Source: Oceanibaculum nanhaiense
GTDB taxonomy: Bacteria; Pseudomonadota; Alphaproteobacteria; Oceanibaculales; Oceanibaculaceae
DNA: 64,000 bases
NCBI RefSeq assembly: GCF_002148795.1
Contig: NZ_MPOB01000004.1
Location: 1 to 64,000 of the forward strand
Direction: 5' to 3'
Part shown: positions 1-64,000 of the stretch, piece after piece
How the letters are laid out: each line of letters starts with the position of its first letter
Position numbering within the stretch: position 1 is the stretch's first letter
Program-made: the position numbers and the translations under genes
Notes under the pieces: generated by a model
The model's input: only the letters and a program-made list of their open reading frames with translations
Database searches by the model: none
Told to the model about the DNA's origin: nothing

Positions 1-470
1 ATTTGGTATATGCAATATCGCGCATCGTTCCCAATGTGATAGAAAAAATCATCGTTATTTTTAAGAAAATCTGGACTGTTAATTTTTATAACATTTATTA
101 ATGAATTTGGCATAGGAGAATTTTCTTCAATATAACTTTCTGCAACATCAATAAACTTCTTCTTTTCGATAATTTCTTTTCTTATTTCTGCGGAAATTCT
201 TTCTAGATACAATAGAGCGTTGTGCTCTTTGTCATTTCGATCATTTTGATAGTTCTGTTGGGCAATGCGCGTGGCCGATGTCGCGGAAACGTATGCCAAG
301 AAACCACCGCCAAGCGTCATGGCACCGGCAATCAGGGCGCCGACCAATGTCGCCCAGGTCGTTTCAGCCCAACCGCTTGGGTTGGCACTGGCAATCACAT
401 AGCCGCCAGCGATGACCAGCAGAGTCAGGGCGTGAAGAGTGGTGACAACGATGTTCCACATACTCCCCAT
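1..470 (-). CDS. Partial membrane protein with AT-rich C-terminal half
   Basis: This leftward reading frame is open from an ATG at 468-470 to the window edge, so the 3' end is missing (about 156 residues visible). An in-frame ATG at 459-461 is an alternative start. I prefer 470 because AGG lies 4 nt upstream of it on the coding strand. Two hydrophobic segments (about residues 10-27 and 41-60) form a hairpin. A charged, helical, coiled-coil-like stretch rich in Lys, Glu, Ile and Asn follows. The first 65 or so codons are GC-rich like the rest of the window, while the remainder (below about position 250) is strongly AT-rich, with codons such as AAA, ATA and TTA. The family was not recognised. 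A membrane-anchored cytoplasmic coiled coil is the only supportable description. Confidence 0.6.
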   Translation of the reverse strand, partial: MGSMWNIVVTTLHALTLLVIAGGYVIASANPSGWAETTWATLVGALIAGAMTLGGGFLAYVSATSATRIAQQNYQNDRNDKEHNALLYLERISAEIRKEIIEKKKFIDVAESYIEENSPMPNSLINVIKINSPDFLKNNDDFFYHIGNDARYCIYQ

Positions 471-628
471 GCTGCCTGCGGTACTGTGTTCCGGCAAGCC
501 CCGATGGTGGCGGCATGAGCGGCACAATCGAAAGGCTGAAGGGCGACAGGGAAGGCGCGCAAGCAAGGAATAGGCGCATCCCCCATTTCCCCCTGCCGTG
601 GCCTGTCGCCTTGCGCTAAGACTGTCGC

Positions 629-1261
629 ATGAACAGCGCGATCCTCCTCGACCTTCTGGGCATTGCCCTTTTTGCCGCGACGGGGGCGCTGTCGGCCTCG
701 CGCAAGCAGCTGGACATCATCGGCTTCCTGTTCCTGGCGACGATCACCGGCATTGGCGGTGGCACGGCGCGCGACCTGATCCTGGACGTGCCGGTGTTCT
801 GGGTCGAGCAGCCGCTGCACATCCTGATCTGCGCGGTGACGGCGATTGGCCTGTTCTTCACCGCGCACCTGCTGGAATCGCGCTACCGCCTGCTGCTCTG
901 GCTGGATGCCGTGGCGCTGGCCGCCTATGGCGTGTTCGGCGCCTATAAGGGGCTGCTGGTCACCGGCTCTCCCGTGGTTGCCGTGGTCATGGGCATGCTG
1001 ACCGGCACGCTGGGCGGCATATTGCGCGACGTGCTGGCGGGCGAGCCCTCGGTGCTGATGCGCAAGGAGATCTATATCACCGCGGCGATGGCCGGCGGGC
1101 TCTGCTATGTCGGCGCCAGCCTTATCGGGCTGGCGCTGCCGCTGGCCGCCGGGGCCGGCTTCGCGGTGGCGCTGGGCATCCGCAGCGGCGCGCTGGCCTT
1201 CGGCTGGTCGCTGCCCTCCTACAAGGGGCGGCCGGGCCGCAATCCGGAAGATATTCCGTGA
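629..1261 (+). CDS. TRIC-type cation channel family protein (YadS/UPF0126-like)
   Basis: This is a 210-residue, almost entirely hydrophobic protein made of two repeated three-helix units. Each unit holds a glycine-rich segment: 'TGIGGGTARD' near residue 47 and 'TGTLGGILRDV' near residue 133. This repeated Gly-rich, Arg-Asp pattern is the hallmark of the bacterial trimeric intracellular cation channel family (formerly UPF0126), inner-membrane proteins proposed to conduct monovalent cations. Length fits the family (about 200 residues). The stop codon overlaps the GTG start of the next gene (GTGA), which suggests translational coupling. It is divergent from the gene at the left edge. The physiological ion is unknown from sequence. 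Confidence 0.85.
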   Translation: MNSAILLDLLGIALFAATGALSASRKQLDIIGFLFLATITGIGGGTARDLILDVPVFWVEQPLHILICAVTAIGLFFTAHLLESRYRLLLWLDAVALAAYGVFGAYKGLLVTGSPVVAVVMGMLTGTLGGILRDVLAGEPSVLMRKEIYITAAMAGGLCYVGASLIGLALPLAAGAGFAVALGIRSGALAFGWSLPSYKGRPGRNPEDIP

Positions 1262-2952
1262 GGGGATTTCCGCTGCGCGCGCGCCTTGCCGGCCCTGTTG
1301 CGCTTCTGGGGGCGCTGGTGGCGGCGCTTACTGTCGCCGCTGTCTGGCAGTTCGCCCTGGCGCTGCGGGTGGTGGCGCCGTTCTCCGACATGTTCCGCGA
1401 ATATCGCCGCTATGCCGACCGCGATCTGCTGCCCTACCTGATCTTCCCCGACAATGAACACCGCCCGGTGCTGCCGCGGCTGGTCTTCATCGCCGACCAT
1501 CACCTTGCCGACTCGCTGGGCCTGATTACCCTGCCGGTGTCGCTGCTGTGCCTGCTGGCGGTGCCGGCTGTCATCTTCCTTGCGGTCCGGCGCGGGCTGG
1601 GCTGGAAGGCGGCGCTGCTCGCGGCCTCGGCGCTGGCGGCGGCCCTGTTCTGGCTCGGCCACCATCCCAACCTGATCTGGCCGAAGCAGCTGCACATGCA
1701 TATGGCGCTGCTGCTGGCGGTGCTGGCGGCCTGGGCCGGCGCGCGGGAGCGCTGGGGCCTCGCGGCGCTGGCAGGACTCGCCGCCAGCTTCAGCTTCGGC
1801 TACGGGCTGGTGGTGTTTCCGATGCTGGTCATCGGCGTGCTGCTGGCGCGGGCGGGTTCCGGGCAGCGGATGCAGCCGCCCGGCATCGCACTGGCCATCG
1901 TGCTCGGCATCGGGGTGCTGACGGTGTTGCTCTATCTCGCAACCTTTCAGGCGGGGGGCGGGGCCGGCATCCAGCGGGGGCTTGGCGGGCCGGTCGGCAT
2001 GGGCGGTATCGCCGCCTCGTTGCTCGATCCGCTGGCGGTCGCCCGCTATTTCCTGACGCTGAAGACCGTTCCGCTGGATTTCCTGCTGGGCAGCCTGGGG
2101 CTGAAATTACCGTCCCTTGTGCTGATGGTGCTGGCGGCGGCCGGTATCATCCTGTTCGCTGCCGGCACGCTGGCGGCATTACTGTTCCGCCGCCCGGTGC
2201 CGCCGGAGCAGCGGATGGCCCTGCTGCTGGGCTGGTTCTGCATCGGCACGGCGCTTATGACGGCGCTGGCCCGCGCCGGGCTGGACGAGCCGGGGCAGGC
2301 GGCCTCGGCGCGCTACCAGCAGGTCAGCCTGCTGTGGTGGTTCGCCCTCGCTTTGTGGGCAGCGCTGCGCTGGCCGGTGCTGCGGCCGGGCCTGGCCGCG
2401 CTGGCGCTGGCGGCCATTCTGATCTTCCCGCTGTCCAGCCGCGCCCTGCTGCCGGGCGTGGCCGCGGAATATCTCCAGCTGCGCCTGCCGGTCGCCGCCA
2501 TCCTGTCCGGCGTGCCGGAGGAACGGACGCTGGCGCTGCTGCGCTCCAACCCGCGTGCCCGCGCCGAGGGGCTGGCGGTGGTGGCGCGGCGCGGCTGGGC
2601 GCTGCATGCGCTGCCGCAGGCGGGCTGGCCGGGGCGGCGACTGGACGATCTTGGCCTCAGCCGCGCGGACGGTGAATGCGTCAGCGCCAGCCTGGACGCG
2701 GTGCCGGCGGAGGGGCTTGCCGATGGCTGGGTGCTGCGCGGTGCCATTGCCGGCGGCGGCTGGCTGCACTGGATCGTGCTGGCCGATGGCGACGGGGTCA
2801 TACACGGGCTGGGCGTGCCGCTGGGGCTGCAGAGGCCGGATGGCGTAGCCTGGCAGGGCTTCGTTCCGGGGGCGGCGCTGCCGGACGGCCTGACGGTCCA
2901 TGCCGTGGAGCGCGGCTTGATCCGCGACCGGCTGCTGCCGCCCTGCCGCTAG
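1258..2952 (+). CDS. Polytopic membrane protein, possible GT-C-like glycosyltransferase
   Basis: The 564-residue product has roughly a dozen hydrophobic segments. Between the first two helices lies an extracytoplasmic loop with acidic and basic residues ('PDNEHRPVLPR', about residues 60-70) resembling the first-loop motif of uncharacterised bacterial GT-C-like membrane proteins. A soluble C-terminal tail of about 120 residues ends in a Cys near the stop. The GTG start overlaps the upstream stop by 4 bp. The next gene, on the opposite strand, encodes a lipid-linked-sugar type glycosyltransferase (GtrB-like), so a role in transferring a sugar from a polyprenyl carrier is plausible. That role is inference. 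What is directly visible is only a large multi-spanning protein. Confidence 0.65.
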   Translation: MRGFPLRARLAGPVALLGALVAALTVAAVWQFALALRVVAPFSDMFREYRRYADRDLLPYLIFPDNEHRPVLPRLVFIADHHLADSLGLITLPVSLLCLLAVPAVIFLAVRRGLGWKAALLAASALAAALFWLGHHPNLIWPKQLHMHMALLLAVLAAWAGARERWGLAALAGLAASFSFGYGLVVFPMLVIGVLLARAGSGQRMQPPGIALAIVLGIGVLTVLLYLATFQAGGGAGIQRGLGGPVGMGGIAASLLDPLAVARYFLTLKTVPLDFLLGSLGLKLPSLVLMVLAAAGIILFAAGTLAALLFRRPVPPEQRMALLLGWFCIGTALMTALARAGLDEPGQAASARYQQVSLLWWFALALWAALRWPVLRPGLAALALAAILIFPLSSRALLPGVAAEYLQLRLPVAAILSGVPEERTLALLRSNPRARAEGLAVVARRGWALHALPQAGWPGRRLDDLGLSRADGECVSASLDAVPAEGLADGWVLRGAIAGGGWLHWIVLADGDGVIHGLGVPLGLQRPDGVAWQGFVPGAALPDGLTVHAVERGLIRDRLLPPCR

Positions 2953-2968
2953 AGGCTTTTAGCCCCCG

Positions 2969-3934
2969 TCACGCAGTAGGGTCACGCAGCGGGCTGCGGT
3001 CGATCTCCTCGGCGATCAGATAGTGCGGGCGCTGCTTCACCTCGATGAAGACGCGGCTGATATATTCGCCGAGGATGCCGATCGACAGCAGCTGGATGCC
3101 GGTGAAGAACATGATGGAGACGACGATGGTGGGGAAGCCCGGCACATCGGCGCCGAACACCAGCGTCTTCACGATGGTGTAGAGGGCGAACAGGAAGGCC
3201 ATCAGCGAGATCACGAAGCCGATCCCGCCCCAGATCCGCAGCGGCACGTTGGAGAAGGAGGTGATGCCGGTCAGCGCCAGTTCCGCCAGCCGCAGGAAGC
3301 TGAAGGAGGAGCGGCCGATGCGGCGCGGCGCGATACGGACCGGAATGGCGAGGCTGCGGAAGCCGACCCAGCTGAACAGGCCCTTCATGAAACGGTTGCG
3401 CTCGGGCAGCTGGTTCAGCGCCGCCACCACCTTGCGGTCCATCAGCCGGAAATCCCGCGCGTCGGGCGGTACCTCTGTGCTGTTGCCCTGCGCCATCAGA
3501 TAATAGAACAGCCGCACGCCGACACGCTTCAGCAACGTCTCGTCCTTGCGGCTGTCGCGCACGGCATAGATCATGTCATAGCCCGCATGCCAGTGCTCCA
3601 GCATCTGCGGAATCACCTCCATCGGCTCCTGCAGATCGGCATCGATGATGATGACGACATCGCCGCGTGCTTTCTGCAGGCCGGCGGTCATCGCCGCTTC
3701 CTTGCCGAAATTGCGCGAGAAGCGGACCAGCACGAGGCCCAGCGCCTCCGCCTCGGCGGCGACCGCGAACAGGCTGTCGTCGGTGCTGCCATCGTCCACC
3801 AGCACGATCTCGAACCGGCTGGTCTGCTTTTTCAGCAGGCCATGAAGCTGGCGCAGAAAGCCAAGGATGTCGGGCCCTTCATTATGCACCGGAACGATGC
3901 AGCTGATCGTGTAGTCGCTGGGGCGTGCGGTCAT
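2969..3934 (-). CDS. Family 2 glycosyltransferase, GtrB/DPM1-like, membrane-bound
   Basis: This 321-residue protein has an N-terminal GT-A domain: 'VPVHNEG' near residue 14, 'DDGSTD' near 46 and 'DADLQEP' near 98 carrying the metal-binding DXD-type aspartates. The 'ERNRFMKGLFSWVGFRS' segment is typical of the GtrB/polyprenyl-phosphate glycosyltransferase group. Two C-terminal transmembrane helices (about residues 233-255 and 268-292) anchor it in the inner membrane. Such enzymes load a hexose from a nucleotide sugar onto undecaprenyl phosphate on the cytoplasmic face. It converges on the preceding large membrane protein, with 16 bp between stops, which may act on the same lipid-linked sugar. 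The exact sugar cannot be read from sequence. Confidence 0.88.
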   Translation of the reverse strand: MTARPSDYTISCIVPVHNEGPDILGFLRQLHGLLKKQTSRFEIVLVDDGSTDDSLFAVAAEAEALGLVLVRFSRNFGKEAAMTAGLQKARGDVVIIIDADLQEPMEVIPQMLEHWHAGYDMIYAVRDSRKDETLLKRVGVRLFYYLMAQGNSTEVPPDARDFRLMDRKVVAALNQLPERNRFMKGLFSWVGFRSLAIPVRIAPRRIGRSSFSFLRLAELALTGITSFSNVPLRIWGGIGFVISLMAFLFALYTIVKTLVFGADVPGFPTIVVSIMFFTGIQLLSIGILGEYISRVFIEVKQRPHYLIAEEIDRSPLRDPTA

Positions 3935-4084
3935 GTCCAGTCCGGCGGTAGGGGGACCCCTGGGGCGGACCCTGGGGCGGGACCTTGTCGTGCCTATCCT
4001 CTAGCAGATGGAAGAGGGCAGGCAAGCCAAACTGTTCGCTGCTAGACTGACTTCCAGGTAAGGGCAAAAAAGGAGGCGGCGGCG

Positions 4085-4828
4085 ATGAGGCGTATTCTGG
4101 TGACGGGGTCGGGCAGCGGTATCGGGGCGGCCACGGCGCGGCAACTGGCCGGGCCGGGCACATCCATCGTGCTGCACGCGCTGAAGAATCGGGAGGGCTG
4201 CGAACGCGTCGCGGATGAGCTGCGGGCCAAGGGCGCCGAAACCCATATCGTTCTGGCGGACCTCACGCGGGCGGCGGAGGCCGACCGGCTGATCGATGAG
4301 GCTGTCTCCGCCCTGGGCGGGCTGGACGTGCTGGTGGCCAATGCCGGCTTTCCGGAGCTGAAGCGCTTCGGTGCGCTGGAACGGGCCGATCTCGACCGCT
4401 GCTACAGCGTTATTCTGGGCGGGCTGTTCCAGATGGCGAAGCGGGCGCTGCCGGCGCTGAAAGCATCGCAGGACGGGCGGGTGATCGCCATCAGCACGCT
4501 GAACGCCCATGTGTTCCGGCCGAATTATCCGCTCTGCCCGGCCTCGGCAGCGGCCAAGGCGGGGTCGGAGGCGCTGATCCGGGCGCTGGCGGTGGAGCTT
4601 GCGCCCTACAAGGTGACAGCCAATTGCGTGGCGCCGGGGCTGATCCTGAAGGATGCCGATACCGAGCAGTTCTACGATGATTCGGAGATGAAGCCGCTGC
4701 TGGCGCATATTCCGCTGGGCCGTCCCGGGGAGCCGGCGGAGGTGGCCGCGATGATCGGCTTCCTGTGCAGCCCGGCGGCATCCTACGTCACCGGACAGGT
4801 CATTCATGTGAATGGCGGCATTATCTGA
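4085..4828 (+). CDS. Short-chain dehydrogenase/reductase with Tyr-to-Ser change at the active site
   Basis: This 247-residue SDR has the N-terminal nucleotide motif 'TGSGSGIG' (residues 7-14), 'NAG' at 86-88 and the C-terminal 'VTGQVIHVNGG' of FabG-like enzymes. The catalytic Ser is present (S137). The classical YxxxK reads 'SAAAK' (S154 to K158): TCG replaces a Tyr codon. Such a protein would be expected to lack or alter classical dehydrogenase activity. The start ATG at 4085 follows 'AAAGGAGGCGGCGG', an excellent ribosome site. It stands alone between a leftward glycosyltransferase and the SulP gene. Substrate is unknown. Confidence 0.85.
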   Translation: MRRILVTGSGSGIGAATARQLAGPGTSIVLHALKNREGCERVADELRAKGAETHIVLADLTRAAEADRLIDEAVSALGGLDVLVANAGFPELKRFGALERADLDRCYSVILGGLFQMAKRALPALKASQDGRVIAISTLNAHVFRPNYPLCPASAAAKAGSEALIRALAVELAPYKVTANCVAPGLILKDADTEQFYDDSEMKPLLAHIPLGRPGEPAEVAAMIGFLCSPAASYVTGQVIHVNGGII

Positions 4829-5204
4829 CGGTCATCGCGCGGGTATGGTGCGGCGCAAGAAACAGCCGGATTGCTGCGCCGGTCCGGCAATATCGCTGCG
4901 AAACGTCCGCCTTATCTCCATACCGGGTTGCCTGTCCAGACGTTAAGCGGTAAACCTGTCGTGCTGCATTGCAGCATCGTCTTTTCAAGCCTTGCCTAAT
5001 GACGGTGTCCAGGCCGATGTGATCCGACCGACCCTTTCCGCACCCTTTTTGCCGCCGATGGTCCTGCTTACAAGCCGGTCTCTCGGCCCTGGTGGTGTAG
5101 CGGATACTGCAGGGTCGGCTTTCCGAAACACGGCCTGTTTTCATTCATTAATCGATTTTCGCCGATCCGTTTTACGCGCGTCGGCCTGCCTTCCGGAGAC
5201 TCCC
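4829..5204. other. Noncoding stretch upstream of the SulP gene
   Basis: This 376-bp stretch lies between the SDR and the TTG start of the SulP transporter. Longer open frames exist on both strands, but they have no homology I can recognise and atypical composition. No convincing terminator, repeat or RNA was found. It probably holds the promoter and leader of the sulP-usp pair. Confidence 0.4.
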
Positions 5205-6710
5205 TTGACGCGATTTTCCCTTCCGCACGATTTTTTCGGACGGCTGCGCCATGAATGGCTCGGCAATATCCGCGGCGATGTACTCGCCGGCCTGGTGGTG
5301 GCGCTGGCGCTGATCCCCGAGGCCATCGCCTTCTCGATCATCGCCGGTGTCGATCCGAAGATCGGGCTCTACGCCTCCTTCTCGATTGCCGTCATCATCG
5401 CCATCGTCGGCGGCCGACCGGGCATGATCTCGGCAGCCACCGCCGCGACCGCCGTGCTGATGGTCACGCTGGTGAAGAATCACGGGCTGGAATATCTGCT
5501 GGCCGCCACCGTGCTGGCCGGGCTGATCCAGATACTGGCCGGCATCCTGCGACTGAACTACGTCATGCGCTTCGTTTCGCGCTCGGTGATGACCGGCTTC
5601 GTGAACGCGCTGGCGATCCTGATCTTCCTGGCGCAGCTGCCGGAGTTGATCGGCGTGCCCTGGCTGACCTATGTGATGGTCGCCGGCGGGCTGGCCATCA
5701 TCTACCTGTTTCCGCGCCTGACCCGCATCGTGCCGTCGCCGCTGGTCTGCATCCTGGTGCTGACCGGCCTGTCCATCGGGCTGGGGCTGGAGGTGCGCAC
5801 CGTGGGCGACATGGGCGAACTGCCCTCGACCCTGCCGATGTTCCTGATCCCCGATATCCCGCTGACGCTGGAGACGTTGTGGATCATCCTGCCCTATTCG
5901 GCGGCGGTGGCGGCGGTCGGCCTGCTGGAATCGCTGATGACTGCCTCCATCGTCGATGAGTTGACCGACACGCAAAGCGACAAGCGCCGCGAATGCATCG
6001 GCCAGGGCATCGCCAACACGGCGACCGGTTTCATCGGCGGCATGGCAGGCTGCGCCATGATTGGCCAGTCGATCATCAATGTGAAGTCGGGCGGCCGCGG
6101 GCGGCTGTCCTGCTTCTGCGCCGGTATCTTCCTGCTGTTCATGATCGTGGTGCTGGGCGAGTGGGTGAAGCAGATCCCGATGGCGGCGCTGGTCGCCATC
6201 ATGATCATGGTGTCGATCGGCACCTTCTCCTGGGCCTCGATCCGCAATCTGAAGGACCATCCGCGCAGCTCCAGCATTGTCATGCTGGCCACCGTGGTGG
6301 TCGTGGTGGCGACGCATAACCTTGCCATCGGCGTGCTGGTCGGCGTGCTGCTGTCGGGCATCTTCTTCGCCTGGAAGATCGCGCAGATCTTCCGCGTCAC
6401 CTCGACGCTGTCCGAGGATGGCGCGGCGCGCACCTATGTGGTGGAAGGCCAGGTCTTCTTTGCCTCGGTCGAGGATTTCTCCGCCTCCTTCGACTTCAAG
6501 GAGGCGCTGGAGAAAGTCACCATCGACCTCAGCCGCGCGCATATCTGGGACATATCCAGCGTGGCGGCGGTCGATACCGTCGTGCTTAAATTCCGCCGCG
6601 AAGGCGCCGAGGTCGAGCTGATCGGCCTCAACCAGGCCAGCGAGACCATCGTTGACAGGCTCGGCATCCACGATAAGCCCGGGGCGCTCGAACGCCTCAT
6701 GGGGCATTGA
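5205..6710 (+). CDS. SulP family anion transporter with STAS domain
   Basis: The product (about 501 residues) is a SulP/SLC26-type inner-membrane anion transporter. About eleven hydrophobic segments span residues 25-400, starting with '[20 protein letters not shown]', the conserved first-helix signature. A C-terminal STAS domain (about 420-495) follows, containing '[18 protein letters not shown]'. I chose the TTG at 5205 because GGAG sits 6 nt upstream and the protein then begins just before the conserved core. The frame stays open upstream to an ATG at 4992, but the extra 71 residues look noncoding. A universal stress protein starts 13 bp downstream, so the two are probably co-transcribed. 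Substrate (sulfate, bicarbonate or another anion) cannot be decided from sequence. Confidence 0.9.
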
Positions 6711-6723
6711 GGAAGGAACGACC

Positions 6724-7578
6724 ATGACCAAGCTGCTCGTGCTGATCGACGGTTCGACCTATTCGAAAAGCGTGTGCGACCATGCCGCCTGGGTGGCGGG
6801 GCGCACCAAGGCCTCGGTCGATCTGCTGCATGTGCTGGGCCGGCGCACAGTCTCGAACGTACCGGCGGACTTCAGCGGCAATCTGAACGCCGATGCGCGC
6901 GACACCCTATTGGAGGAACTCACCAGCCTCGACGAACAGCAGGCGAAGCTGGCGCAGAAGCGCGGCCGGCTGATCCTGGAGGAGGCCAAGGCGCAGCTCA
7001 CCCAGGCCGGTGTCGCCGATGTCGCGACCAAGCTGCGCAATGGCGATCTGCTGGAAACCGTGCAGGAATTCGAGCCTGAGGCCGACCTGATCCTGATCGG
7101 CAAGCGCGGTGAGGCGGCGGATTTTGCCAGCCTGCATCTCGGCTCCAATCTGGAGCGCGTGGTGCGCGCCTCGCACAAGCCGGTGCTGGTCGCCTCGCGC
7201 GCCTTCAAGCCGGTGAGCAGCTTCCTCATCGCCTATGATGGTGGGCCGAGCGCCGAGAAGGCGGTGGATCATATCGCCGGGGGCCATCTTTTCCCTGGCC
7301 TGGCCTGCCGCCTGCTGATGACCGGCCAGCCGGACGCGGCCATGAAGGCGAAGCTGGAAGCGGCGGCGGCCAAGCTGCGCGCCGCCGGCTATGACGTCAC
7401 TGCCGGCATCGAGGCCGGGCAGCCGGATGCCGTGATCGCCCGCATTGTCGAGCAGGAGGGCATCGGCCTGCTGGTGATGGGTGCCTATGGCCATTCCCGC
7501 ATCCGCACCCTGATCATAGGCAGCACCACGACCGAGATGATCCGCTCCTGCCTCATCCCGGTCATGCTGTTCCGCTAA
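6724..7578 (+). CDS. Universal stress protein with tandem Usp domains
   Basis: The 284-residue cytoplasmic protein contains two Usp (UspA-like) domains. The first carries 'GKRG...LGSNLERV' near residues 120-140. The second carries 'GAYGHSRIRTLIIGST' near 258-273, which fits the nucleotide-binding pattern G-x2-G-x9-G-S/T, so ATP binding is likely. The ATG at 6724 follows 'GAGGAAGGAACGACC', a good ribosome site; a longer upstream reading would overlap the SulP gene. SulP-Usp pairs recur in bacteria, and the Usp may sense energy state or regulate the transporter. That regulatory link is inference. Confidence 0.9.
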   Translation: MTKLLVLIDGSTYSKSVCDHAAWVAGRTKASVDLLHVLGRRTVSNVPADFSGNLNADARDTLLEELTSLDEQQAKLAQKRGRLILEEAKAQLTQAGVADVATKLRNGDLLETVQEFEPEADLILIGKRGEAADFASLHLGSNLERVVRASHKPVLVASRAFKPVSSFLIAYDGGPSAEKAVDHIAGGHLFPGLACRLLMTGQPDAAMKAKLEAAAAKLRAAGYDVTAGIEAGQPDAVIARIVEQEGIGLLVMGAYGHSRIRTLIIGSTTTEMIRSCLIPVMLFR

Positions 7579-7715
7579 TATATAGCCGTTATCCGCTCTC
7601 CGACATCATGCTAGCCTGTGATTGAAAGGGCGGCTGGACCCGTTTCCGCCGCGCTCTACTTCAATGGCGACGATGGCCGTCAGGCCATGATGACGCATGT
7701 CAGGGAGAGACCGAG

Positions 7716-8693
7716 ATGAAAATCAGGGGCTTTAGTCTGCCTGCCGCAGCGGTTGCTGTGACGCTGGGCTTCGCTGTCGCGGGTGCGGCCCAGGCCGCCA
7801 CGGTGAAGATCACGCCGCTGGGTAGCCATGAGGGCGAATTCTGCAGCTTCGACCGGGCGATGGTCTTCGAGGACCCGGACGGCACGCGCATCCTCTACGA
7901 TGCCGGGCGCACGGTTGCCGGTGTGGATGATCCACGCCTCGGCAAGATCGATGCCGTGCTGGTCAGCCACATGCATGGCGACCATGTCGGCGACCGCCAT
8001 ATTCCGGCGGTCGGGGCCGGTGCCTGTGGCCGGCCGGACATCGCCACCGTGGCGCTGCCCGACACGCTGTCGGTGAAGATCGCCGCCGCCAAGGGGGCAA
8101 GGATCGTGACCGGCAGCGAGATGCCGTCCTTCTTTGCCGCCAAGCTGAAGGAAGTTGGCGGCGACCCGCAGAAATCCGAGCTGGTGCGCTTCGGCGCCTC
8201 GCGTAAGGTCGGCGGCGTTACCGTCACCACCGTGCCGGCGGCACACTCCAACGGCATCGCGCCCGGCATGATCGGCGGCCCGTTCGCCGAGATGCTCTCC
8301 AAGGCCGGGCTCACCGCCTATGCCGGCCCGCCGACCGGCTATGTGCTGACCTTCAGCAATGGCCTCGTCGCCTACCTGTCCGGTGATACCGGCGTGACTG
8401 CCGAGCAGCAGGTGGTGGTCGGCGACCAGTACAAGGCGAAGCTTGTGGTCATGAATATCGGAGATACCTTCACCACCGGCCCGACCGAGGCCGCCTATGT
8501 GGTGAACGAGCTGATCAAGCCGGCGGCGGTGATTCCGTCGCATGCCAACCAGCCCTCTACCGAGGGCGGCAAGCTGATCGCCGGTAGCCGCACCGACATC
8601 TTCGCCAAGGCGGTGACGGCACCGGTGCATCTGCCGCTGTCCGGCCGCACCATGGTGTTCGATGGCGCGGCGAAGTGCGTCTCGGGCTGCTGA
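7716..8693 (+). CDS. Secreted metallo-beta-lactamase-fold hydrolase
   Basis: The 325-residue protein begins with a classic Sec signal peptide (basic start, hydrophobic core, cleavage after 'AQA' near residue 28), so it should act in the periplasm. The metallo-beta-lactamase signature HxHxDH is present as 'HMHGDH' (H85, H87, D89, H90). Further candidate metal ligands lie in 'AAHSNG', 'SGDTG' and 'PSHANQ' downstream. The domain order resembles UlaG-like and other general MBL-fold hydrolases rather than true beta-lactamases. It has its own leader (7579-7715) with GGGAGAGACCGAG before the ATG. It ends in a shared terminator with the convergent phoX gene. Substrate unknown. Confidence 0.88.
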   Translation: MKIRGFSLPAAAVAVTLGFAVAGAAQAATVKITPLGSHEGEFCSFDRAMVFEDPDGTRILYDAGRTVAGVDDPRLGKIDAVLVSHMHGDHVGDRHIPAVGAGACGRPDIATVALPDTLSVKIAAAKGARIVTGSEMPSFFAAKLKEVGGDPQKSELVRFGASRKVGGVTVTTVPAAHSNGIAPGMIGGPFAEMLSKAGLTAYAGPPTGYVLTFSNGLVAYLSGDTGVTAEQQVVVGDQYKAKLVVMNIGDTFTTGPTEAAYVVNELIKPAAVIPSHANQPSTEGGKLIAGSRTDIFAKAVTAPVHLPLSGRTMVFDGAAKCVSGC

Positions 8694-8714
8694 TCGCTCT
8701 CTGATATCAAACGG

Positions 8715-8746
8715 AAACGGGCGCTCCGGTAAGGAGCGCCCGTTTT
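8715..8746. terminator. Bidirectional intrinsic terminator between MBL gene and phoX
   Basis: A perfect 13-bp inverted repeat (8715-8727 pairing with 8733-8745, loop GGTAA) is flanked by an A-run on the left and a T-run on the right. It lies between two convergent stop codons, so it should terminate transcripts in both directions. Confidence 0.9.
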
Positions 8747-8767
8747 GCTTTGTGTACGGGTGGACGG

Positions 8768-10819
8768 TCAGGAGCCGACCACGCCGCCATCCTCGCGGAA
8801 AATCACCAGCGTCGCCGAGCGCGGGATGGCGCTGCCGCCATCCGGCCAGTGGCTGACCAGCTTGCCGGCCGCCCAGTCCTTGGGCGCGGTGGTGGCGCCC
8901 GGATGCTGCACATTCACGAAGATGGTGCGGCCGTCCGGCGTGCCGGTGATGCCGGTGATCTCCTGCCCGATGGGGCCGGTGAGGAAGCGGCGCATCTCGC
9001 CAGTTGCGGGGTCGGCGCACAGCATCTGGTTATTGCCCATGACCGCCATGTCGCCCTTGTTCTGGGCGCTCTCGCCGATATCGGTCTGGATCCACAGCCG
9101 GGCCTCGGAATCGAACCACAGCCCGTCCGGGCAGGCGAAGATGTTGTCGGCGGTCAGCTTCTGGCCGTTCGGACCGCGCCCGGCCTGCTCGTCGCCGCCC
9201 AGCACGAAGATATCCCACTGGAAGCTGGTGGCGGCATGGTCGCCCCTGGCCTCAGTCCAGCGGATGATGTGGCCATACTGGCTCTTGGCGCGCGGGTTGG
9301 CGGGATCGACCTGATCCTCGGTGCGGCGGCTGTTGTTGGTCAGGGTGAAATAGACCGCCCCGGTGCGCGGATCGACCGCCCCCCATTCCGGCCGGTCCAT
9401 CTTGGTCGCCCCGGCCTTGTCGGCGGCGAGGCGGGTGTTCACCAGGATATCGGCCAGATCGGCGAAGCCGTTCTCCGGCGTCAGCCCGTTCTGGCCCGGC
9501 GCCAGCGCCAGCCAGTCGCCGCTGCCATCGGCGTTGAAGCGCGCCACGTAGAGCGTGCCCGCGTCGAGCAGCGCGCCGCTGGCCGTGGTCGGGTCATAGG
9601 GCCGGGCCGAGACGAATTTATAGATATATTCGAAGCGCGCATCGTCGCCGGCATAGGCGACAACTGGCTTGCCTGCGACTGCCGGGGCGAACACCACGCC
9701 CTCATGCGCGAAACGGCCGAGATGGGTGCGCTTTACCGGTGCCTTGCCGGGATCGAAGGGGTCGATCTCGACAACCCAGCCGAAGCCGTTCGGCTCGTTG
9801 CGGTAATCCTCAGCCGCGCTGTCGCCGGTGCTGCTGGCGTCGAAGCGCACATACGCATCGGCACCGCCCTCGGCCAGCTCCCAGCCATAGCGCGACATGC
9901 CGCCGGCCCGCACGCCATAGCGGGCCTGCTCGCGCGGCAGGTTCGGCTTCTGGTCCTGCTGGTCGCCATTGCGGAAATAGCCGGCCCAGTTCTCCTCGGC
10001 CGCCAGATAGGTGTTCCAGGGTGTTACGCCATGGGCGCAATTGTTCAGCGTGCCGCGCGTGCGGGTGCCGTCCGGGCTGTATTTGGTGACAAGATGGGCC
10101 GTGCCGCGCACCGGGCCGGAAATCTCCATCGGCGTCAGTGCGGTGACCCGGCGGTTGTGCGGATCGGATACCACCGCCCAGGCGCCATCGGTGCCGCGCT
10201 TCACGCGCACCACGGAGATGCCGTGCCCGTTCATCTCCTTCAGCACCTCGTCATCCGCGCGCTTGCCGTTCTCCAGCAGCACCTCGCTCGATTTCAGCTC
10301 CTTGCCGGCATAGCGCGCGCTGTGCAGGAAGCGCGGCTCGACATATTCATGGTTCATGACCAGCAACCCGTCGGTCGCGCTGCCGTCGATGGGGAAGAAA
10401 TGCATGCCGTCATGGTGCATGCCCATCTGCTGCGCCTGGTCAGCGCCGCTGTTGGACGGGGCGAAGGCCGGCATGGCGCCGGAGATCGGCGTGCCCCAGG
10501 GCGCCAGCACCTGCACCTTGTAGCCCTTCGGCACCACCACCGTATCGGCGCTGCTGACCGGTACCGACTGGAAGCCGACCAGCCCGCCGGAAGCGGCCTG
10601 CGCGGTCGCGACACGGGCGACGGTATTGAGAGCGGTACCGGCGAACAGCGCGCCAACGGCGGTGGCGAGGCCGCCAACCAGCACGTCGCGGCGTTTCAGC
10701 CGGCTTTCCAGCACATCATGGAAGGTCTCGTTGGCCGACAGATTGCAGCGCGGCTCGTCGCCGGGCTGATAGTCGGGGGATTGGGTGTGATCCGGGTAAT
10801 CCTGTTCATAGGCGCTCAT
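8768..10819 (-). CDS. phoX: PhoX family alkaline phosphatase, Tat-exported
   Basis: The 683-residue protein belongs to the PhoX/DUF839 family of calcium- and iron-dependent periplasmic phosphatases that release phosphate from organic monoesters. A twin-arginine signal is visible: 'KRRDVLVGGLATAVGALFAG' starting at residue 42, long after a hydrophilic N-terminus that is usual for this family. The C-terminal part contains 'FVNVQHPG', a typical PhoX sequence. Length matches full-size PhoX proteins. The start at 10819 has GGAG 7 nt upstream on the coding strand. Two Pho-box-like elements lie 91-131 bp upstream of the start, consistent with induction by PhoB under phosphate starvation. It shares a terminator with the convergent MBL-fold gene. 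Confidence 0.93.
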   Translation of the reverse strand: MSAYEQDYPDHTQSPDYQPGDEPRCNLSANETFHDVLESRLKRRDVLVGGLATAVGALFAGTALNTVARVATAQAASGGLVGFQSVPVSSADTVVVPKGYKVQVLAPWGTPISGAMPAFAPSNSGADQAQQMGMHHDGMHFFPIDGSATDGLLVMNHEYVEPRFLHSARYAGKELKSSEVLLENGKRADDEVLKEMNGHGISVVRVKRGTDGAWAVVSDPHNRRVTALTPMEISGPVRGTAHLVTKYSPDGTRTRGTLNNCAHGVTPWNTYLAAEENWAGYFRNGDQQDQKPNLPREQARYGVRAGGMSRYGWELAEGGADAYVRFDASSTGDSAAEDYRNEPNGFGWVVEIDPFDPGKAPVKRTHLGRFAHEGVVFAPAVAGKPVVAYAGDDARFEYIYKFVSARPYDPTTASGALLDAGTLYVARFNADGSGDWLALAPGQNGLTPENGFADLADILVNTRLAADKAGATKMDRPEWGAVDPRTGAVYFTLTNNSRRTEDQVDPANPRAKSQYGHIIRWTEARGDHAATSFQWDIFVLGGDEQAGRGPNGQKLTADNIFACPDGLWFDSEARLWIQTDIGESAQNKGDMAVMGNNQMLCADPATGEMRRFLTGPIGQEITGITGTPDGRTIFVNVQHPGATTAPKDWAAGKLVSHWPDGGSAIPRSATLVIFREDGGVVGS

Positions 10820-10909
10820 CGGCTTGCTCCGCAGCTAGGAGGGAAAAGCTGCATGGCGGGCCGGTTCGCCGGCACGCTCTGCTTGCAGCTCTCCTTCTAT
10901 CGCCGGGGC

Positions 10910-10950
10910 GTTACAGTTGATTGTCAGCAATGGTGACGGAATGGTGTCAG
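10910..10950 (-). promoter_or_regulatory. Two tandem Pho-box-like PhoB sites upstream of phoX
   Basis: Read on the phoX strand, 10950-10933 is CTGACAC-CATT-CCGTCAC and 10927-10910 is CTGACAA-TCAA-CTGTAAC. Each has two 7-mers resembling CTGTCAT separated by 4 bp, so half-sites repeat every 11 bp within a box, as in the Pho box (consensus CTGTCAT-N4-CTGTCAY). Five bp separate the two boxes. The better box matches 11 of 14 half-site positions. Confidence 0.6.
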
Positions 10951-11048
10951 TCGCGGACGCTTCCGTGGAAGCGGCAAAGCCTCTAGGCTGACGTCAGGGG
11001 AGCGCTTCGAAAGGGGGGCGCCCTGAAGGAAACCTGGCCGGGGGCTCA

Positions 11049-11642
11049 ATGGCCCATGACAAGCGCAATCAGCGGGTGACGGGTCACGGTACCGGCAACG
11101 GCGCCTTTCGCATTGCCGACCGGATGCCTGACGGGATCGATTCCCTGCTGCAGGGCATCCTCGACTATTTCCTGGCCCATCTCCGGGAAAGCGACGCGGT
11201 CATCCGCAAGGCGCAGATCGATCCGCTGGCCTTTCACAAGGCGCTGCCGAAGGTCTGGATCTATGAGCGGATCGCGAAGCATGATTTCGTCTGCCGCCTG
11301 GCCGGCGACGATGTCCGCAGCATGTATGCCCGTCCGATTGTCGGCTGCTCCCTCTTGGACCTGATCCGCGTGCAGCATGCGCCGGACGTGATGGCGCATC
11401 ACGAAGCGATCCTGGCCACGCCGGGCGTCGGCTATATGACGGGCCGCGTCTATCTGCAGAGCCTGGAGCGGTATGGCATCGGCGAACGGCTGCTGCTGCC
11501 GGCACTGGACGAGGAGGGTCGTCCCAGCTTTATCTGGGGCGCCACCAGCTATAACATCGCGGAAATGGATGACAGATCGGATGTCACGGGGCCAAACCGC
11601 CTGCTGATACCGCTCACCGCCTTCTCTGCCGAGTCTTGCTGA
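11049..11642 (+). CDS. PAS_5 domain protein
   Basis: The 197-residue soluble protein matches the PAS_5 type single-domain proteins that are common and multicopy in Rhodospirillales. Visible hallmarks are 'LPKVWIYERIAKHDFVCRLAGDDV' in the middle (about 56-79) and 'YGIGERLLLPALDEEGRP' near residue 145. It has no kinase, GGDEF or DNA-binding output domain. Whether it binds a ligand or is a regulatory adaptor is unknown. The nitronate monooxygenase gene begins 12 bp downstream, so the two are likely co-transcribed. A second PAS_5 protein is encoded at 29749-30303. Confidence 0.8.
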   Translation: MAHDKRNQRVTGHGTGNGAFRIADRMPDGIDSLLQGILDYFLAHLRESDAVIRKAQIDPLAFHKALPKVWIYERIAKHDFVCRLAGDDVRSMYARPIVGCSLLDLIRVQHAPDVMAHHEAILATPGVGYMTGRVYLQSLERYGIGERLLLPALDEEGRPSFIWGATSYNIAEMDDRSDVTGPNRLLIPLTAFSAESC

Positions 11643-11654
11643 CAGGAAAATCCC

Positions 11655-12629
11655 ATGCCGATCCGCACCCGCCTGACCGAGCGCCTCGATCTGCGCCATC
11701 CCATCATGCTGGCGCCGATGGCGCTGGTCTCCGGCGGGGCGCTGGCATCCGCCGTCACCGGGGCCGGCGGGCTTGGCATGATCGGCGGCGGTTATGGCGA
11801 CGAGGCGTGGCTTCGGCGTGAACTGGCGGCGGCCGGTAACCAGCGCGTCGGCTGCGGCTTCATCACCTGGTCGCTGGCGCAGCAACCGCATCTGCTGGAT
11901 CTGGCGCTGGAGCACAGGCCGGCGGCGGTCATGCTGTCCTTCGGCGATCCGGCCCCCTTCGCGCCGAAGGTGAAGGCTGCGGGGATCCCGCTGATCTGCC
12001 AGGTGCAGACCCTTGCCCATGCACGCGAAGCGCTGGCGGCGGGCGCCGATATTCTGGTGGCGCAGGGTACGGAGGCGGGCGGCCATGGGGCGACGCGCGG
12101 GACCATTGCGCTGGCTCCGGCAGTGGTCGATCTGGTGAGCCGGAACGCACCGGAGACGCTGGTGCTGGCGGCGGGCGGTATTGCCGACGGGCGCGGGCTG
12201 GCGGCGGCGCTGGCGCTGGGTGCGGATGGGGTGCTGGTCGGCACGCGCTTCTACGCGGCTGCCGAATCGCTGGCGCCGGACGCGGTGAAGCGTCGGATCA
12301 CCGATATCGGCGGCGACGATACGCTGCGCACCAGCGTGTTCGACATCGTGCGGGAGAAGGATTGGCCGAAGCCCTTCACCATCCGCGGCGCGCGTAATGC
12401 GCTGACGGCGGAATGGCAGGGGCGCGAGGCCGAACTGGCTGCCGAGGGCAAGGGGGCGGTGGACCGCTACAACCAGGCTGTCTCGGCGCTGGATCTGGAA
12501 ATCATGGGGGTGTTCGCCGGAGAGGGGGCCGATCTGATTGCCGATGTGGCGCCGGCCGCCACTCTCCTGGAACGTATGGCGGGCGAAGCCGAGGCGGCGC
12601 TAACCCGCGCCGCCTCTCTGATCGGCTAG
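11655..12629 (+). CDS. Nitronate monooxygenase family FMN enzyme
   Basis: The 324-residue protein is a TIM-barrel flavoenzyme of the 2-nitropropane dioxygenase/nitronate monooxygenase family, which oxidises alkyl nitronates such as propionate 3-nitronate using FMN and oxygen. Motifs in order: 'PIMLAPMALVSGG' at the N-terminus, 'AQGTEAGGHG' near residue 135 (with the conserved His and the phosphate-binding region) and 'LAAGGIADGRGLAAALALGADGVLVGT' near 173-198. Length is normal for the family. It follows the PAS_5 gene by 12 bp with AGGAAA ahead of the ATG. It converges on a small membrane protein gene with 2 bp between stops. Enoyl-ACP reductase FabK is related, but nothing here specifically favours it. 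Confidence 0.88.
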   Translation: MPIRTRLTERLDLRHPIMLAPMALVSGGALASAVTGAGGLGMIGGGYGDEAWLRRELAAAGNQRVGCGFITWSLAQQPHLLDLALEHRPAAVMLSFGDPAPFAPKVKAAGIPLICQVQTLAHAREALAAGADILVAQGTEAGGHGATRGTIALAPAVVDLVSRNAPETLVLAAGGIADGRGLAAALALGADGVLVGTRFYAAAESLAPDAVKRRITDIGGDDTLRTSVFDIVREKDWPKPFTIRGARNALTAEWQGREAELAAEGKGAVDRYNQAVSALDLEIMGVFAGEGADLIADVAPAATLLERMAGEAEAALTRAASLIG

Positions 12630-12631
12630 GG

Positions 12632-12817
12632 TCAGTTGATCGTCGGGACACTGCCGCCCAGCACGCCAAACAGGCGCAGCAGCCAGATCACGACCAGAAT
12701 CACCACGACGATGTTCAGGATCGATTTGATCTTGTGATCCATCGGGATGTAGCGGTTGATCGCCCACAGTACGACGCCGACGATAACAAGAGTAAGAATC
12801 AAGGAAATAACCGACAT
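12632..12817 (-). CDS. Small two-helix membrane protein (Thivi_2564-like)
   Basis: This 61-residue protein has two hydrophobic segments (about residues 3-20 and 33-53) separated by 'NRYIPMDHKIK'. The pattern matches the small inner-membrane proteins annotated as Thivi_2564 family, whose function is unknown. A very strong ribosome site (AGGAGGGCAGAA) precedes the ATG, which supports real expression despite the short length. It stands alone between two larger transcription units. Confidence 0.75.
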   Translation of the reverse strand: MSVISLILTLVIVGVVLWAINRYIPMDHKIKSILNIVVVILVVIWLLRLFGVLGGSVPTIN

Positions 12818-12984
12818 TTCTGCCCTCCTGGCCCTGCGGGTATAGTCGTTCCCGAATCAGGGCCGAAAATTATTTCGAACAGCCCAGGAAACCGGCCAGG
12901 AAAACGGCGCGATCTCTTGGTTCGTCCTGGAGTAACGCAGAAGGACGCGTTTGGTTCTCTTGTCGGTTGAAAAAAAGCGGTGCT

Positions 12985-13461
12985 CTATTCCGCGGCGTCG
13001 GTCTTGCCGTGCGGCTGCGCCCAGCGGTCCAGCGCATGATCGTCGCTCTCGCGGGCATCGACCCACTGCGCGCTGTCGCCGGTTTCCTCCAGCTTCCAGA
13101 AAGGGGCCTTGGTCTTCAGATAATCCATCAGGAACATGGCGGACTCGAAGGCCGCCTGCCGGTGCGCCGAGGCGGTGACCACCAGCACGATGCGGTCGCC
13201 CGGTTCCAGCCGGCCATAGCGGTGGATGATCAGGCTGGCCTGCAGCGGCCAGCGTTCCTGTGCCTCGGCCTCGATCTTGGCCAGCGCCTTTTCGGTCATG
13301 CCGGGATAATGCTCCAGCGTCATCGCACCGATGCTGGCATTGCCAGCCATGTCGCGCACGAGGCCGACGAAGCTGGCCACGCCGCCGATGGCACGGTTGC
13401 CGTCGGTCAGCGCCGCAATCTCCGCGCTGATGTCGAAATCCTCGCGCTGCACCCGGATCAT
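12985..13461 (-). CDS. moaE: Molybdopterin synthase catalytic subunit MoaE
   Basis: The 158-residue protein is the large subunit of molybdopterin synthase, which inserts sulfur into cyclic pyranopterin monophosphate to make molybdopterin. The conserved 'HRQAAFESAMFLMDYLKTKA' region and following 'PFWKLEE' (about residues 103-130) contain the active-site Lys residues and the pocket for the MoaD tail. 'EHYPGMTEKAL' is a further family motif. The gene lies 3 bp after moaD and closes a leftward run uvrC-pgsA-mobB-moeA-moaD-moaE. Confidence 0.95.
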   Translation of the reverse strand: MIRVQREDFDISAEIAALTDGNRAIGGVASFVGLVRDMAGNASIGAMTLEHYPGMTEKALAKIEAEAQERWPLQASLIIHRYGRLEPGDRIVLVVTASAHRQAAFESAMFLMDYLKTKAPFWKLEETGDSAQWVDARESDDHALDRWAQPHGKTDAAE

Positions 13462-13464
13462 GGC

Positions 13465-13716
13465 CTATCCCCCCGTCACCGGCGGGAAGATCGCCACCTC
13501 GTCGTCCGGCTTAAGCGGATGGTCGGGGCGGACATATTCCTGATTCACCGCGACCTTCACCACGCGGGCATCCTTCAGCGCCTCGGCATAGCCGGGGCCG
13601 CGCGCCTTCAGCCAGTCCAGCAGCCCGGCCACGTCGGTGACCTCGGCGGGGGGCGAGACCTCTTCCTCGGCGGTACCGATCTTCTGGCGCACCCAGGCGA
13701 AATAGAGCAGCTTCAC
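13465..13716 (-). CDS. moaD: Molybdopterin synthase sulfur carrier MoaD
   Basis: This 83-residue ubiquitin-like protein ends in the essential diglycine ('FPPVTGG'), which is adenylated and thiocarboxylated so that MoaE can transfer the sulfur. The N-terminus 'MKLLYFAWVRQKIG' is typical. Its start overlaps the moeA stop by 4 bp and moaE follows after 3 bp, so the three genes are translationally linked. Confidence 0.95.
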   Translation of the reverse strand: MKLLYFAWVRQKIGTAEEEVSPPAEVTDVAGLLDWLKARGPGYAEALKDARVVKVAVNQEYVRPDHPLKPDDEVAIFPPVTGG

Positions 13717-14984
13717 AGTCCGACCTCGCTGAACGGCAGATAGGGAACCACGGAACCGGCCGCGATCCGCGTCGCCTCCTCGGGCAGTTCGACCAGCCCG
13801 TCGGCGGCGACCATGGAGGATAGCACACCGGCCCCGTCCTGTTCGAATCGATGGGCGACGAGCTGGCCGTCGCCGCGCCGCTCCAGCCGCACGCGGACAT
13901 ATTCGCGGCGGTCCTGCTTCTTCTTGTAGTCGAAGCCCGCCAGCACGGGAAACAGCCGGGGCTCGCTCTCCTCCGCGCCCGACAGGCGCTCGATGATCGG
14001 CCGGGCGACGCGCAGGAAGGTGACCATGACCGCGACCGGATTGCCCGGCAGGCCGATGAAGGCGGTGCCTTTCACCTGGCCCAGCGCCACCGGGCGGCCC
14101 GGCTTGATCGCCAGCCGCCAGAAATAGAGCGAGCCCAGCGCCTCCACGGCGGCTTTCACGTGATCCTCCTCGCCGCCGGACACACCGCCCGAGGTGATCA
14201 GCAGATCATGCGCGCCGGCGGCCCGGTCCAGCGCCTGGGTGATCGCCTGCCGGTCGTCGGGCAGGATGCCGAGATCGGTGACGGCGCAGCCCATGCCGTC
14301 CAGCAAGGCCGCCAGGGTGAAGCGGTTGGAATCGTAGATGCCGCCGGCGGGCAGCGGAGCGGGCGGGTCGCGCACCTCGTCGCCGGTGGAGAAGATCGCC
14401 ACGCGCAGCGGCACGTGTACCGGCAATTCGGTCAGCCCTTGCGCGGCGGCCAGGCCGATATCCTGCGGCCGCAGCTTCTGGCCCTGGCGCAGGAGGCTGT
14501 CGCCCTGCCGCACATCCTCGCCGGCCGCGCGCCGGTTGGCGCCGCGCTTGATGCCGGCGGGGATGACCACATGCCCATCCTCCTCCCGGCAATCCTCCTG
14601 CATCATCACCGTGTCGGGGCCGCTGTTGCCTTCGCCGGAGGGCATCGGCGCGCCGGTGAAGATGCGGATGGCGGTGCCGCGCCGGGCCGGACCATCCAGC
14701 GTGTGGCCGGCGGCGACGCGCCCGGCCAGCGGCAGCCGGACCTCGCCCTCGGCGGGCAGATCGTCGAAATAGACGGCATAGCCATCGACGGCGGAATTAT
14801 CGTGCGGCGGCACGTTCAGCCGCGCCGTCAGCGGTTCTGCGAGGCAGCGCCCCAGCGCGGCGCGTAGCGGCACACTCTCCATCGCCGTCAGCGGCGCTAG
14901 CCGGCCGCGCAGTTCGGCAAGCGCCTCCGCGACCGGAATCAGCCGGCCGCCAAAAGCGAAGCAATCGTCGGTAAGCTGTGCCAT
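13713..14984 (-). CDS. moeA: Molybdopterin molybdotransferase MoeA
   Basis: The 423-residue protein inserts molybdate into adenylylated molybdopterin, the last general step of Moco synthesis. Visible motifs are 'PPHDNSAVDGYAV' near residue 58, 'TGAPMPSG' near 110, 'STGDEV' near 200 and the MoCF-domain sequences 'DLLITSGGVSGGEEDHVK' and 'FIGLPGNPVAVMV'. All expected domains are present and length is normal (about 400). It lies 13 bp downstream of mobB and overlaps moaD by 4 bp. Confidence 0.95.
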   Translation of the reverse strand: MAQLTDDCFAFGGRLIPVAEALAELRGRLAPLTAMESVPLRAALGRCLAEPLTARLNVPPHDNSAVDGYAVYFDDLPAEGEVRLPLAGRVAAGHTLDGPARRGTAIRIFTGAPMPSGEGNSGPDTVMMQEDCREEDGHVVIPAGIKRGANRRAAGEDVRQGDSLLRQGQKLRPQDIGLAAAQGLTELPVHVPLRVAIFSTGDEVRDPPAPLPAGGIYDSNRFTLAALLDGMGCAVTDLGILPDDRQAITQALDRAAGAHDLLITSGGVSGGEEDHVKAAVEALGSLYFWRLAIKPGRPVALGQVKGTAFIGLPGNPVAVMVTFLRVARPIIERLSGAEESEPRLFPVLAGFDYKKKQDRREYVRVRLERRGDGQLVAHRFEQDGAGVLSSMVAADGLVELPEEATRIAAGSVVPYLPFSEVGL

Positions 14985-14997
14985 GGGAAGATACTGG

Positions 14998-15501
14998 TCA
15001 GCGTTGCGACAGACCGCAATGGGTCAAAATGAACCGGACGATAGCGTCCGGATCGCTGATCGGCAGCACCGGCACTTTTGCATCCTCCAGTACCGCGTCG
15101 CTGGCGATGGCGACAACCTTCGGATCGTCGCGGTAGAGCGGCGGTTTGCCGACCGAGGGGCGATAGACTTCCAGCTTGTCATGGCCTTCATGCTTGAAGC
15201 CCTCGACCAGCAGCAGATCGACCGGCGTCATGTTGCGGGTAAGGTCGGTCAGCGTCGGTTCCGGCGCGCCGCGATGCTCGTGCATCAGCGCCCAGCGCGC
15301 GGCGGAGCTGATCATCACCTCAGTCGCGCCGGCCTCGCGGTGCTGGTAGGAATCCTTGCCGGGCTGGTCCACATCGAAGGCGTGATGCGCGTGCTTCACC
15401 GTGGAAACCGTGATGCCGGTGCGCACCAGCAGCGGAATCAGGCTGGTCAGCAGGGTGGTCTTGCCGCTGCCGCTCCAGCCGGCGACGCCGAAAATCTTCA
15501 T
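14998..15501 (-). CDS. mobB: MobB, molybdopterin-guanine dinucleotide adaptor
   Basis: The 167-residue P-loop protein opens with 'MKIFGVAGWSGSGKTTL', a Walker A motif at residues 8-16, followed by 'VSTVKHAHHAFDVDQPGKDS', the characteristic MobB sequence. MobB binds GTP and assists MobA in forming molybdopterin guanine dinucleotide. MobA itself is not in the window. The gene sits between pgsA (26 bp upstream) and moeA, all leftward. Confidence 0.93.
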   Translation of the reverse strand: MKIFGVAGWSGSGKTTLLTSLIPLLVRTGITVSTVKHAHHAFDVDQPGKDSYQHREAGATEVMISSAARWALMHEHRGAPEPTLTDLTRNMTPVDLLLVEGFKHEGHDKLEVYRPSVGKPPLYRDDPKVVAIASDAVLEDAKVPVLPISDPDAIVRFILTHCGLSQR

Positions 15502-15526
15502 TGCGGGTCTGTCTGTCTGCGGAACA

Positions 15527-16171
15527 TCATTCGGCGGGTGGCGACGATTGCGCCGGCTTCAGCGGTTGCTGTGCCGGCGTCTGGCGCGCATCTTCCGCCC
15601 GCATGTGGCGGATGCCGGCGCGCAGATAGTCATAGCCGGTGATCAGCGTCAGCCCGGCGGCGCCCCACAGCAGCACCTCGCCAATCACCGTGATCGGCAG
15701 GGTCAGCTTCAGCAGCGGGTTCAGCACCCCGTTCCCGGCATCGCCGACAATCAGCACGGCGATGGCGACCATCTGCAGGCCGGTCTTCCATTTGGCGAGC
15801 CAGGTGACCGGCAGGCTGATTGCGGTGCCGGCGAGGAATTCGCGCAGACCGGAAACCAGGATTTCCCGGCACAATATGACCAGCACGGCCAGCACGCTCA
15901 GCTCGCTGACCCGTTCCGCATGCACCAGCATCAGCAGGGCTGCGGCGACGAACAGCTTGTCGGCGATGGGGTCTAGGAACCGGCCGAAGGCGGAAATCTG
16001 CCCCATGGTGCGCGCGAAATAGCCATCGAAATAATCGGTGACGGCGGCCAGCACGAACAGGCCGCAGGCCAGCCAGCGATACAGCGGCGCGTCGAAAAAC
16101 AGCAAGGCCACGAGACCTGGAATCGCGAGGATTCGCGACAGGGTCAACAGGTTCGGCAGGCTGGTCAGCAT
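15527..16171 (-). CDS. pgsA: CDP-diacylglycerol-glycerol-3-phosphate phosphatidyltransferase
   Basis: The 214-residue inner-membrane enzyme makes phosphatidylglycerophosphate, the first committed step to phosphatidylglycerol and cardiolipin. The CDP-alcohol phosphotransferase signature D-G-x2-A-R-x8-G-x3-D-x3-D is complete within 'DGYFARTMGQISAFGRFLD' plus 'PIAD' (about residues 49-71). About five hydrophobic segments are visible. The start 'MLTSLPNLLTLSRI' is typical of PgsA. It follows uvrC by 42 bp on the same strand, a pairing seen in many proteobacteria. The hydrophilic C-terminal tail (last 35 or so residues) is longer than in E. coli. Confidence 0.93.
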   Translation of the reverse strand: MLTSLPNLLTLSRILAIPGLVALLFFDAPLYRWLACGLFVLAAVTDYFDGYFARTMGQISAFGRFLDPIADKLFVAAALLMLVHAERVSELSVLAVLVILCREILVSGLREFLAGTAISLPVTWLAKWKTGLQMVAIAVLIVGDAGNGVLNPLLKLTLPITVIGEVLLWGAAGLTLITGYDYLRAGIRHMRAEDARQTPAQQPLKPAQSSPPAE

Positions 16172-16213
16172 GGGTGCCCCGATTCTCTTCGCTTCGGGAG
16201 GCGTTTCAGGACT

Positions 16214-18154
16214 TTACCCTTCCTCATGGAAATGGGCATAGATTTTTTTCGCCGTTGCCCGGCTTATTCCCTCCACCGCCTCCAGATCGGCGAGGCCGGC
16301 ACGCTCGACCGCGCGGGCGGAACCGAAATGCATCAGCAGCGCCTTCTTGCGCTTGCCGCCGATGCCGGGGATATCGTCCAGGCTGGAGCGGTGCAGTGCC
16401 TTTGCCCGTTTGGCGCGGTGCGTCTCGATGGCGAAACGGTGCGCCTCGTCGCGCAGCCGCTGCAGGAAATACAGCACCGGGTCGCGCAGTTCCATGCTGA
16501 AGGGTTCGCGGCCCGGCATGAAGAAGCGCTCGCGCCCCGCATTGCGGTCCGGTCCCTTGGCGATGGCGACCAGCGGCACATCGTCGATGCCGAGTTCCGC
16601 CAGCACCTCGACGGCGATGCCAAGCTGGCCCAGCCCGCCATCGATCAGCACCAGATCGGGCCAGGCACTGGTCTCGCGGTCCGGGTCTTCCTTCAGCGCA
16701 CGGGCGAAGCGGCGGGTCAGCACCTCGCGCATCATGCCGTAATCGTCGCCGGCCACCTCGGTCGCGCGGATGTTGAACTTGCGGTAGGCGTTCTTCATCA
16801 GCCCGTCTGGCCCGGCGACGATCATCGCGCCGATGGCGCTGGTGCCCTGGACATGGGAATTGTCATACACCTCCACCCGCTCCAGCGGCCCGTCCAGCCC
16901 GAAGGCAGCAGCCACCCCGTCCAGCAGCTTGCGCTGCGAGCTGCTTTCGGCCAGCCGCCGGCCCAGCGCCTCGCGCGCATTATTGACCGCCTGATCGATC
17001 ACCTTGCGCTTGGCGCCGCGCTGCGGCACCACCAGCTCGACCCGGTGGCCGGCGCTGAGCGCCAGCGCCTCGGCCAGCAGCTCCTGCTCATCCGGCGCAT
17101 GGCTCAGCAGGATCGCGCGCGGCGGCTCCTTATTGTCGTAGAACTGGCCGATAAAGGAGGCGAGCACCGCCGGCAGCTCCAGATTCTTCTCATGGCTGGG
17201 GAAATAGGCGCGGTTGCCGTAGTTCCGCCCGCCGCGGAAGAAGAACACCTGGATGCAGGTGCTGCCGCCTTCCTGATGCGCGGCGATCACATCGGCATCC
17301 TCCAGCCCGGCCACATTCACATCCTGATGCGCATGGATGTGCGACAGACCGCGAATACGGTCGCGGAACAGGGCGGCGGCCTCGAAATCCAGCGCCTCGC
17401 TGGCCTGCTGCATGCGCCGGGCGAGCATTTCCTGGATCTGCCGGCTCTTGCCGCTGAAGAAGTCGCGCGCCTCGCGCACCTGCTCCGCATATTGCTCCTT
17501 CGTCACATAGCCGACGCAGGGCGCGGTGCAGCGCTTGATCTGATATTGCAGGCAGGGCCGGGTGCGGCTGGCGAACATGCTGTCGGTGCAGTTGCGCAGC
17601 AGGAAGGCGCGCTGCAAGGCGGTCAGCGTCAGTTTCACGGCGCCGGCGGAGGCGAAGGGGCCGAAATAGTCGCCGGCCCCGGTGCGTGCGCCGCGATGCT
17701 TCAGGATCTGCGGGAAATCATGGTCACCGCTGATCCGGATATAGGGGAAGGATTTGTCGTCGCGCAGCAGCACATTGTAGCGCGGCATGAAGCGCTTGAT
17801 GTAATTGCTCTCGAGCAGCAGTGCCTCGACCTCGGTGTGGGTGACCACCACCTCCAGCGTCACCGTCTCGGCCACCATGCGCTGCAGCCGGTAGGGCAGG
17901 CGTTCCGGCTGGGTATAGGCGACGACGCGCTTCTTCAGGCTGCGCGCCTTGCCGACATAAAGCGCGTCGCCGCGCTTATCCAGCATGCGATAGACGCCGG
18001 GCGCATTCGGCAGGGTGCGCAGCTTTGCCTTCAGCACGGCGACGCCGCGTTCCAGCGACACGGTGGGCGCGGGTGTTGCTGCGTCCGGTTCGTGCGGGGG
18101 CTCGCGGCCCGGCGCCGGTTTGAAAGGATGAGTGTCGCGTGCTGCCTTGGCCAT
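16214..18154 (-). CDS. uvrC: Excinuclease ABC subunit UvrC
   Basis: The 646-residue protein makes both incisions in nucleotide excision repair. Domains in order: a GIY-YIG nuclease for the 3' cut ('PGVYRML' near 52 and 'ALYVGKAR' near 65), the UvrB-interacting UVR region ('[22 protein letters not shown]' near 245-266), the RNase H-like domain for the 5' cut ('[11 protein letters not shown]' near 432 and '[11 protein letters not shown]' near 520) and a C-terminal helix-hairpin-helix pair ('[15 protein letters not shown]', '[12 protein letters not shown]'). An N-terminal extension of about 35 Pro- and Ala-rich residues precedes the conserved core, so a later start is possible. Confidence 0.96.
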
Positions 18155-18627
18155 GTGTCGAACTTATTACCCTTGTCGGGCATTTCTGTGTAGGGGGCCT
18201 GTGTAGGGCCTGTATGGCGGCCAGCTCTTGGTTAACGTTGGAACTCTTCCGGCTATCCACGATTCCTGTGGATAACTTTGTGTGCAACCGAAATGACGTG
18301 GTGCGCCAGCAACGGGCTTCCTAGGCTTTGCCGTTATTGCCCAAAAAATAGGCAAACAATTAATTCGTTGATTTTATTACGTGTTTTTATGTCAATCCGA
18401 GAAAATAGGGACTCTGGAGTTTTTCCCGTTGACAGTCACGGGCGTTCCTCGTCCATGGTTTTTGCTGTGCACAACTTTCATCTAATGCGGTCTATCCGAA
18501 ACCGGAATAGCGTCATTTTTGAAGCGCTTACAGCGTCATATTAACGCCCTATTTAACCATTCCTTCATATTCGGCATCCGGGCTGCGGCTGCGGCAGTCC
18601 GGCATCACTCGCCAGGAAAGATACTGG
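18155..18627. other. AT-rich noncoding island with DnaA-box and CtrA-like motifs
   Basis: These 473 bp between uvrC and an SDR gene are much more AT-rich than their surroundings, especially 18340-18560. A consensus DnaA box (TGTGGATAA, reverse orientation) lies at 18267-18275 and a 2-mismatch partner (CTATCCACG) at 18253-18261 forms an inverted pair. TTAA at 18541 and TTAACCAT at 18553-18560 resemble CtrA half-sites, but spaced by 8 rather than 7 bp. TTGACA at 18429-18434 has no clear -10 partner. No credible coding sequence was found. It is either a large regulatory region for uvrC or a replication-related site. Confidence 0.5.
18267..18275 (-). promoter_or_regulatory. Consensus DnaA box
   Basis: The 9-mer TGTGGATAA is the exact complement of the DnaA box TTATCCACA. 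A weaker inverted copy (CTATCCACG) sits 5 bp to its left at 18253-18261. A single consensus 9-mer has some chance of arising randomly, so the pair and the AT-rich setting carry the weight. Confidence 0.45.
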
Positions 18628-19395
18628 TCAGGAAAGATGCTGGCCGCCATCCAGCGCGATCATCTGTCCGGTCATCGACCGCGCCGACAGGATGAAGCCG
18701 ATGGCCCGGCAGATTTCCGAAAGATCGGTCTGCCGTTGCAGGGGCACGCTGGCCACTTCCGCCGCGAATGCCGCTTCCGTCTGGTGGATGCTGCGCAGCA
18801 CCGGGCCGGGGCCGATGGCATTCACGCGGATGCGCGGCGCCAGCGCCAGCGCCAGGGTGCGCGTCAGGGTCCACAGGCCGGATTTGCTCAGCGTATAGGA
18901 CAGGAAGTCCGGCCCGGGATGCAGCACGCGCTGGTCGATGATGTTGATGACAACACCCTCGGCGTCGGCCGGTAGTGCGGCCGCGAAATCCTGTATCAGC
19001 AGCGCCGGCGCGCGCAGATTGGCCTCCATATGGCGGTCCCAGCCCGCCCGGTCCATGCAGGATATATCGTCCTGTTCGAAGATCGAGGCGTTGTTGACCA
19101 GCAGGCCGACCGGTCCCAGCGCGGCGGCGGCGGCCGGCAGCAGGGCGGAGACCTCGGCTTCCTTCGTCAGCTCGGCGCGCAGCACGACAACCCGCCGGCC
19201 GAGTGCCACGATCTCCTGTGCCAGACTGTCGGCCTCGTCCCGGGAATTATTGGCATGCACCGCCACATCCCAGCCCTGGCGGGCGAGGTCGAGCGCGATG
19301 GCGCGCCCGATGCGGCGGGCGGCACCCGTCACGAGCGCCACCCGGGGAAGGGGGCGGGGTAAGGTGTCGGGCAGGGAGGTGTCGCTGTCGGCCAT
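18628..19395 (-). CDS. SDR family oxidoreductase, pteridine reductase/FolM-like
   Basis: The 255-residue SDR carries 'VTGAARRIGRAIA', the TGxxxRxG variant of the nucleotide motif that marks pteridine reductases and FolM-type dihydromonapterin reductases. It also has 'NNASIF' and an intact active site in 'FLSYTLSKSGL' (YxxxK). The C-terminus 'MTGQMIALDGGQHLS' is typical. A role in reducing dihydrobiopterin, dihydromonapterin or dihydrofolate with NADPH is inferred from the Arg-containing motif. I place the start at 19395 since 'MADSDTS' precedes the fold directly; the frame stays open a further 52 codons. The stop codon lies inside a 16-bp tandem duplication at 18613-18644. Confidence 0.82.
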   Translation of the reverse strand: MADSDTSLPDTLPRPLPRVALVTGAARRIGRAIALDLARQGWDVAVHANNSRDEADSLAQEIVALGRRVVVLRAELTKEAEVSALLPAAAAALGPVGLLVNNASIFEQDDISCMDRAGWDRHMEANLRAPALLIQDFAAALPADAEGVVINIIDQRVLHPGPDFLSYTLSKSGLWTLTRTLALALAPRIRVNAIGPGPVLRSIHQTEAAFAAEVASVPLQRQTDLSEICRAIGFILSARSMTGQMIALDGGQHLS

Positions 19396-19589
19396 GCGCA
19401 GCAAGCTACGTGGACCGCCGGCAAGGTCAAGCTGCTTGATGGGCGGCTTCGGATGGAGTGCTTCGACGGATGCTGACAGCCGGGGCCGCTTGGTCTTACT
19501 GTTGGGCCTTACTGTTGGCGCACCATCTTTGCCAGGACGGGACCGAGCCATTGGACGATATCGCGAAGCTGCTCTGGAATCCCGACGCG

Positions 19590-21428
19590 ATGCATGGCAC
19601 GGGAACGGCCGATGTTCTCGTCTTCCTGATCGCCGCCGTGATGTTCGCGCCGCTGTTCCGGCGGCTCAGATTCAGCCAGGTGCTGGGATATCTTGCCGCC
19701 GGCGCGTTGATCGGCCCGTTCGGGCTTGGCCTTGTCGCCGATGTCGAGGGCACGCGGCATCTGGCGGAATTCGGCGTCGTCTTCCTGCTGTTCGCCATCG
19801 GTCTGGAACTCAGCTTCGAGCGTCTGCGGATCATGCGGCGCCTGGTGTTCGGCCTGGGCACGGCGCAGGTGCTGGTGACCGGCATCGCGTTGGCCGGCAT
19901 TGCCGTTGCCGTCGGATTGGACCTGCCGGCCGCCATCGTCATTGGCGGCACGCTGGCGCTGTCCTCCACCGCCTTCGTGGTGCAGCTGCTGCAGGAACGC
20001 GGCGAGTTCGCCACGCATCACGGCCGCGCCGCCTTCGCCACACTGCTGTTCCAGGATCTGGCGGTGGTGCCGCTGCTGGTCATCGTGCCGCTGCTGAACG
20101 CGCCGTCGGAGGGGGCGATCGCGTTCAGCCTCGTCATCGCCGTGCTGAAGGCGATCGTCGCCCTGGTGGTCATCGTGCTGATCGGCCGGCTGCTGCTGCG
20201 CCCGCTCTACCGGCTGATGGCGTCGGTCGGCTCGCGCGAGATTTTCACCGCGCTTACCCTGCTTGTCGTGCTGGGCATCGGCTCGGCGACACAGATGGCG
20301 GGCCTGTCGATGGCGCTGGGCGCCTTCCTCGCCGGTCTGCTGATTTCGGAATCGGAATTCCGCCATCAGGTCGAGGCGGATATCGAGCCGTTCCGTGCCA
20401 TCCTGCTCGGCCTGTTCTTCATGACCGTCGGCATGTCGGTCAATCTTGGACTGGCGTTCGATCATTTCGATACGGTGCTGCTGCTGATCGGCGGGCTGAT
20501 CGCGGTGAAGATGCTGGTTCTGTTCGGCCTGTCGATGTTGTTCCGGCAGGGCGTTCTGGCCTCGCTGCGCATCGCGGCGCTGCTGTGCCAGGGCGGCGAG
20601 TTCGCCTTCGTCATCTTCGGTGTGGCGATCGGGGCCGGCGTGCTGGACACGCTGACCGTGCAGGTACTGTTCCTTGTCGTCTCTGTCAGCATGGCGCTGA
20701 CACCCGTGGTCATGCTGATCGTGGACCGGCTGACCCGGCGCATGGATAACAGCCATCTGGAGGAGCTCGGGCCGGACGAGTGCGGCACGCTGGAGAATCA
20801 CGTCATCATCGCCGGTTATGGCCGCTTCGGGCGGATCATCGCGCGGCTGCTGGAGGCGCAGGGCGTCACCGTGGTGATGCTCGACATGGACGCCGCCAAT
20901 GTGGCGGAGAACCGCGCCAATGGCCGCCCGGTCTATTATGGCGATGCCGCCCGGCCCGATATCCTGAGGCTGGTCGGGGCGGAGAAGGCCACCGGCATCG
21001 TGCTGACCCTTGACCGCCACAAGCATCTGACCGGGCTGGTAGGCCAGATCCGCGAGGACTTCCCCAACCTGACCATCTTCGCGCGCTCGCCTGACGCACA
21101 GACGACACGCGAGCTGGAGGCGGCGGGCGCCTATGTCGCCGTGCCGGAGCTGCTGGAGGCCAGCCTGCAGCTGGGCGCGGAAGTGCTGGCGAAGATCGGC
21201 GTGCCGGAAACCGAGATCGAATCGCTGGTCGATGCCTTCCGCCATGTCGATAGCGGCCGCCGGCGCACGGCCCGGTCCGATGCCCAGTCCGATGCCGGCG
21301 AGGCACTGGAGCCGGAATCCGAACGGCCTGTCGATCCTGTCGTCGCGGCCTGCGAGGCGCTGGACCGGGTGGATGAGTTGCGGCTGGTGGAACCGCCCGC
21401 CGATGATGAGAAGCGCGCCGTCGCCTGA
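19590..21428 (+). CDS. CPA2 cation:proton antiporter with TrkA-N domain (KefB/KefC-like)
   Basis: The product (about 612 residues) has an N-terminal Na+/H+ exchanger domain of about 12 helices ('VLGYLAAGALIGPFGLG', 'FLLFAIGLELSFERLR', 'GTLALSSTAFVVQLL') followed by a cytoplasmic RCK/TrkA-N nucleotide-binding domain beginning 'HVIIAGYGRFGRIIARLL' near residue 408. This order is that of glutathione-gated potassium efflux antiporters KefB/KefC. A 60-residue acidic, low-complexity tail follows. I chose ATG 19590; the frame is open upstream to 19458, but the extra 44 residues look unrelated. No ancillary KefF/KefG gene is adjacent, so ion and gating are uncertain. Confidence 0.9.
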   Translation: MHGTGTADVLVFLIAAVMFAPLFRRLRFSQVLGYLAAGALIGPFGLGLVADVEGTRHLAEFGVVFLLFAIGLELSFERLRIMRRLVFGLGTAQVLVTGIALAGIAVAVGLDLPAAIVIGGTLALSSTAFVVQLLQERGEFATHHGRAAFATLLFQDLAVVPLLVIVPLLNAPSEGAIAFSLVIAVLKAIVALVVIVLIGRLLLRPLYRLMASVGSREIFTALTLLVVLGIGSATQMAGLSMALGAFLAGLLISESEFRHQVEADIEPFRAILLGLFFMTVGMSVNLGLAFDHFDTVLLLIGGLIAVKMLVLFGLSMLFRQGVLASLRIAALLCQGGEFAFVIFGVAIGAGVLDTLTVQVLFLVVSVSMALTPVVMLIVDRLTRRMDNSHLEELGPDECGTLENHVIIAGYGRFGRIIARLLEAQGVTVVMLDMDAANVAENRANGRPVYYGDAARPDILRLVGAEKATGIVLTLDRHKHLTGLVGQIREDFPNLTIFARSPDAQTTRELEAAGAYVAVPELLEASLQLGAEVLAKIGVPETEIESLVDAFRHVDSGRRRTARSDAQSDAGEALEPESERPVDPVVAACEALDRVDELRLVEPPADDEKRAVA

Positions 21429-21441
21429 TGGCCATCGCCTG

Positions 21442-22347
21442 ATGCCCGATGCCCGCTTTATGAACGAACAGCGGCTGGCCTACATCCTGCTGGCCATCGC
21501 CCCGGCCCTGTTCGCCAGCAACATGCTGACGGCGCGGCTGGTGCATGATCTGGTGCCGCCGGTGGGCCTCGCCTTCTGGCGCTGGGCGGTGACCTTCCTG
21601 CTGCTGCTGCCGCTGGTCGGGCCGCAGCTCTGGCGGCAGCGGCGCGACGCGCTGGCGGAATGGAAGGATTTGCTGGTGCTGGGCGCGCTCGGCATGGGGG
21701 TGTGCGGCGCCTTCGTCTATATCGGCGCGCAGACCACGCCAGCCAGCAATATCGGCCTGATCTACAGCGCCTCGCCGATCCTGATCGTGCTGATCGCCGG
21801 GCTGTTCTATGGCGAGCGGGTGACGCCGCGGCAGGGCGGCGGCATCGTGCTGTCGCTGGCCGGTGTGCTGGCGATCATCGCCAAGGGCGACCCGGCGGTC
21901 CTGATCGGCCTGTCCTTCACCATCGGTGATCTGTGGATCGCGGCGGCGATGGCCGGCTGGGCGCTCTATGCCATCCTGTTGAAATACCGGCCGAGCCGGC
22001 TGGGCCTGATGACCCGCTTTGCCGCCATCATACTGGGCGGGCTGATCGTCATCCTGCCCTTCTATCTGTGGGAGAGCCTGTCGGGCCAGCCGATGCCGAT
22101 GAGCCGCGAGGGCGTGCTGGCGGTACTGTTCCTGGCCTGCTTCGCCTCCTTCGGCGCCTATCAGGCCTATGCGAAGATCCAGAACGTACTGGGCGCCGGC
22201 CGCACCGGGCTGCTGATGTATCTGGTGCCGCTCTATACCAGCGGGCTTGGCTATCTTCTGCTGGACGAGCCGGTACGCGGCTACCATCTGCTGGGGGCGG
22301 CGCTGATTCTGCCCGGCCTTTATCTGGCCACGGTAAGGCGGCAATAA
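21442..22347 (+). CDS. EamA family (DMT superfamily) transporter
   Basis: The 301-residue protein has ten hydrophobic segments arranged as two EamA repeats. Signature sequences include 'LVPPVGLAFWRWAVTFLLL' early in repeat one, 'YIGAQTTPASNIGLIYSASP' near its end, and the corresponding 'GRTGLLMYLVPLYTSGLGYL' in repeat two. Such inner-membrane exporters move amino acids, nucleobases or other metabolites; the substrate is unknown. Start at 21442 is chosen; 'MNEQRL' at 21460 is an in-frame alternative, and neither has an obvious ribosome site. It lies 13 bp after the antiporter gene and may be translated by coupling. Confidence 0.88.
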   Translation: MPDARFMNEQRLAYILLAIAPALFASNMLTARLVHDLVPPVGLAFWRWAVTFLLLLPLVGPQLWRQRRDALAEWKDLLVLGALGMGVCGAFVYIGAQTTPASNIGLIYSASPILIVLIAGLFYGERVTPRQGGGIVLSLAGVLAIIAKGDPAVLIGLSFTIGDLWIAAAMAGWALYAILLKYRPSRLGLMTRFAAIILGGLIVILPFYLWESLSGQPMPMSREGVLAVLFLACFASFGAYQAYAKIQNVLGAGRTGLLMYLVPLYTSGLGYLLLDEPVRGYHLLGAALILPGLYLATVRRQ

Positions 22348-22388
22348 GGGCCGGCACTATTCACCGGACGAGGAAAGCAGGTTCGACG

Positions 22389-23249
22389 ATGGCTGACAGT
22401 TCGATCTTCTCCCGGATTGGCGACTGGATCGCCCGGCGCCGTGCGCCGCTGGTGCCGGTGGTCCGGCTGGCCGGCGTGATCGGGCAGGTCGGGCCGTTCC
22501 GCACCGGCCTGACGCTGACCGGCCTTGCCCCGGTGCTGGAGCGCGCCTTTTCCATGCGCCATGCCAGGGCGGTGGCGCTGGTGGTGAATTCGCCCGGCGG
22601 CTCGCCCGTGCAGTCGGCGCTGATCCACAAGCGCATCCGCGACCTGGCGACGGAGAAGAAGCTGCCGGTGCTGGTGTTCGTGGAGGATGTGGCGGCCTCG
22701 GGCGGCTACTGGCTGGCCTGCGCCGGCGACGAAATCTTCGCCGACGAGAACTCGATCCTGGGCTCCATCGGTGTGATCACGGCGGGCTTCGGCTTTCCGG
22801 ACCTGCTGGAGAAGATCGGCGTCGAGCGCCGGGTCTATACGGCGGGCAAGTCGAAATCCATGCTCGATCCGTTCAAGCCGGAGAATCCGGAGGATGTCGC
22901 CCGGCTGCGCGCGATCCAGGAGGAAATGCACGCCAGTTTCCGCGCGCTGGTGGAAAGCCGGCGCGGCGAACGGCTGCATCCCGGCGAGACTGAATTGTTC
23001 GATGGCAGCTTCTGGACCGGCCGCACGGCGGTTTCCCTTGGCCTTGCCGATGGCCTGGGCGATCTTCGGGGCTTGTTGCGCGCCCGTTTCGGCGACAAGG
23101 TGAGGCTGCGCCCGGTCGGCATGCGCCGGCCGCTGCTGTCCTTCCGGGCCGGCGGGGCGGCGCGCGCCGGGGGCTGGGCCGCGGCACTGCCGGAAGCGGC
23201 CATGGGTGCGGCGGAGGAACGGGCGCTGTGGGCGCGTTACGGCTTATAA
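22389..23249 (+). CDS. S49 family peptidase (SohB/SppA-like)
   Basis: The 286-residue protein belongs to the signal-peptide-peptidase/SohB family of membrane-associated Ser-Lys proteases. The oxyanion segment 'NSPGGSPVQS' (67-76) is followed by the nucleophile in 'VAASGGYWLACAGDEIFA' (S104) and, about 50 residues later, the candidate general base Lys in 'TAGKSKSMLDPF' (K154 or K156). There is no strong N-terminal transmembrane segment, only a short basic start. Single-domain length fits SohB rather than long SppA. The ATG follows 'GAGGAAAGCAGG'. A small Cys-knuckle protein gene follows by 16 bp. Confidence 0.9.
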   Translation: MADSSIFSRIGDWIARRRAPLVPVVRLAGVIGQVGPFRTGLTLTGLAPVLERAFSMRHARAVALVVNSPGGSPVQSALIHKRIRDLATEKKLPVLVFVEDVAASGGYWLACAGDEIFADENSILGSIGVITAGFGFPDLLEKIGVERRVYTAGKSKSMLDPFKPENPEDVARLRAIQEEMHASFRALVESRRGERLHPGETELFDGSFWTGRTAVSLGLADGLGDLRGLLRARFGDKVRLRPVGMRRPLLSFRAGGAARAGGWAAALPEAAMGAAEERALWARYGL

Positions 23250-23265
23250 GGAAGATGGGGCAGGG

Positions 23266-23586
23266 ATGTTCGGTTTGAGTTTCAGCAAGCTTCTGGTTCT
23301 GGCGGCGGTGATCGCCGGGGTGATCTTCTTCTTCAAGATGGTGACCAAGCTGGAAAAGGCGCGCCGCGACGTCGCCCGGGGCGAGATGCGGAGCGAGGCC
23401 AGGAAGGCGGCGCCGCGCAAGGAAGATGGCGGCCTCGGCGGCATGTTCCGGCGCGCTAGGGGAGACAAACAGGCGGCCGCCACCGAGGATACCCACGAGA
23501 TGCGGGCCTGCCCGACCTGCGGCACCTATGTGCCGGCCAGGGGTGCCCGCGATTGCGGCCGGGAGCTGTGCCCCTACGGGACGTAA
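23266..23586 (+). CDS. Small membrane-anchored protein with C-terminal Cys knuckle
   Basis: This 106-residue protein has one N-terminal hydrophobic helix (about residues 7-24), a basic and acidic linker, and a C-terminal mini-domain with CPTC followed by a Cys pair spaced by four residues ('DCGRELC'). This gives four cysteines that could hold a zinc ion. It lies immediately after an S49 peptidase gene and upstream of glyQ. The likely topology is a cytoplasmic zinc-ribbon-like head on a membrane stalk. The family name is not known to me. The start at 23266 is preceded by GGGGCAGGG. Confidence 0.7.
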   Translation: MFGLSFSKLLVLAAVIAGVIFFFKMVTKLEKARRDVARGEMRSEARKAAPRKEDGGLGGMFRRARGDKQAAATEDTHEMRACPTCGTYVPARGARDCGRELCPYGT

Positions 23587-23631
23587 AAGACGGGCCGTAA
23601 AAACAGCGGTGTTTCCCCGCATGACCGTTTC

Positions 23632-23660
23632 TTGACCCTGCCGGGTGAGGTCGCTATGTT
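23632..23660 (+). promoter_or_regulatory. Sigma-70-type promoter for glyQS
   Basis: TTGACC (23632-23637), a 17-bp spacer and TATGTT (23655-23660) match housekeeping promoter elements well. The predicted start is about 38 nt ahead of the glyQ ATG. Confidence 0.65.
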
Positions 23661-23704
23661 GCGGCGCACCGAAAAACCGGTTCCATCCTAGCGCGAGAGA
23701 AGCA

Positions 23705-24625
23705 ATGTCCGCCGGTAGGCCAGCCGCCGCCACCAGCTTCCAGTCAATTATCCTGACGCTCCAGCAATACTGGGCCGCACAGGGCTGCGTGATCCTGCAG
23801 CCTTACGATCTGGAGGTGGGTGCAGGCACCTTCCATCCGGCGACGACGCTGCGCGCGCTGGGGCCCGATCATCACTGGAACTGTGCCTATGTGCAGCCGT
23901 CGCGCCGTCCGACCGATGGCCGCTATGGCAACAACCCGAACCGGTTGCAGCATTATTACCAGTTCCAGGTGCTGATGAAGCCCTCGCCGGACAATATCCA
24001 GGAGCTGTATCTGGGCAGTCTGGCGGCCATCGGCATCCATGCCCACGAACACGATATCCGCTTCGTCGAGGATGATTGGGAAAGCCCGACGCTGGGCGCC
24101 TGGGGACTTGGCTGGGAAGTCTGGTGCGACGGCATGGAGGTGACGCAGTTCACCTATTTCCAGCAGGTTGGTGGCATTGAGTGCAAGCCGGTGCCGGTCG
24201 AGCTGACCTACGGGCTGGAACGCCTCATCATGTACGTCCAGGACGTCGAGAACGTCTATGATCTGGACTATGACGGCGTGCCCAAGGACAAGGGCGGCAA
24301 GACCTATGGCGATGTCTTCCTGCAGTCCGAGCGGGAATTCAGCGCCTTCAATTTCGAACATGCCGATACCGACACCCTGTTCCAGCATTTCAAGGATGCC
24401 GAGACGGAATGCCAGCATCTGCTGGGTCTGGCGCAGCCGCTGGCGCTGCCGGCCTATGACAAGTGCATGAAGGCCAGCCATCTGTTCAACCTGCTGGATG
24501 CGCGCGGCGTCATCAGCGTGCAGGAACGCGCCTCCTATATCGGCCGGGTGCGCGCGCTGGCGAAGGGCTGCTGCGAGGCGTGGGTGGCTTCTCATGGGGT
24601 TGCCTCCCATAAGGTTGAGGCGTAA
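23705..24625 (+). CDS. glyQ: Glycine-tRNA ligase alpha subunit
   Basis: The 306-residue protein is the catalytic alpha subunit of the bacterial heterotetrameric glycyl-tRNA synthetase. Characteristic sequences are '[19 protein letters not shown]' at residues 12-30, '[18 protein letters not shown]' near 39-56 and '[19 protein letters not shown]' near 58-76, the class II core that binds ATP and glycine. Length is normal (about 300). The start at 23705 follows 'CGAGAGAAGCA'. A good sigma-70 promoter lies just upstream. The beta subunit begins 3 bp after the stop. Confidence 0.97.
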
Positions 24626-24628
24626 GCG

Positions 24629-26698
24629 ATGGCCGATCTGCTGCTGGAGATTTTCTCCGAGGAAATCCCCGCGCGCATGCAGGCGCGGGCATCCGAGGAT
24701 CTGAAGCGCCTGGTCTGCGACGCCCTGACCGCTGCCGGACTGAGCTTCGACAGCGCCGCCGCCTATGTCACGCCGCGCCGGCTGGCGCTGTCGGTCGAGG
24801 GGCTGCCGCTGACCCAGCCGGATGTGACGGAAGAACGCCGCGGCCCGCGCGTGGGATCGCCGGAACAGGCGCTGGCCGGCTTCCTGAAGGCCAACAACCT
24901 GGCCTCCATCGACGCCTGCGAACAGCGCGATACCGGCAAGGGTGTATTCTATTTCCTGACTGTCGAGAAGCAGGGCGCGGCCACGCAGGACGTGCTGCCG
25001 GGCCTGCTGGTCGAAGCGATCCGCAAGCTGCCCTGGCCGAAATCGATGATCTGGGGTGAGACCGATTTCCGCTGGGTCCGCCCGATGCACTCCATCCTGT
25101 GCCTGTTCAACGGCCAGGAACTGCCGGGCCGGCTCGATCTCGGCGGTGGGCGGGAAATCCTGTTCGGCGACCGCACGCAGGGTCACCGCTTCCTGGCCCC
25201 GGCCGCGCTGGCGGTCGATAATGTCGAGGATTACAAGGCCAAGCTGCTGGCCGCGAAGGTGATCCTCGACCCGGCGGAGCGCCGTGCCTCGATCCTGCAG
25301 CAGGCCGAGGCTCTGGCCGCCAATGCCGGGCTGGTGCTGAAGCAGGATGACGGTCTGCTGGACGAAGTCACCGGGCTGGTCGAATGGCCGGTGGCTTTGA
25401 TGGGCCGCATCGACGAGGCCTTCATGGATGTGCCGCCGGAGGTGCTGACCACCTCGATGCGGGCGCACCAGAAATATTTCGCGGTGGAGACCAAGAGCGG
25501 CGACCTTGCCCCGCATTTCATCGTCATTTCCAACATGCAGCCATCGGATGGCGGCGCGGTGATCGTCGGCGGTAATGAGCGTGTGCTGCGCGCCCGCCTG
25601 TCCGACGCCAAATTCTTCTGGGACCAGGACCGCAAGCACACGCTGGCCTCCCGCCTGCCGGCGCTGGCCAACATCACCTTCCATGCGAAGCTGGGCACGC
25701 TGGCCGACAAGGTGGGCCGGGTGCGCAAGCTGGCGGCCTATCTGGCGACGCTGATCCCCGGTGCGGATGCCAAACGCGCGGACCGCGCGGCGGAGCTTGC
25801 CAAGGCTGACCTTGTCACCGGCATGGTCGGCGAGTTCCCCGAATTGCAGGGCATCATGGGCCGGTATTACGCCCGCCATGATGGCGAGAGCGAGGCTGTG
25901 GCCCAGGCGATTGCCGATCATTATTCGCCGCTGGGCCCGTCCGACCGCTGCCCGACCGCGCCGGACTCGGTTGCCGTGGCGCTGGCCGACAAGATCGATA
26001 CGCTGGTGGGCTTCTTCGCCATCGACGAGAAGCCGACCGGCTCGAAAGACCCCTATGCGCTGCGCCGCGCCGCGCTGGGCATCATCCGGCTGATTGTGGA
26101 GAATGGCCTGCGGCTGTCGCTGGAGGCGGTGTTTGCCAAGGCCGGCGCGAAATCCGATGTCGTCGCCGACCTCATGGGCTTCTTCGCCGACCGGCTGAAG
26201 GTGGCGATGCGCGAGCAGGGCGTGCGGCACGATCTGGTCACCTCTGTCTTCGCGCTGGGCGATGAGGATGATCTGGTGCGCCTGCTGAAGCGGGTGGACG
26301 CGCTGGCGGCTTTCCTCGCCAGCGAGGATGGCGCCAACCTGCTGACCGCCTATCGCCGCGCCGCCAATATCGTCGCCATCGAGGAGAAGAAGGACGGCCG
26401 CGCCTATGAGGGCCGCGCCGACCTGAAGCTCATCAAGGCGCGCGGCGAGGTGGCCGAGGCGGAACTGCACGGCACGCTGGGCGTTATCGAGGTGAAGATC
26501 GCCGATGCGCTGAAGGCGGAGGATTTCGCCGCCGCCATGGCCTCGCTGGCCAGCTTGCGCGCGCCGGTGGACCGGTTCTTCGAGAGTGTGACGGTAAATG
26601 CCGAGGATGCGGCCTTGCGCGAGAACCGGCTGAAGCTGCTGACGAAGATTCGCGATACGATGAACCAGCTTGCCGACTTCTCGAAGGTCGAGGGTTAG
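24629..26698 (+). CDS. glyS: Glycine-tRNA ligase beta subunit
   Basis: The 689-residue beta subunit recognises tRNA-Gly and completes the alpha2-beta2 enzyme. '[15 protein letters not shown]' at the N-terminus and '[12 protein letters not shown]' near residue 275 are family signatures. The C-terminal DALR-type anticodon-binding region ends with 'ADFSKVEG'. Length matches E. coli GlyS (689). It follows glyQ by 3 bp and the two are certainly co-expressed. A short hairpin at 26714-26732 may end the transcript. Confidence 0.97.
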
Positions 26699-26713
26699 CC
26701 TCTCCCCAAGGGG

Positions 26714-26732
26714 AAAGGCGGAGGCCGCCTTT
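26714..26732 (+). terminator. Possible terminator hairpin after glyS
   Basis: AAAGGCGG (26714-26721) and CCGCCTTT (26725-26732) form a perfect 8-bp stem with a 3-nt AGG loop. The T-run is only three bases, so termination may be weak. Confidence 0.45.
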
Positions 26733-26802
26733 AGGGCGGCGCTATAGCGAGCCGGCCACCATGCGGGTGCCGGCAGATGTCCAACGCCAAGGCGGAACGA
26801 CG

Positions 26803-29496
26803 ATGACGAAATGGGTGTACAGCTTCGGAGACGGCAAGGCCGATGGCAGTGCCGCGATGCGCAATCTTCTGGGCGGCAAGGGCGCCAATCTGGCTGAGAT
26901 GAGCAGCCTGGGCCTGCCGGTCCCGCCGGGATTCACCATCTCGACCGAGGTCTGCACCTATTTCTATGACCATGGCAAGCAGTACCCGGACGAGCTGAAG
27001 GCGCAGGCCGATGCCGCGCTGGCGGTGCTGGAAAAGGCACTGGGCATGAAGTTCGGCGATCCGGCGGACCCGCTGCTGGTCTCCGTGCGCTCCGGCGCGC
27101 GCGCCTCCATGCCGGGCATGATGGACACGGTGCTCAATCTCGGCCTGAACGACACCACGGTCGAAGGTCTGGCGAAGAAATCGGGCGATCCGCGCTTCGC
27201 CTATGACAGCTATCGCCGCTTCATCCAGATGTACAGCGACGTGGTGCTGGAGGTCGATCATGGCCATTTCGAGGAAATTCTCGAGAATGCCAAGGACGAG
27301 AAGGGCTACCGCCTCGATACCGAGCTGACCGCCGAGGACTGGAAGGCGGTCGTCGCCGGCTACAAGGCGAAGGTGGAGGAGGAGCTGGGCCGCCCCTTCC
27401 CGCAGGACCCGCAGGAGCAGCTTTGGGGCGCCATCGGCGCGGTGTTCAGCTCCTGGATGAACCAGCGCGCCATCGTCTATCGCCGGCTGCACGAGATTCC
27501 GGCCAGCTGGGGCACGGCGGTGAATGTGCAGGCCATGGTGTTCGGCAATATGGGCAATGACTGCGCCACCGGCGTGGCCTTCACCCGCGACCCTTCGACC
27601 GGCGACAACCTGTTCTACGGCGAGTTCCTGGTGAACGCGCAGGGCGAGGATGTCGTGGCCGGCATCCGCACGCCGCAGCCGCTGACCATTGCCGGCAAGG
27701 CGACTTCCGACGACGGGCTGCCGGCGATGGAAGAAGTCATGCCGGAGGTGTTCGGCCAGCTGATGGATGTGCGCGAGAAGCTGGAAACGCATTATCGCGA
27801 CATGCAGGACATCGAGTTCACGGTGCAGCAGAACAAGCTGTGGATGCTGCAGACCCGTACCGGCAAGCGCACTGCCGCGGCGGCGCTGAAGATCGCCGTC
27901 GATATGGTGCGTGAGAAGCTGATCACCGAACAGGAAGCCGTGCAGCGCGTCGATCCGTCGGCACTGGACCAGCTTCTGCATCCGACGCTTGATCCGAAGG
28001 CCGAACGCATTGTCATCGGTCGCGGCCTTCCGGCCTCGCCGGGGGCGGCTTCCGGCAAGGTGGTGTTCACCGCCGATGCCGCCGAGGCACAGGCCGGCAA
28101 GGGCGAGGCCGTGATGCTGGTGCGCATCGAGACCAGCCCCGAGGATATCCACGGCATGCACGCGGCGCGCGGCATCCTGACGACGCGCGGCGGCATGACC
28201 AGCCACGCCGCCGTGGTGGCGCGCGGCATGGGCCGCCCTTGCGTGTCCGGCGCTGGCGAGCTGCGCATCGACTATGCCAAGAAGCAGATGTTTGCCGGCG
28301 ACAAGGTGGTGAAGGAAGGCGACATCCTGACCATCGATGGTGGCACCGGCGAGGTGATGCTGGGCGAGGTGCCGACCATCCAGCCGCAGCTTTCCGGCGA
28401 ATTCGCCGAGCTGATGGGGTGGGCCGACCGATTTCGCACGATGAAGGTGCGCACCAACGCCGAAACCCCGGCGGATGCCCGCGCGGCCCGCAAGTTCGGG
28501 GCAGAGGGCATTGGCCTGTGCCGGACCGAGCACATGTTCTTCGATGCCGAGCGCATCGTCGCCGTGCGCGAGATGATCATGGCCTCGACCGAGAAGGGCC
28601 GCCGCCAGGCGCTGGCCAAGATCCTGCCGATGCAGCGTCAGGATTTCGTCGAGCTGTTCCAGATCATGAAGGGGCTGCCGGTCACCATCCGGCTGCTTGA
28701 CCCGCCGCTGCACGAATTCCTGCCGCACACTGACGAGGAGCTTGCCTCCGTCGCCAAGGCCGCCGGTGTGGATGCCGAGGCGCTGCGCCAGCGCGCCGTG
28801 CAGCTGAAGGAATCCAACCCGATGCTCGGCCATCGCGGCTGCCGCCTTGGCATCTCCTACCCGGAGATTTACGAAATGCAGGCGCGCGCCATCTTCGAGG
28901 CGGTTGCCGAGGTGCTGAAGCAGGATGGCGATACGGTCACGCCGGAAGTGATGGTTCCGCTGGTCGCCACCCGCAAGGAGCTGGACATACTGAAGCTCAT
29001 CATCGACCGCACCGCCAAGGCGGTGATGGAGGAAAGCGGCCACAAGATCGACTATCTGGTGGGCACCATGATCGAACTGCCGCGCGCCGCGCTGAAGGCC
29101 GCCGAGATCGCCGAGAGCGCGGAATTCTTCAGCTTCGGCACCAACGATCTGACGCAGACCACCTTCGGCCTGTCGCGCGACGATTCCGGTTCCTTCCTGA
29201 AGGATTACCAGGATCAGGGGATACTGGAGAACGACCCCTTCCAGTCGCTGGATACGGAAGGCGTTGGCGAGCTGATCGCCATCGCCGCCGAGCGCGGCCG
29301 GTCCACACGCCCGGACATCAAGCTGGGCATCTGCGGCGAGCATGGCGGCGATCCCGCCTCGATCCAGTTCTGCCAGCAGGTCGGGCTGGATTATGTGTCC
29401 TGTTCGCCCTTCCGGGTGCCGATCGCCCGGCTGGCCGCCGCCCAGGCGGCGATTGCCGGCGGCGAGGCGGCCATGCGCAAGACCGAGAATGCCTAG
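26803..29496 (+). CDS. ppdK: Pyruvate, phosphate dikinase
   Basis: The 897-residue enzyme interconverts pyruvate, ATP and phosphate with phosphoenolpyruvate, AMP and pyrophosphate. Domains in order: an ATP-grasp domain ('LLGGKGANLAEMSSLGLPVP' near 22-41 and 'VRSGARASMPGMMDT'), the swivelling phosphohistidine domain ('TRGGMTSHAAVVARGMGRPC', with the phosphorylated His), and the PEP/pyruvate TIM barrel ending in 'LGICGEHGGDP' with the catalytic Cys. Length fits the family (about 880-900). I chose ATG 26803 ('MTKWVYSFG') over the upstream in-frame ATG at 26761. In this context it may serve gluconeogenesis or PEP cycling; no regulator gene is adjacent. Confidence 0.97.
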   Translation: MTKWVYSFGDGKADGSAAMRNLLGGKGANLAEMSSLGLPVPPGFTISTEVCTYFYDHGKQYPDELKAQADAALAVLEKALGMKFGDPADPLLVSVRSGARASMPGMMDTVLNLGLNDTTVEGLAKKSGDPRFAYDSYRRFIQMYSDVVLEVDHGHFEEILENAKDEKGYRLDTELTAEDWKAVVAGYKAKVEEELGRPFPQDPQEQLWGAIGAVFSSWMNQRAIVYRRLHEIPASWGTAVNVQAMVFGNMGNDCATGVAFTRDPSTGDNLFYGEFLVNAQGEDVVAGIRTPQPLTIAGKATSDDGLPAMEEVMPEVFGQLMDVREKLETHYRDMQDIEFTVQQNKLWMLQTRTGKRTAAAALKIAVDMVREKLITEQEAVQRVDPSALDQLLHPTLDPKAERIVIGRGLPASPGAASGKVVFTADAAEAQAGKGEAVMLVRIETSPEDIHGMHAARGILTTRGGMTSHAAVVARGMGRPCVSGAGELRIDYAKKQMFAGDKVVKEGDILTIDGGTGEVMLGEVPTIQPQLSGEFAELMGWADRFRTMKVRTNAETPADARAARKFGAEGIGLCRTEHMFFDAERIVAVREMIMASTEKGRRQALAKILPMQRQDFVELFQIMKGLPVTIRLLDPPLHEFLPHTDEELASVAKAAGVDAEALRQRAVQLKESNPMLGHRGCRLGISYPEIYEMQARAIFEAVAEVLKQDGDTVTPEVMVPLVATRKELDILKLIIDRTAKAVMEESGHKIDYLVGTMIELPRAALKAAEIAESAEFFSFGTNDLTQTTFGLSRDDSGSFLKDYQDQGILENDPFQSLDTEGVGELIAIAAERGRSTRPDIKLGICGEHGGDPASIQFCQQVGLDYVSCSPFRVPIARLAAAQAAIAGGEAAMRKTENA

Positions 29497-29546
29497 GAGG
29501 AACGCCCTGGGGAGAACGCCTCGGGCGAACGCCCAGGGCGTACGCC
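29485..29546 (+). repeat. Five-copy 13-14 bp degenerate repeat over the ppdK stop codon
   Basis: The heptamer GAAYGCC/GTACGCC recurs at 29487, 29500, 29514, 29527 and 29540, giving steps of 13, 14, 13 and 13 bp. The first copy lies in the last codons of ppdK and the others are in the 3' untranslated region. Confidence 0.6.
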
Positions 29547-29575
29547 TGACGGCCAAAGCGATCTATGGGAAATGG

Positions 29576-29600
29576 AAAGGGGGGCCAGCGGCCCCCTTTT
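29576..29600 (+). terminator. Intrinsic terminator of ppdK
   Basis: GGGGGCC (29580-29586) pairs with GGCCCCC (29590-29596) around an AGC loop, with AAAG before the stem and TTTT after it. It lies about 80 bp downstream of the ppdK stop. Confidence 0.85.
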
Positions 29601-29748
29601 CTTTTCGGTAATGTTAAATATGCGGCTGGCCGACAAAATGCTTTCTTCTATTTCTTTCCTGTTCGAATAGATTTCTTAAACGACGCTGCGCCGTTTGAGG
29701 CACAGCAACAGCAATGGCAGAACGCCAGCGCCGGACAAGAAGGTCAGC

Positions 29749-30303
29749 ATGATCGATATTATCGCCGCCACCGAGATTCAGGATTCCCGTTTGCTCGCCC
29801 TCGCGAGCCAGTGGCAGGACGCGCTGAGCGATACCGGCAGTCCGCCCGCCTTCGAGCGCCTGCAGCCGGTGATGGGGCCGCAACTGCTGGATATCCACTG
29901 GCTGGTCGAGGAGCAGGGACACCCGCGCCGGTTCCGCTATCTCAGCATTGGCGATCATGTGAAGATTGCCTATGGCGGCAGCATCGTGGGGCGTTATCTC
30001 GACGAGATCGTGAAGCGATCCGCACAGCAGCGCGTCATGGGTTATTTCGATATCGCGATTTCGCGCCCCGCCGTCGTTCATATCGCGGGCCGCGTCTATT
30101 CTGAGGCGACCCGGCCGGCCAGCGGCGAACGCCTGCTGCTGCCGGTAGCCGATGACAAGACCGGGCGCGTCAACCGAATCCTGGGGGCGACCACCCATTC
30201 CTGGGTCGCGCCGAACAACCCATCCGGGCCGGTTCCGATCCGCCAGGTGCGGACCTATATCCCGCTCGATGGGGCCGCCCCCTGGAGCGAGACCAGCCTG
30301 TAG
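29749..30303 (+). CDS. PAS_5 domain protein, second copy
   Basis: The 184-residue protein shares the PAS_5 layout with the protein at 11049-11642, including 'HVKIAYGGSIVGRYLDEIV' in the core and 'SGERLLLPVADDKTGRV' towards the C-terminus. No output domain is attached. I chose ATG 29749 because AAGG lies 6 nt upstream; an in-frame ATG at 29695 would add 18 polar residues. The upstream 150 bp are AT-rich for this window and probably hold its promoter. It converges on ppk2 with 5 bp between stops. Function unknown. Confidence 0.78.
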   Translation: MIDIIAATEIQDSRLLALASQWQDALSDTGSPPAFERLQPVMGPQLLDIHWLVEEQGHPRRFRYLSIGDHVKIAYGGSIVGRYLDEIVKRSAQQRVMGYFDIAISRPAVVHIAGRVYSEATRPASGERLLLPVADDKTGRVNRILGATTHSWVAPNNPSGPVPIRQVRTYIPLDGAAPWSETSL

Positions 30304-30308
30304 TTGCG

Positions 30309-31136
30309 TCAGCCGCCGCCCAGCGTCTTTTCCGCCAGATAGCGGATTTCGGCATCCAGTTCGCGTGGCGTGGTATCGATTCCCTGGCCCAGCCTGTCGG
30401 CGATAATTCCGAAGGCGGCGAGCCGCGAGAAGGGCTTGTCGTTCGATGGGATGATGTGCCAGGGCGCGGCCTCGGTCGAAGTGCGCTCCACCATGTCCTC
30501 GATGGCGGTCTGGTAGCCATCCCACAGCGCGTGATTGCGGAAATCCTCATAGCTCAGCTTCCAGCGCTTCAGCGGGTTTTCCATGCGGTCGCGGAATCGC
30601 TGTGCCTGTTCCTCATGGCTGATGTGCAGGAACAGCTTCACCAGCCGCACGCCATCATCGACCAGCATGCGCTCGAAGCTGTCGATCTCCGCATAGGCGC
30701 GCTGCCAGTCGGGTTCCGGCGTCAGGTTCTCGACCCGCTCCACCAGCACCCTGCCATACCAGGACCGGTCGAACACGGTGATCTGGCCGTGCTGCGGCAG
30801 CCTTTCCCAGAAACGCTGCAGATAATGCTGGCGCGCCTCGATGCTGTTCGGCGCGGCGATGGAATGGACCCGGAAGCTGCGCGGGTCGAAGGTCCAGCCC
30901 AGCCGGCGCACCAGCCCGCCCTTGCCGGCGGTATCCCAGCCTTCCAGCACGATGACGGCGCGTTCGCGGCTGCCCAGATAGGCCTGCTGGATGCGCTGGA
31001 GCGCTTCCTGCAGTGGCTTGATGCGCTTGTCGAAAACGCTGTCGCTGACGTCATGGTCGTTGGCCAGACGGTCCAGTTGCGGCCGGCCCTGGACCAGAAA
31101 ACTCTCGGCTTGCGGTTGTTTCTTCTTGCTGGCCAT
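30309..31136 (-). CDS. ppk2: Polyphosphate kinase 2 family protein
   Basis: The 275-residue P-loop kinase transfers phosphate between polyphosphate and nucleoside (di)phosphates. Walker A 'GWDTAGKGG' (residues 66-74), the Walker B-like 'DRSWYGR' near 122 and 'KRWKLSYEDF' near 190 are diagnostic of PPK2. One catalytic domain is present, so it is a single-domain class, but whether it prefers NDP or NMP is not decided here. The ATG at 31136 is preceded by a very strong GGAGGAG. The divergent phoH begins 350 bp away. Confidence 0.92.
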   Translation of the reverse strand: MASKKKQPQAESFLVQGRPQLDRLANDHDVSDSVFDKRIKPLQEALQRIQQAYLGSRERAVIVLEGWDTAGKGGLVRRLGWTFDPRSFRVHSIAAPNSIEARQHYLQRFWERLPQHGQITVFDRSWYGRVLVERVENLTPEPDWQRAYAEIDSFERMLVDDGVRLVKLFLHISHEEQAQRFRDRMENPLKRWKLSYEDFRNHALWDGYQTAIEDMVERTSTEAAPWHIIPSNDKPFSRLAAFGIIADRLGQGIDTTPRELDAEIRYLAEKTLGGG

Positions 31137-31226
31137 CGGTCTTTCTCCTCCCCCCGCAGGACATCCGGTGATGCTACCGCGTCCACCACATCTTGTGTGA
31201 ATCTTTGGTGAAGCCGCAATTTGATG

Positions 31227-31255
31227 CGGACAGGGCTGCTGCAGCGCGGTATGAT
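31227..31255 (+). promoter_or_regulatory. Candidate promoter for the phoH leader
   Basis: CGGACA (31227-31232), a 17-bp spacer and TATGAT (31250-31255) fit sigma-70 elements, with a strong -10 and a 4/6 match at -35. Transcription would start near 31262, about 225 nt before phoH. Confidence 0.4.
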
Positions 31256-31410
31256 TTTCTTGGAAACGGACTGAAGGATGGTTGGCCCATGCTTCCCTTG
31301 CCGGCATCAGCAGGCTGCCCTACGCCCCTCATGCTACCGAGGCGGAACAGGCCGGTTTTGCTATCGCCCGCAAGCCCGCTCGCCAGCCTCTTCAGAATGA
31401 TCGATCGCGC

Positions 31411-31437
31411 ATGCCTCCCATTGGGAGGCATTTTCGT
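31411..31437 (+). terminator. Hairpin with T-rich tail in the phoH leader
   Basis: ATGCCTCCC (31411-31419) and GGGAGGCAT (31423-31431) form a perfect 9-bp stem with an ATT loop, followed by TTTCGTTTC. It lies about 50 bp before the phoH start, so it could attenuate phoH or end a small RNA. Confidence 0.6.
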
Positions 31438-31486
31438 TTCCGGCGTTCCCCGTACATTTCCGTCTCTTACCTGAGGAGCTTGCAGT

Positions 31487-32245
31487 ATGGCCAAGCGTTC
31501 CACCCGTCAGGCGCAGGTCCGCGAATCCCGATCCCGTGAAGCGAATGTGAGGGCGCTGTTTCCCGGCGCTCCAGGCTGGCATCCGCTGGATGAGGGCTTT
31601 GACGAGGCCGGCCGGGAGCAGCGTTACGTGAAATCCGTGCGCCCGATGGGCGAGAACCAGAACGCGCTGCTGACCGCGATGGAGACGAAACACATGGTGG
31701 TCGCGGTCGGGCCGGCCGGCACCGGCAAGACCTACCTGGCCATCGCCAAGGCGGTGGAGGCGTTCGAGGCCGGCAAGGTGGCGCGCATCCTGCTGACGAG
31801 GCCCGCGGTCGAGGCGGGCGAGAGCCTGGGCTATCTGCCGGGCAGCCTGGAAGACAAGCTGGCCCCCTATCTGCGTCCGCTCTATGACGCGCTGAACGAG
31901 CGGCTGGGCGGCAAGCGGCTGAAGACGCTGATGACCGACGGCTCCATCGAGATCGCCCCGGTTGCCTATATGCGCGGGCGCACGCTGAACAACGCCTTCA
32001 TCGTCATCGACGAGGCGCAGAACTGCACTTACGGCCAGATCAAGATGCTGCTGACCCGGCTGGGCTGGAACTCCACCATGGTGCTGACCGGCGACCCGGA
32101 CCAGACCGACCTGCTGCCGGAATTGTCCGGCCTCGCCGAGATTTCCCGCCGGCTGGAAGCGCTGGAGGATGTCGCCGTGGTGCGTCTGCGCGAGCAGGAC
32201 ATCGTTCGCCACCCGCTGGTCGCCAGCATGCTGACGGTGCTGTAA
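31487..32245 (+). CDS. phoH: PhoH family P-loop ATPase
   Basis: The 252-residue protein is a PhoH-type NTPase. It has Walker A 'GPAGTGKT' (75-82), the conserved 'RPAVEAGESLGYLPG' near 105 and Walker B 'FIVIDEAQN' near 168, ending with the domain's 'LTGDPDQTDL' and an Arg-finger-like C-terminus. Proteins of this family are ATPases often linked to RNA metabolism; E. coli phoH is phosphate-starvation inducible. No ybeY, miaB or toxin gene is adjacent, so this is the free-standing form (E. coli PhoH-like) rather than the YbeZ operon type. The ATG follows GAGGAGCTTGCAGT. Confidence 0.92.
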   Translation: MAKRSTRQAQVRESRSREANVRALFPGAPGWHPLDEGFDEAGREQRYVKSVRPMGENQNALLTAMETKHMVVAVGPAGTGKTYLAIAKAVEAFEAGKVARILLTRPAVEAGESLGYLPGSLEDKLAPYLRPLYDALNERLGGKRLKTLMTDGSIEIAPVAYMRGRTLNNAFIVIDEAQNCTYGQIKMLLTRLGWNSTMVLTGDPDQTDLLPELSGLAEISRRLEALEDVAVVRLREQDIVRHPLVASMLTVL

Positions 32246-32316
32246 CCCCTTTACTTGCCGACCTGATCCGCCTCGCCTAGTCTTCGCGTCCGATCATTTG
32301 GACAGGAGATGGGGCG

Positions 32317-33015
32317 ATGGCGGAGAAGGTGGCGCTGGTCACGGCGGCGGGGCGCGGCATCGGGGCGGCGATTGCAACGGAACTGGCGGCGCAGGGCTAT
32401 AGGCCCGTGCTGCTGTCGCCCGGCGAAGCGGTGCTCGACCTGGCCGAAAAGCTGGGCGGCAAGGCGATCCGCGGCAGCGTGACCGAACCCGCTGACCTTG
32501 AGGCGCTGGTCGCGCTGGCGATGGACAGCTATGGCCGCATCGACGCGCTGGTGAACAATACCGGCCATGCGCCGAAGGGGCCGCTGCTCGAGATCAGCGA
32601 TGCCGACTGGCACAAGGGCCTCGACATGGTGCTGCTGAACGTCATCCGCATGGCGCGGTTGGTGACGCCGATCATGCAGAAGCAGGGCAAGGGCGCCATC
32701 GTCAACATTTCCTCCTATGCCGCGCTGGAGCCGGAAGCGGACTTCCCGATGAGCACGCTGCGCGCCGCGCTGAGCGCCTGGAGCAAGCTCTACGCCGACG
32801 AGCATGCCGCGCTGGGCATCCGCATGAACTGCGTGCTGCCGGGCTTCGTGGACAGCTTGCCGGAGAAGGAGGCGCGCCGTGCCCGCATCCCGATGCAGCG
32901 CTACGCCCATGCCTCGGAGATCGCTACGGCGACCGCCTTCCTGTTGTCGGATGGTGCGAGCTACATCACCGGCCAGAGCCTGCGCGTCGATGGCGGCGTG
33001 ACCCGCTTCGTCTGA
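32317..33015 (+). CDS. Divergent SDR family protein lacking YxxxK
   Basis: The 232-residue protein has the SDR fold, with 'VTAAGRGIGAAIA' (8-20), 'VNNTGHAP' (79-86), 'NISSYAA' (130-136) and 'YITGQSLRVDGGVTR' at the end. Where YxxxK should follow the Ser, it reads 'MSTLR' (M145 to R149), so both the catalytic Tyr and Lys are absent. The neighbouring 'NCVLPGFVDSLPEKE' resembles a group of FabG-like SDRs that I recall having 'SSVFRAGL' at this position, so the loss may be a conserved subfamily trait. ATG 32317 follows ACAGGAGATGGGGCG. Function unknown. Confidence 0.85.
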   Translation: MAEKVALVTAAGRGIGAAIATELAAQGYRPVLLSPGEAVLDLAEKLGGKAIRGSVTEPADLEALVALAMDSYGRIDALVNNTGHAPKGPLLEISDADWHKGLDMVLLNVIRMARLVTPIMQKQGKGAIVNISSYAALEPEADFPMSTLRAALSAWSKLYADEHAALGIRMNCVLPGFVDSLPEKEARRARIPMQRYAHASEIATATAFLLSDGASYITGQSLRVDGGVTRFV

Positions 33016-33022
33016 GGCCGGG

Positions 33023-34339
33023 TCAGCGCAGCGCGCCGAACAGCAGCAGGCAGATTGTCACGGCGGCGATGATGCCGGCCAGATCAGCCGACAGCGCGGC
33101 AAACAGCGTGTGGCGCAGCCGGCGGATGTTCACCGCGCCGAAATAGACCGCCAGCACGTAGAAGGTGGTCTCGGTCGAGCCCTGCAGGGTGGAGACCAGA
33201 TAGCCGGTATAGCTGTCCGGCCCGATGGCGGGGTCGTTGATGATCGAGGCCATGATGCCATAGGCGCCGGAGCCGGAGAGCGGGCGTAAGAGCGCCATTG
33301 GCAGCGCCTCCGGCGGCAGCCCGACCAGGTTGGTGACGGTGCCCAGCGGCACGATCAGCATCTCCAGCGCGCCGCTGGCCCGGAACATGGCGACCGCGAC
33401 CAGGATCGCCACCAAATAGGGGATGATCCGCACCGCGACCTGGAAGCCGTCCTTGGCGCCCTCGACGAATACCTCGTAGATCTTCACCCGCTTGATGGCG
33501 CCGAAGCCCAGCAGCAGCACCATCAGGCCGGGGATGATCCAGGGCGCGATGGTCCGTCCATGGATGATGGTGACCGGCACCATGGCGAGGATGGTGCCCA
33601 GCGCCAGCATCGACACCCAGGCGGGATAGCCCTCTCCGGTCGGGTAGGATTCGGCTTCCGGCAGCGGCACGGAGACCGGCTCTTCCTCGGGCCTTTCCGC
33701 GGTAACAGGCAGGTCGGCGGGAAGATCGGCAGGGCCGGTGCTCCAATAGCGCTGCAACATCTTCGCCATCAGAATCGCGACCGTCGTGGAGCAGATGGTG
33801 GCGAACAGGGTGGTCGGCAGGATGCCGGCGGGATCGGCCGATCCGGCTGCCGCGCGGATGGCGATGACGCCGGTCGGCAGCAGCGTGATGGAGGAGGTGT
33901 TGATCGCCAGGAACAGCGCCATCGCGTTGGTCGCCGTGCCCTTGTGCGGGTTCAGCTTGTCCAGCTCCTGCATGGCGCGGATGCCGAACGGCGTGGCGGC
34001 GTTGCCGAGGCCCAGCACATTGGCCGAGAAATTCATGATCATGGCGCCCATCGCCGGATGATCCGCCGGCACCTCGGGGAACAGCCGCACCATCAGCGGG
34101 CGCAGCAGCCGCGCCACGATGGTCAGCAGGCCGCCGGCCTCCGCCACCTTCATCAGGCCGAGGAACAGCGCCATCACGCCAATCAGGCCGATGGCCAGCG
34201 TCACCGAGCCCTCGGCGGCCTTGATCATGCCGGCACCCAGCAGCTCCATCGGCGACTGATCTATCCCCTCCCAGGCGATCTGCCGGATGGCGGCGACAAG
34301 GAAGGCGATCATCACGATGGCGAGGAAGATGATGTTCAC
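33023..34339 (-). CDS. Nucleoside-recognition (Gate) domain protein, SpmA-SpmB fusion
   Basis: The 438-residue polytopic protein joins two Gate domains. The N-terminal half resembles spore maturation protein A ('FSANVLGLGNAATPFGIRAM' near 105-124, 'NTSSITLLPTGVIAIRAAAG' near 148-167). The C-terminal half resembles SpmB ('LLRPLSGSGAYGIMASIIND' near 350 and 'LQGSTETTFYVLAVYFGAV' near 381). A hydrophilic linker of about 35 residues lies between them. The name comes from Bacillus sporulation, but such fusions are common in non-sporulating Gram-negatives, where their role and substrate are unknown. It converges on the preceding SDR gene, with 7 bp between the stop codons. Confidence 0.9.
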   Translation of the reverse strand: MNIIFLAIVMIAFLVAAIRQIAWEGIDQSPMELLGAGMIKAAEGSVTLAIGLIGVMALFLGLMKVAEAGGLLTIVARLLRPLMVRLFPEVPADHPAMGAMIMNFSANVLGLGNAATPFGIRAMQELDKLNPHKGTATNAMALFLAINTSSITLLPTGVIAIRAAAGSADPAGILPTTLFATICSTTVAILMAKMLQRYWSTGPADLPADLPVTAERPEEEPVSVPLPEAESYPTGEGYPAWVSMLALGTILAMVPVTIIHGRTIAPWIIPGLMVLLLGFGAIKRVKIYEVFVEGAKDGFQVAVRIIPYLVAILVAVAMFRASGALEMLIVPLGTVTNLVGLPPEALPMALLRPLSGSGAYGIMASIINDPAIGPDSYTGYLVSTLQGSTETTFYVLAVYFGAVNIRRLRHTLFAALSADLAGIIAAVTICLLLFGALR

Positions 34340-34433
34340 GGGCGGGTGCGTCCTGGTTTTGCCAAAGCCGGGTCCAATCTATAGGCTGGCGGGCAATATG
34401 GAACAGGCTCTTAAGGGCAGGAGCGAGGCAGGC

Positions 34434-34631
34434 ATGAAGTTCGCGGATCAGATGGCGATTAAGCTGCTGGCCCATGCGGTCAACCAGCTGGGTACGGCGA
34501 CGACGGAGGCGCTGTGCGCCACGCCCGACCGCCGCATGGTGCGCCTGATGGTCGAGCGCGTGAAGGGCGATCTCGACAGCTTCCTGGAGCATTACGAAGC
34601 GGTCGAACCGGCGGACGAGAAGCAGGGTTAG
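34434..34631 (+). CDS. Small conserved-looking hypothetical protein (65 residues)
   Basis: This reading frame encodes a 65-residue acidic, helical protein without signal peptide or membrane segment ('MKFADQMAIKLLAHAVNQLG' at the start). The ATG at 34434 follows GGAGCGAGGCAGGC, a good ribosome site; ATG 34398 in the same frame is an alternative. Codon use matches neighbours. It is divergent from the SpmA-SpmB fusion gene and is followed by a palindromic repeat. No family was recognised. Confidence 0.6.
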   Translation: MKFADQMAIKLLAHAVNQLGTATTEALCATPDRRMVRLMVERVKGDLDSFLEHYEAVEPADEKQG

Positions 34632-34655
34632 GCGCTGACAGATTTTCCTCGATAT

Positions 34656-34768
34656 GTCATTCCCGGCCCCATGTTCCATTGGGTGCCGGGAATCCAGGGT
34701 TCAGCTTACTCAGTCGATGCTCCAGCAGGCGGAAGCCTGGACCCCCGCAACAAGTGCGGGGGTGACGG
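34656..34768. repeat. REP-like composite palindromic element
   Basis: Two inverted repeats occur in tandem: ATTCCCGGC (34659-34667) with GCCGGGAAT (34685-34693), and ACCCCCGCA (34741-34749) with TGCGGGGGT (34755-34763). CCAGG and CCTGG lie between them. The sequence pattern (cattcccgg...gccgggaatccagg...cctggaccccc...gggggtgacg) matches the dispersed intergenic palindromes common in alphaproteobacterial genomes. It occupies the gap between two genes. Only one copy was noticed in the window. Confidence 0.65.
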
Positions 34769-34813
34769 TTAGGGTGGATGGGCAGGGGGGTGCGAGACCT
34801 GCCACAAGAGCCA

Positions 34814-35839
34814 TCACCGCTTCAGATACGTCCCATTCACGCAGTTGCGCAGCTCGCCGTCGCGTAGGTAGGCGATGGCGGTCTCCACCGCCTTGCGGCG
34901 GGCGTCCGTCTGGCTCTCCACGCTGTACCAGGCAGCGTGCGGGGTAACGACGAGGCGGCCTTTGATCCAGTCCGGCTGATCACGAAAATCGCGCATCAGC
35001 GGATGGTTGGCTTCTGGCGGCTCCTTTGGCAGCACGTCGAGGCCGGCGGCGGCGATGCGGTTGTCTTTCAGCGCTGCGTGCAGGGCATCAAGGTCGATCA
35101 GCGCGCCCCGCGCTGTATTCACCAGCACCGCTTCCGGTTTCATCGCAGACAGCGCGGCGGCGTCGATGATGTGCCGCGTCTCCTCGGTCAGCGGCGCGTG
35201 CAGGCTGACAATGTCGGCCTCGCCCAGCATCGTATGCAGGTCGGCCATCCGGGTGACGCCCAGCGCGATCTCCTGCCCCCAGGCGAGATAGGGGTCGTAG
35301 GCCAGCACATCGAGCCCGAAGGCCTTGGCGCGCAACGCCGCCGCGGTGCCGATGCGGCCGAGCCCGACGATGCCCAGCTTCTGGCCCCGGATGCGGCGGA
35401 TGGTGGTCGCCGGGCCGCTCCAGTCGAAGCCGGCCACCGGGTCAGTGCGGATGCGGTCATTATACTGCACGATGTTGCGGCGCAGCGTCAGCATCAGGGC
35501 GATGGCGTGGTCTGCCACCTCGCTGGTGCCATAATCCGGCACGTTGCAGACCGGGATGCCGGCTTCCCCCGTCGCCTTCAGCTCGACATGGTCGAAGCCC
35601 GCACCGCAGCGCACGATGATGCGGCATTTCTTCAGCTTCGGCACCAGTGCGGGCGTGATCGGGCATTCGTGCCACAGCAGGATGGCCTCCGCCTGTTCCC
35701 ATTCGGCATCGGGGATGGCGTCGCTGCTGCGCTCGCGCAATGTAACCAGATTCAGCAGGCCGGCGGCAGCCTCGCGCTCGACCAGCGCGCCGTCATGATA
35801 TTGCGCGTCCGGCGTCAGGGTGCGGAAGGGTGCGGTCAT
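34814..35839 (-). CDS. D-isomer-specific 2-hydroxyacid dehydrogenase (C-terminal-binding-protein-like)
   Basis: The 341-residue enzyme has the NAD-binding motif 'LGIVGLGRIGTAAALRAKAF' near 155-174 and the catalytic triad regions: Arg in 'NTARGALIDLDALHAAL', Glu in 'KEPPEANHPL' and His in 'VVTPHAAWYS'. This pattern is that of D-2-hydroxyacid dehydrogenases, close to the CtBP-like branch. Substrate (a D-2-hydroxy acid such as a phosphoglycerate or a sugar acid) is not decided. I chose ATG 35839 because AGGATAACGC precedes it; a longer frame exists. It follows an SDR gene by 22 bp, suggesting an operon for a small catabolic pathway. Confidence 0.88.
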   Translation of the reverse strand: MTAPFRTLTPDAQYHDGALVEREAAAGLLNLVTLRERSSDAIPDAEWEQAEAILLWHECPITPALVPKLKKCRIIVRCGAGFDHVELKATGEAGIPVCNVPDYGTSEVADHAIALMLTLRRNIVQYNDRIRTDPVAGFDWSGPATTIRRIRGQKLGIVGLGRIGTAAALRAKAFGLDVLAYDPYLAWGQEIALGVTRMADLHTMLGEADIVSLHAPLTEETRHIIDAAALSAMKPEAVLVNTARGALIDLDALHAALKDNRIAAAGLDVLPKEPPEANHPLMRDFRDQPDWIKGRLVVTPHAAWYSVESQTDARRKAVETAIAYLRDGELRNCVNGTYLKR

Positions 35840-35861
35840 GGCGTTATCCTGAAATAAGGGG

Positions 35862-36650
35862 TCAGACGAGATATTCGGTGCCGGCATCGACATTCAGGCT
35901 CTGCCCGGTGACGTGCCGTCCGGCATCGGAGCAGAGATAGAGCGCCATGTTGGCCACATCGGTCGCGGTCACGAATTCCTTCAGCGAGATCGGCGCCAGC
36001 ATCTCGGCGCGCATCTCCTCCTCGCCGATGCCGCGCGCCTTGGCCTTGGCCGACAGCACCGCCTCGATACGCGGGCCGGCGACCGAGCCGGGCAGGATGG
36101 CGTTCACCCGGATTCCGTACTCCCCAAGCTCGACAGACAGGGTGCGGGTGACGCCGACCACGCCCCATTTCGTCGCCGAATAGGGGCTGCGCATCGGGAA
36201 GGCAAAGCGCCCTGCGGCAGAGGCCAGGTTCACGATGCATCCGCCACCCGCCTGTTTCCCCGCCTGCTTCAGGGCCGGTACGGCGCGGCGGGTGCAGTAG
36301 AACAGCCCGTTCAGATTCACATCCAGGGTACGTTGCCACTCATCCGGGTCGATCTCCTCGATCGGGCCGGTGGGCCCGGCGATACCAGCATTATTGACCA
36401 GGATGTCGAGGCCGTTCAGTTCCTTCAGCGCCCTGTCCATGAAGCGGTCCACCTGCGCCCGGTCAGCGACATCCACCACCATGCCGAAGCTGCCGGGCAG
36501 GGCGGCGATGATCTCGTCCAGCGCCTTCTCATCGATGTCGCAGAGGAACAGCCGGGCGCCGGCCTGGTGGAACAGTTCGGCAATCCGCCTGCCAATGCCG
36601 CCGCCGGCCGCCGTGACGATGGCGTTGCGCCCGTTGAGGCTGAGCTGCAT
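35862..36650 (-). CDS. SDR family oxidoreductase
   Basis: The 262-residue classical SDR has 'TAAGGGIGRRIAELFHQAG' at the nucleotide site, 'NNAGIAGPTGP', the active-site 'SPYSATKWGVVG' (intact YxxxK) and 'VTGQSLNVDAGTEYLV' at the C-terminus. It resembles FabG-like sugar or hydroxyacid dehydrogenases. ATG 36650 follows GGAGGGTCCCCC, a good ribosome site. The 2-hydroxyacid dehydrogenase gene follows by 22 bp on the same strand, so both probably act in one oxidative pathway. The substrate is unknown. Confidence 0.88.
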   Translation of the reverse strand: MQLSLNGRNAIVTAAGGGIGRRIAELFHQAGARLFLCDIDEKALDEIIAALPGSFGMVVDVADRAQVDRFMDRALKELNGLDILVNNAGIAGPTGPIEEIDPDEWQRTLDVNLNGLFYCTRRAVPALKQAGKQAGGGCIVNLASAAGRFAFPMRSPYSATKWGVVGVTRTLSVELGEYGIRVNAILPGSVAGPRIEAVLSAKAKARGIGEEEMRAEMLAPISLKEFVTATDVANMALYLCSDAGRHVTGQSLNVDAGTEYLV

Positions 36651-36743
36651 GGGGGACCCTCCGCTGTGCTTCTTGATTGGGTTCAAGATGTATCAGGCGA
36701 GGCGGATAGGGGGGAAGGGGAGCGTACTTACTGACGCAAATAT

Positions 36744-37304
36744 TTACAGCCGGTCGGGGTCGATCTGGTCCTTCGGGTCGCCATCGCGGCTGCCGACCAT
36801 CAGCCCGCCGGCGATGAAGGCGCCGGTCAGCAGCAGGGCGGTGATTGTCGCCAGCGTGCTCCAGGCGGCGCCGAATTCCTGGCCGATCCAGACCACGCCG
36901 AACCAGAAGGCGAAGAAGGAGGCGACGGCGGCCAGGAGCATGAAGCCGACCCTGAGCACCAGATTGCCGATGCGCCGGGCCGACATCACCTCGCCCACAG
37001 CGGCACGCAGCGCGGTGTCGCGCAGTGCTTCGGCGATTTCCTGCTGCGCCAGCTTGCGCCAGTCGCGGTAGGACATGCCGCCGCCGGTCTTGTCGCTGAC
37101 TTCCTTGCGGCTCTCGATGACGTCGCGCAGATGATCGACGATCTCTGCCGCGCGCTCGTCATGTGTCATGTCGGAACGCCGCTTCTTCGGTCCCGGTGTT
37201 TCGCGGGAAGGCGCGATCTTCAGCGGCGGCATGGAGACATGCCTGGGGGCAGGACGGGGCGGCCGGCCCGCCTGTCCGCCATTTCGATAGGAACTTTGCG
37301 ACAT
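36744..37304 (-). CDS. Hypothetical membrane protein, basic N-terminus and two helices
   Basis: The product (about 186 residues) starts with a Pro-, Arg- and Lys-rich segment of about 45 residues, continues with a soluble helical stretch and then two transmembrane helices (about 114-135 and 145-165). A short hydrophilic tail ends in 'DQIDPDRL'. I placed the start at 37304 because AGGGCGAAG precedes that ATG; ATG 37172 ('MTHDERAAEIV') is a plausible shorter start. The layout vaguely resembles small holin-like or phage-shock type proteins, but no family is assigned. It lies 117 bp downstream of the DUF2794 gene on the same strand. Confidence 0.65.
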   Translation of the reverse strand: MSQSSYRNGGQAGRPPRPAPRHVSMPPLKIAPSRETPGPKKRRSDMTHDERAAEIVDHLRDVIESRKEVSDKTGGGMSYRDWRKLAQQEIAEALRDTALRAAVGEVMSARRIGNLVLRVGFMLLAAVASFFAFWFGVVWIGQEFGAAWSTLATITALLLTGAFIAGGLMVGSRDGDPKDQIDPDRL

Positions 37305-37421
37305 CTTCGCCCTGGCATCTGTTGCGTATCGGCTCATGCTGCGAGCCAAGCAAGGATTGCGCCAGACAATAGCGGCTGCGGGCTGCGGCGTCGATCCTGA
37401 TGCTGTTTTCAGCACCCCACC

Positions 37422-37757
37422 CTAGCGTACCACCTCTAGGCGGCGGTCGAAGGCTTCAAGCACCTCCTCCAGCGTCGAGCCGCGCTTCAGCTGCTGCTTG
37501 CCGCTGACCAGATAATACTCAACCGGGCGCTGCGGCCCCTTGTTGCATTTCTGGATGGCGAAAATTGGCCGTTCATGCGTGTGGCGGAAGATCGAGAAGG
37601 AAGCAACCTGCCCGTCATGGTCGATGGCGTAGTCGCGCCATTCGCCCGAGGCCACGCGGCGGCTGTACACATCCAGTATCCTGCCCAGCTCATGCCGGCT
37701 GAAATAGGTGCTGCGGCGTTGCTTCTGATAATCGGCCAGGCGGACGAACTGGTTCAT
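37422..37757 (-). CDS. DUF2794 domain protein
   Basis: This 111-residue basic protein matches the DUF2794 family, found almost only in alphaproteobacteria and of unknown function. The sequence around 'FSRHELGRILDVYSRRVASG' (19-38) and the later 'PIFAIQKCNKGPQRPVEYYL' are recognisable. It has no membrane segment or signal peptide. The ATG at 37757 begins the conserved region; a longer frame upstream lacks a ribosome site. It is divergent from the YfgM/CpoB-like gene. Confidence 0.82.
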   Translation of the reverse strand: MNQFVRLADYQKQRRSTYFSRHELGRILDVYSRRVASGEWRDYAIDHDGQVASFSIFRHTHERPIFAIQKCNKGPQRPVEYYLVSGKQQLKRGSTLEEVLEAFDRRLEVVR

Positions 37758-37946
37758 AAGGCGGTCTCGGCACCTATTCCGGTTAGGGTTGCTGTAACAG
37801 TTTTGCCAAAATTGCCGGCAGCGTAAAGCCCGAAGGAAGCGAACTCGTCTCTGCGGCACCGCTTCGCATTGCATTGCCGGGGCGTGGAGGCTACCTTACG
37901 CCGCTTTCGGACCGATCCGGTCCTCCCGTTAGCGAGAAGCTTGCCC

Positions 37947-38588
37947 GTGGCCGATATTTTTCGCGAAATCGACGAGGAACTTCGTCAGGACAATCTGAAG
38001 CGCATCTGGACGCGCTATCGATACCTGATTGTGGGTGGTGTGGCGGCGCTGCTGCTGGGCACCGCCGGCTATGTCGGCTGGAAGGAATACCAGTCGCGCC
38101 AGCAGGCGGCGACCGCGGAAAGCTATTCGGCGGCGCTGGCCCTCGTCGGCGAACAGAATGCCGAGGCGACCGACCGCTTCGCCGATCTGGCGCAGTCGGG
38201 CAGCACTGGCTATGCCGCGCTGGCACGGCTGGAGCAGGCAGCCCTGCTGTGGCAGGACGACAAGCGGGCTGAGGCCATCGCCGCCCTGGATGCGCTGGCT
38301 GGCGATTCCGCCGCCCCCACGGCGCTGCGCGAACTGGCGACGGTGCTGGGTGCCCAGCGCCGGCTGGAAGCGGGCGAGAGTGCCGGCGTGAAGACGCATC
38401 TGGCCACCCTTATCGACAGCGACAGCGCCTGGCGGCATCTGGCGCGCGAGCTGGCCGCCCTGGCCGCCGAGGCCGAGGGCAACCGGGCGGAAGCGCGCGA
38501 GCTGCTGCGCAAGCTGACCGACGATCTGGAAGCCCCGCAGGGTGCCCGCGCCCGCGCGGCCGAACTGCTCCAGGCATTGCCGGAATAG
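37947..38588 (+). CDS. YfgM/CpoB-like tetratricopeptide protein
   Basis: This membrane-anchored protein of about 213 residues has a cytoplasmic start ('VADIFREIDEELRQDNLKRI'), a single transmembrane helix (about 27-46) and a periplasmic TPR-like helical domain rich in Ala and Leu. E. coli YfgM (ancillary SecYEG subunit) has this architecture and lies next to bamB and der, as here. The GTG start at 37947 is supported by the conserved N-terminus and GAGAAGC 7 nt upstream. bamB begins 7 bp downstream. Confidence 0.82.
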   Translation: MADIFREIDEELRQDNLKRIWTRYRYLIVGGVAALLLGTAGYVGWKEYQSRQQAATAESYSAALALVGEQNAEATDRFADLAQSGSTGYAALARLEQAALLWQDDKRAEAIAALDALAGDSAAPTALRELATVLGAQRRLEAGESAGVKTHLATLIDSDSAWRHLARELAALAAEAEGNRAEARELLRKLTDDLEAPQGARARAAELLQALPE

Positions 38589-38595
38589 ACCCGAA

Positions 38596-39936
38596 ATGAC
38601 CAGATTTCGTGCCCTGCTTCGCTGGACCCTGGCGGCTTCCGTCAGCTTTGCCTTTACCGGTGCCCTTGCCGGCTGCGGCTGGTTCGGCGCCAAGGAAGCG
38701 CCGCCGCTGCCGGGCGAGCGCATGGCGGTGCTGCTGTTCGACAGCGAGCTGAAGGCCGATCCCCAGGTGGCCGAGCAGGCGGTCAGGCTACCGCGCCCGG
38801 TCGTCAATCCGGACTGGGCAATGGCCGGCGGCCGTCCGAGCCATGCCATGCATCATCTGGCGCTGGGTGATATGCCGGGCGTCGTCTGGCGCGCGGATGC
38901 CGGCACCGGCTCCGACGATAACGCGGTACTGACCGCGCCGCCCATCGTCGCATCCGGCAAGGTATTCACCATCGATGCCGAGGGCATGGTCAGCGCCTTC
39001 GATGCTGGGAACGGTAACCGGCTCTGGCAGGTCGAGACCGCGCCGGAAGGCGAGAACAGTGCGGTGGTCGGCGGCGGGCTCGGGTATAACAATGGCCGGA
39101 TCTATGTCGGCAGCGGCTATGCCCAGGTGCTGGCCCTCTCGGCGGAGAATGGCGAGCAGGTCTGGCGCGCCAACATGCCGGCCCCGGTGCGTGCCGCGCC
39201 GACCGTCTCCGACGGGCGCGTCTTCATCGTCACGCTGGACAATCAGGCGATTGCGCTGAACGCGGAGACCGGCGAACGCCTGTGGGGCCATGCCGGTATC
39301 TCCGAAGTGGCGGGTCTTGTCGGCGGTGCCAGCCCGGCGGTGGAGCGCGATGTGGTGGTCGTGCCATTCTCCTCCGGCGAGATTTTCGCGCTGCGGGCGG
39401 AGAATGGCCGCCTGCTGTGGACCGACAATTTGACCGCCGTGCGCCGCGTCGATGCGATCTCCAGCCTGGCCGATATCCGTGGCCTGCCGGTGATCGATCG
39501 CGAGATCGTGCTGGCGGTCAGCCATAGCGGCCGCATGGCCGCGGTGGACCGCCGGATCGGCGCCCGCCTGTGGGAAAAGGATATTGGCGGCACGCAGATG
39601 CCGTGGGTCGCCGGCGATTACGTGTTTGTCGTGACCAATGATGCCGAACTGGTGGCGCTGACCCGCAAGGAAGGGTATATCCGCTGGATCGCCCGGCTGC
39701 CGCGCTTCGAGGATGAGGAGGATCGCGAAGACCCGATCTTCTGGTCCGGCCCGGTGCTGGCGGGGGACCGGCTGATCGTCGCCGGCTCGCATGGCGAGGC
39801 GATGTCGGTCTCGCCCTATACCGGCGAAGTGCTCGGTCGCTTCGAACTGCCGGATGGCGTCTCGATATCGCCGGTGGTGGCCGACAACACGCTTTACATT
39901 CTCACCGACGCCGCCGAATTGCTGGCGTTGCGCTGA
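38596..39936 (+). CDS. bamB: Outer membrane assembly lipoprotein BamB
   Basis: The 446-residue lipoprotein has a signal peptide with lipobox 'LAGC' (Cys27 becomes the acylated N-terminus). A PQQ-like beta-propeller follows, built of repeated blades with '[20 protein letters not shown]', '[20 protein letters not shown]' and similar units. As part of the BAM complex it helps BamA fold outer-membrane proteins. It sits between the YfgM/CpoB-like gene and der, a conserved arrangement. The start at 38596 gives a normal signal peptide. Confidence 0.92.
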
Positions 39937-39976
39937 GCCCGACACACATCAGGTTGGGACAGGTCACTTGACCGAC

Positions 39977-41413
39977 ATGACTCGCTTTACCATCGCCATC
40001 GTCGGCCGGCCGAACGTCGGTAAATCGACGCTGTTCAACCGGCTGGCCGGCAAGCAGCTGGCCATCGTCGAGGATACGCCGGGCGTCACCCGCGACTGGC
40101 GCGAGGCGGCGGGCCGGCTCGGGCCGCTGCGCTTCCGGCTGATCGATACTGCCGGTTACGAGGAAAGCTACGATGACAGCCTGCCAGCGCGGATGCGCCA
40201 GCAGACGGAGCGGGCCATCCAGGAGGCCGACCTCACCCTGATGGTGGTGGATGCGCGCGCCGGGCTGACGCCGCTGGACGAGACCTTCTCGCGGCTGTTG
40301 CGCAAGGGCAGCCGGCCGGTCGTGCTTGTCGCCAACAAATGCGAGGGCAGGGCGGGCGAGCCCGGCTTGCTGGAGGCATATTCCCTGGGGCTGGGCGATC
40401 CGATCCCGTTTTCGGCGCAGCATGGCATCGGCCTGTCCGATCTGTATGACGCCATCGTCGCCCATATGCCGGAGGAGCCGGAAGAGCCGGCGGAAGAGGA
40501 TGAGCCGTTGCCGGTGCCAGCGGTGGCCGGTGTAGCGGTCGTGGACGCGGATGGCGTGGAGGTGCTGGATGGCGATTTGCTGCCAGACGATGCGCCCCGC
40601 ATCATCCAGATGGCCATTGTCGGCCGACCGAATGCCGGAAAATCGACGCTGGTGAACCAGCTGCTGGGCGTGGAGCGCATGCTGACCGGCCCGGAGGCCG
40701 GCATCACCCGCGACGCCATCGCCACCGACTGGGAATATGGCGGCCGTCCGGTGCGGCTGGTCGATACCGCCGGCATGCGCCGCAAGGCGCGCATCGACGA
40801 GAAGCTGGAGCAGCTTTCCGTACAGGATACGCTGCGCTCGATCCGCTACGCCCATGTCGTGGTGCTGATGCTGGATGCCGAGCTTGGCATGGACAAGCAG
40901 GACCTCACCATCGCCCGCATGGTGGAGGAGGAGGGGCGCGCGCTCGTCATCGCCTTCAACAAGTGGGACGCCGTCACCGACAAGGAAACCGCGCTGGCCG
41001 ATCTGCGCGACCGGCTGGAAGTCTCCCTCAGCCAGGTCAAGGGCGTGCCGGTGGTGACGTTGTCGGCGCTGAAGGGCCGCAATCTCGACAAGCTGATGGG
41101 GGCCGTCTTCCAGGTCTATGACACCTGGAACCGCCGCGTCTCCACGGCGCAGCTCAATCGCTGGCTGGCCGGCCTTACCGAGATGCATCCGCCGCCGCTG
41201 GTCGCAGGCCGCCGGCTGAAGCTGCGCTACATGACCCAGATCAAGACAAGGCCGCCGACCTTCGCGATCTGGGCCAGCCGGCCGGACGAGCTGCCGGGCA
41301 GCTACCAGCGCTATCTGGTGAACGGGCTGCGGCAGGATTTCGATTTGCCGGGGGTACCGGTCAGGCTCTATCTGCGCAAGGGCCGCAACCCCTATGCCAG
41401 CAAGAAGAAGTAA
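39977..41413 (+). CDS. der: GTPase Der (EngA), ribosome assembly
   Basis: The 478-residue protein has two GTPase domains in tandem, the hallmark of Der: '[11 protein letters not shown]' (8-18) and '[11 protein letters not shown]' near 214-224, each followed by a DTAG motif, and a C-terminal KH-like domain ending 'RNPYASKKK'. Der acts in late maturation of the 50S subunit. An acidic linker ('[14 protein letters not shown]') separates the GTPases. I chose ATG 39977; an in-frame TTG at 39968 has a better-spaced ACAGG upstream and could be the true start. It converges on mltG with 9 bp between stops. Confidence 0.95.
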
Positions 41414-41422
41414 GGTTACGCC

Positions 41423-42406
41423 CTACTGACGCTGCTCGCGCTGGAACTGGCGCCAGCGCCGGACATTGGCATTGTGCTCGTCCAGCGTGCGGGCGAAGGC
41501 ATGGCCGCCGCTGCCATCGGCCACGAAATAATACTCGTCGCTGGAAATCGGATTCAGCACGGCGCGCAGCGAATCGCGGCCGGGATTGCAGATCGGCGCC
41601 GGCGGCAGCCCATCGCGCGTGTAGGTGTTGTAGGGGTGGTCCTTCTGCAGATCGACGCGCAGCAGGGGCCGGTCCAGCGTGCCGAGGCCGTCGCTGAGGC
41701 CATAGATCACCGTCGGGTCGGATTGCAGCCGCATGCCCTTGCGCAGCCGGTTCACGAACACGGCGGCGACGCGCGGGCGCTCTGACGGGATCGCGGTCTC
41801 GCGTTCGACGATGGAGGCCAGCACCAGCGCCTCCTCCCTGGTATCGAAGGGCAGGTTCGGCGCGCGGCTTTCCCACAGCCGGTCCAGCGTTTCGCGCATG
41901 GCGTGCTGCATGCGCCGCAGGATATCCGCGCGCTCGTCACCATAGGAGAAATGATAGGTCTCGGGCAGCAGGGCGCCTTCCGGCGGCAGCGGGGCGGGGT
42001 CGCCGTCCAGCCCCTCGACGGCGGCGAGCTGGGCAGCGATCTGCCGTACCGTCAGCCCTTCGGCGATGGTCAGGCGGCGCACCACGGTCTCGCCGCTTTG
42101 CAGCAGCGCCATCACCTCACGCGGGCTGATGCCGGGCTTGAAGGCATATTCCCCGGCCTTCAGCGCGCCGGAGACGCCCTTCAGCTTTACCGCGGCCATG
42201 AACAGTTCGGGATAACGCAGGATGCCGGCCTGCTCCAGCCGGCGGGCGATGCCCTCGACACCGCTGCCGCGCGGGATGACCAGCGCGGTCTCGGTCAGCA
42301 GAGGGCCGGGCCGGGTAAACTGGGCATAGCCCCAGACCAGCAGGCCGCCGCCGGCCAGCATGGCCAGCAGCAGGAAGGTCAGAAAGCCGGAAAGCAGGCG
42401 TCCCAT
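41423..42406 (-). CDS. mltG: Endolytic murein transglycosylase MltG
   Basis: The 327-residue inner-membrane protein has one N-terminal helix (residues 7-28), a LysM-like region ('VIPRGSGVEGIARRL' near 43-57) and the YceG catalytic domain with the active Glu in 'LASIVERETA' (E201) and 'GMRLQSDPTVIYGL' further on. MltG cuts nascent glycan strands and so sets their length. It lies 11 bp downstream of fabF and is probably co-transcribed, as in many alphaproteobacteria. Confidence 0.94.
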   Translation of the reverse strand: MGRLLSGFLTFLLLAMLAGGGLLVWGYAQFTRPGPLLTETALVIPRGSGVEGIARRLEQAGILRYPELFMAAVKLKGVSGALKAGEYAFKPGISPREVMALLQSGETVVRRLTIAEGLTVRQIAAQLAAVEGLDGDPAPLPPEGALLPETYHFSYGDERADILRRMQHAMRETLDRLWESRAPNLPFDTREEALVLASIVERETAIPSERPRVAAVFVNRLRKGMRLQSDPTVIYGLSDGLGTLDRPLLRVDLQKDHPYNTYTRDGLPPAPICNPGRDSLRAVLNPISSDEYYFVADGSGGHAFARTLDEHNANVRRWRQFQREQRQ

Positions 42407-42417
42407 CGGACGCCCGC

Positions 42418-43683
42418 TCAGGCAATCGCCGTGAAGATCAGCGAGGCGTTGGTGCCGCCGAATCCGAAGGAGTTGGAGAGCGCCGCCCGGACTTTCCGCT
42501 CCTTCGCCTTGTGCGGCACGAGGTCGATGCCCGTGCAGCTCTCGGACGGATTGTCCAGGTTCAGCGTCGGCGGCACGAGGCTGTTGCGCATCGCCTGGAT
42601 GCAGAAGATCGCCTCGACGCTGCCGGCGGCCCCCAGCAGGTGGCCGATGGCCGATTTGGTGGAGGACATGGAAATCGACTTGGTGGCATCGCCGAACAGC
42701 CGCTTCACCGCGCCCAGCTCGATCTCGTCGCCCAGCGGCGTCGAGGTGCCGTGCGCGTTCACATAGTCGATATCCTCGGGCGACAGGCCGGCATCGCGCA
42801 GCGCGTTGCGCATGGAGCGGAAGCCGCCATTGCCATCATCCGCCGGGGCGGTGATGTGGTGCGCATCGCCCGACATGCCATAGCCGACCAGCTCGGCATA
42901 GATCGTCGCACCGCGCCGCTTGGCGCGCTCATACTCTTCCAGCACGACGATGCCGGCGCCTTCGCCCATGACGAATCCGTCGCGGTCCTTGTCCCAGGGG
43001 CGGGAGGCCTTTTCCGGCGTGTCGTTGTAGTTGGTGGAGAGCGCACGGGCCGCCGAAAAACCGGCGATGCCGATGCGGCTGACCGCTGCTTCCGCGCCGC
43101 CGGCGACCATCACGTCGCAATCGCCATGCATGATCAGCCGGGCCGCATCGCCGATGGCGTGCGCGCCGGTCGAGCAGGCGGTGACGGGAGCATGGTTCGG
43201 TCCACGAAAGCCGTATTTGATCGAGACATGGCCGGAGGCCAGGTTGATCAGCGCGGCCGGGATGAAGAACGGCGTGACCCGGCGCGGGCCCTGTTCCTTC
43301 AGCGTGATGGAGCCATTATAGATGGTCTCCAGCCCGCCGATGCCCGAACCGATCATGACGCCGACGCGCTCGCTCTCCTCATCGGTTTGCGGCGCAACCC
43401 CGGAATCCGCTACCGCCTGGTCGGCCGCAGCCACCGCATAGATGATGAAGCGGTCCATCTTGCGCTGGTCTTTGGTCGATATCCATTCGTCGGCGTTGAA
43501 CTTGCCCTCCGACGCCGGACCAGACGGTACCTGACCGGCGATCTTCGCCGGCAGGTCCGAGACATCGAAATGCTGTACGCCGGTAATTCCGGACTGTCCG
43601 GCAACGAGGCGATCCCAGGTGGCACTGACACCGCATCCCAGCGGTGTGACCAGACCCATCCCGGTGACGACGACACGTCTCAT
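42418..43683 (-). CDS. fabF: 3-oxoacyl-ACP synthase II
   Basis: The 421-residue condensing enzyme elongates acyl-ACP with malonyl-ACP. The Cys-His-His active site is complete: Cys170 in 'VTACSTGAHAIG', His in 'NAHGTSTPLGD' near 305, and His in 'TKSAIGHLLGAAG' near 342. The 'GFGGTNASLIF' C-terminus is typical of KAS II. It lies between acpP (67 bp upstream) and mltG. Confidence 0.96.
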   Translation of the reverse strand: MRRVVVTGMGLVTPLGCGVSATWDRLVAGQSGITGVQHFDVSDLPAKIAGQVPSGPASEGKFNADEWISTKDQRKMDRFIIYAVAAADQAVADSGVAPQTDEESERVGVMIGSGIGGLETIYNGSITLKEQGPRRVTPFFIPAALINLASGHVSIKYGFRGPNHAPVTACSTGAHAIGDAARLIMHGDCDVMVAGGAEAAVSRIGIAGFSAARALSTNYNDTPEKASRPWDKDRDGFVMGEGAGIVVLEEYERAKRRGATIYAELVGYGMSGDAHHITAPADDGNGGFRSMRNALRDAGLSPEDIDYVNAHGTSTPLGDEIELGAVKRLFGDATKSISMSSTKSAIGHLLGAAGSVEAIFCIQAMRNSLVPPTLNLDNPSESCTGIDLVPHKAKERKVRAALSNSFGFGGTNASLIFTAIA

Positions 43684-43750
43684 GCTCTGTACCGCTGTTC
43701 GTTACGTGAATCCGTGCATCCTGCGTACAGCACCGACAGGACAGCGACGC

Positions 43751-43987
43751 TCAGGCAGAGTTCTTTTCGATGAAGCTGATCGCGTCCTTGACGGTCTGGA
43801 TCTTCTCCGCCGCATCGTCCGGGATCTCGCAACCGAATTCTTCTTCGAACGCCATCACCAGCTCGACGGTGTCCAGGCTGTCGGCGCCCAGATCGTCAAT
43901 GAAGCTGGCATCTTCGGTAACCTTCGCCTCATCGACACCCAAGTGCTCGACGACGATTTTCTTCACCCGCTCGGCGACATCGCTCAT
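43751..43987 (-). CDS. acpP: Acyl carrier protein
   Basis: The 78-residue acidic protein carries acyl chains on a phosphopantetheine arm attached to Ser37 in '[14 protein letters not shown]'. The highly conserved length and motif leave little doubt. The start at 43987 is chosen because 'MSDVAERV' begins the domain; a longer frame upstream adds unrelated residues. A 180-bp gap to fabG suggests its own promoter. Confidence 0.97.
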
Positions 43988-44167
43988 GATTAGCAGTCCC
44001 TTGATTTGTATTGAAAAATACCTGTTTACCGAAGGCGCCGCCAATGGCCGATACTTCCCTCGGGCGGCAAGGTGGGGTTGTCTATCACACTTTGTTTTTT
44101 CAGGCCAGCCTTCGACAAATGCAACATGAAACCGCTTTTGCGCTGGTTTCGTGTCGCATTCAAGCCG

Positions 44168-44905
44168 TTACAGCATCGCCATTCCGCCATTCACATGTAA
44201 CGTATGGCCGGTCACATAGGATGCCTCGTCGCTGGCGAGATAGAGCACGGCGGCGGCCACATCCTCGGGCGTGCCCAGCCGGCCGGCCGGGATACGCTCG
44301 GACAGTTTCGCGTGCTGCTCTTCCGACAGGGCGTCGGTCATCGGCGTGGCGATGAAGCCGGGGGCGACCAGATTGACCGTGATGTTGCGCGCCGCGACCT
44401 CGGCGGCCAGCGCCTTGGAGAAACCGATCATGCCGGCCTTGGATGCGGCGTAGTTGGTCTGCCCCGGATTGCCGGTAGCGCCGACCACGGAGGAAATGCC
44501 GACAATCCGGCCCCAGCGCTTCTTCATCATCCCGCGCAGGGCCGCGCGCGCAAGGCGCATGCCAGCGGTCAGATTGACGTCCAGCACGGTCTGCCAGTCC
44601 TCGTCCTTCATGCGCAGCAGCAGGCCGTCGCGGGTCAGGCCGGCATTGTTCACCAGAATATCCAGGCCGCCCGCCTGCTCCTCGACAGTCTTGATCAGCG
44701 CCTCGGTGGCGGCGGTGTCGGTCAGGTTGGCCGGGGTGACGATGGCGCGCTCGCCGAGAGCAGCGGCCAGCTCCTCCAGCGGCCCGGTGCGGGTGCCGCT
44801 TAACGCCAGTGTGGCGCCCTGGGCGTGCAGGGCGCGCGCGATGGCGCCGCCGATGCCGCCCGACGCGCCGGTGACCAGCGCGACCTTACCCGTCAAATCG
44901 AACAT
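44168..44905 (-). CDS. fabG: 3-oxoacyl-ACP reductase FabG
   Basis: The 245-residue SDR reduces 3-oxoacyl-ACP with NADPH in fatty-acid elongation. Motifs are 'VTGASGGIGGAIA' (11-23), 'NNAG', the catalytic Ser139 in 'VGISSV', Tyr152 and Lys156 in 'NYAASKAGMIGF', and 'VTGHTLHVNGGMAML' at the end. Context between fabD and acpP settles the assignment, unlike the other SDRs in the window. Confidence 0.96.
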   Translation of the reverse strand: MFDLTGKVALVTGASGGIGGAIARALHAQGATLALSGTRTGPLEELAAALGERAIVTPANLTDTAATEALIKTVEEQAGGLDILVNNAGLTRDGLLLRMKDEDWQTVLDVNLTAGMRLARAALRGMMKKRWGRIVGISSVVGATGNPGQTNYAASKAGMIGFSKALAAEVAARNITVNLVAPGFIATPMTDALSEEQHAKLSERIPAGRLGTPEDVAAAVLYLASDEASYVTGHTLHVNGGMAML

Positions 44906-44957
44906 GCGGTACTCCCTGTTCTTATAAAGCCGGTCCGAGTCGGCCAGCCCAAACTCT

Positions 44958-45917
44958 TCAGCCCAGCGTCGCGGCGAAAGCCTCGATGGCCGCCGGCGTG
45001 CCGATGGCGGCGCCTTCCAGGCGCGGGTCGATGCGCTTGGCGAGACCGGTCAGCACCTTGCCGGCGCCCAGTTCGACCAGCTGGGTCACCCCCTGGTCGG
45101 CGGCGTAGGTCATCGATTCGCGCCAGCGTACCATGCCGGTCACCTGTTGCACGAGGAGCTGGCGCAGATTGGCCGGGTCGGTCTCGGCCTGGGCGGAAAC
45201 GTTGGCGATCACCGGGATGGACGGCTTCTGCAGGCTGATCTCTGCCAGCGCCTGGCCCATCACATCGGCGGCGGGGGCCATCAGCGTGCAGTGGAACGGC
45301 GCGCTGACCGGCAGCATGATGCTGCGCTTGACGCCCTTGGCGGTGGCGATGGCGACGGCGCGCTCGACCGCTTCTTTGTCGCCGCTCAGCACGATCTGGC
45401 CGCCGCCATTATCGTTGGCGATATCACAGACCTGATCGCCAGCACCCCCTGCGGCAGCCTCTGAAGCGATCTCGCGGGCCAGCTCGATCTCGACACCCAG
45501 CATGGCGCACATGGCGCCGGCGCCGACCGGCACGGCCTGCTGCATGGAACGCCCGCGCAGGCGCAGCAGGCGGGCGGCGTCCTCCAGCTCCAGCGCACGG
45601 GACGCGGCCAGCGCCGAATATTCGCCCAGCGAATGGCCGGCGGCGAAGTGCCCCATCTCGGCCAGCTGCTTGCCGGTGACGCTTTCCAGCGCGCGAGCGG
45701 CGGCAACGGACACGGCCATCAGCGCCGGCTGGGCGTTCTCGGTCAGCGTCAGGGTTTCCAGCGGCCCGTCGAAGATCAGCGCGGACAGCTTCTCGCCCAG
45801 CGCCTCGTCCACCATATCGAAGACCTCGCGGGCGACGGGGTAGGCCTCGGCCAGCTCCTTGCCCATGCCGACAGCCTGCGATCCCTGCCCGGGAAATACG
45901 AATGCGCGTTTCATCAT
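44958..45917 (-). CDS. fabD: Malonyl-CoA:ACP transacylase
   Basis: The 319-residue enzyme loads malonyl groups onto ACP. It starts with the family's 'RAFVFPGQGSQAVGMG', has the nucleophile Ser96 in 'GHSLGEYSALAA', an Arg in 'RLRGRSMQ' and the His in 'APFHCTLM'. Two adjacent ATGs (45917 and 45914) could start it; GGAAAG lies just upstream. It is the first gene of the leftward fab cluster and is divergent from rpsF. Confidence 0.96.
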   Translation of the reverse strand: MMKRAFVFPGQGSQAVGMGKELAEAYPVAREVFDMVDEALGEKLSALIFDGPLETLTLTENAQPALMAVSVAAARALESVTGKQLAEMGHFAAGHSLGEYSALAASRALELEDAARLLRLRGRSMQQAVPVGAGAMCAMLGVEIELAREIASEAAAGGAGDQVCDIANDNGGGQIVLSGDKEAVERAVAIATAKGVKRSIMLPVSAPFHCTLMAPAADVMGQALAEISLQKPSIPVIANVSAQAETDPANLRQLLVQQVTGMVRWRESMTYAADQGVTQLVELGAGKVLTGLAKRIDPRLEGAAIGTPAAIEAFAATLG

Positions 45918-46045
45918 GTTCTTTCCGACTCGCCGCGAAATGGCGGCAAGTGATAGCCTGCCAGACTCACCTGTCAAGCCCTGCCGCACCTGTCTTGCGT
46001 CCGGGCCTGCGCCCGCACCCGCATCCGGTTTGGCCAAATCTGTGC

Positions 46046-46073
46046 TTGAACGCGGCGCGGCATGGTGTATAAG
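46046..46073 (+). promoter_or_regulatory. Sigma-70-type promoter of the rpsF operon
   Basis: TTGAAC (46046-46051), a 16-bp spacer and TATAAG (46068-46073) form a strong housekeeping-type promoter. Transcription would start near 46080, leaving a leader of about 100 nt before rpsF. Confidence 0.65.
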
Positions 46074-46108
46074 CGGCGCTTCGTTTTTCCCTTGCCGGCA
46101 ATGGGGCC

Positions 46109-46167
46109 GGCTATGCCTGTGTCCGATTTTCCGATGCTCGGAAGGTCCGGCGGGGGCCGATATAGCC
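46109..46167 (+). promoter_or_regulatory. Candidate S6:S18-binding mRNA leader of rpsF
   Basis: Within the leader, GGCTAT (46109-46114) can pair with ATAGCC (46162-46167) and GCC (46115-46117) with GGC (46155-46157), leaving a CGAT bulge on the 3' side. An inner hairpin TTCCGA-TGC-TCGGAA occupies 46129-46143. A widely conserved leader with a CCG-containing bulge binds the S6:S18 complex for autoregulation. This candidate sits in the right place, but the exact fold was not computed. Confidence 0.45.
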
Positions 46168-46181
46168 AGAAGGGGTTATAA

Positions 46182-46664
46182 ATGGCTTTGTATGAAAGCG
46201 TGTGGATCGCACGCCAGGACATTTCCACCACGCAGGTGGAAGCCCTGACCGAGCAATTCTCGGAGATCATCAAGAATAATGGCGGCGAAGTGAAGTCCAA
46301 CGAACAGTGGGGACTGCGCAGCCTTGCCTACAAGATCAAGAAGAACCGCAAGGGCCACTATGTGATGTTCAACATCGAAGCACCGGCGTCCGCCGTTGCC
46401 GAGATGGAGCGCAACATGCGCCTGAACGAGGACGTCCTGCGCTGCCTGACCCTGCGGGTCGATGCGCTGCAGGAAGGCCAGTCGGTCATGCTGCAGCAGC
46501 GCGGCGAGCGTAGCGACCGCCCGGATCGCGGTGATCGCGGTGACCGTCCGGATCGTGGCGATCGCGGTGACCGGGGTCCGCGCGGCGACCGTCCGGATCG
46601 CGGTCCGCGCAGCTTCGACCGTGCCGAGTCGAATGAGAGCCGAAGCGAAGGAGACGCCGCATGA
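46182..46664 (+). CDS. rpsF: 30S ribosomal protein bS6 with long Arg/Asp repeat tail
   Basis: The 160-residue protein begins '[20 protein letters not shown]' and has the compact bS6 fold to about residue 105. It then continues with a 50-residue tail of repeated Arg-Asp-Gly units (such as DRPDRGDRG). Typical bS6 is 95-140 residues, so the tail is long. It is the first gene of rpsF-rpsR-DUF2232-rplI. AAGGGG lies 6 nt ahead of the ATG, and a promoter and possible S6:S18 leader lie upstream. Confidence 0.96.
46515..46605 (+). repeat. 27-bp in-frame tandem repeat in the rpsF tail
   Basis: Units beginning GACCG occur at 46515, 46542 and 46569 (27-bp period, nine residues), with a partial copy at 46587. 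Each encodes variants of Asp-Arg-Pro-Asp-Arg-Gly-Asp-Arg-Gly. The period is a multiple of three, so copy-number changes keep the frame. Confidence 0.75.
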
Positions 46665-46912
46665 GCATGCGTCCTGGTGGTGGTGGTGGTCGCCGGCCGT
46701 TTACGCGCCGTCGCAAGTCCTGTCCGTTTTCCGGCCCGAATGCGCCGGTGATCGACTATAAGGACGTCCGCCTGCTCGGCCGTTTCATTTCCGAGCGCGG
46801 CAAGATCGTGCCGAGCCGTATCACGGCGGTGTCGAACAAGAAGCAGCGCGAGCTGGCCCAGGCCATCAAGCGTGCGCGCTTCCTGGCGCTGCTGCCGTAC
46901 GTGCTGGACTAG
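46661..46912 (+). CDS. rpsR: 30S ribosomal protein bS18
   Basis: The 83-residue basic protein contains the typical '[18 protein letters not shown]' and '[19 protein letters not shown]' sequences that contact bS6 and 16S rRNA. An N-terminal Gly run and '[13 protein letters not shown]' precede them. It overlaps the rpsF stop by 4 bp (ATGA), so the two subunit partners are translationally coupled. Confidence 0.97.
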
Positions 46913-46986
46913 GTCCAACCGGTTAAGGGCTATCCCGGCGGCATTGGCCTGATGGGCGGATGTTACCGGGCAGCGGTGGGAGGACG

Positions 46987-47955
46987 ATGACAGGCTATTG
47001 GGGATGGGCCGGTGCGGCCGGGCTGACAAGCGCGGCATTGTATCTGTCCGTGGTGTTGGGGTCTCCCGGCGCCTTCCTTCTGGCCTATCTGGCGCCGCTG
47101 CCGCTGTTCCTGGCCGGTCTCGCCCTGGGGCTTAGCGCCCTGCTGGCGGCTGGTGCCGCAGCCTGCGTTATCGTGGCCCTGGCCAGCGGTAGCGTGATTG
47201 CGGCGGGGCTGTATCTCGGGATCGAGGTGCTGCCCATCGCGGTTCTGGTGCGCCAGGCCTTGCTGTCCCGGCCCGTTGTGGGCGGTGTGGCGGACGGTGC
47301 TGGCGCCGGTGCCCTCGAATGGTACCCGGTGGGCCGTCTGACGGGTTTGCTGGTCGCCATGGCTGCCGCGGTGCTGGTGGTCATCTGGCTGGTCTTCGCA
47401 GGCAGCGAGGGTGGGCTGGAAGGCACGGTTCAGATGTTCCTGAACGCCGGCTTGCAGGGAATGTTGCAGGCAGGCGGCGCGGAAGCCGAGGAGATGACGC
47501 CCGCCATCGCGTTGATGGCGGCGCTGTTTCCAGGGATCGCGGCGGCCTCCTGGGTCGTGATGATCGCGGTCAATGGCGCGCTGGCCCAAGGGCTGGCATC
47601 GCGTTTCGGGCGCAATCTCCGCCCGTCGCCGGATATGGCGACGCTGGAATTGCCCCGGGTGCTGCTGGGGGCGCTGGTCGTGGCGGCGGTGGTTGGTCTG
47701 GTGGCGCCCGACGGTTTGGGCTATATCGGGCGCAACCTGCTGGTCGTGCTGGGTATGGCGTATTTGTTCGCCGGTCTGGCGGTGGTGCATGGCTTCATTC
47801 TGAGGCTGACCGCAAGACAGGTGTTGTTGGTTGTCGTGTATGTGACGATGGTGCTGTTCGGCTGGCCGGTTCTACTGGTGATGCTGCTCGGTATCCTCGA
47901 TCAGCTTTTCGGGCTGCGGCGTCGCTTCGCCGGTCCGACCCAAGGCGAGGAGTGA
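46987..47955 (+). CDS. DUF2232 polytopic membrane protein
   Basis: The 322-residue protein has about eight hydrophobic segments and almost no soluble domain. In alphaproteobacteria a DUF2232 membrane protein regularly sits between rpsR and rplI, as here; its function is unknown. I chose ATG 46987 because GGGAGGACG directly precedes it; ATG 46960 in the same frame is less likely. rplI begins 5 bp after its stop. Confidence 0.85.
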
Positions 47956-47960
47956 AGAAT

Positions 47961-48536
47961 ATGGAAGTCATCCTGCTCGAGCGTGTCGAGAAGCTCGGCC
48001 AGATGGGCGACGTGGTCAATGTTCGGCCCGGCTTCGCCCGTAATTTTCTGCTGCCGCAGAGCAAGGCGCTGCGCGCGACCAAGGGGAATCTGGAGCAGTT
48101 CCAGACCCGCAAGACGCAGCTTGAGGCAGATAATCTGCAGCGCAAGCAGGAGGCCGAGCAGGTCTCCGGCAAGCTGGACGGTCTGACGGTGGTTCTGGTG
48201 CGCCAGGCCAGTGAGATGGGCAACCTGTTCGGTTCCGTGACGGCGCGCGACGTCGCCGAGGCGGTCACCGAGGCGGGCGTCACCATCGAGCGCCGCCAGG
48301 TCATCATCGACCGGCCGATCAAGACGCTGGGCCTGTTCGGGGTGCGCGTCGTGCTGCATCCGGAAGTCGCGGTCAGCATCAAGGTGAACATCGCCCGTTC
48401 GCTGGAAGAGGCCGAGACCCAGGCGAAGACCGGCGAGGCCTTCATGAGCAACGAACCGGTGGACGAGATCGAGGAATTGATCCAGGCCGCCGAGGATGCT
48501 GCCGCCGAAGGCTACGAGATGTCTTCGCGCGATTAA
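47961..48536 (+). CDS. rplI: 50S ribosomal protein bL9
   Basis: The 191-residue protein starts with the conserved N-terminal domain '[20 protein letters not shown]' and the signature '[17 protein letters not shown]'. A long connecting helix and the C-terminal rRNA-binding domain follow. An acidic extension of about 40 residues at the end ('[18 protein letters not shown]') makes it longer than E. coli bL9 (149 residues). AGGAG precedes the ATG. An intrinsic terminator follows. Confidence 0.96.
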
Positions 48537-48566
48537 TCCCCGCGCATCCGGTTTTTTTTACGGCGG

Positions 48567-48596
48567 AACGGCGCCCCCTGCGGGGCGCCGTTTTTC
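48567..48596 (+). terminator. Intrinsic terminator of the rpsF-rplI operon
   Basis: AACGGCGCCCC (48567-48577) and GGGGCGCCGTT (48582-48592) form a perfect 11-bp stem with a CTGC loop, followed by a T-run and TTTCTTTG. Confidence 0.92.
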
Positions 48597-48611
48597 TTTG
48601 CTCGACCCTGC

Positions 48612-48641
48612 TTATCCACGCAGTTAACAGGCTGTGGATAA
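48612..48641. promoter_or_regulatory. Inverted DnaA-box-like pair upstream of dnaB
   Basis: TTATCCACG (48612-48620, one mismatch) and TGTGGATAA (48633-48641, exact complement of TTATCCACA) face each other with 12 bp between. They lie about 70 bp before dnaB and after the rplI terminator. A DnaA-responsive promoter element is plausible, but a simple dyad for another regulator is possible. Confidence 0.5.
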
Positions 48642-48709
48642 AAACCATCCCCGACATCCTTGGCGGCGGGCATCTTCCGATGTCGCGCCTGCGGGGATAG
48701 AGTGCAGTC

Positions 48710-50248
48710 ATGACCGACGGAAATCAGACCAGCGCGACGATCACCAGCCTGCCAGAACGGACGACCGAAGGGCAGCCGCTCTCCCCGGCGGACCCCAAGG
48801 GCCCTGCCTATCGCATCCCGCCGCATAACCTGGAAGCCGAGCAGGCGCTGCTGGGCGCCATCCTGGTGAATAACGGCGCCTATGAAAGGGTTTCCGAGTT
48901 CCTGCAGAAGGATCATTTCGCCGATCCGGTGAATGGCCGCATCTATGAGGCCTGCGGCAAGCTGATCGAGCGCGGCCAGATGGCCAATCCGATCACCCTG
49001 AAGAATTTCTTCGACCAGGACGGATCGCTGGCCGATGTCGGCGGCGCGCAGTATCTGGTGAAGCTGGCGGCCTCGGTCGTCACCGTGGTGAATGCCGAGG
49101 ATTACGGCCGCACCGTCTATGACCTCTATCTGCGCCGCCAGCTGATCGATTTCGGCGAGACCGTGGTGAACGAGGCGTTCAAGCACGATCTCGATGCCAC
49201 CGCCGAAAGCCAGATCGAGGCGGCGGAAGGCCGGCTGTTCGGCCTGGCGGAGACCGGGCGCAGCGAACGCGGCTTCCAGACCTTCTCCAAGGCGATGGCC
49301 GATTCCATCGAGATGGCGGCCAGCGCCTATCGCCGCGAGGGCGGGCTGGCCGGCGTGCCGTCCGGTTTCTCCGAACTCGACAAGATGCTGGGCGGCCTGC
49401 ATTACTCCGACCTGCTGATCCTGGCGGGCCGCCCCGCCATGGGCAAGACGGCGCTGGCCACCAACGTCGCCTTCTACGCCGCCACGCGGACGCTGGAGCA
49501 GGATGACCGCTACGTCGTCGCCTTCTTTTCGCTGGAAATGTCGGCGGAACAGCTGGCCACCCGTATCCTCGCCGAGCAGACCGGGATTCCCTCCGAGAAG
49601 ATCCGCAAGGGCGAGCTGAACGACCAGGATTTCCAGAAGCTGGTGCAGGCGACCCAGCGGCTGGAGCGCACACCCCTGTTCATCGACGATACCCCGGCCC
49701 TGCCGGTGTCCAGCTTGCGGACCCGCGCCCGGCGGCTGAAGCGCCAGCACGGGCTGCATCTGATCGTGGTGGATTATCTGCAGCTGCTGCAGGGGCCCGT
49801 CGGCGGGCGGGCCGAGAACCGGGTGAACGAGATTTCCGAGATCACCCGGAACCTGAAGGCCATCGCGAAGGAACTGCATGTGCCGGTGATCGCCCTGTCG
49901 CAGCTGTCGCGTGCCGTCGAGCAGCGCGAGGACAAGCGCCCGCAGCTGGCTGACCTGCGCGAATCCGGCTCGATCGAGCAGGACGCGGACGTCGTGATGT
50001 TCGTGTTCCGCGAGGAATATTATCTTGGCCGGGCCGAACCTGTGCGCCGTCCCGAGGAGGGTGACGAGAAATTCCACGACCGGCATGCGCAGTGGCAGGC
50101 GCTGTGCGAGTCTGCCTACGGCAAGGCGGAAGTCATCATCGGCAAGCAGCGCCATGGCCCGACCGGCAAGATCACGCTGCGCTTCGATGGCAACACCACG
50201 AAATTCTCGAACTACGTCGCGGACGATCACCTGCCCGATACGTATTGA
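48710..50248 (+). CDS. dnaB: Replicative DNA helicase DnaB
   Basis: The 512-residue hexameric helicase unwinds DNA at the fork. The N-terminal helical domain ('PPHNLEAEQALLGAILVNN' near 38-56) is joined to a RecA-like ATPase core with Walker A 'GRPAMGKTAL' near 240, Walker B 'LIVVDYLQLL' near 347 and the DnaB motif 'LSQLSRAVEQREDKRPQLAD'. No intein is present in the P-loop region. An Ala/Gln/Thr-rich N-terminal 30 residues precede the conserved part. It is preceded by inverted DnaA-box-like sequences. Confidence 0.97.
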   Translation: MTDGNQTSATITSLPERTTEGQPLSPADPKGPAYRIPPHNLEAEQALLGAILVNNGAYERVSEFLQKDHFADPVNGRIYEACGKLIERGQMANPITLKNFFDQDGSLADVGGAQYLVKLAASVVTVVNAEDYGRTVYDLYLRRQLIDFGETVVNEAFKHDLDATAESQIEAAEGRLFGLAETGRSERGFQTFSKAMADSIEMAASAYRREGGLAGVPSGFSELDKMLGGLHYSDLLILAGRPAMGKTALATNVAFYAATRTLEQDDRYVVAFFSLEMSAEQLATRILAEQTGIPSEKIRKGELNDQDFQKLVQATQRLERTPLFIDDTPALPVSSLRTRARRLKRQHGLHLIVVDYLQLLQGPVGGRAENRVNEISEITRNLKAIAKELHVPVIALSQLSRAVEQREDKRPQLADLRESGSIEQDADVVMFVFREEYYLGRAEPVRRPEEGDEKFHDRHAQWQALCESAYGKAEVIIGKQRHGPTGKITLRFDGNTTKFSNYVADDHLPDTY

Positions 50249-50279
50249 CCCCCGGCACCGGATGGGCGATGACCACGCC

Positions 50280-51383
50280 ATGCAAACCGAGGCCGCCTGT
50301 TCCATCCTGACCATCGACCTTACCGCCGTGACCGACAATTGGCGGCTGCTGCGTGACCGCGCGGCGCCGGCCGCCTGTGCCGCCGTGGTGAAGGCGGATG
50401 CCTACGGGCTGGGCATCGAACAGGTCGCGCCCGCCCTGGCCGATGCCGGCTGCACGCTGTTCTTCGTGGCCACGCTGGATGAGGGGCTGCGCTTGCGCAG
50501 CCTGCTGCCGCAGGTCGAGGTTGCGGTGCTGGGCGGGCTGCTGCCGGGCACGGCGACGATTTTCCTGCGCGACCGGCTGATCCCGGTGCTGAACGATCTG
50601 GGGCAGGCCGCGCGCTGGCGCGAGGAAACCGCGAAGGCCGGCCGCCGCGCGCCGGCGATCCTGCATGTCGATACCGGCATGAACCGGCTGGGCCTTGACC
50701 CTGCAGAAACCGCGTTGCTGACCGCCGATCCCGCGCTGCTGGACGGGATCGATCTGTCCTATGTCATGACCCATATGGCCTGTCCCGACGAGCCTGCGCA
50801 TCCGCTGAACGCGCTGCAGCTTGCCCGTTTCCGCGCAGCGCTGGCGGCGCTGCCGGGGGCGAAGGGCAGCCTTGCCGCCTCCTCGGCGATCTTCCTTGGC
50901 CCCGATCATCATTTCGATCTGGTGCGGCCGGGGGCGGCCCTTTATGGCGTGAACCCCACACCGGGCGCGCCGAATCCGATGCGCCAGGCGGTGCGGCTGG
51001 ACGGGCGGGTGCTGCAGGTCCGTCACGTTGACAGGGGGGAGGGGGTTGGCTACGGTGCCTCCCGCACATGCGATAAACCCTCGAAAATTGCAACTGTGGC
51101 AACAGGTTACGCGGATGGTTACCTGCGGGCTCTCAGCAATCGGGGAAGCGCCCGGATCGCGGGCCATGACGTGCCGATGATCGGGCGGGTATCGATGGAT
51201 TTGCTGACTTTCGACGTCACCGGGCTGCCGGAAGGGCTGGTGCATCCGGGCGGGCTCGTGGAGCTTCTGGGAGAGGGCTATACGCCGGACGATGCGGCAC
51301 GCGATGCCGGCACCATCGGCTATGAAATCCTGACCTCGCTGGGCGGCCGCTATGCCCGGCGCTATATCGGCGCCGGAGAATAG
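50280..51383 (+). CDS. alr: Alanine racemase
   Basis: The 367-residue PLP enzyme converts L-alanine to D-alanine for peptidoglycan. The PLP Lys38 lies in 'VVKADAYGLG', and the second catalytic residue, Tyr, is in 'GVGYGASRTC' near 259. 'GRVSMDLLTFDV' near 302 is another family motif. The start is uncertain: ATG 50280 begins close to the conserved core, ATG 50262 adds six residues, and neither has a clear ribosome site. It follows dnaB by about 30 bp, an arrangement common in proteobacteria. Confidence 0.95.
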   Translation: MQTEAACSILTIDLTAVTDNWRLLRDRAAPAACAAVVKADAYGLGIEQVAPALADAGCTLFFVATLDEGLRLRSLLPQVEVAVLGGLLPGTATIFLRDRLIPVLNDLGQAARWREETAKAGRRAPAILHVDTGMNRLGLDPAETALLTADPALLDGIDLSYVMTHMACPDEPAHPLNALQLARFRAALAALPGAKGSLAASSAIFLGPDHHFDLVRPGAALYGVNPTPGAPNPMRQAVRLDGRVLQVRHVDRGEGVGYGASRTCDKPSKIATVATGYADGYLRALSNRGSARIAGHDVPMIGRVSMDLLTFDVTGLPEGLVHPGGLVELLGEGYTPDDAARDAGTIGYEILTSLGGRYARRYIGAGE

Positions 51384-51389
51384 AGCCGC

Positions 51390-52166
51390 ATGATCCGCGT
51401 TCTTCGCACCATCGGCGCCGGTTTCCTGGAGTTCCTCGCCAGTGTCGGGCGCATCATGCTGTTTGCGCTGACGGCGGTGACGCATTGTTTCCGCCCGCCC
51501 TTCTATTTCCGGCTGATCGGCCGGCAGATGATCGATATCGGCTATTACTCCCTGCCGGTCGTCGGCATGACCACGCTGTTCAGCGGCATGGTGCTGGCGC
51601 TGCAGAGCTATAGCGGCTTCGCCCGTTTCTCGGCCGAGGGCGCGGTGGCCACCGTGGTGGTGCTGTCGATCACCCGTGAGCTGGCGCCGGTGCTGGCCGG
51701 GCTGATGGTGGCCGGGCGCGTGGGCGCGGCGATGGCGGCCGAGATCGGCACCATGCGGGTGACCGAGCAGATCGACGCGCTGACCACGCTGTCCACCAAC
51801 CCGTTCAAATATCTAATCGTGCCGCGCGTGCTGGCGGCGACGCTGATGCTGCCGGTGCTGGTGGCGGTCGGCGATGTCATCGGGGTGTTCGGCGGTTATG
51901 TCGTGTCGATCTACAATCTGGGTTTCAACCCGGCGGCCTATATCAAGAGCACCATCGAGTATCTGGAGTTCGTCGATGTGTTCTCCGGTCTCGTGAAAGC
52001 GGCGGCCTTCGGCTTCCTGATTGCCCTGATGGGCTGCTATCACGGCTTCAAGTCACGTGGCGGCGCCCAGGGCGTGGGCGCGGCCACCACCAACGCCGTG
52101 GTGTCGGCCTCGATCCTGATACTGATTTCCAATTACATCATCACCACATTGTTTTTTGCCAAATGA
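51390..52166 (+). CDS. mlaE: MlaE family ABC transporter permease
   Basis: The 258-residue permease of the MCE/Mla lipid transport family has five to six hydrophobic segments. It carries 'FSGMVLALQSY' near 50 and 'ELAPVLAGLMVAGRVGAAMA' near 93-112, followed by 'GTMRVTEQIDAL', the conserved coupling region. It spans the inner membrane and moves phospholipid between membranes with the ATPase encoded next, whose start overlaps its stop by 4 bp (ATGA). No MlaD-type MCE protein is adjacent. Confidence 0.9.
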   Translation: MIRVLRTIGAGFLEFLASVGRIMLFALTAVTHCFRPPFYFRLIGRQMIDIGYYSLPVVGMTTLFSGMVLALQSYSGFARFSAEGAVATVVVLSITRELAPVLAGLMVAGRVGAAMAAEIGTMRVTEQIDALTTLSTNPFKYLIVPRVLAATLMLPVLVAVGDVIGVFGGYVVSIYNLGFNPAAYIKSTIEYLEFVDVFSGLVKAAAFGFLIALMGCYHGFKSRGGAQGVGAATTNAVVSASILILISNYIITTLFFAK

Positions 52167-52939
52167 GCCAGCCGCCGAAAATCCGCATCCGCGGCCTGAA
52201 AAAGCACTTCGGTCCGAAGCATGTGCTGAACGGCATCGACCTCGATGTGGCGGAGGGCGAATCGCTGGTCATCATCGGCGGCTCCGGCTCGGGCAAGTCG
52301 GTGCTGCTGAAGTGCATTCTCGGGCTGATCACGCCCGATGCAGGCTCCATCGAGATTGATGGCGAGGAAACCGTTGGCCTGTCGGGCGGCGAGCGCGACC
52401 GGGTGATGAAGAAATTCGGCATGCTGTTCCAGGGCGGTGCGCTGTTCGATTCGCTGCCGGTCTGGGAGAATGTCGCCTTCGGGCTGATCCAGGGATCCGG
52501 CACGCCGCGTGCGGCGGCGCACGAGACCGCCATCGCCAAGCTGGCGCAGGTCGGCCTCGGCGAGGCGGTCGCCGGCCTCTCGCCGTCGGAGCTGTCGGGC
52601 GGCATGCAGAAGCGCGTGGCGCTGGCCCGCGCCATCGCGACCGAGCCGGAGATCATCTTCTTCGACGAGCCGACCACCGGCCTTGATCCGATCATGGCCG
52701 ATGTCATCAATGACCTGATCGTCGCCTGCGTGAAGGATCTGGGCGCGACTACACTGTCGATCACCCATGACATGGCGAGCGCCCGCAAGATCGCCCACCG
52801 TATCGCGATGATCTATGAAGGGCGTATCATCTGGGACGGCCCGGTCGGCGAGATCGATCGTTCCGGCAACGACCATGTCGATCAGTTCATTCATGGCCGG
52901 GCCGAGGGGCCGATCCAGATGCAGGTGATGCGGCCATGA
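52163..52939 (+). CDS. mlaF: MlaF family ABC transporter ATP-binding protein
   Basis: The 258-residue ATPase has Walker A 'GGSGSGKSVLLK' near 38-49, the Q-loop region 'GMLFQGGALFDSL', the signature 'LSGGMQKRVALARAIA' near 142 and Walker B 'IIFFDEPTTGLDP'. 'FQGGALFDSL' is characteristic of MlaF. It energises the MlaE permease encoded upstream. radA begins 22 bp downstream. Confidence 0.92.
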   Translation: MSQPPKIRIRGLKKHFGPKHVLNGIDLDVAEGESLVIIGGSGSGKSVLLKCILGLITPDAGSIEIDGEETVGLSGGERDRVMKKFGMLFQGGALFDSLPVWENVAFGLIQGSGTPRAAAHETAIAKLAQVGLGEAVAGLSPSELSGGMQKRVALARAIATEPEIIFFDEPTTGLDPIMADVINDLIVACVKDLGATTLSITHDMASARKIAHRIAMIYEGRIIWDGPVGEIDRSGNDHVDQFIHGRAEGPIQMQVMRP

Positions 52940-52961
52940 TGGCAAGGGAAGGCTGACAGGC

Positions 52962-54380
52962 GTGGCGAAACCCAAATCCCGCTTTGTGTGCCAGTCCTGC
53001 GGCGCGGTGACATCGCGCTGGAGCGGCAAATGCGATTCCTGCGGGGAATGGAACAGCATCGTCGAGGAATCGGTGGAGCCCGCCCTGCCGAAAGGCCAGA
53101 GCCGCGCTGGCGGCAGGCGCATCGAGTTTGTCGGCCTGACCGGCGCCAGCGCACCGCCGCCGCGCCGCACCACCGGCATTGCCGAACTGGACCGCGTGAC
53201 CGGCGGTGGCCTGGTTCCCGGCTCCGCCATCCTGATCGGCGGCGATCCCGGCATCGGCAAATCGACACTGCTGCTGCAGGCCACGGCCAGCCTCGCACGG
53301 GGCGGGCTGGCGGCCTATATCTCCGGCGAGGAATCGGTCGATCAGATCCGCCTGCGCGCGCAGCGGCTGAATGTCGGCGACGCGCCGGTGATGCTGGCCT
53401 CGGCGACGGCGATGCGCGACATCCTGGCCTCGCTGGATGGCGCCGACGCGCCGGACGTCGTGGTCATCGATTCGATCCAGACCATGTATGTCGATTCGCT
53501 GGAATCGGCGCCCGGCACGGTTGCCCAGGTGCGCGCCGCCGCGCAGGAACTGATCCGGCTGGCCAAGCGCCGGGGGTTCACCGTCATCCTGGTCGGCCAT
53601 GTCACCAAGGAAGGCGCCATCGCCGGACCGAAGGTGCTGGAGCACATGGTCGATACGGTGCTGTATTTCGAGGGCGAGCGCGGCCACCAGTTCCGCATCC
53701 TGCGCGCGGTGAAGAACCGTTTCGGGGCAACCGACGAGATCGGCGTGTTCGAGATGACCGATGGCGGGCTGGTCGAGGTCGCCAACCCGTCCGAGCTGTT
53801 CCTGGCCGACCGCAAGCAGGATGTCTCCGGCGCCGCCGTGTTCGCCGGCATGGAGGGCAGCCGCCCGGTGCTGGTCGAGGTACAGGCGCTGGTGGCGCCA
53901 TCGCCGTTTTCCACCCCGCGCCGCACCGTGGTCGGCTGGGACAGCGGACGGCTTGCCATGGTGATGGCGGTGCTGGAAGCGCGATGCGGCGTCGAGGTGG
54001 CGGGCGCGGACGTGTTCCTGAATGTTGCCGGCGGGCTGAAGATTGCCGAGCCGGCGATGGATCTGGCCGTCGCGGCGGCGCTGGTCTCCTCGCTGACCGG
54101 CGTGCCGGTGCCGAAGGAGGCGGTGGTGTTCGGCGAGATCGGCCTGTCCGGCGAGGTGCGTGCGGTCAGCCAGATGGACACCAGACTGAAGGAGGCGGCG
54201 AAGCTGGGCTTCGCCAAGGCGCTGATGCCGGCCCGGCGTAAGCGGGGTGGCAAGGGAGAAGGACGGGGAGAGACCATCGAGATGATCGAATTGTCGCGTC
54301 TCGGCGATCTGACCCTGCTGTTCGACGATGGCAGCCATGCGCGTCGGTTGCCCCGACCGGCCGCCCGCGGCCAGGGTTAG
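52962..54380 (+). CDS. radA: DNA repair protein RadA
   Basis: The 472-residue RecA-like helicase promotes branch migration in recombinational repair. It has an N-terminal C4 zinc finger (CxxC at 10-13 and 24-27), Walker A 'GGDPGIGKST' near 90, the RadA-specific 'KNRFG' in 'VKNRFGATDEIGVFEM' near 250 and a C-terminal Lon-protease-like domain. The start is GTG 52962 with AAGG upstream. A basic insertion ('ARRKRGGKGEGRGE') near the C-terminus is unusual but lies in a variable loop. Confidence 0.95.
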   Translation: MAKPKSRFVCQSCGAVTSRWSGKCDSCGEWNSIVEESVEPALPKGQSRAGGRRIEFVGLTGASAPPPRRTTGIAELDRVTGGGLVPGSAILIGGDPGIGKSTLLLQATASLARGGLAAYISGEESVDQIRLRAQRLNVGDAPVMLASATAMRDILASLDGADAPDVVVIDSIQTMYVDSLESAPGTVAQVRAAAQELIRLAKRRGFTVILVGHVTKEGAIAGPKVLEHMVDTVLYFEGERGHQFRILRAVKNRFGATDEIGVFEMTDGGLVEVANPSELFLADRKQDVSGAAVFAGMEGSRPVLVEVQALVAPSPFSTPRRTVVGWDSGRLAMVMAVLEARCGVEVAGADVFLNVAGGLKIAEPAMDLAVAAALVSSLTGVPVPKEAVVFGEIGLSGEVRAVSQMDTRLKEAAKLGFAKALMPARRKRGGKGEGRGETIEMIELSRLGDLTLLFDDGSHARRLPRPAARGQG

Positions 54381-54389
54381 GAGAGGTTC

Positions 54390-55088
54390 ATGGACAATCT
54401 CCCCATCAACGCCACCGACATTCTGGTCTTCGCGATCCTGCTGATCTCCGGTTTGCTGGCGTTTTTCCGCGGTTTCGTGCGTGAGGTGCTGTCGGTCGGT
54501 GCCTGGGTCGGCGCCGCCTTCGCGACGCTCTACGGCTTCGCGCATGTGCGGCCCTATGCCCGCGATCTGATCGGCATCGACATGATCGCCGACATCATCG
54601 CCGGGGCTGGCCTCTTCATAATCGCGCTGATCATCCTATCTGTGGTGAGCAATATGCTGGCCGGGCTGGTGAAGGGCAGTGCACTGAATGCGGTGGACCG
54701 CTCGCTGGGCTTCCTGTTCGGGCTTGTGCGCGGTGCCGTGCTGGTCTGCCTCGCCTTCCTGGTACTGGACTGGGCGGTCACCGAACAGGACCGGCCGGAC
54801 TGGATAACCGGGGCCAAGACCATGCCGCTGGTCGAGCGCGGGGCCGGCTTCATCATGACGCTTGTCCCCTCGGAGGCGCGCGAGGATGCCGCCGCCAAGG
54901 CGGAAGCGGCGCGGCGCGAGAGCGAGCAGCGGGTGCGCCGGGAAATTTACAACCAACTCGTCAATCCGCCGGCAACGCCCGGAGAACGGAAAGACGGGGA
55001 ACGGAAAGACGATGCACAGTCCCCGTCATCGGGGTATAAGACCGACGAACGGCAGGACATGGATCGGTTGATCCAGAAAACGCAGTAG
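54390..55088 (+). CDS. cvpA: CvpA family membrane protein
   Basis: The 232-residue protein has four hydrophobic segments in its first 150 residues, with 'ISGLLAFFRGFVREVLSVGAW' near 20-40 typical of CvpA. A charged helical tail ending in Asp, Arg and Lys-rich repeats ('ERKDGERKDD') follows. CvpA was named from colicin V production in E. coli, where it also precedes purF as here. It begins 9 bp after radA. Confidence 0.9.
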   Translation: MDNLPINATDILVFAILLISGLLAFFRGFVREVLSVGAWVGAAFATLYGFAHVRPYARDLIGIDMIADIIAGAGLFIIALIILSVVSNMLAGLVKGSALNAVDRSLGFLFGLVRGAVLVCLAFLVLDWAVTEQDRPDWITGAKTMPLVERGAGFIMTLVPSEAREDAAAKAEAARRESEQRVRREIYNQLVNPPATPGERKDGERKDDAQSPSSGYKTDERQDMDRLIQKTQ

Positions 55089-55158
55089 CGGTCCGATGGC
55101 AATACTCGACCGTACCGGGCGCCCGCGACGGCGCGCAGCGAAGGCCAGGCAGGATACG

Positions 55159-56646
55159 ATGATCACCACCCACCCGTTCCACATGCCCGAAACGCCTGAA
55201 ACCGAAGACGACGATCACCTGCGCGAGGAATGCGCGATCTTCGGCATCTTCGGCACGCAGGATGCCGCCGCGCATGCGGCCCTGGGGCTGCACGCGCTGC
55301 AGCATCGGGGACAGGAGGCCAGCGGGATCGTTGCCTTCGACGGCAAGCGCTTCAATGCCCATCGCGGGCTTGGCCATGTGTCGGAAATCTTCGTCTCGCC
55401 CAATGTGATGGCGCGGCTGGAAGGCCATGCCGCCATCGGCCACAATCGTTATGCCACCACAGGTGAGACGCTGCTGCGCAACGTGCAGCCGCTGTTCGCG
55501 GATTTCGAGTTCGGCGGGCTGGCCATCGGCCATAACGGCAATTTGACCAACGCGCTGAAGCTGCGCCGCCAGCTGGTGAAGCGCGGCTGCCTGTTCCAGT
55601 CCACCACCGATACCGAGGTCATCATCCATCTGATCGCCACCTCGCAGGGGGCGACCGTGCTGGACCGGCTGATCGATGCGCTGCGGCAGGTCGAGGGCGC
55701 CTATTCGCTGGTTGCCCTCACCGCCCAGGGGGTGATCGGCGTGCGCGATCCCAACGGCGTGCGGCCGCTGGTGCTCGGCAAGCTGGGCGACGCCCATATC
55801 CTGGCCTCGGAAACCTGTGCTTTCGACATTATCGGCGCGGAATTCGTGCGCGATGTGGAGCCGGGCGAGATCATCGTGCTGAATGGCGAGGGGGTGACCA
55901 GCCACCGGCCCTTTCCGCCCGGCCGCAAGCGTTTCTGCGTGTTCGAGTACATCTATTTCGCGCGGCCCGACAGCAATGTCGAAGGCCAGTCGGTCTATGA
56001 GGCGCGCAAGAATATCGGCATGGAGCTGGCGCGCGAGAGCCATGTTGATGCCGATGTCATCGTGCCGGTGCCGGATTCCGGCGTGCCAGCCGCCATCGGC
56101 TATGCCGCGGAATCGGGCCTGCCCTTTGAGCTGGGGATCATCCGCAACCATTATGTCGGCCGTACCTTCATCCAGCCGACCGACCAGATTCGCCACTATG
56201 ACGTGAAGCGCAAGCACAACGCCAACCGCATGCAGATCGAGGGCAAGCGCGTGGTGCTGGTGGATGATTCCATCGTGCGCGGTACCACCTCGAAGAAGAT
56301 CGTCGAGATGGTGCGCAATGCCGGGGCGACCGAGGTGCATATGCGCATCGCCAGCCCGCCGACCACCAATGCCTGCTTCTATGGTGTCGATACGCCGCAG
56401 AAGGAAAAGCTGCTGGCGCATAATTACGACCTCGAGGGCATGGCCAAGGTGATCGGCGTTGACAGCCTCGCCTTCATCACCATCGACGGGCTGTACCGGG
56501 CGATGGGCCTGCCGGCGCGCAACGACGCCATGCCGCAATATTGCGATGCCTGCTTCACCGGCGATTATCCGATCTCGCTGACCGATTTCGACAATGGCGG
56601 CGAGTCGACGCAACTCTCCCTGCTGACCGAACAGCCGGCGGCGTAA
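55159..56646 (+). CDS. purF: Amidophosphoribosyltransferase
   Basis: The 495-residue enzyme makes phosphoribosylamine from PRPP and glutamine, the first step of purine synthesis. The N-terminal nucleophile is Cys25 in 'REECAIFGIFG'; residues 1-24 would be a propeptide removed to expose it. The glutaminase domain has 'GHNRYATTG' and 'IGHNGNLTN'. The phosphoribosyltransferase domain has the PRPP motif 'VVLVDDSIVRGTTSKK' near 370. I chose ATG 55159, preceded by GGCAGGATACG; an in-frame ATG at 55096 is possible. Confidence 0.96.
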   Translation: MITTHPFHMPETPETEDDDHLREECAIFGIFGTQDAAAHAALGLHALQHRGQEASGIVAFDGKRFNAHRGLGHVSEIFVSPNVMARLEGHAAIGHNRYATTGETLLRNVQPLFADFEFGGLAIGHNGNLTNALKLRRQLVKRGCLFQSTTDTEVIIHLIATSQGATVLDRLIDALRQVEGAYSLVALTAQGVIGVRDPNGVRPLVLGKLGDAHILASETCAFDIIGAEFVRDVEPGEIIVLNGEGVTSHRPFPPGRKRFCVFEYIYFARPDSNVEGQSVYEARKNIGMELARESHVDADVIVPVPDSGVPAAIGYAAESGLPFELGIIRNHYVGRTFIQPTDQIRHYDVKRKHNANRMQIEGKRVVLVDDSIVRGTTSKKIVEMVRNAGATEVHMRIASPPTTNACFYGVDTPQKEKLLAHNYDLEGMAKVIGVDSLAFITIDGLYRAMGLPARNDAMPQYCDACFTGDYPISLTDFDNGGESTQLSLLTEQPAA

Positions 56647-56673
56647 CTTTCCGTTTCTATCTGACAGGACATC

Positions 56674-57384
56674 ATGACCCAGACCGGACGGCTTTCCGGC
56701 CGCATCGCCCTGATTACCGGCGCCAGCCGCGGCATTGGCGCCGCCATCGCCCAGCGCTACGCCGCCGAAGGGGCGCATCTGGTGCTGACCGCCCGCACCG
56801 AGGGCGCGCTGGAGGAGATTGACGATGTGGTGCGCGCCGCCGGCGGTACGGCGACGCTGGTGCCGCTGGATCTGCGGCAGCTCGACCAGATCGACCAGCT
56901 GGGCGCAGCAATTGCCGAACGCTTTGGCCGGCTGGATGTGCTGGTCGGCAATGCCGGCCTGCTGGGTGACCTGACGCCGGTGCCGCATATCGCGCAGCGC
57001 CAGTGGGACCAGGTGATGACGGTGAATGTGACGGCGAATTACCGGCTGATCCGCTCGATGGACCCGTTGCTGCGCCGCTCGGAGTCTGGGCGGGCGATCT
57101 TCGTCAGCTCCGGCGCTTCCAAGGGTAAGGCCTTCTGGGGTTTGTACGGCGCCACCAAGGCGGCGCTGAACACGCTGGTGCTGTCCTATGCCGATGAGAT
57201 GGAGAACACGCCGCTGCGCGTCAATCTGGTCAATCCGGGGCCGATCCGCACCGCGATGCGTGCCCAGGCGATGCCGGGCGAGGATCCGATGACCCTGCGC
57301 ACGCCGGAACAGATCACCGATTGCTTCGTCGATCTGGCCGCCGCCGATTGCACCCGCAATGGCGAGCTTGTGCAGGCCTACTGA
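56674..57384 (+). CDS. SDR family oxidoreductase
   Basis: The 236-residue protein has the SDR motifs 'ITGASRGIGAAIAQRYAAEG' (14-33), 'GNAGLLGD', catalytic 'VSSGASKGKAFWGLYGATKAA' (intact Ser and YxxxK) and ends shortly after 'PEQITDCFVDLAAADCT'. It lacks the usual C-terminal 'TGQxxxxDGG'. It follows purF by 27 bp, so it may be read from the same transcript. Substrate unknown. Confidence 0.87.
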   Translation: MTQTGRLSGRIALITGASRGIGAAIAQRYAAEGAHLVLTARTEGALEEIDDVVRAAGGTATLVPLDLRQLDQIDQLGAAIAERFGRLDVLVGNAGLLGDLTPVPHIAQRQWDQVMTVNVTANYRLIRSMDPLLRRSESGRAIFVSSGASKGKAFWGLYGATKAALNTLVLSYADEMENTPLRVNLVNPGPIRTAMRAQAMPGEDPMTLRTPEQITDCFVDLAAADCTRNGELVQAY

Positions 57385-57393
57385 AGCCGGAAC

Positions 57394-58176
57394 TTACTGA
57401 AGCAGGTCCATCAGCGCCTTCGCGACGCCGATCAACCCGGTTACCAGCAGTACGCCCAGCACGATCCGGCGGAATAGGTTTGGATTCACGCGGCTGAAGG
57501 CGGTCTGTCCGAGGACCGAGCCGATCAGCATGGCCGGCGTGAGCCATAGTGCCCAGAGCATTGTGTCCCAGGTAAACAGCCCGTTCCAGGCGGCGACGCC
57601 GATGCCCATGATGTCGGTCACGGTGAAATAGGCGATCAGCGTGGCGCGGCTGACCGAATCGGCGGCGGGCGTCGCCAGGTAGAACAGCACCACCGGCGGG
57701 CCGGGGATGCCGGCTGCACCGTTCAGCGTTCCCGAAACAAGGCCGGTACCGAAGCTGGCGGCTGGCCCCGGCCGGTTGCGGAAGCGCAGGCCGCGCGCCA
57801 TCAGCAGTGCGGCTGTGACCACCACCAGGCCGATGGCGAGGCGCAGCGCCTCTGGCGAGGCGATCTGCAGCACATAACCGCCGATGGGGGTGGCCAGCAG
57901 CGCGCCGGGCAGTAGCCAGCGCAACCCGCTGAAATCGACCTCGTGCCAGAGGCGCGGCAGCAGCGTGACGCTGATCACCAGCTCCAGCAGGAAGATGAAG
58001 GGGATCACCTGCGCCGGCGGCAGGATCAGCACCAGCACCGGTATTGCCAGCAGGGCGAAACCGAAGCCGGTAAAGGCGCGGATCACGGCGGCCACGACCA
58101 CCACTGCGAAGATCGCGGCGAAGGCAAGCGGGCCCAGGGCGTCGGGCAGCAGGGCGGCAGGCAGGAACGCGGACAT
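57394..58176 (-). CDS. TSUP (TauE/SafE) family transporter, copy 1
   Basis: The 260-residue membrane protein has eight or so helices in two repeated halves. 'VIRAFTGFGFALLAIPVLVL' in the first half and 'GTLNGAAGIPGPPVVLFYLA' in the second are TSUP signatures. Members export sulfite, sulfoacetate or other organic anions; the substrate cannot be inferred. It lies 9 bp downstream of a paralogous gene and converges on the preceding SDR gene. Confidence 0.88.
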   Translation of the reverse strand: MSAFLPAALLPDALGPLAFAAIFAVVVVAAVIRAFTGFGFALLAIPVLVLILPPAQVIPFIFLLELVISVTLLPRLWHEVDFSGLRWLLPGALLATPIGGYVLQIASPEALRLAIGLVVVTAALLMARGLRFRNRPGPAASFGTGLVSGTLNGAAGIPGPPVVLFYLATPAADSVSRATLIAYFTVTDIMGIGVAAWNGLFTWDTMLWALWLTPAMLIGSVLGQTAFSRVNPNLFRRIVLGVLLVTGLIGVAKALMDLLQ

Positions 58177-58185
58177 GGCGGAAAC

Positions 58186-58932
58186 TCAGAAGGAGGAGGC
58201 GATGCCGGCGGCACCGGTGACGAACAGCAGGCCGACCGCGACGGTGCGAAACAGCGCCGGGTCGGCGCGACGGAAGCCGGCGCTGCCCAGCCAGGAACCC
58301 AGCAGCATGGCGGGGCCAAGGGCGGCCGCCCAGGCGATGGCATGCAGGTCGAACGCGCCCTTCAGCGCCAGCGTGCCGACCGCCAGGATGTTCAGGATCA
58401 GGAAGAAGCCGTTCAGCGAGGCGCGGGTCGAGGCGTGGTTGCCGGGGGCGGACAGGTAGAACAGGATCACCGGCGGACCGGGGATCGCTGCCAGCCCGCC
58501 CAGGAATCCGGCGCTGGCCCCGGCGAGGAAGCTGCCGACAGGGCCCGGCGCGCGCTTCAGGCGGAAGCCGCGCCACAGTGCCAGCGCGATCAGCATTACG
58601 ATGATGCAGATCGCCAGCTTCAGCAGCGTCGGATCGACGACCGCCAGCAGCAGGGCGCCGACCGGCGTCAGCAGCACCCCGCCGGGCAGCAGCAGGCGCA
58701 GGGATCGCCAGTCCATCTCCTTCCGGGTCGAGGGCACCATCGCGGCGGCGGCGCCAAGCTGCAGCAGCATGGCGATCGGCACGGCGGCAACCGGTGGCAT
58801 CAGCAGCATCAGGCCGGGTACGGCCAGCAGCGCGAAGCCGAACCCGGTGAAGGCGCGCAGGAAAGACGCTGCCAGGATCAGGACGAAGGCGAAGCCATAG
58901 GCTGCGACGGTCAGATCGTCGGGGATAGGCAC
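58186..58932 (-). CDS. TSUP (TauE/SafE) family transporter, copy 2
   Basis: The 248-residue paralogue of the adjacent transporter has 'FLRAFTGFGFALLAVPGLML' and 'GFLGGLAAIPGPPVILFYLS', with the same eight-helix layout. The start is GTG at 58932. The two copies are in tandem 9 bp apart, so they arose by an old duplication and may form a heterodimer or serve related anions. Confidence 0.87.
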   Translation of the reverse strand: MPIPDDLTVAAYGFAFVLILAASFLRAFTGFGFALLAVPGLMLLMPPVAAVPIAMLLQLGAAAAMVPSTRKEMDWRSLRLLLPGGVLLTPVGALLLAVVDPTLLKLAICIIVMLIALALWRGFRLKRAPGPVGSFLAGASAGFLGGLAAIPGPPVILFYLSAPGNHASTRASLNGFFLILNILAVGTLALKGAFDLHAIAWAAALGPAMLLGSWLGSAGFRRADPALFRTVAVGLLFVTGAAGIASSF

Positions 58933-58984
58933 GGCGGGGATCCCGATGCGGAAAGCTTATGTTTCCGCACTCTAGGCAGTGCCT

Positions 58985-59758
58985 TTAAGCGGCGTCGATG
59001 CTTTTCGAGGGCAGCCGGCGCATGAGGGGGTCGATCAAACCGGGGGGCAGCGCCTGCAGCAGCCACACCGCCGCCAGTATCGGCAGCGGGAAGGCGATGC
59101 GGGCCTTGTTGCGGGTCAGCCCGTCGCGGATGATCCGCGCCGCCTTGCCGGCTTCCATCAGGAACGGCATGGGGAAACCGTTGCGGTCGGTCATCGGCGT
59201 GCGGACATAGCCGGGGCAGACCACCGACACCTCGACGCCGCTGCCGGCCAGCATGCCGCGCAGCCCCTCACCATAGATTTTCACGGCGGCTTTGCTGCCA
59301 CAATAGGCGGGCGCGCCGGGGAAGCCCCGGAACCCGGCCATCGACGCCATCAACGCGATCTGACCGTGCCGCCGCGCCTGCATGCGCGGGATCAGCGGCA
59401 GCACCGTGTTCATCACCCCATCGACATTCACCGCGAAGATGCGGCGCACCTGCTCCACCGGCTCGGTATCGCCGCCGGTGCCGGCCGAGATGCCGGCATT
59501 GGCGATAGCCAGGTCGAGGGGCAGCACGTCGTCGCGCGCCAGCATCCAGGCTGCCAGCGCCGCCGCGTCGGTCACGTCCAGCACCGCCGCCTCGACGGCA
59601 GCGCCGCTGGCACGGCATTGCTCCGTCACCGCCTCCAGCCGCGCCGCATCGCGCCCGGTCAGCGCCAGCGTCACGCCGGGGTCGGCATAGGTGCGGGCGA
59701 GTTCCGCGCCGAGGCCGCTGCTGGCCCCGGTGATGAGAATATGCTTCGGGTCGCGCAT
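58985..59758 (-). CDS. SDR family oxidoreductase, acyl-chain-type layout
   Basis: The 257-residue SDR has 'ITGASSGLGAELARTYADPG' (9-28), 'NAGISAG', an active site 'PAYCGSKAAVKIYGEGLRG' (YxxxK intact) and a hydrophobic C-terminal segment ('AVWLLQALPPGLIDPLMRRL') instead of the usual DGG ending. This layout fits membrane-associated SDRs acting on lipids or retinoid-like substrates. It is divergent from yicC, with 85 bp between them that must contain both promoters. Confidence 0.86.
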   Translation of the reverse strand: MRDPKHILITGASSGLGAELARTYADPGVTLALTGRDAARLEAVTEQCRASGAAVEAAVLDVTDAAALAAWMLARDDVLPLDLAIANAGISAGTGGDTEPVEQVRRIFAVNVDGVMNTVLPLIPRMQARRHGQIALMASMAGFRGFPGAPAYCGSKAAVKIYGEGLRGMLAGSGVEVSVVCPGYVRTPMTDRNGFPMPFLMEAGKAARIIRDGLTRNKARIAFPLPILAAVWLLQALPPGLIDPLMRRLPSKSIDAA

Positions 59759-59843
59759 GTGCCTGTCCGGTTGCTGGTGCGGTATTGCGGGGATATAGTG
59801 CCGCCTCCCGCTGCTACCCTACAAGATACAGAGGCAAAACGCT

Positions 59844-60746
59844 GTGAAACCTGGTTCCGCGCCCCTATCCAGCATGACCGGGTTCGCCCGCGCCGAGGGC
59901 CAGCATGACGGGCTCGGCTGGGCCTGGGAGCTGAAATCCGTGAATGGGCGCGGCCTCGATATCCGCACCCGCGCGCCGCAGGGCTTCGAGAGCCTGGAGC
60001 CGCTGGCCCGGCAGAAGCTGGGCGAGGCGCTGAAGCGCGGCAATGTGAATGTCTCGCTCATCGTGGAGCGGCGCGCCGGCGAGGCCGGCATCCGCATCAA
60101 CCGCGCGGTGCTGGATCAGGTGCTGGCCTTGCAGGCGGAACTGGCCGGCAGGGTCGATGCCGCGCCGCCGCGGCTGGACTCGCTGCTCGCCGTGCGCGGT
60201 GTGGTCGAGGCCGGCGAGGAGGATGCCGACGAGGAAGCCCGCGCCGTCCGCGATGCCGATGTCCTGGCCGGGCTGGAACAGGCGGTGAAGGCGCTGGTCA
60301 CCTCGCGGCTGGAGGAGGGGGCAAGGTTGGCCGCCATGCTGACCGGCCATCTCGACCGTATCGAGGAACTGACCACGCAGGCCAAGGCGCTGGGGTCGGT
60401 GCAGCCGGAGGCGCTGAAGGCGCGGCTGCGCCAGCAGGTGCTGGAACTGCTGGAGGCTTCTCCGGCGCTGAACGAGGACCGGCTGGCGCAGGAGGCGGCG
60501 CTGCTTGCCACCAAGGCCGACATCCGCGAGGAGCTGGACCGGCTGGCCGCCCATATCGCCGCCGCGCGCGAGCTGATGCAGGCCGGCAGCCAGATCGGCC
60601 GGCGCTTCGACTTCTTGTGCCAGGAATTCAACCGCGAGGCCAACACGCTTTGTTCCAAGTCCGGCGATACCGAGCTGACGCGCATCGGGCTGGAGCTGAA
60701 GGCGGTGATCGATCAGCTGAAGGAACAGGTGCAGAATGTCGAGTGA
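59844..60746 (+). CDS. yicC: YicC family endoribonuclease
   Basis: The 300-residue protein begins near 'SSMTGFARAEG' and ends 'IGLELKAVIDQLKEQVQNVE', both conserved in YicC/YloC endoribonucleases. Between them lies 'QEFNREANTLCSKSGD'. YicC degrades certain small RNAs in E. coli. The GTG start at 59844 has GAGG upstream; ATG 59874 is an alternative inside the conserved region. It overlaps gmk by 11 bp, the usual yicC-gmk order in alphaproteobacteria. Confidence 0.93.
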   Translation: MKPGSAPLSSMTGFARAEGQHDGLGWAWELKSVNGRGLDIRTRAPQGFESLEPLARQKLGEALKRGNVNVSLIVERRAGEAGIRINRAVLDQVLALQAELAGRVDAAPPRLDSLLAVRGVVEAGEEDADEEARAVRDADVLAGLEQAVKALVTSRLEEGARLAAMLTGHLDRIEELTTQAKALGSVQPEALKARLRQQVLELLEASPALNEDRLAQEAALLATKADIREELDRLAAHIAAARELMQAGSQIGRRFDFLCQEFNREANTLCSKSGDTELTRIGLELKAVIDQLKEQVQNVE

Positions 60747-61410
60747 GGCATCTCTCGGCGCCGGCAGCCAGGGATCGGATATCCACCGGCGCGGCCTGAT
60801 GCTGGTTCTGTCCTCGCCTTCCGGTGCCGGCAAGACCAGCATTTCCCGCCGGCTGCTGCAGGAGGAAAGCCGGCTCGCCATGTCGGTTTCGGTCACGACC
60901 CGGCCGCCGCGTCCGGGCGAGGTGGACGGCAAGGATTATCACTTCATCGACCTGCCGCGCTTCGACGCGATGGTGGCGGCGGACGAGTTGCTGGAGCATG
61001 CAAGGGTGTTCGGCAATTGCTACGGCACGCCGCGCGCGGCGGTGGAAACCGCGCTGTCCGCCGGCAACGACATCCTGTTCGACGTCGATTGGCAGGGCAC
61101 GCAGCAACTGAACGAGAAGGTGCCGCAGGATGTGGTCAGCGTCTTCATCCTGCCGCCCTCGCAGGAGGAGCTTGAGCGCCGGCTGCGCAGCCGCGCGCAG
61201 GATTCCGAGGAAGTGGTGACCGGCCGCATGCGCAAGGCAGCGGATGAGATCAGCCACTGGTCAGAATATGATTATGTCATCGTGAACGAGGATCTGGAGC
61301 GCAGCGTCGCCGATGTGCGCGCCATCCTGCGCGGCGAGCGGCTGAAGCGCGAGCGCCAGACTGGAATCGGCGATTTCGTGCGCCGGATCATTGCCTCCGC
61401 GCCGAACTGA
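60736..61410 (+). CDS. gmk: Guanylate kinase
   Basis: The 224-residue kinase phosphorylates GMP to GDP. The P-loop is 'SSPSGAGKTS' (26-35), and 'VSVTTRPPRPGEVDGKDYHFI' binds GMP. 'FDVDWQGTQQL' near 114 and 'RLRSRAQDS' near 150 complete the set. An N-terminal extension of about 18 residues precedes the core. It overlaps the yicC stop by 11 bp, suggesting coupled translation. phoD starts 10 bp after its stop. Confidence 0.96.
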   Translation: MSSEASLGAGSQGSDIHRRGLMLVLSSPSGAGKTSISRRLLQEESRLAMSVSVTTRPPRPGEVDGKDYHFIDLPRFDAMVAADELLEHARVFGNCYGTPRAAVETALSAGNDILFDVDWQGTQQLNEKVPQDVVSVFILPPSQEELERRLRSRAQDSEEVVTGRMRKAADEISHWSEYDYVIVNEDLERSVADVRAILRGERLKRERQTGIGDFVRRIIASAPN

Positions 61411-61420
61411 GGGTCTTTCC

Positions 61421-62989
61421 ATGCCTGTGCTTCTGCCGGTTTCCCGCCGCACCCTGCTGATCGGCTCGGCGGCCGGCGCCGCCCTGCTGGCGCGCCCGGC
61501 GATCCTGCGTGCCGCCGAGGTGCGGTTCGAGGATGATCCCTTTACGCTGGGCGTGGCCTCGGGCTGCCCGCGTCCCGACAGCGTGGTGCTGTGGACCCGC
61601 CTCGTGCCCAAGGCGGAGGAGGCGGGCGGTAGCCTGTTCGCCGCCGCGCCGCCGGCGCTGGAAGGGCCGGTCGAGGTGGACTGGGAACTGGCGCATGACG
61701 AGGGCTTTCAACGCATCGCCGCCAAAGGCACCGCGCTGGCGACCGACGACTGGGGCCATTCCGTCCATGTCGAGGTGACCGGTCTGGAGCCGGGGCGCTG
61801 GTATTTCTACCGCTTCATTGCCGGCGGGCAGCAGAGCCCGGCGGGCCGCACCCGCACCGCGCCGGCCCTGGGGGCGGCGACGGACAGGCTGCGCCTCGCC
61901 TTCGCCTCCTGCCAGCAATATGAGCATGGCTATTTCACCGCCTTCCGCCATATGGCCGCGCAGGATTTCGACCTGATCGTGCATCTTGGCGACTACATCT
62001 ACGAGATGTCCTGGGGCAAGAAATATGTCCGCCAGCATGGCACCGGTATTCCCACGCAGCTCTGGGAGTTCCGTGACCGCTACGCCCTTTACAAGTCCGA
62101 CCCGGACCTGATGGCAGCCCATGCGGCGGCCCCCTGGCTGGCGATCTGGGACGATCACGAGGTTGCCAATAATTACGCCGACGATCACTCGCCGAAGACG
62201 AAGCAGCCGGGCCAGTTTCTCGATATCCGCGCCGCCGCCTATCAGGCCTGGTACGAGCATATGCCGGTGCCGCCTTCGATGGCGCCCCAAGGGCCGTCCC
62301 TGCGGATTTATGACCGCTACCGCTTCGGCGATCTCCTGGATATGACGCTGCTGGACGACCGGCAGTACCGCTCGCCGCATCCCTGCGGCATCAACAAATC
62401 CGGCGGGGCCAGTTGCGATGAGCGCTTCGATCCGGCGCGCAGCCTGCTGGGGCGGGAGCAGGAAGCCTGGCTGGATGGCGCGCTGCAGGATGCGCAGGGG
62501 CGCTGGACGCTGGTCGCGCAGCAGACGCTGGTGTCGGAGCTGGACCGCGAGCCGGGGCCGGGCAGGGCCTATGCGCTGGATGGCTGGGACGGCTATGTCG
62601 CCAGCCGTGACCGGCTGCTGTCCGCCATCGAGACGCACAAGCCGGCCAATCCGCTGGTGATCGGCGGCGATGTACACGCCTTCTGGGTGTCCGACCTGAA
62701 GAAGGATTTCCAGAATCCTTCCTCGCCGACGCTGGCGACCGAGGTGGTCTGTACCTCGGTCAGCTCGCAGGGGCCGAGTGCCAAGACCATGCAGGCCGGC
62801 CGCGAGGACAATCCGCATATCCGCTACGGGCGCGGCGACAAGCGCGGCTATGCCAGCCTCGATCTCACGCCGAAACAGGCGCTGTTCGGGCTGGAGGCGG
62901 TGGATAGCGTGGAGCGACCGGACGGCACCGTCTCGCGGCTCGCCAGCTTCGCGGTCGAGGCCGGCAAGGCCGGCGCGCAGCCGGCCTAG
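61421..62989 (+). CDS. phoD: PhoD family alkaline phosphatase/phosphodiesterase, Tat signal
   Basis: The 522-residue protein has a twin-arginine signal 'SRRTLLIGSAAGAALLA' (RR at 9-10) and the PhoD-like metallophosphatase domain. Metal-binding segments are 'FASCQQYEHGYF', 'HLGDYIYE', 'WDDHEVANNYADD' and 'IGGDVHAFW'. It is the calcium/iron-dependent periplasmic type that hydrolyses phosphomonoesters and diesters. Starting at 61421, it lies 10 bp after gmk without an obvious Pho box. Its stop overlaps that of the convergent hydrolase gene. Confidence 0.93.
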   Translation: MPVLLPVSRRTLLIGSAAGAALLARPAILRAAEVRFEDDPFTLGVASGCPRPDSVVLWTRLVPKAEEAGGSLFAAAPPALEGPVEVDWELAHDEGFQRIAAKGTALATDDWGHSVHVEVTGLEPGRWYFYRFIAGGQQSPAGRTRTAPALGAATDRLRLAFASCQQYEHGYFTAFRHMAAQDFDLIVHLGDYIYEMSWGKKYVRQHGTGIPTQLWEFRDRYALYKSDPDLMAAHAAAPWLAIWDDHEVANNYADDHSPKTKQPGQFLDIRAAAYQAWYEHMPVPPSMAPQGPSLRIYDRYRFGDLLDMTLLDDRQYRSPHPCGINKSGGASCDERFDPARSLLGREQEAWLDGALQDAQGRWTLVAQQTLVSELDREPGPGRAYALDGWDGYVASRDRLLSAIETHKPANPLVIGGDVHAFWVSDLKKDFQNPSSPTLATEVVCTSVSSQGPSAKTMQAGREDNPHIRYGRGDKRGYASLDLTPKQALFGLEAVDSVERPDGTVSRLASFAVEAGKAGAQPA

Positions 62990-63798
62990 ACCATCTCCCG
63001 CACGAAGGCGGTTATCGCATCCAGCACGGCATCGCGCTGCTGGCGGTGCGGCTGGTGTGCGCAATCGGGGATCAGCAGCGGCGTCGCCGGACCGCCGGCA
63101 CCGCGGCAGATGGCCTGCACCTGCGCCGGGGTGGCGTATTCGTCCTCCGCACCCTGAATGACCAGCAGCGGGCAGCTTATGCGCGGCAGACAGTCCTCGA
63201 TGTTCCAGGGGCGGAATTCATCCGAGGTCCAGGTCTCCGCCCAGGCGCGATAGAGTGCTTCCGTGTTCGACCCGTGATATTTCGCCAGCTTGTCGGGCAA
63301 ATCGGTGGTGCGCCACGCTGCCATCGCCTCATGCACGCCGGCCACGGTGACTTCCTCGACGAAGACATGCGCGGCCAGGGTCACGGCGGCCATTATCCGT
63401 TCCGGGAAGGCGGCGGCATGCAGCAGCGCGATGGAGCCGCCATCGCTGTGTCCGATCAGGATGGCGCGCCCGATGCCGGCCTGCTCCAGCACGGCAGGCA
63501 GCACCTGCTCGGCCTCGACATGCAGATAATCCAGCCCGCGCGGCAGGGTCAGCGGACCGGCGCCGCCATGACCCAGCCGTTCATAGACCAGCGCCGGCAG
63601 GCCGGTCATGGCAACGACGGCATCCGGGAAATCGCGCCACAGCCGGATCGAGCCCAGCGCCTCATGCAGGAAGACGAGGCAGGGGGCGTCCGCCGGCGGC
63701 ACTGCGGGCGGGTCGAGCCTAAGGCCGGGCAGGCTTTTGCCCTGCCAGCGGAACCGCGTCTCGGTACGGCAGATTGTCATGGGATCGGTGTCGCTCAT
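62986..63798 (-). CDS. Alpha/beta hydrolase
   Basis: The 270-residue protein has the alpha/beta hydrolase fold with the oxyanion region 'LVFLHEALGSIRLW', the nucleophile Ser in 'LIGHSDGGSIALLHAA' near 106, Asp in 'QGAEDEYATPAQ' and His in 'DCAHQPHRQ' near 249. This suggests an esterase or peptidase-like enzyme; the substrate is unknown. The start at 63798 has no clear ribosome site, so ATG 63780 ('MTICRTETRF') or the longer upstream frame must be considered. Its stop overlaps the phoD stop by 4 bp. Confidence 0.88.
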   Translation of the reverse strand: MSDTDPMTICRTETRFRWQGKSLPGLRLDPPAVPPADAPCLVFLHEALGSIRLWRDFPDAVVAMTGLPALVYERLGHGGAGPLTLPRGLDYLHVEAEQVLPAVLEQAGIGRAILIGHSDGGSIALLHAAAFPERIMAAVTLAAHVFVEEVTVAGVHEAMAAWRTTDLPDKLAKYHGSNTEALYRAWAETWTSDEFRPWNIEDCLPRISCPLLVIQGAEDEYATPAQVQAICRGAGGPATPLLIPDCAHQPHRQQRDAVLDAITAFVREMV

Positions 63799-64000
63799 GC
63801 CAGGAGGACAGAGGAAAATGCGACGCGCCGCAAGCGCGGAGTACAAAGCCGCACTGCCTAATATGACGATAATATGCACGCCATGCGCTTGCCGCGTGGG
63901 TGCCATGCGCACTGCTTGACCCTGAACGGCGCATGGATTACTGCTAGTAGCACAAGAACAAAGCGCGCTGGCTAATCAGTCTGGCACAAGACCGGCAAAA
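63799..64000. other. Right-edge noncoding sequence
   Basis: The last 202 bp hold no recognised gene. TTGACC (63915-63920) with a weak TACTGC 17 bp downstream could be a rightward promoter for a gene outside the window. Confidence 0.3.

Follow-up and report, generated by a model that had tools for sequence, protein, structure and literature searches.

A probable PhoB-activated phoX promoter with a 12-bp central step in its heptamer array in Oceanibaculum nanhaiense

In the known layout of Pho promoters, the Pho box stands in for the -35 element. In the E. coli pstS promoter, exactly 10 bp separate four heptamers arranged head-to-tail from the -10 hexamer, and the E. coli phoA promoter carries a Pho box before an alkaline phosphatase gene, again at 10 bp from the -10; PhoA and PhoX belong to unrelated families. 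Excerpts of PMC3131613 and PMC4415409 describe the Pho box as direct heptamer repeats close to CTGTCAT, and in the fusion assays reported in an excerpt of PMC5127829, phoX of Sinorhizobium meliloti depends on PhoB and on low phosphate.

We analysed the region upstream of phoX in Oceanibaculum nanhaiense, within a window of 64,000 nucleotides, which is the whole stretch of DNA considered here (contig NZ_MPOB01000004.1, positions 1 to 64,000). Like the E. coli pstS promoter, it has four head-to-tail heptamers, exactly 10 bp and a -10-like hexamer, with heptamer steps of 11/12/11 bp as against 11/11/11 in E. coli (read off its sequence). E. coli phoA has one dimer, whereas this phoX has two. The control of S. 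meliloti phoX is experimental, whereas the present gene is likened to it from sequence alone. In a Natronohydrobacter sp. MAG, whose PhoX is the first among the matches listed (69% protein identity), four heptamer-like repeats also precede phoX; unlike those of the window, they run at 11/11/11 and their best dimer reaches only 7.2 bits. The features of the locus are as follows, mismatches being counted against CTGTCAY and bits given by an E. coli ChIP-seq PhoB matrix.

8768-10819, minus strand: phoX, encoding alkaline phosphatase PhoX, 683 aa (open reading frame; PF05787, 1.9e-161)
10894-10899, minus strand: -10-like hexamer TAGAAG, 4/6 matches to TATAAT, exactly 10 bp past the last heptamer
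10910-10927, minus strand: promoter-proximal candidate Pho box dimer CTGACAA-TCAA-CTGTAAC, 10.7 bits, rank 8 in the window
10910-10916, minus strand: heptamer 4, CTGTAAC, 1 mismatch
10921-10927, minus strand: heptamer 3, CTGACAA, 2 mismatches
10928-10932, minus strand: central spacer CATTG, 5 bp (12-bp step), with the same sequence in the sister species
10933-10950, minus strand: upstream candidate Pho box dimer CTGACAC-CATT-CCGTCAC, 14.4 bits, rank 1 in the window
10933-10939, minus strand: heptamer 2, CCGTCAC, 1 mismatch
10944-10950, minus strand: heptamer 1, CTGACAC, 1 mismatch

PF05787 spans PhoX in full (profile positions 2-515 of 515, 539 bits), and its N-terminus is twin-arginine-like when judged by eye from the sequence (..LKRRDVLVGG..). 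Read on the minus strand from 10950 to 10910, toward phoX, the array is CTGACAC CATT CCGTCAC CATTG CTGACAA TCAA CTGTAAC, with spacers of 4, 5 and 4 bp. The first-pass annotation had described four CTGTCAT-like heptamers upstream of phoX at steps of 11, 12 and 11 bp; coordinates and steps prove exact, and the heptamers lie on the minus strand, the orientation needed to serve phoX. Both dimers contain the 11-bp repeat (7 + 4 bp), and the repeats point at phoX with 10 bp left before the -10-like hexamer.

A chain of four heptamers (steps of 10 to 12 bp, at most 2 mismatches each and at most 5 in total) has a single instance in the window, and 300 dinucleotide shuffles produced no such chain. With up to 7 mismatches in total, the single occurrence compares with a mean of 0.15 per shuffle. 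The lone dimer CTGTCAYN4CTGTCAY, allowing at most 3 mismatches, is not above chance in the window (9 matches, 10.8 expected), and we set this single-dimer consensus scan aside as uninformative. It is the tandem arrangement, not the single dimer, that carries the significance of the phoX array.

A scan with a PhoB matrix and a comparison with relatives had been proposed as checks in the first-pass annotation, and both were run. With a matrix built from 59 E. coli ChIP-seq sites, as tabulated in Table 1 of PMC10294691, the phoX dimers stand well above background: they rank 1 and 8 among 127,966 positions (both strands of the window), and the pair sums to 25.1 bits, against 10.4 for the runner-up among pairs 22-24 bp apart. 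A matrix made from 12 pstS and phoU sites of the genus, a small training set with one site included twice, ranks them merely 13th and 19th in the window, which counts against the Pho box reading. These ranks and the unremarkable number of single dimers are what speaks for a chance resemblance of the array to Pho boxes. Given the 0/300 shuffles, the pair score, the -10 spacing and the layout shared with the sister species, we consider such a coincidence extremely unlikely.

We also scanned the four genomes of the genus for a composite of two half-sites, 10 bp and TANNW. It gave 30 matches against 20 for a reversed control, which we counted on the negative side. In the O. nanhaiense genome there are 13 matches (7 for the reversed control), three of which are phoX, phoU and pstS; the pattern has no match at phoX of the sister species or at the boxes of the two other genomes. 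Elsewhere in the window, isolated single PhoB-like dimers with high scores lie at 41106, 23620 and 24455, all on the minus strand; the latter two sit within ORF-dense stretches, with no -10-like hexamer at 10 bp. Single sites of at least 10.6 bits at 23620, 24455, 18552, 23943, 37793, 18154 and 441 were rejected as Pho promoters because no hexamer starting with TA follows 10 bp on.

Outside the genus, we considered 80 phoX loci, the best 80 among the matches listed, from named genomes. A forward site of at least 10 bits lies up to 400 bp upstream of phoX in 39 of them (three loci, L045, L053 and L058, offered less than 400 bp), the other 41 remaining below 10 bits; in the controls, such sites were seen on the other strand in 7/80 loci and in 3/316 stretches in and just past phoX. 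Among the 37 phoX promoters whose best site has at least 10 bits within 250 bp upstream (the other 43 loci were dropped), 18 show at least 4/6 matches to TATAAT in the hexamer that begins 10 bp on; elsewhere between 0 and 30 bp, no gap gives more than 2 of 37, so that a gap of 10 is the only peak. At this gap, E. coli phoA has TATAGT, E. coli pstS TATTTT and the window phoX TAGAAG. The O. nanhaiense pstS (TAAGAA) and phoU (TATTTA) hexamers reach 3/6 at gap 10, and phoU has a 4/6 hexamer at gap 7.

The same 80 loci bear on the central step of the array. In upstream regions of up to 250 bp, pairs of half-sites of at least 4 bits number 30, 18 and 16 at 11, 22 and 33 bp, against 2, 1 and 2 at 12, 23 and 34 bp and between 0 and 7 at each remaining distance. 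In 27/80 of these regions and 4/240 control stretches, at least three half-sites form a chain, and 55 of the 69 steps within the phoX chains are of 11 bp, 4 of 12 bp. The central 12-bp step is thus unusual, 11 bp being the preferred step in the phoX arrays of other genomes. O. nanhaiense and its sister species both have their two dimers 23 bp apart, out of step with tandem boxes in one row such as those of E. coli pstS, where successive dimers follow at 22 bp in 11-bp phase; a single Pho box does not require this phasing. Most probably, the 23-bp spacing reflects two adjacent dimers and not a continuous row. We think it unlikely that the extra base, common to both phoX-bearing species of the genus, is functional; if it were, the second PhoB dimer would be rotated around the helix axis by roughly a tenth of a turn and the head-to-tail row would be broken, and phoX might respond less cooperatively, or at another phosphate level, than the 11-bp pstS array.

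Genus, family and order comprise the same four genomes (G000, that of O. nanhaiense, to G003), and phoX is found in two of them, G000 and the sister species G001. The G002 and G003 assemblies are 91 and 93% complete, so the absence of phoX there may reflect an assembly gap. G001 keeps all four heptamer positions and the CATTG spacer. Its third heptamer has decayed to CCGACGG (4 mismatches), its last reads CTGTCAT, and the upstream dimer there reaches 12.8 bits, the proximal one 2.2 bits. When the nine changes between the two species were placed at random, a score at least equal to that of G001 was reached in 8.3% of 20,000 trials; with a fraction of 0.083, the test gives no significant evidence that the box score is under selection. 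Identity to G001 is 32/41 in the array, 81/94 alignment columns in the phoX-side leader and 52/98 on the far side. The array is therefore no better conserved than the leader, though better than the far side, and it leaves no sharp conservation footprint.

These data qualify the earlier proposal of two tandem PhoB dimer sites. The array and the matrix ranks of 1 and 8 speak for it; the second site fares less well, because the proximal dimer is weaker and its first half has decayed in G001, so that one good dimer and an anchor half-site may stand in place of the proposed "two dimer sites". Along this line, PhoB might use heptamers 1, 2 and 4, the third being a relic and the 12-bp step without function. 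The third heptamer, with 2 mismatches here and 4 in G001, where the last one is CTGTCAT, would fit such a relic, as would the prevalence of 11-bp steps in phoX arrays elsewhere. However, in O. nanhaiense this heptamer still scores 3.3 bits with a soft half-site matrix, and the proximal dimer ranks 8th in the window. We therefore regard the relic as possible but doubtful, and keep two neighbouring dimers as the preferred reading.

The intergenic region is shared with a divergent gene:

11049-11642, plus strand: gene with a PAS_5 domain (PF07310, 1.7e-09)

The array lies about 100 bp ahead of this gene and might also, or mainly, serve it. The gene adjoins phoX in G001 as well and has no match in G002 or G003 at E 1e-20, so that the PAS_5 gene and phoX occur together in G000 and G001 and no match to either is seen in the two other genomes. 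On the other hand, the repeats and the -10 at 10 bp face the phoX side, and Pho boxes precede phoX in loci with no detectable PAS_5 relative (a tblastn search of the 80 loci outside the genus gave none at E 1e-3). The PAS_5 gene as the real target of the array thus finds little support, and we consider a role of the array at this gene quite unlikely, phoX remaining the preferred target.

The genome encodes the matching regulator. phoR, phoU and phoB stand side by side; PhoB (TIGR02154, 351.9 bits) and PhoU exceed their curated cut-offs, and PhoR, with 326.6 bits, is slightly under its cut-off of 334.2 bits. PhoB shares 53% identity with its E. coli counterpart, and the two proteins do not differ at all in R193-L206, which we take to be the DNA recognition helix. 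Pho boxes occur before phoU (15.3-20.2 bits) and before pstS (best site 15.75-17.2 bits) in 4/4 genomes of the genus, the PhoU and PstS families being confirmed by search in G000 only and the ORFs of G001-G003 named by look. The steps of the O. nanhaiense pstS box are of 11 bp.

PhoB is not the only regulator associated with TGACA-type repeats, and in this genome the PhoB model matches 30 response regulators and receiver domains, of which only one is over the cut-off. Another regulator of the OmpR family could in principle use the repeats instead of PhoB. Such a substitution appears very unlikely in view of the match to an experimental PhoB matrix, the same kind of boxes before pstS and phoU in this genome, and the phosphatase encoded by the downstream gene.

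The second phosphatase gene of the window offers a contrast:

61421-62989, plus strand: phoD, second phosphatase, with no Pho box (NF058638, 1.6e-144, 482 bits, under the 1000-bit cut-off)

Its start at 61421 is that of the first-pass annotation, inside an ORF from 61391, and with this start assumed phoD lies 10 bp behind gmk (TIGR03263, over its cut-off). Upstream of phoD, on the forward strand of 59501-61430, the best site has just 4.7 bits; around phoD in the three other genomes of the genus, the two strands searched with flanks of up to 1.5 kb give at best 4.9, 7.9 and 3.2 bits. The earlier statement that phoD shows no such site is thus borne out, and none of the four species has a comparable one upstream of phoD. 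In sequence, the contrast with phoX is confirmed, and the missing box suggests that phoX and phoD would be regulated differently.

Taken together, the array, its matrix ranks, the -10 gap, the PhoB helix, the phoU and pstS boxes, the relatives and the phoD contrast indicate that phoX very probably is a PhoB-activated gene, a known situation; we have high confidence in PhoB activation of its promoter. The sequence gives good support for describing the array as a PhoB-activated phoX promoter of the ordinary kind, with a slight change in spacing. On low phosphate, PhoR would phosphorylate PhoB, and PhoB dimers would bind the direct repeats 10950-10910 head-to-tail, replacing the -35 element. Bound PhoB would then recruit sigma-70 RNA polymerase to the predicted -10 hexamer 10899-10894, and the phosphatase PhoX would be produced and probably exported. 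The "strong" phosphate control expected at first pass is likewise a prediction read from the DNA. This would place a phosphatase of a little-sampled lineage (four genomes, whether counted at the level of genus, family or order) in the Pho regulon. In the array, candidate tandem PhoB sites occur naturally with their spacing changed by one base; the rest repeats known facts about phoX.

Some observations concern neighbouring and related genes. In window positions 59844-62989, a gene of the YicC/YloC endoribonuclease family (TIGR00255, over its cut-off) overlaps the guanylate kinase gene by 11 bases. With phoD 10 bp behind gmk, this suggests that the three genes form one operon. A strong Pho box of 19.6 bits lies between phoR and phoU (locus L095, 8630-8647; contig C1 of G000, about 176629) and has a counterpart in all four genomes of the genus, which suggests a separate PhoB-driven promoter for phoU-phoB. 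The pst genes of O. nanhaiense are located away from phoR-phoU-phoB, on contig C8. In G002, the gene behind the pst box (L108, 12135-13181) seems, by eye, to encode a PstS of another type than that of G000 and is followed by PstC-, PstA- and PstB-like ORFs. Two kinds of pst locus appear to exist within the genus.
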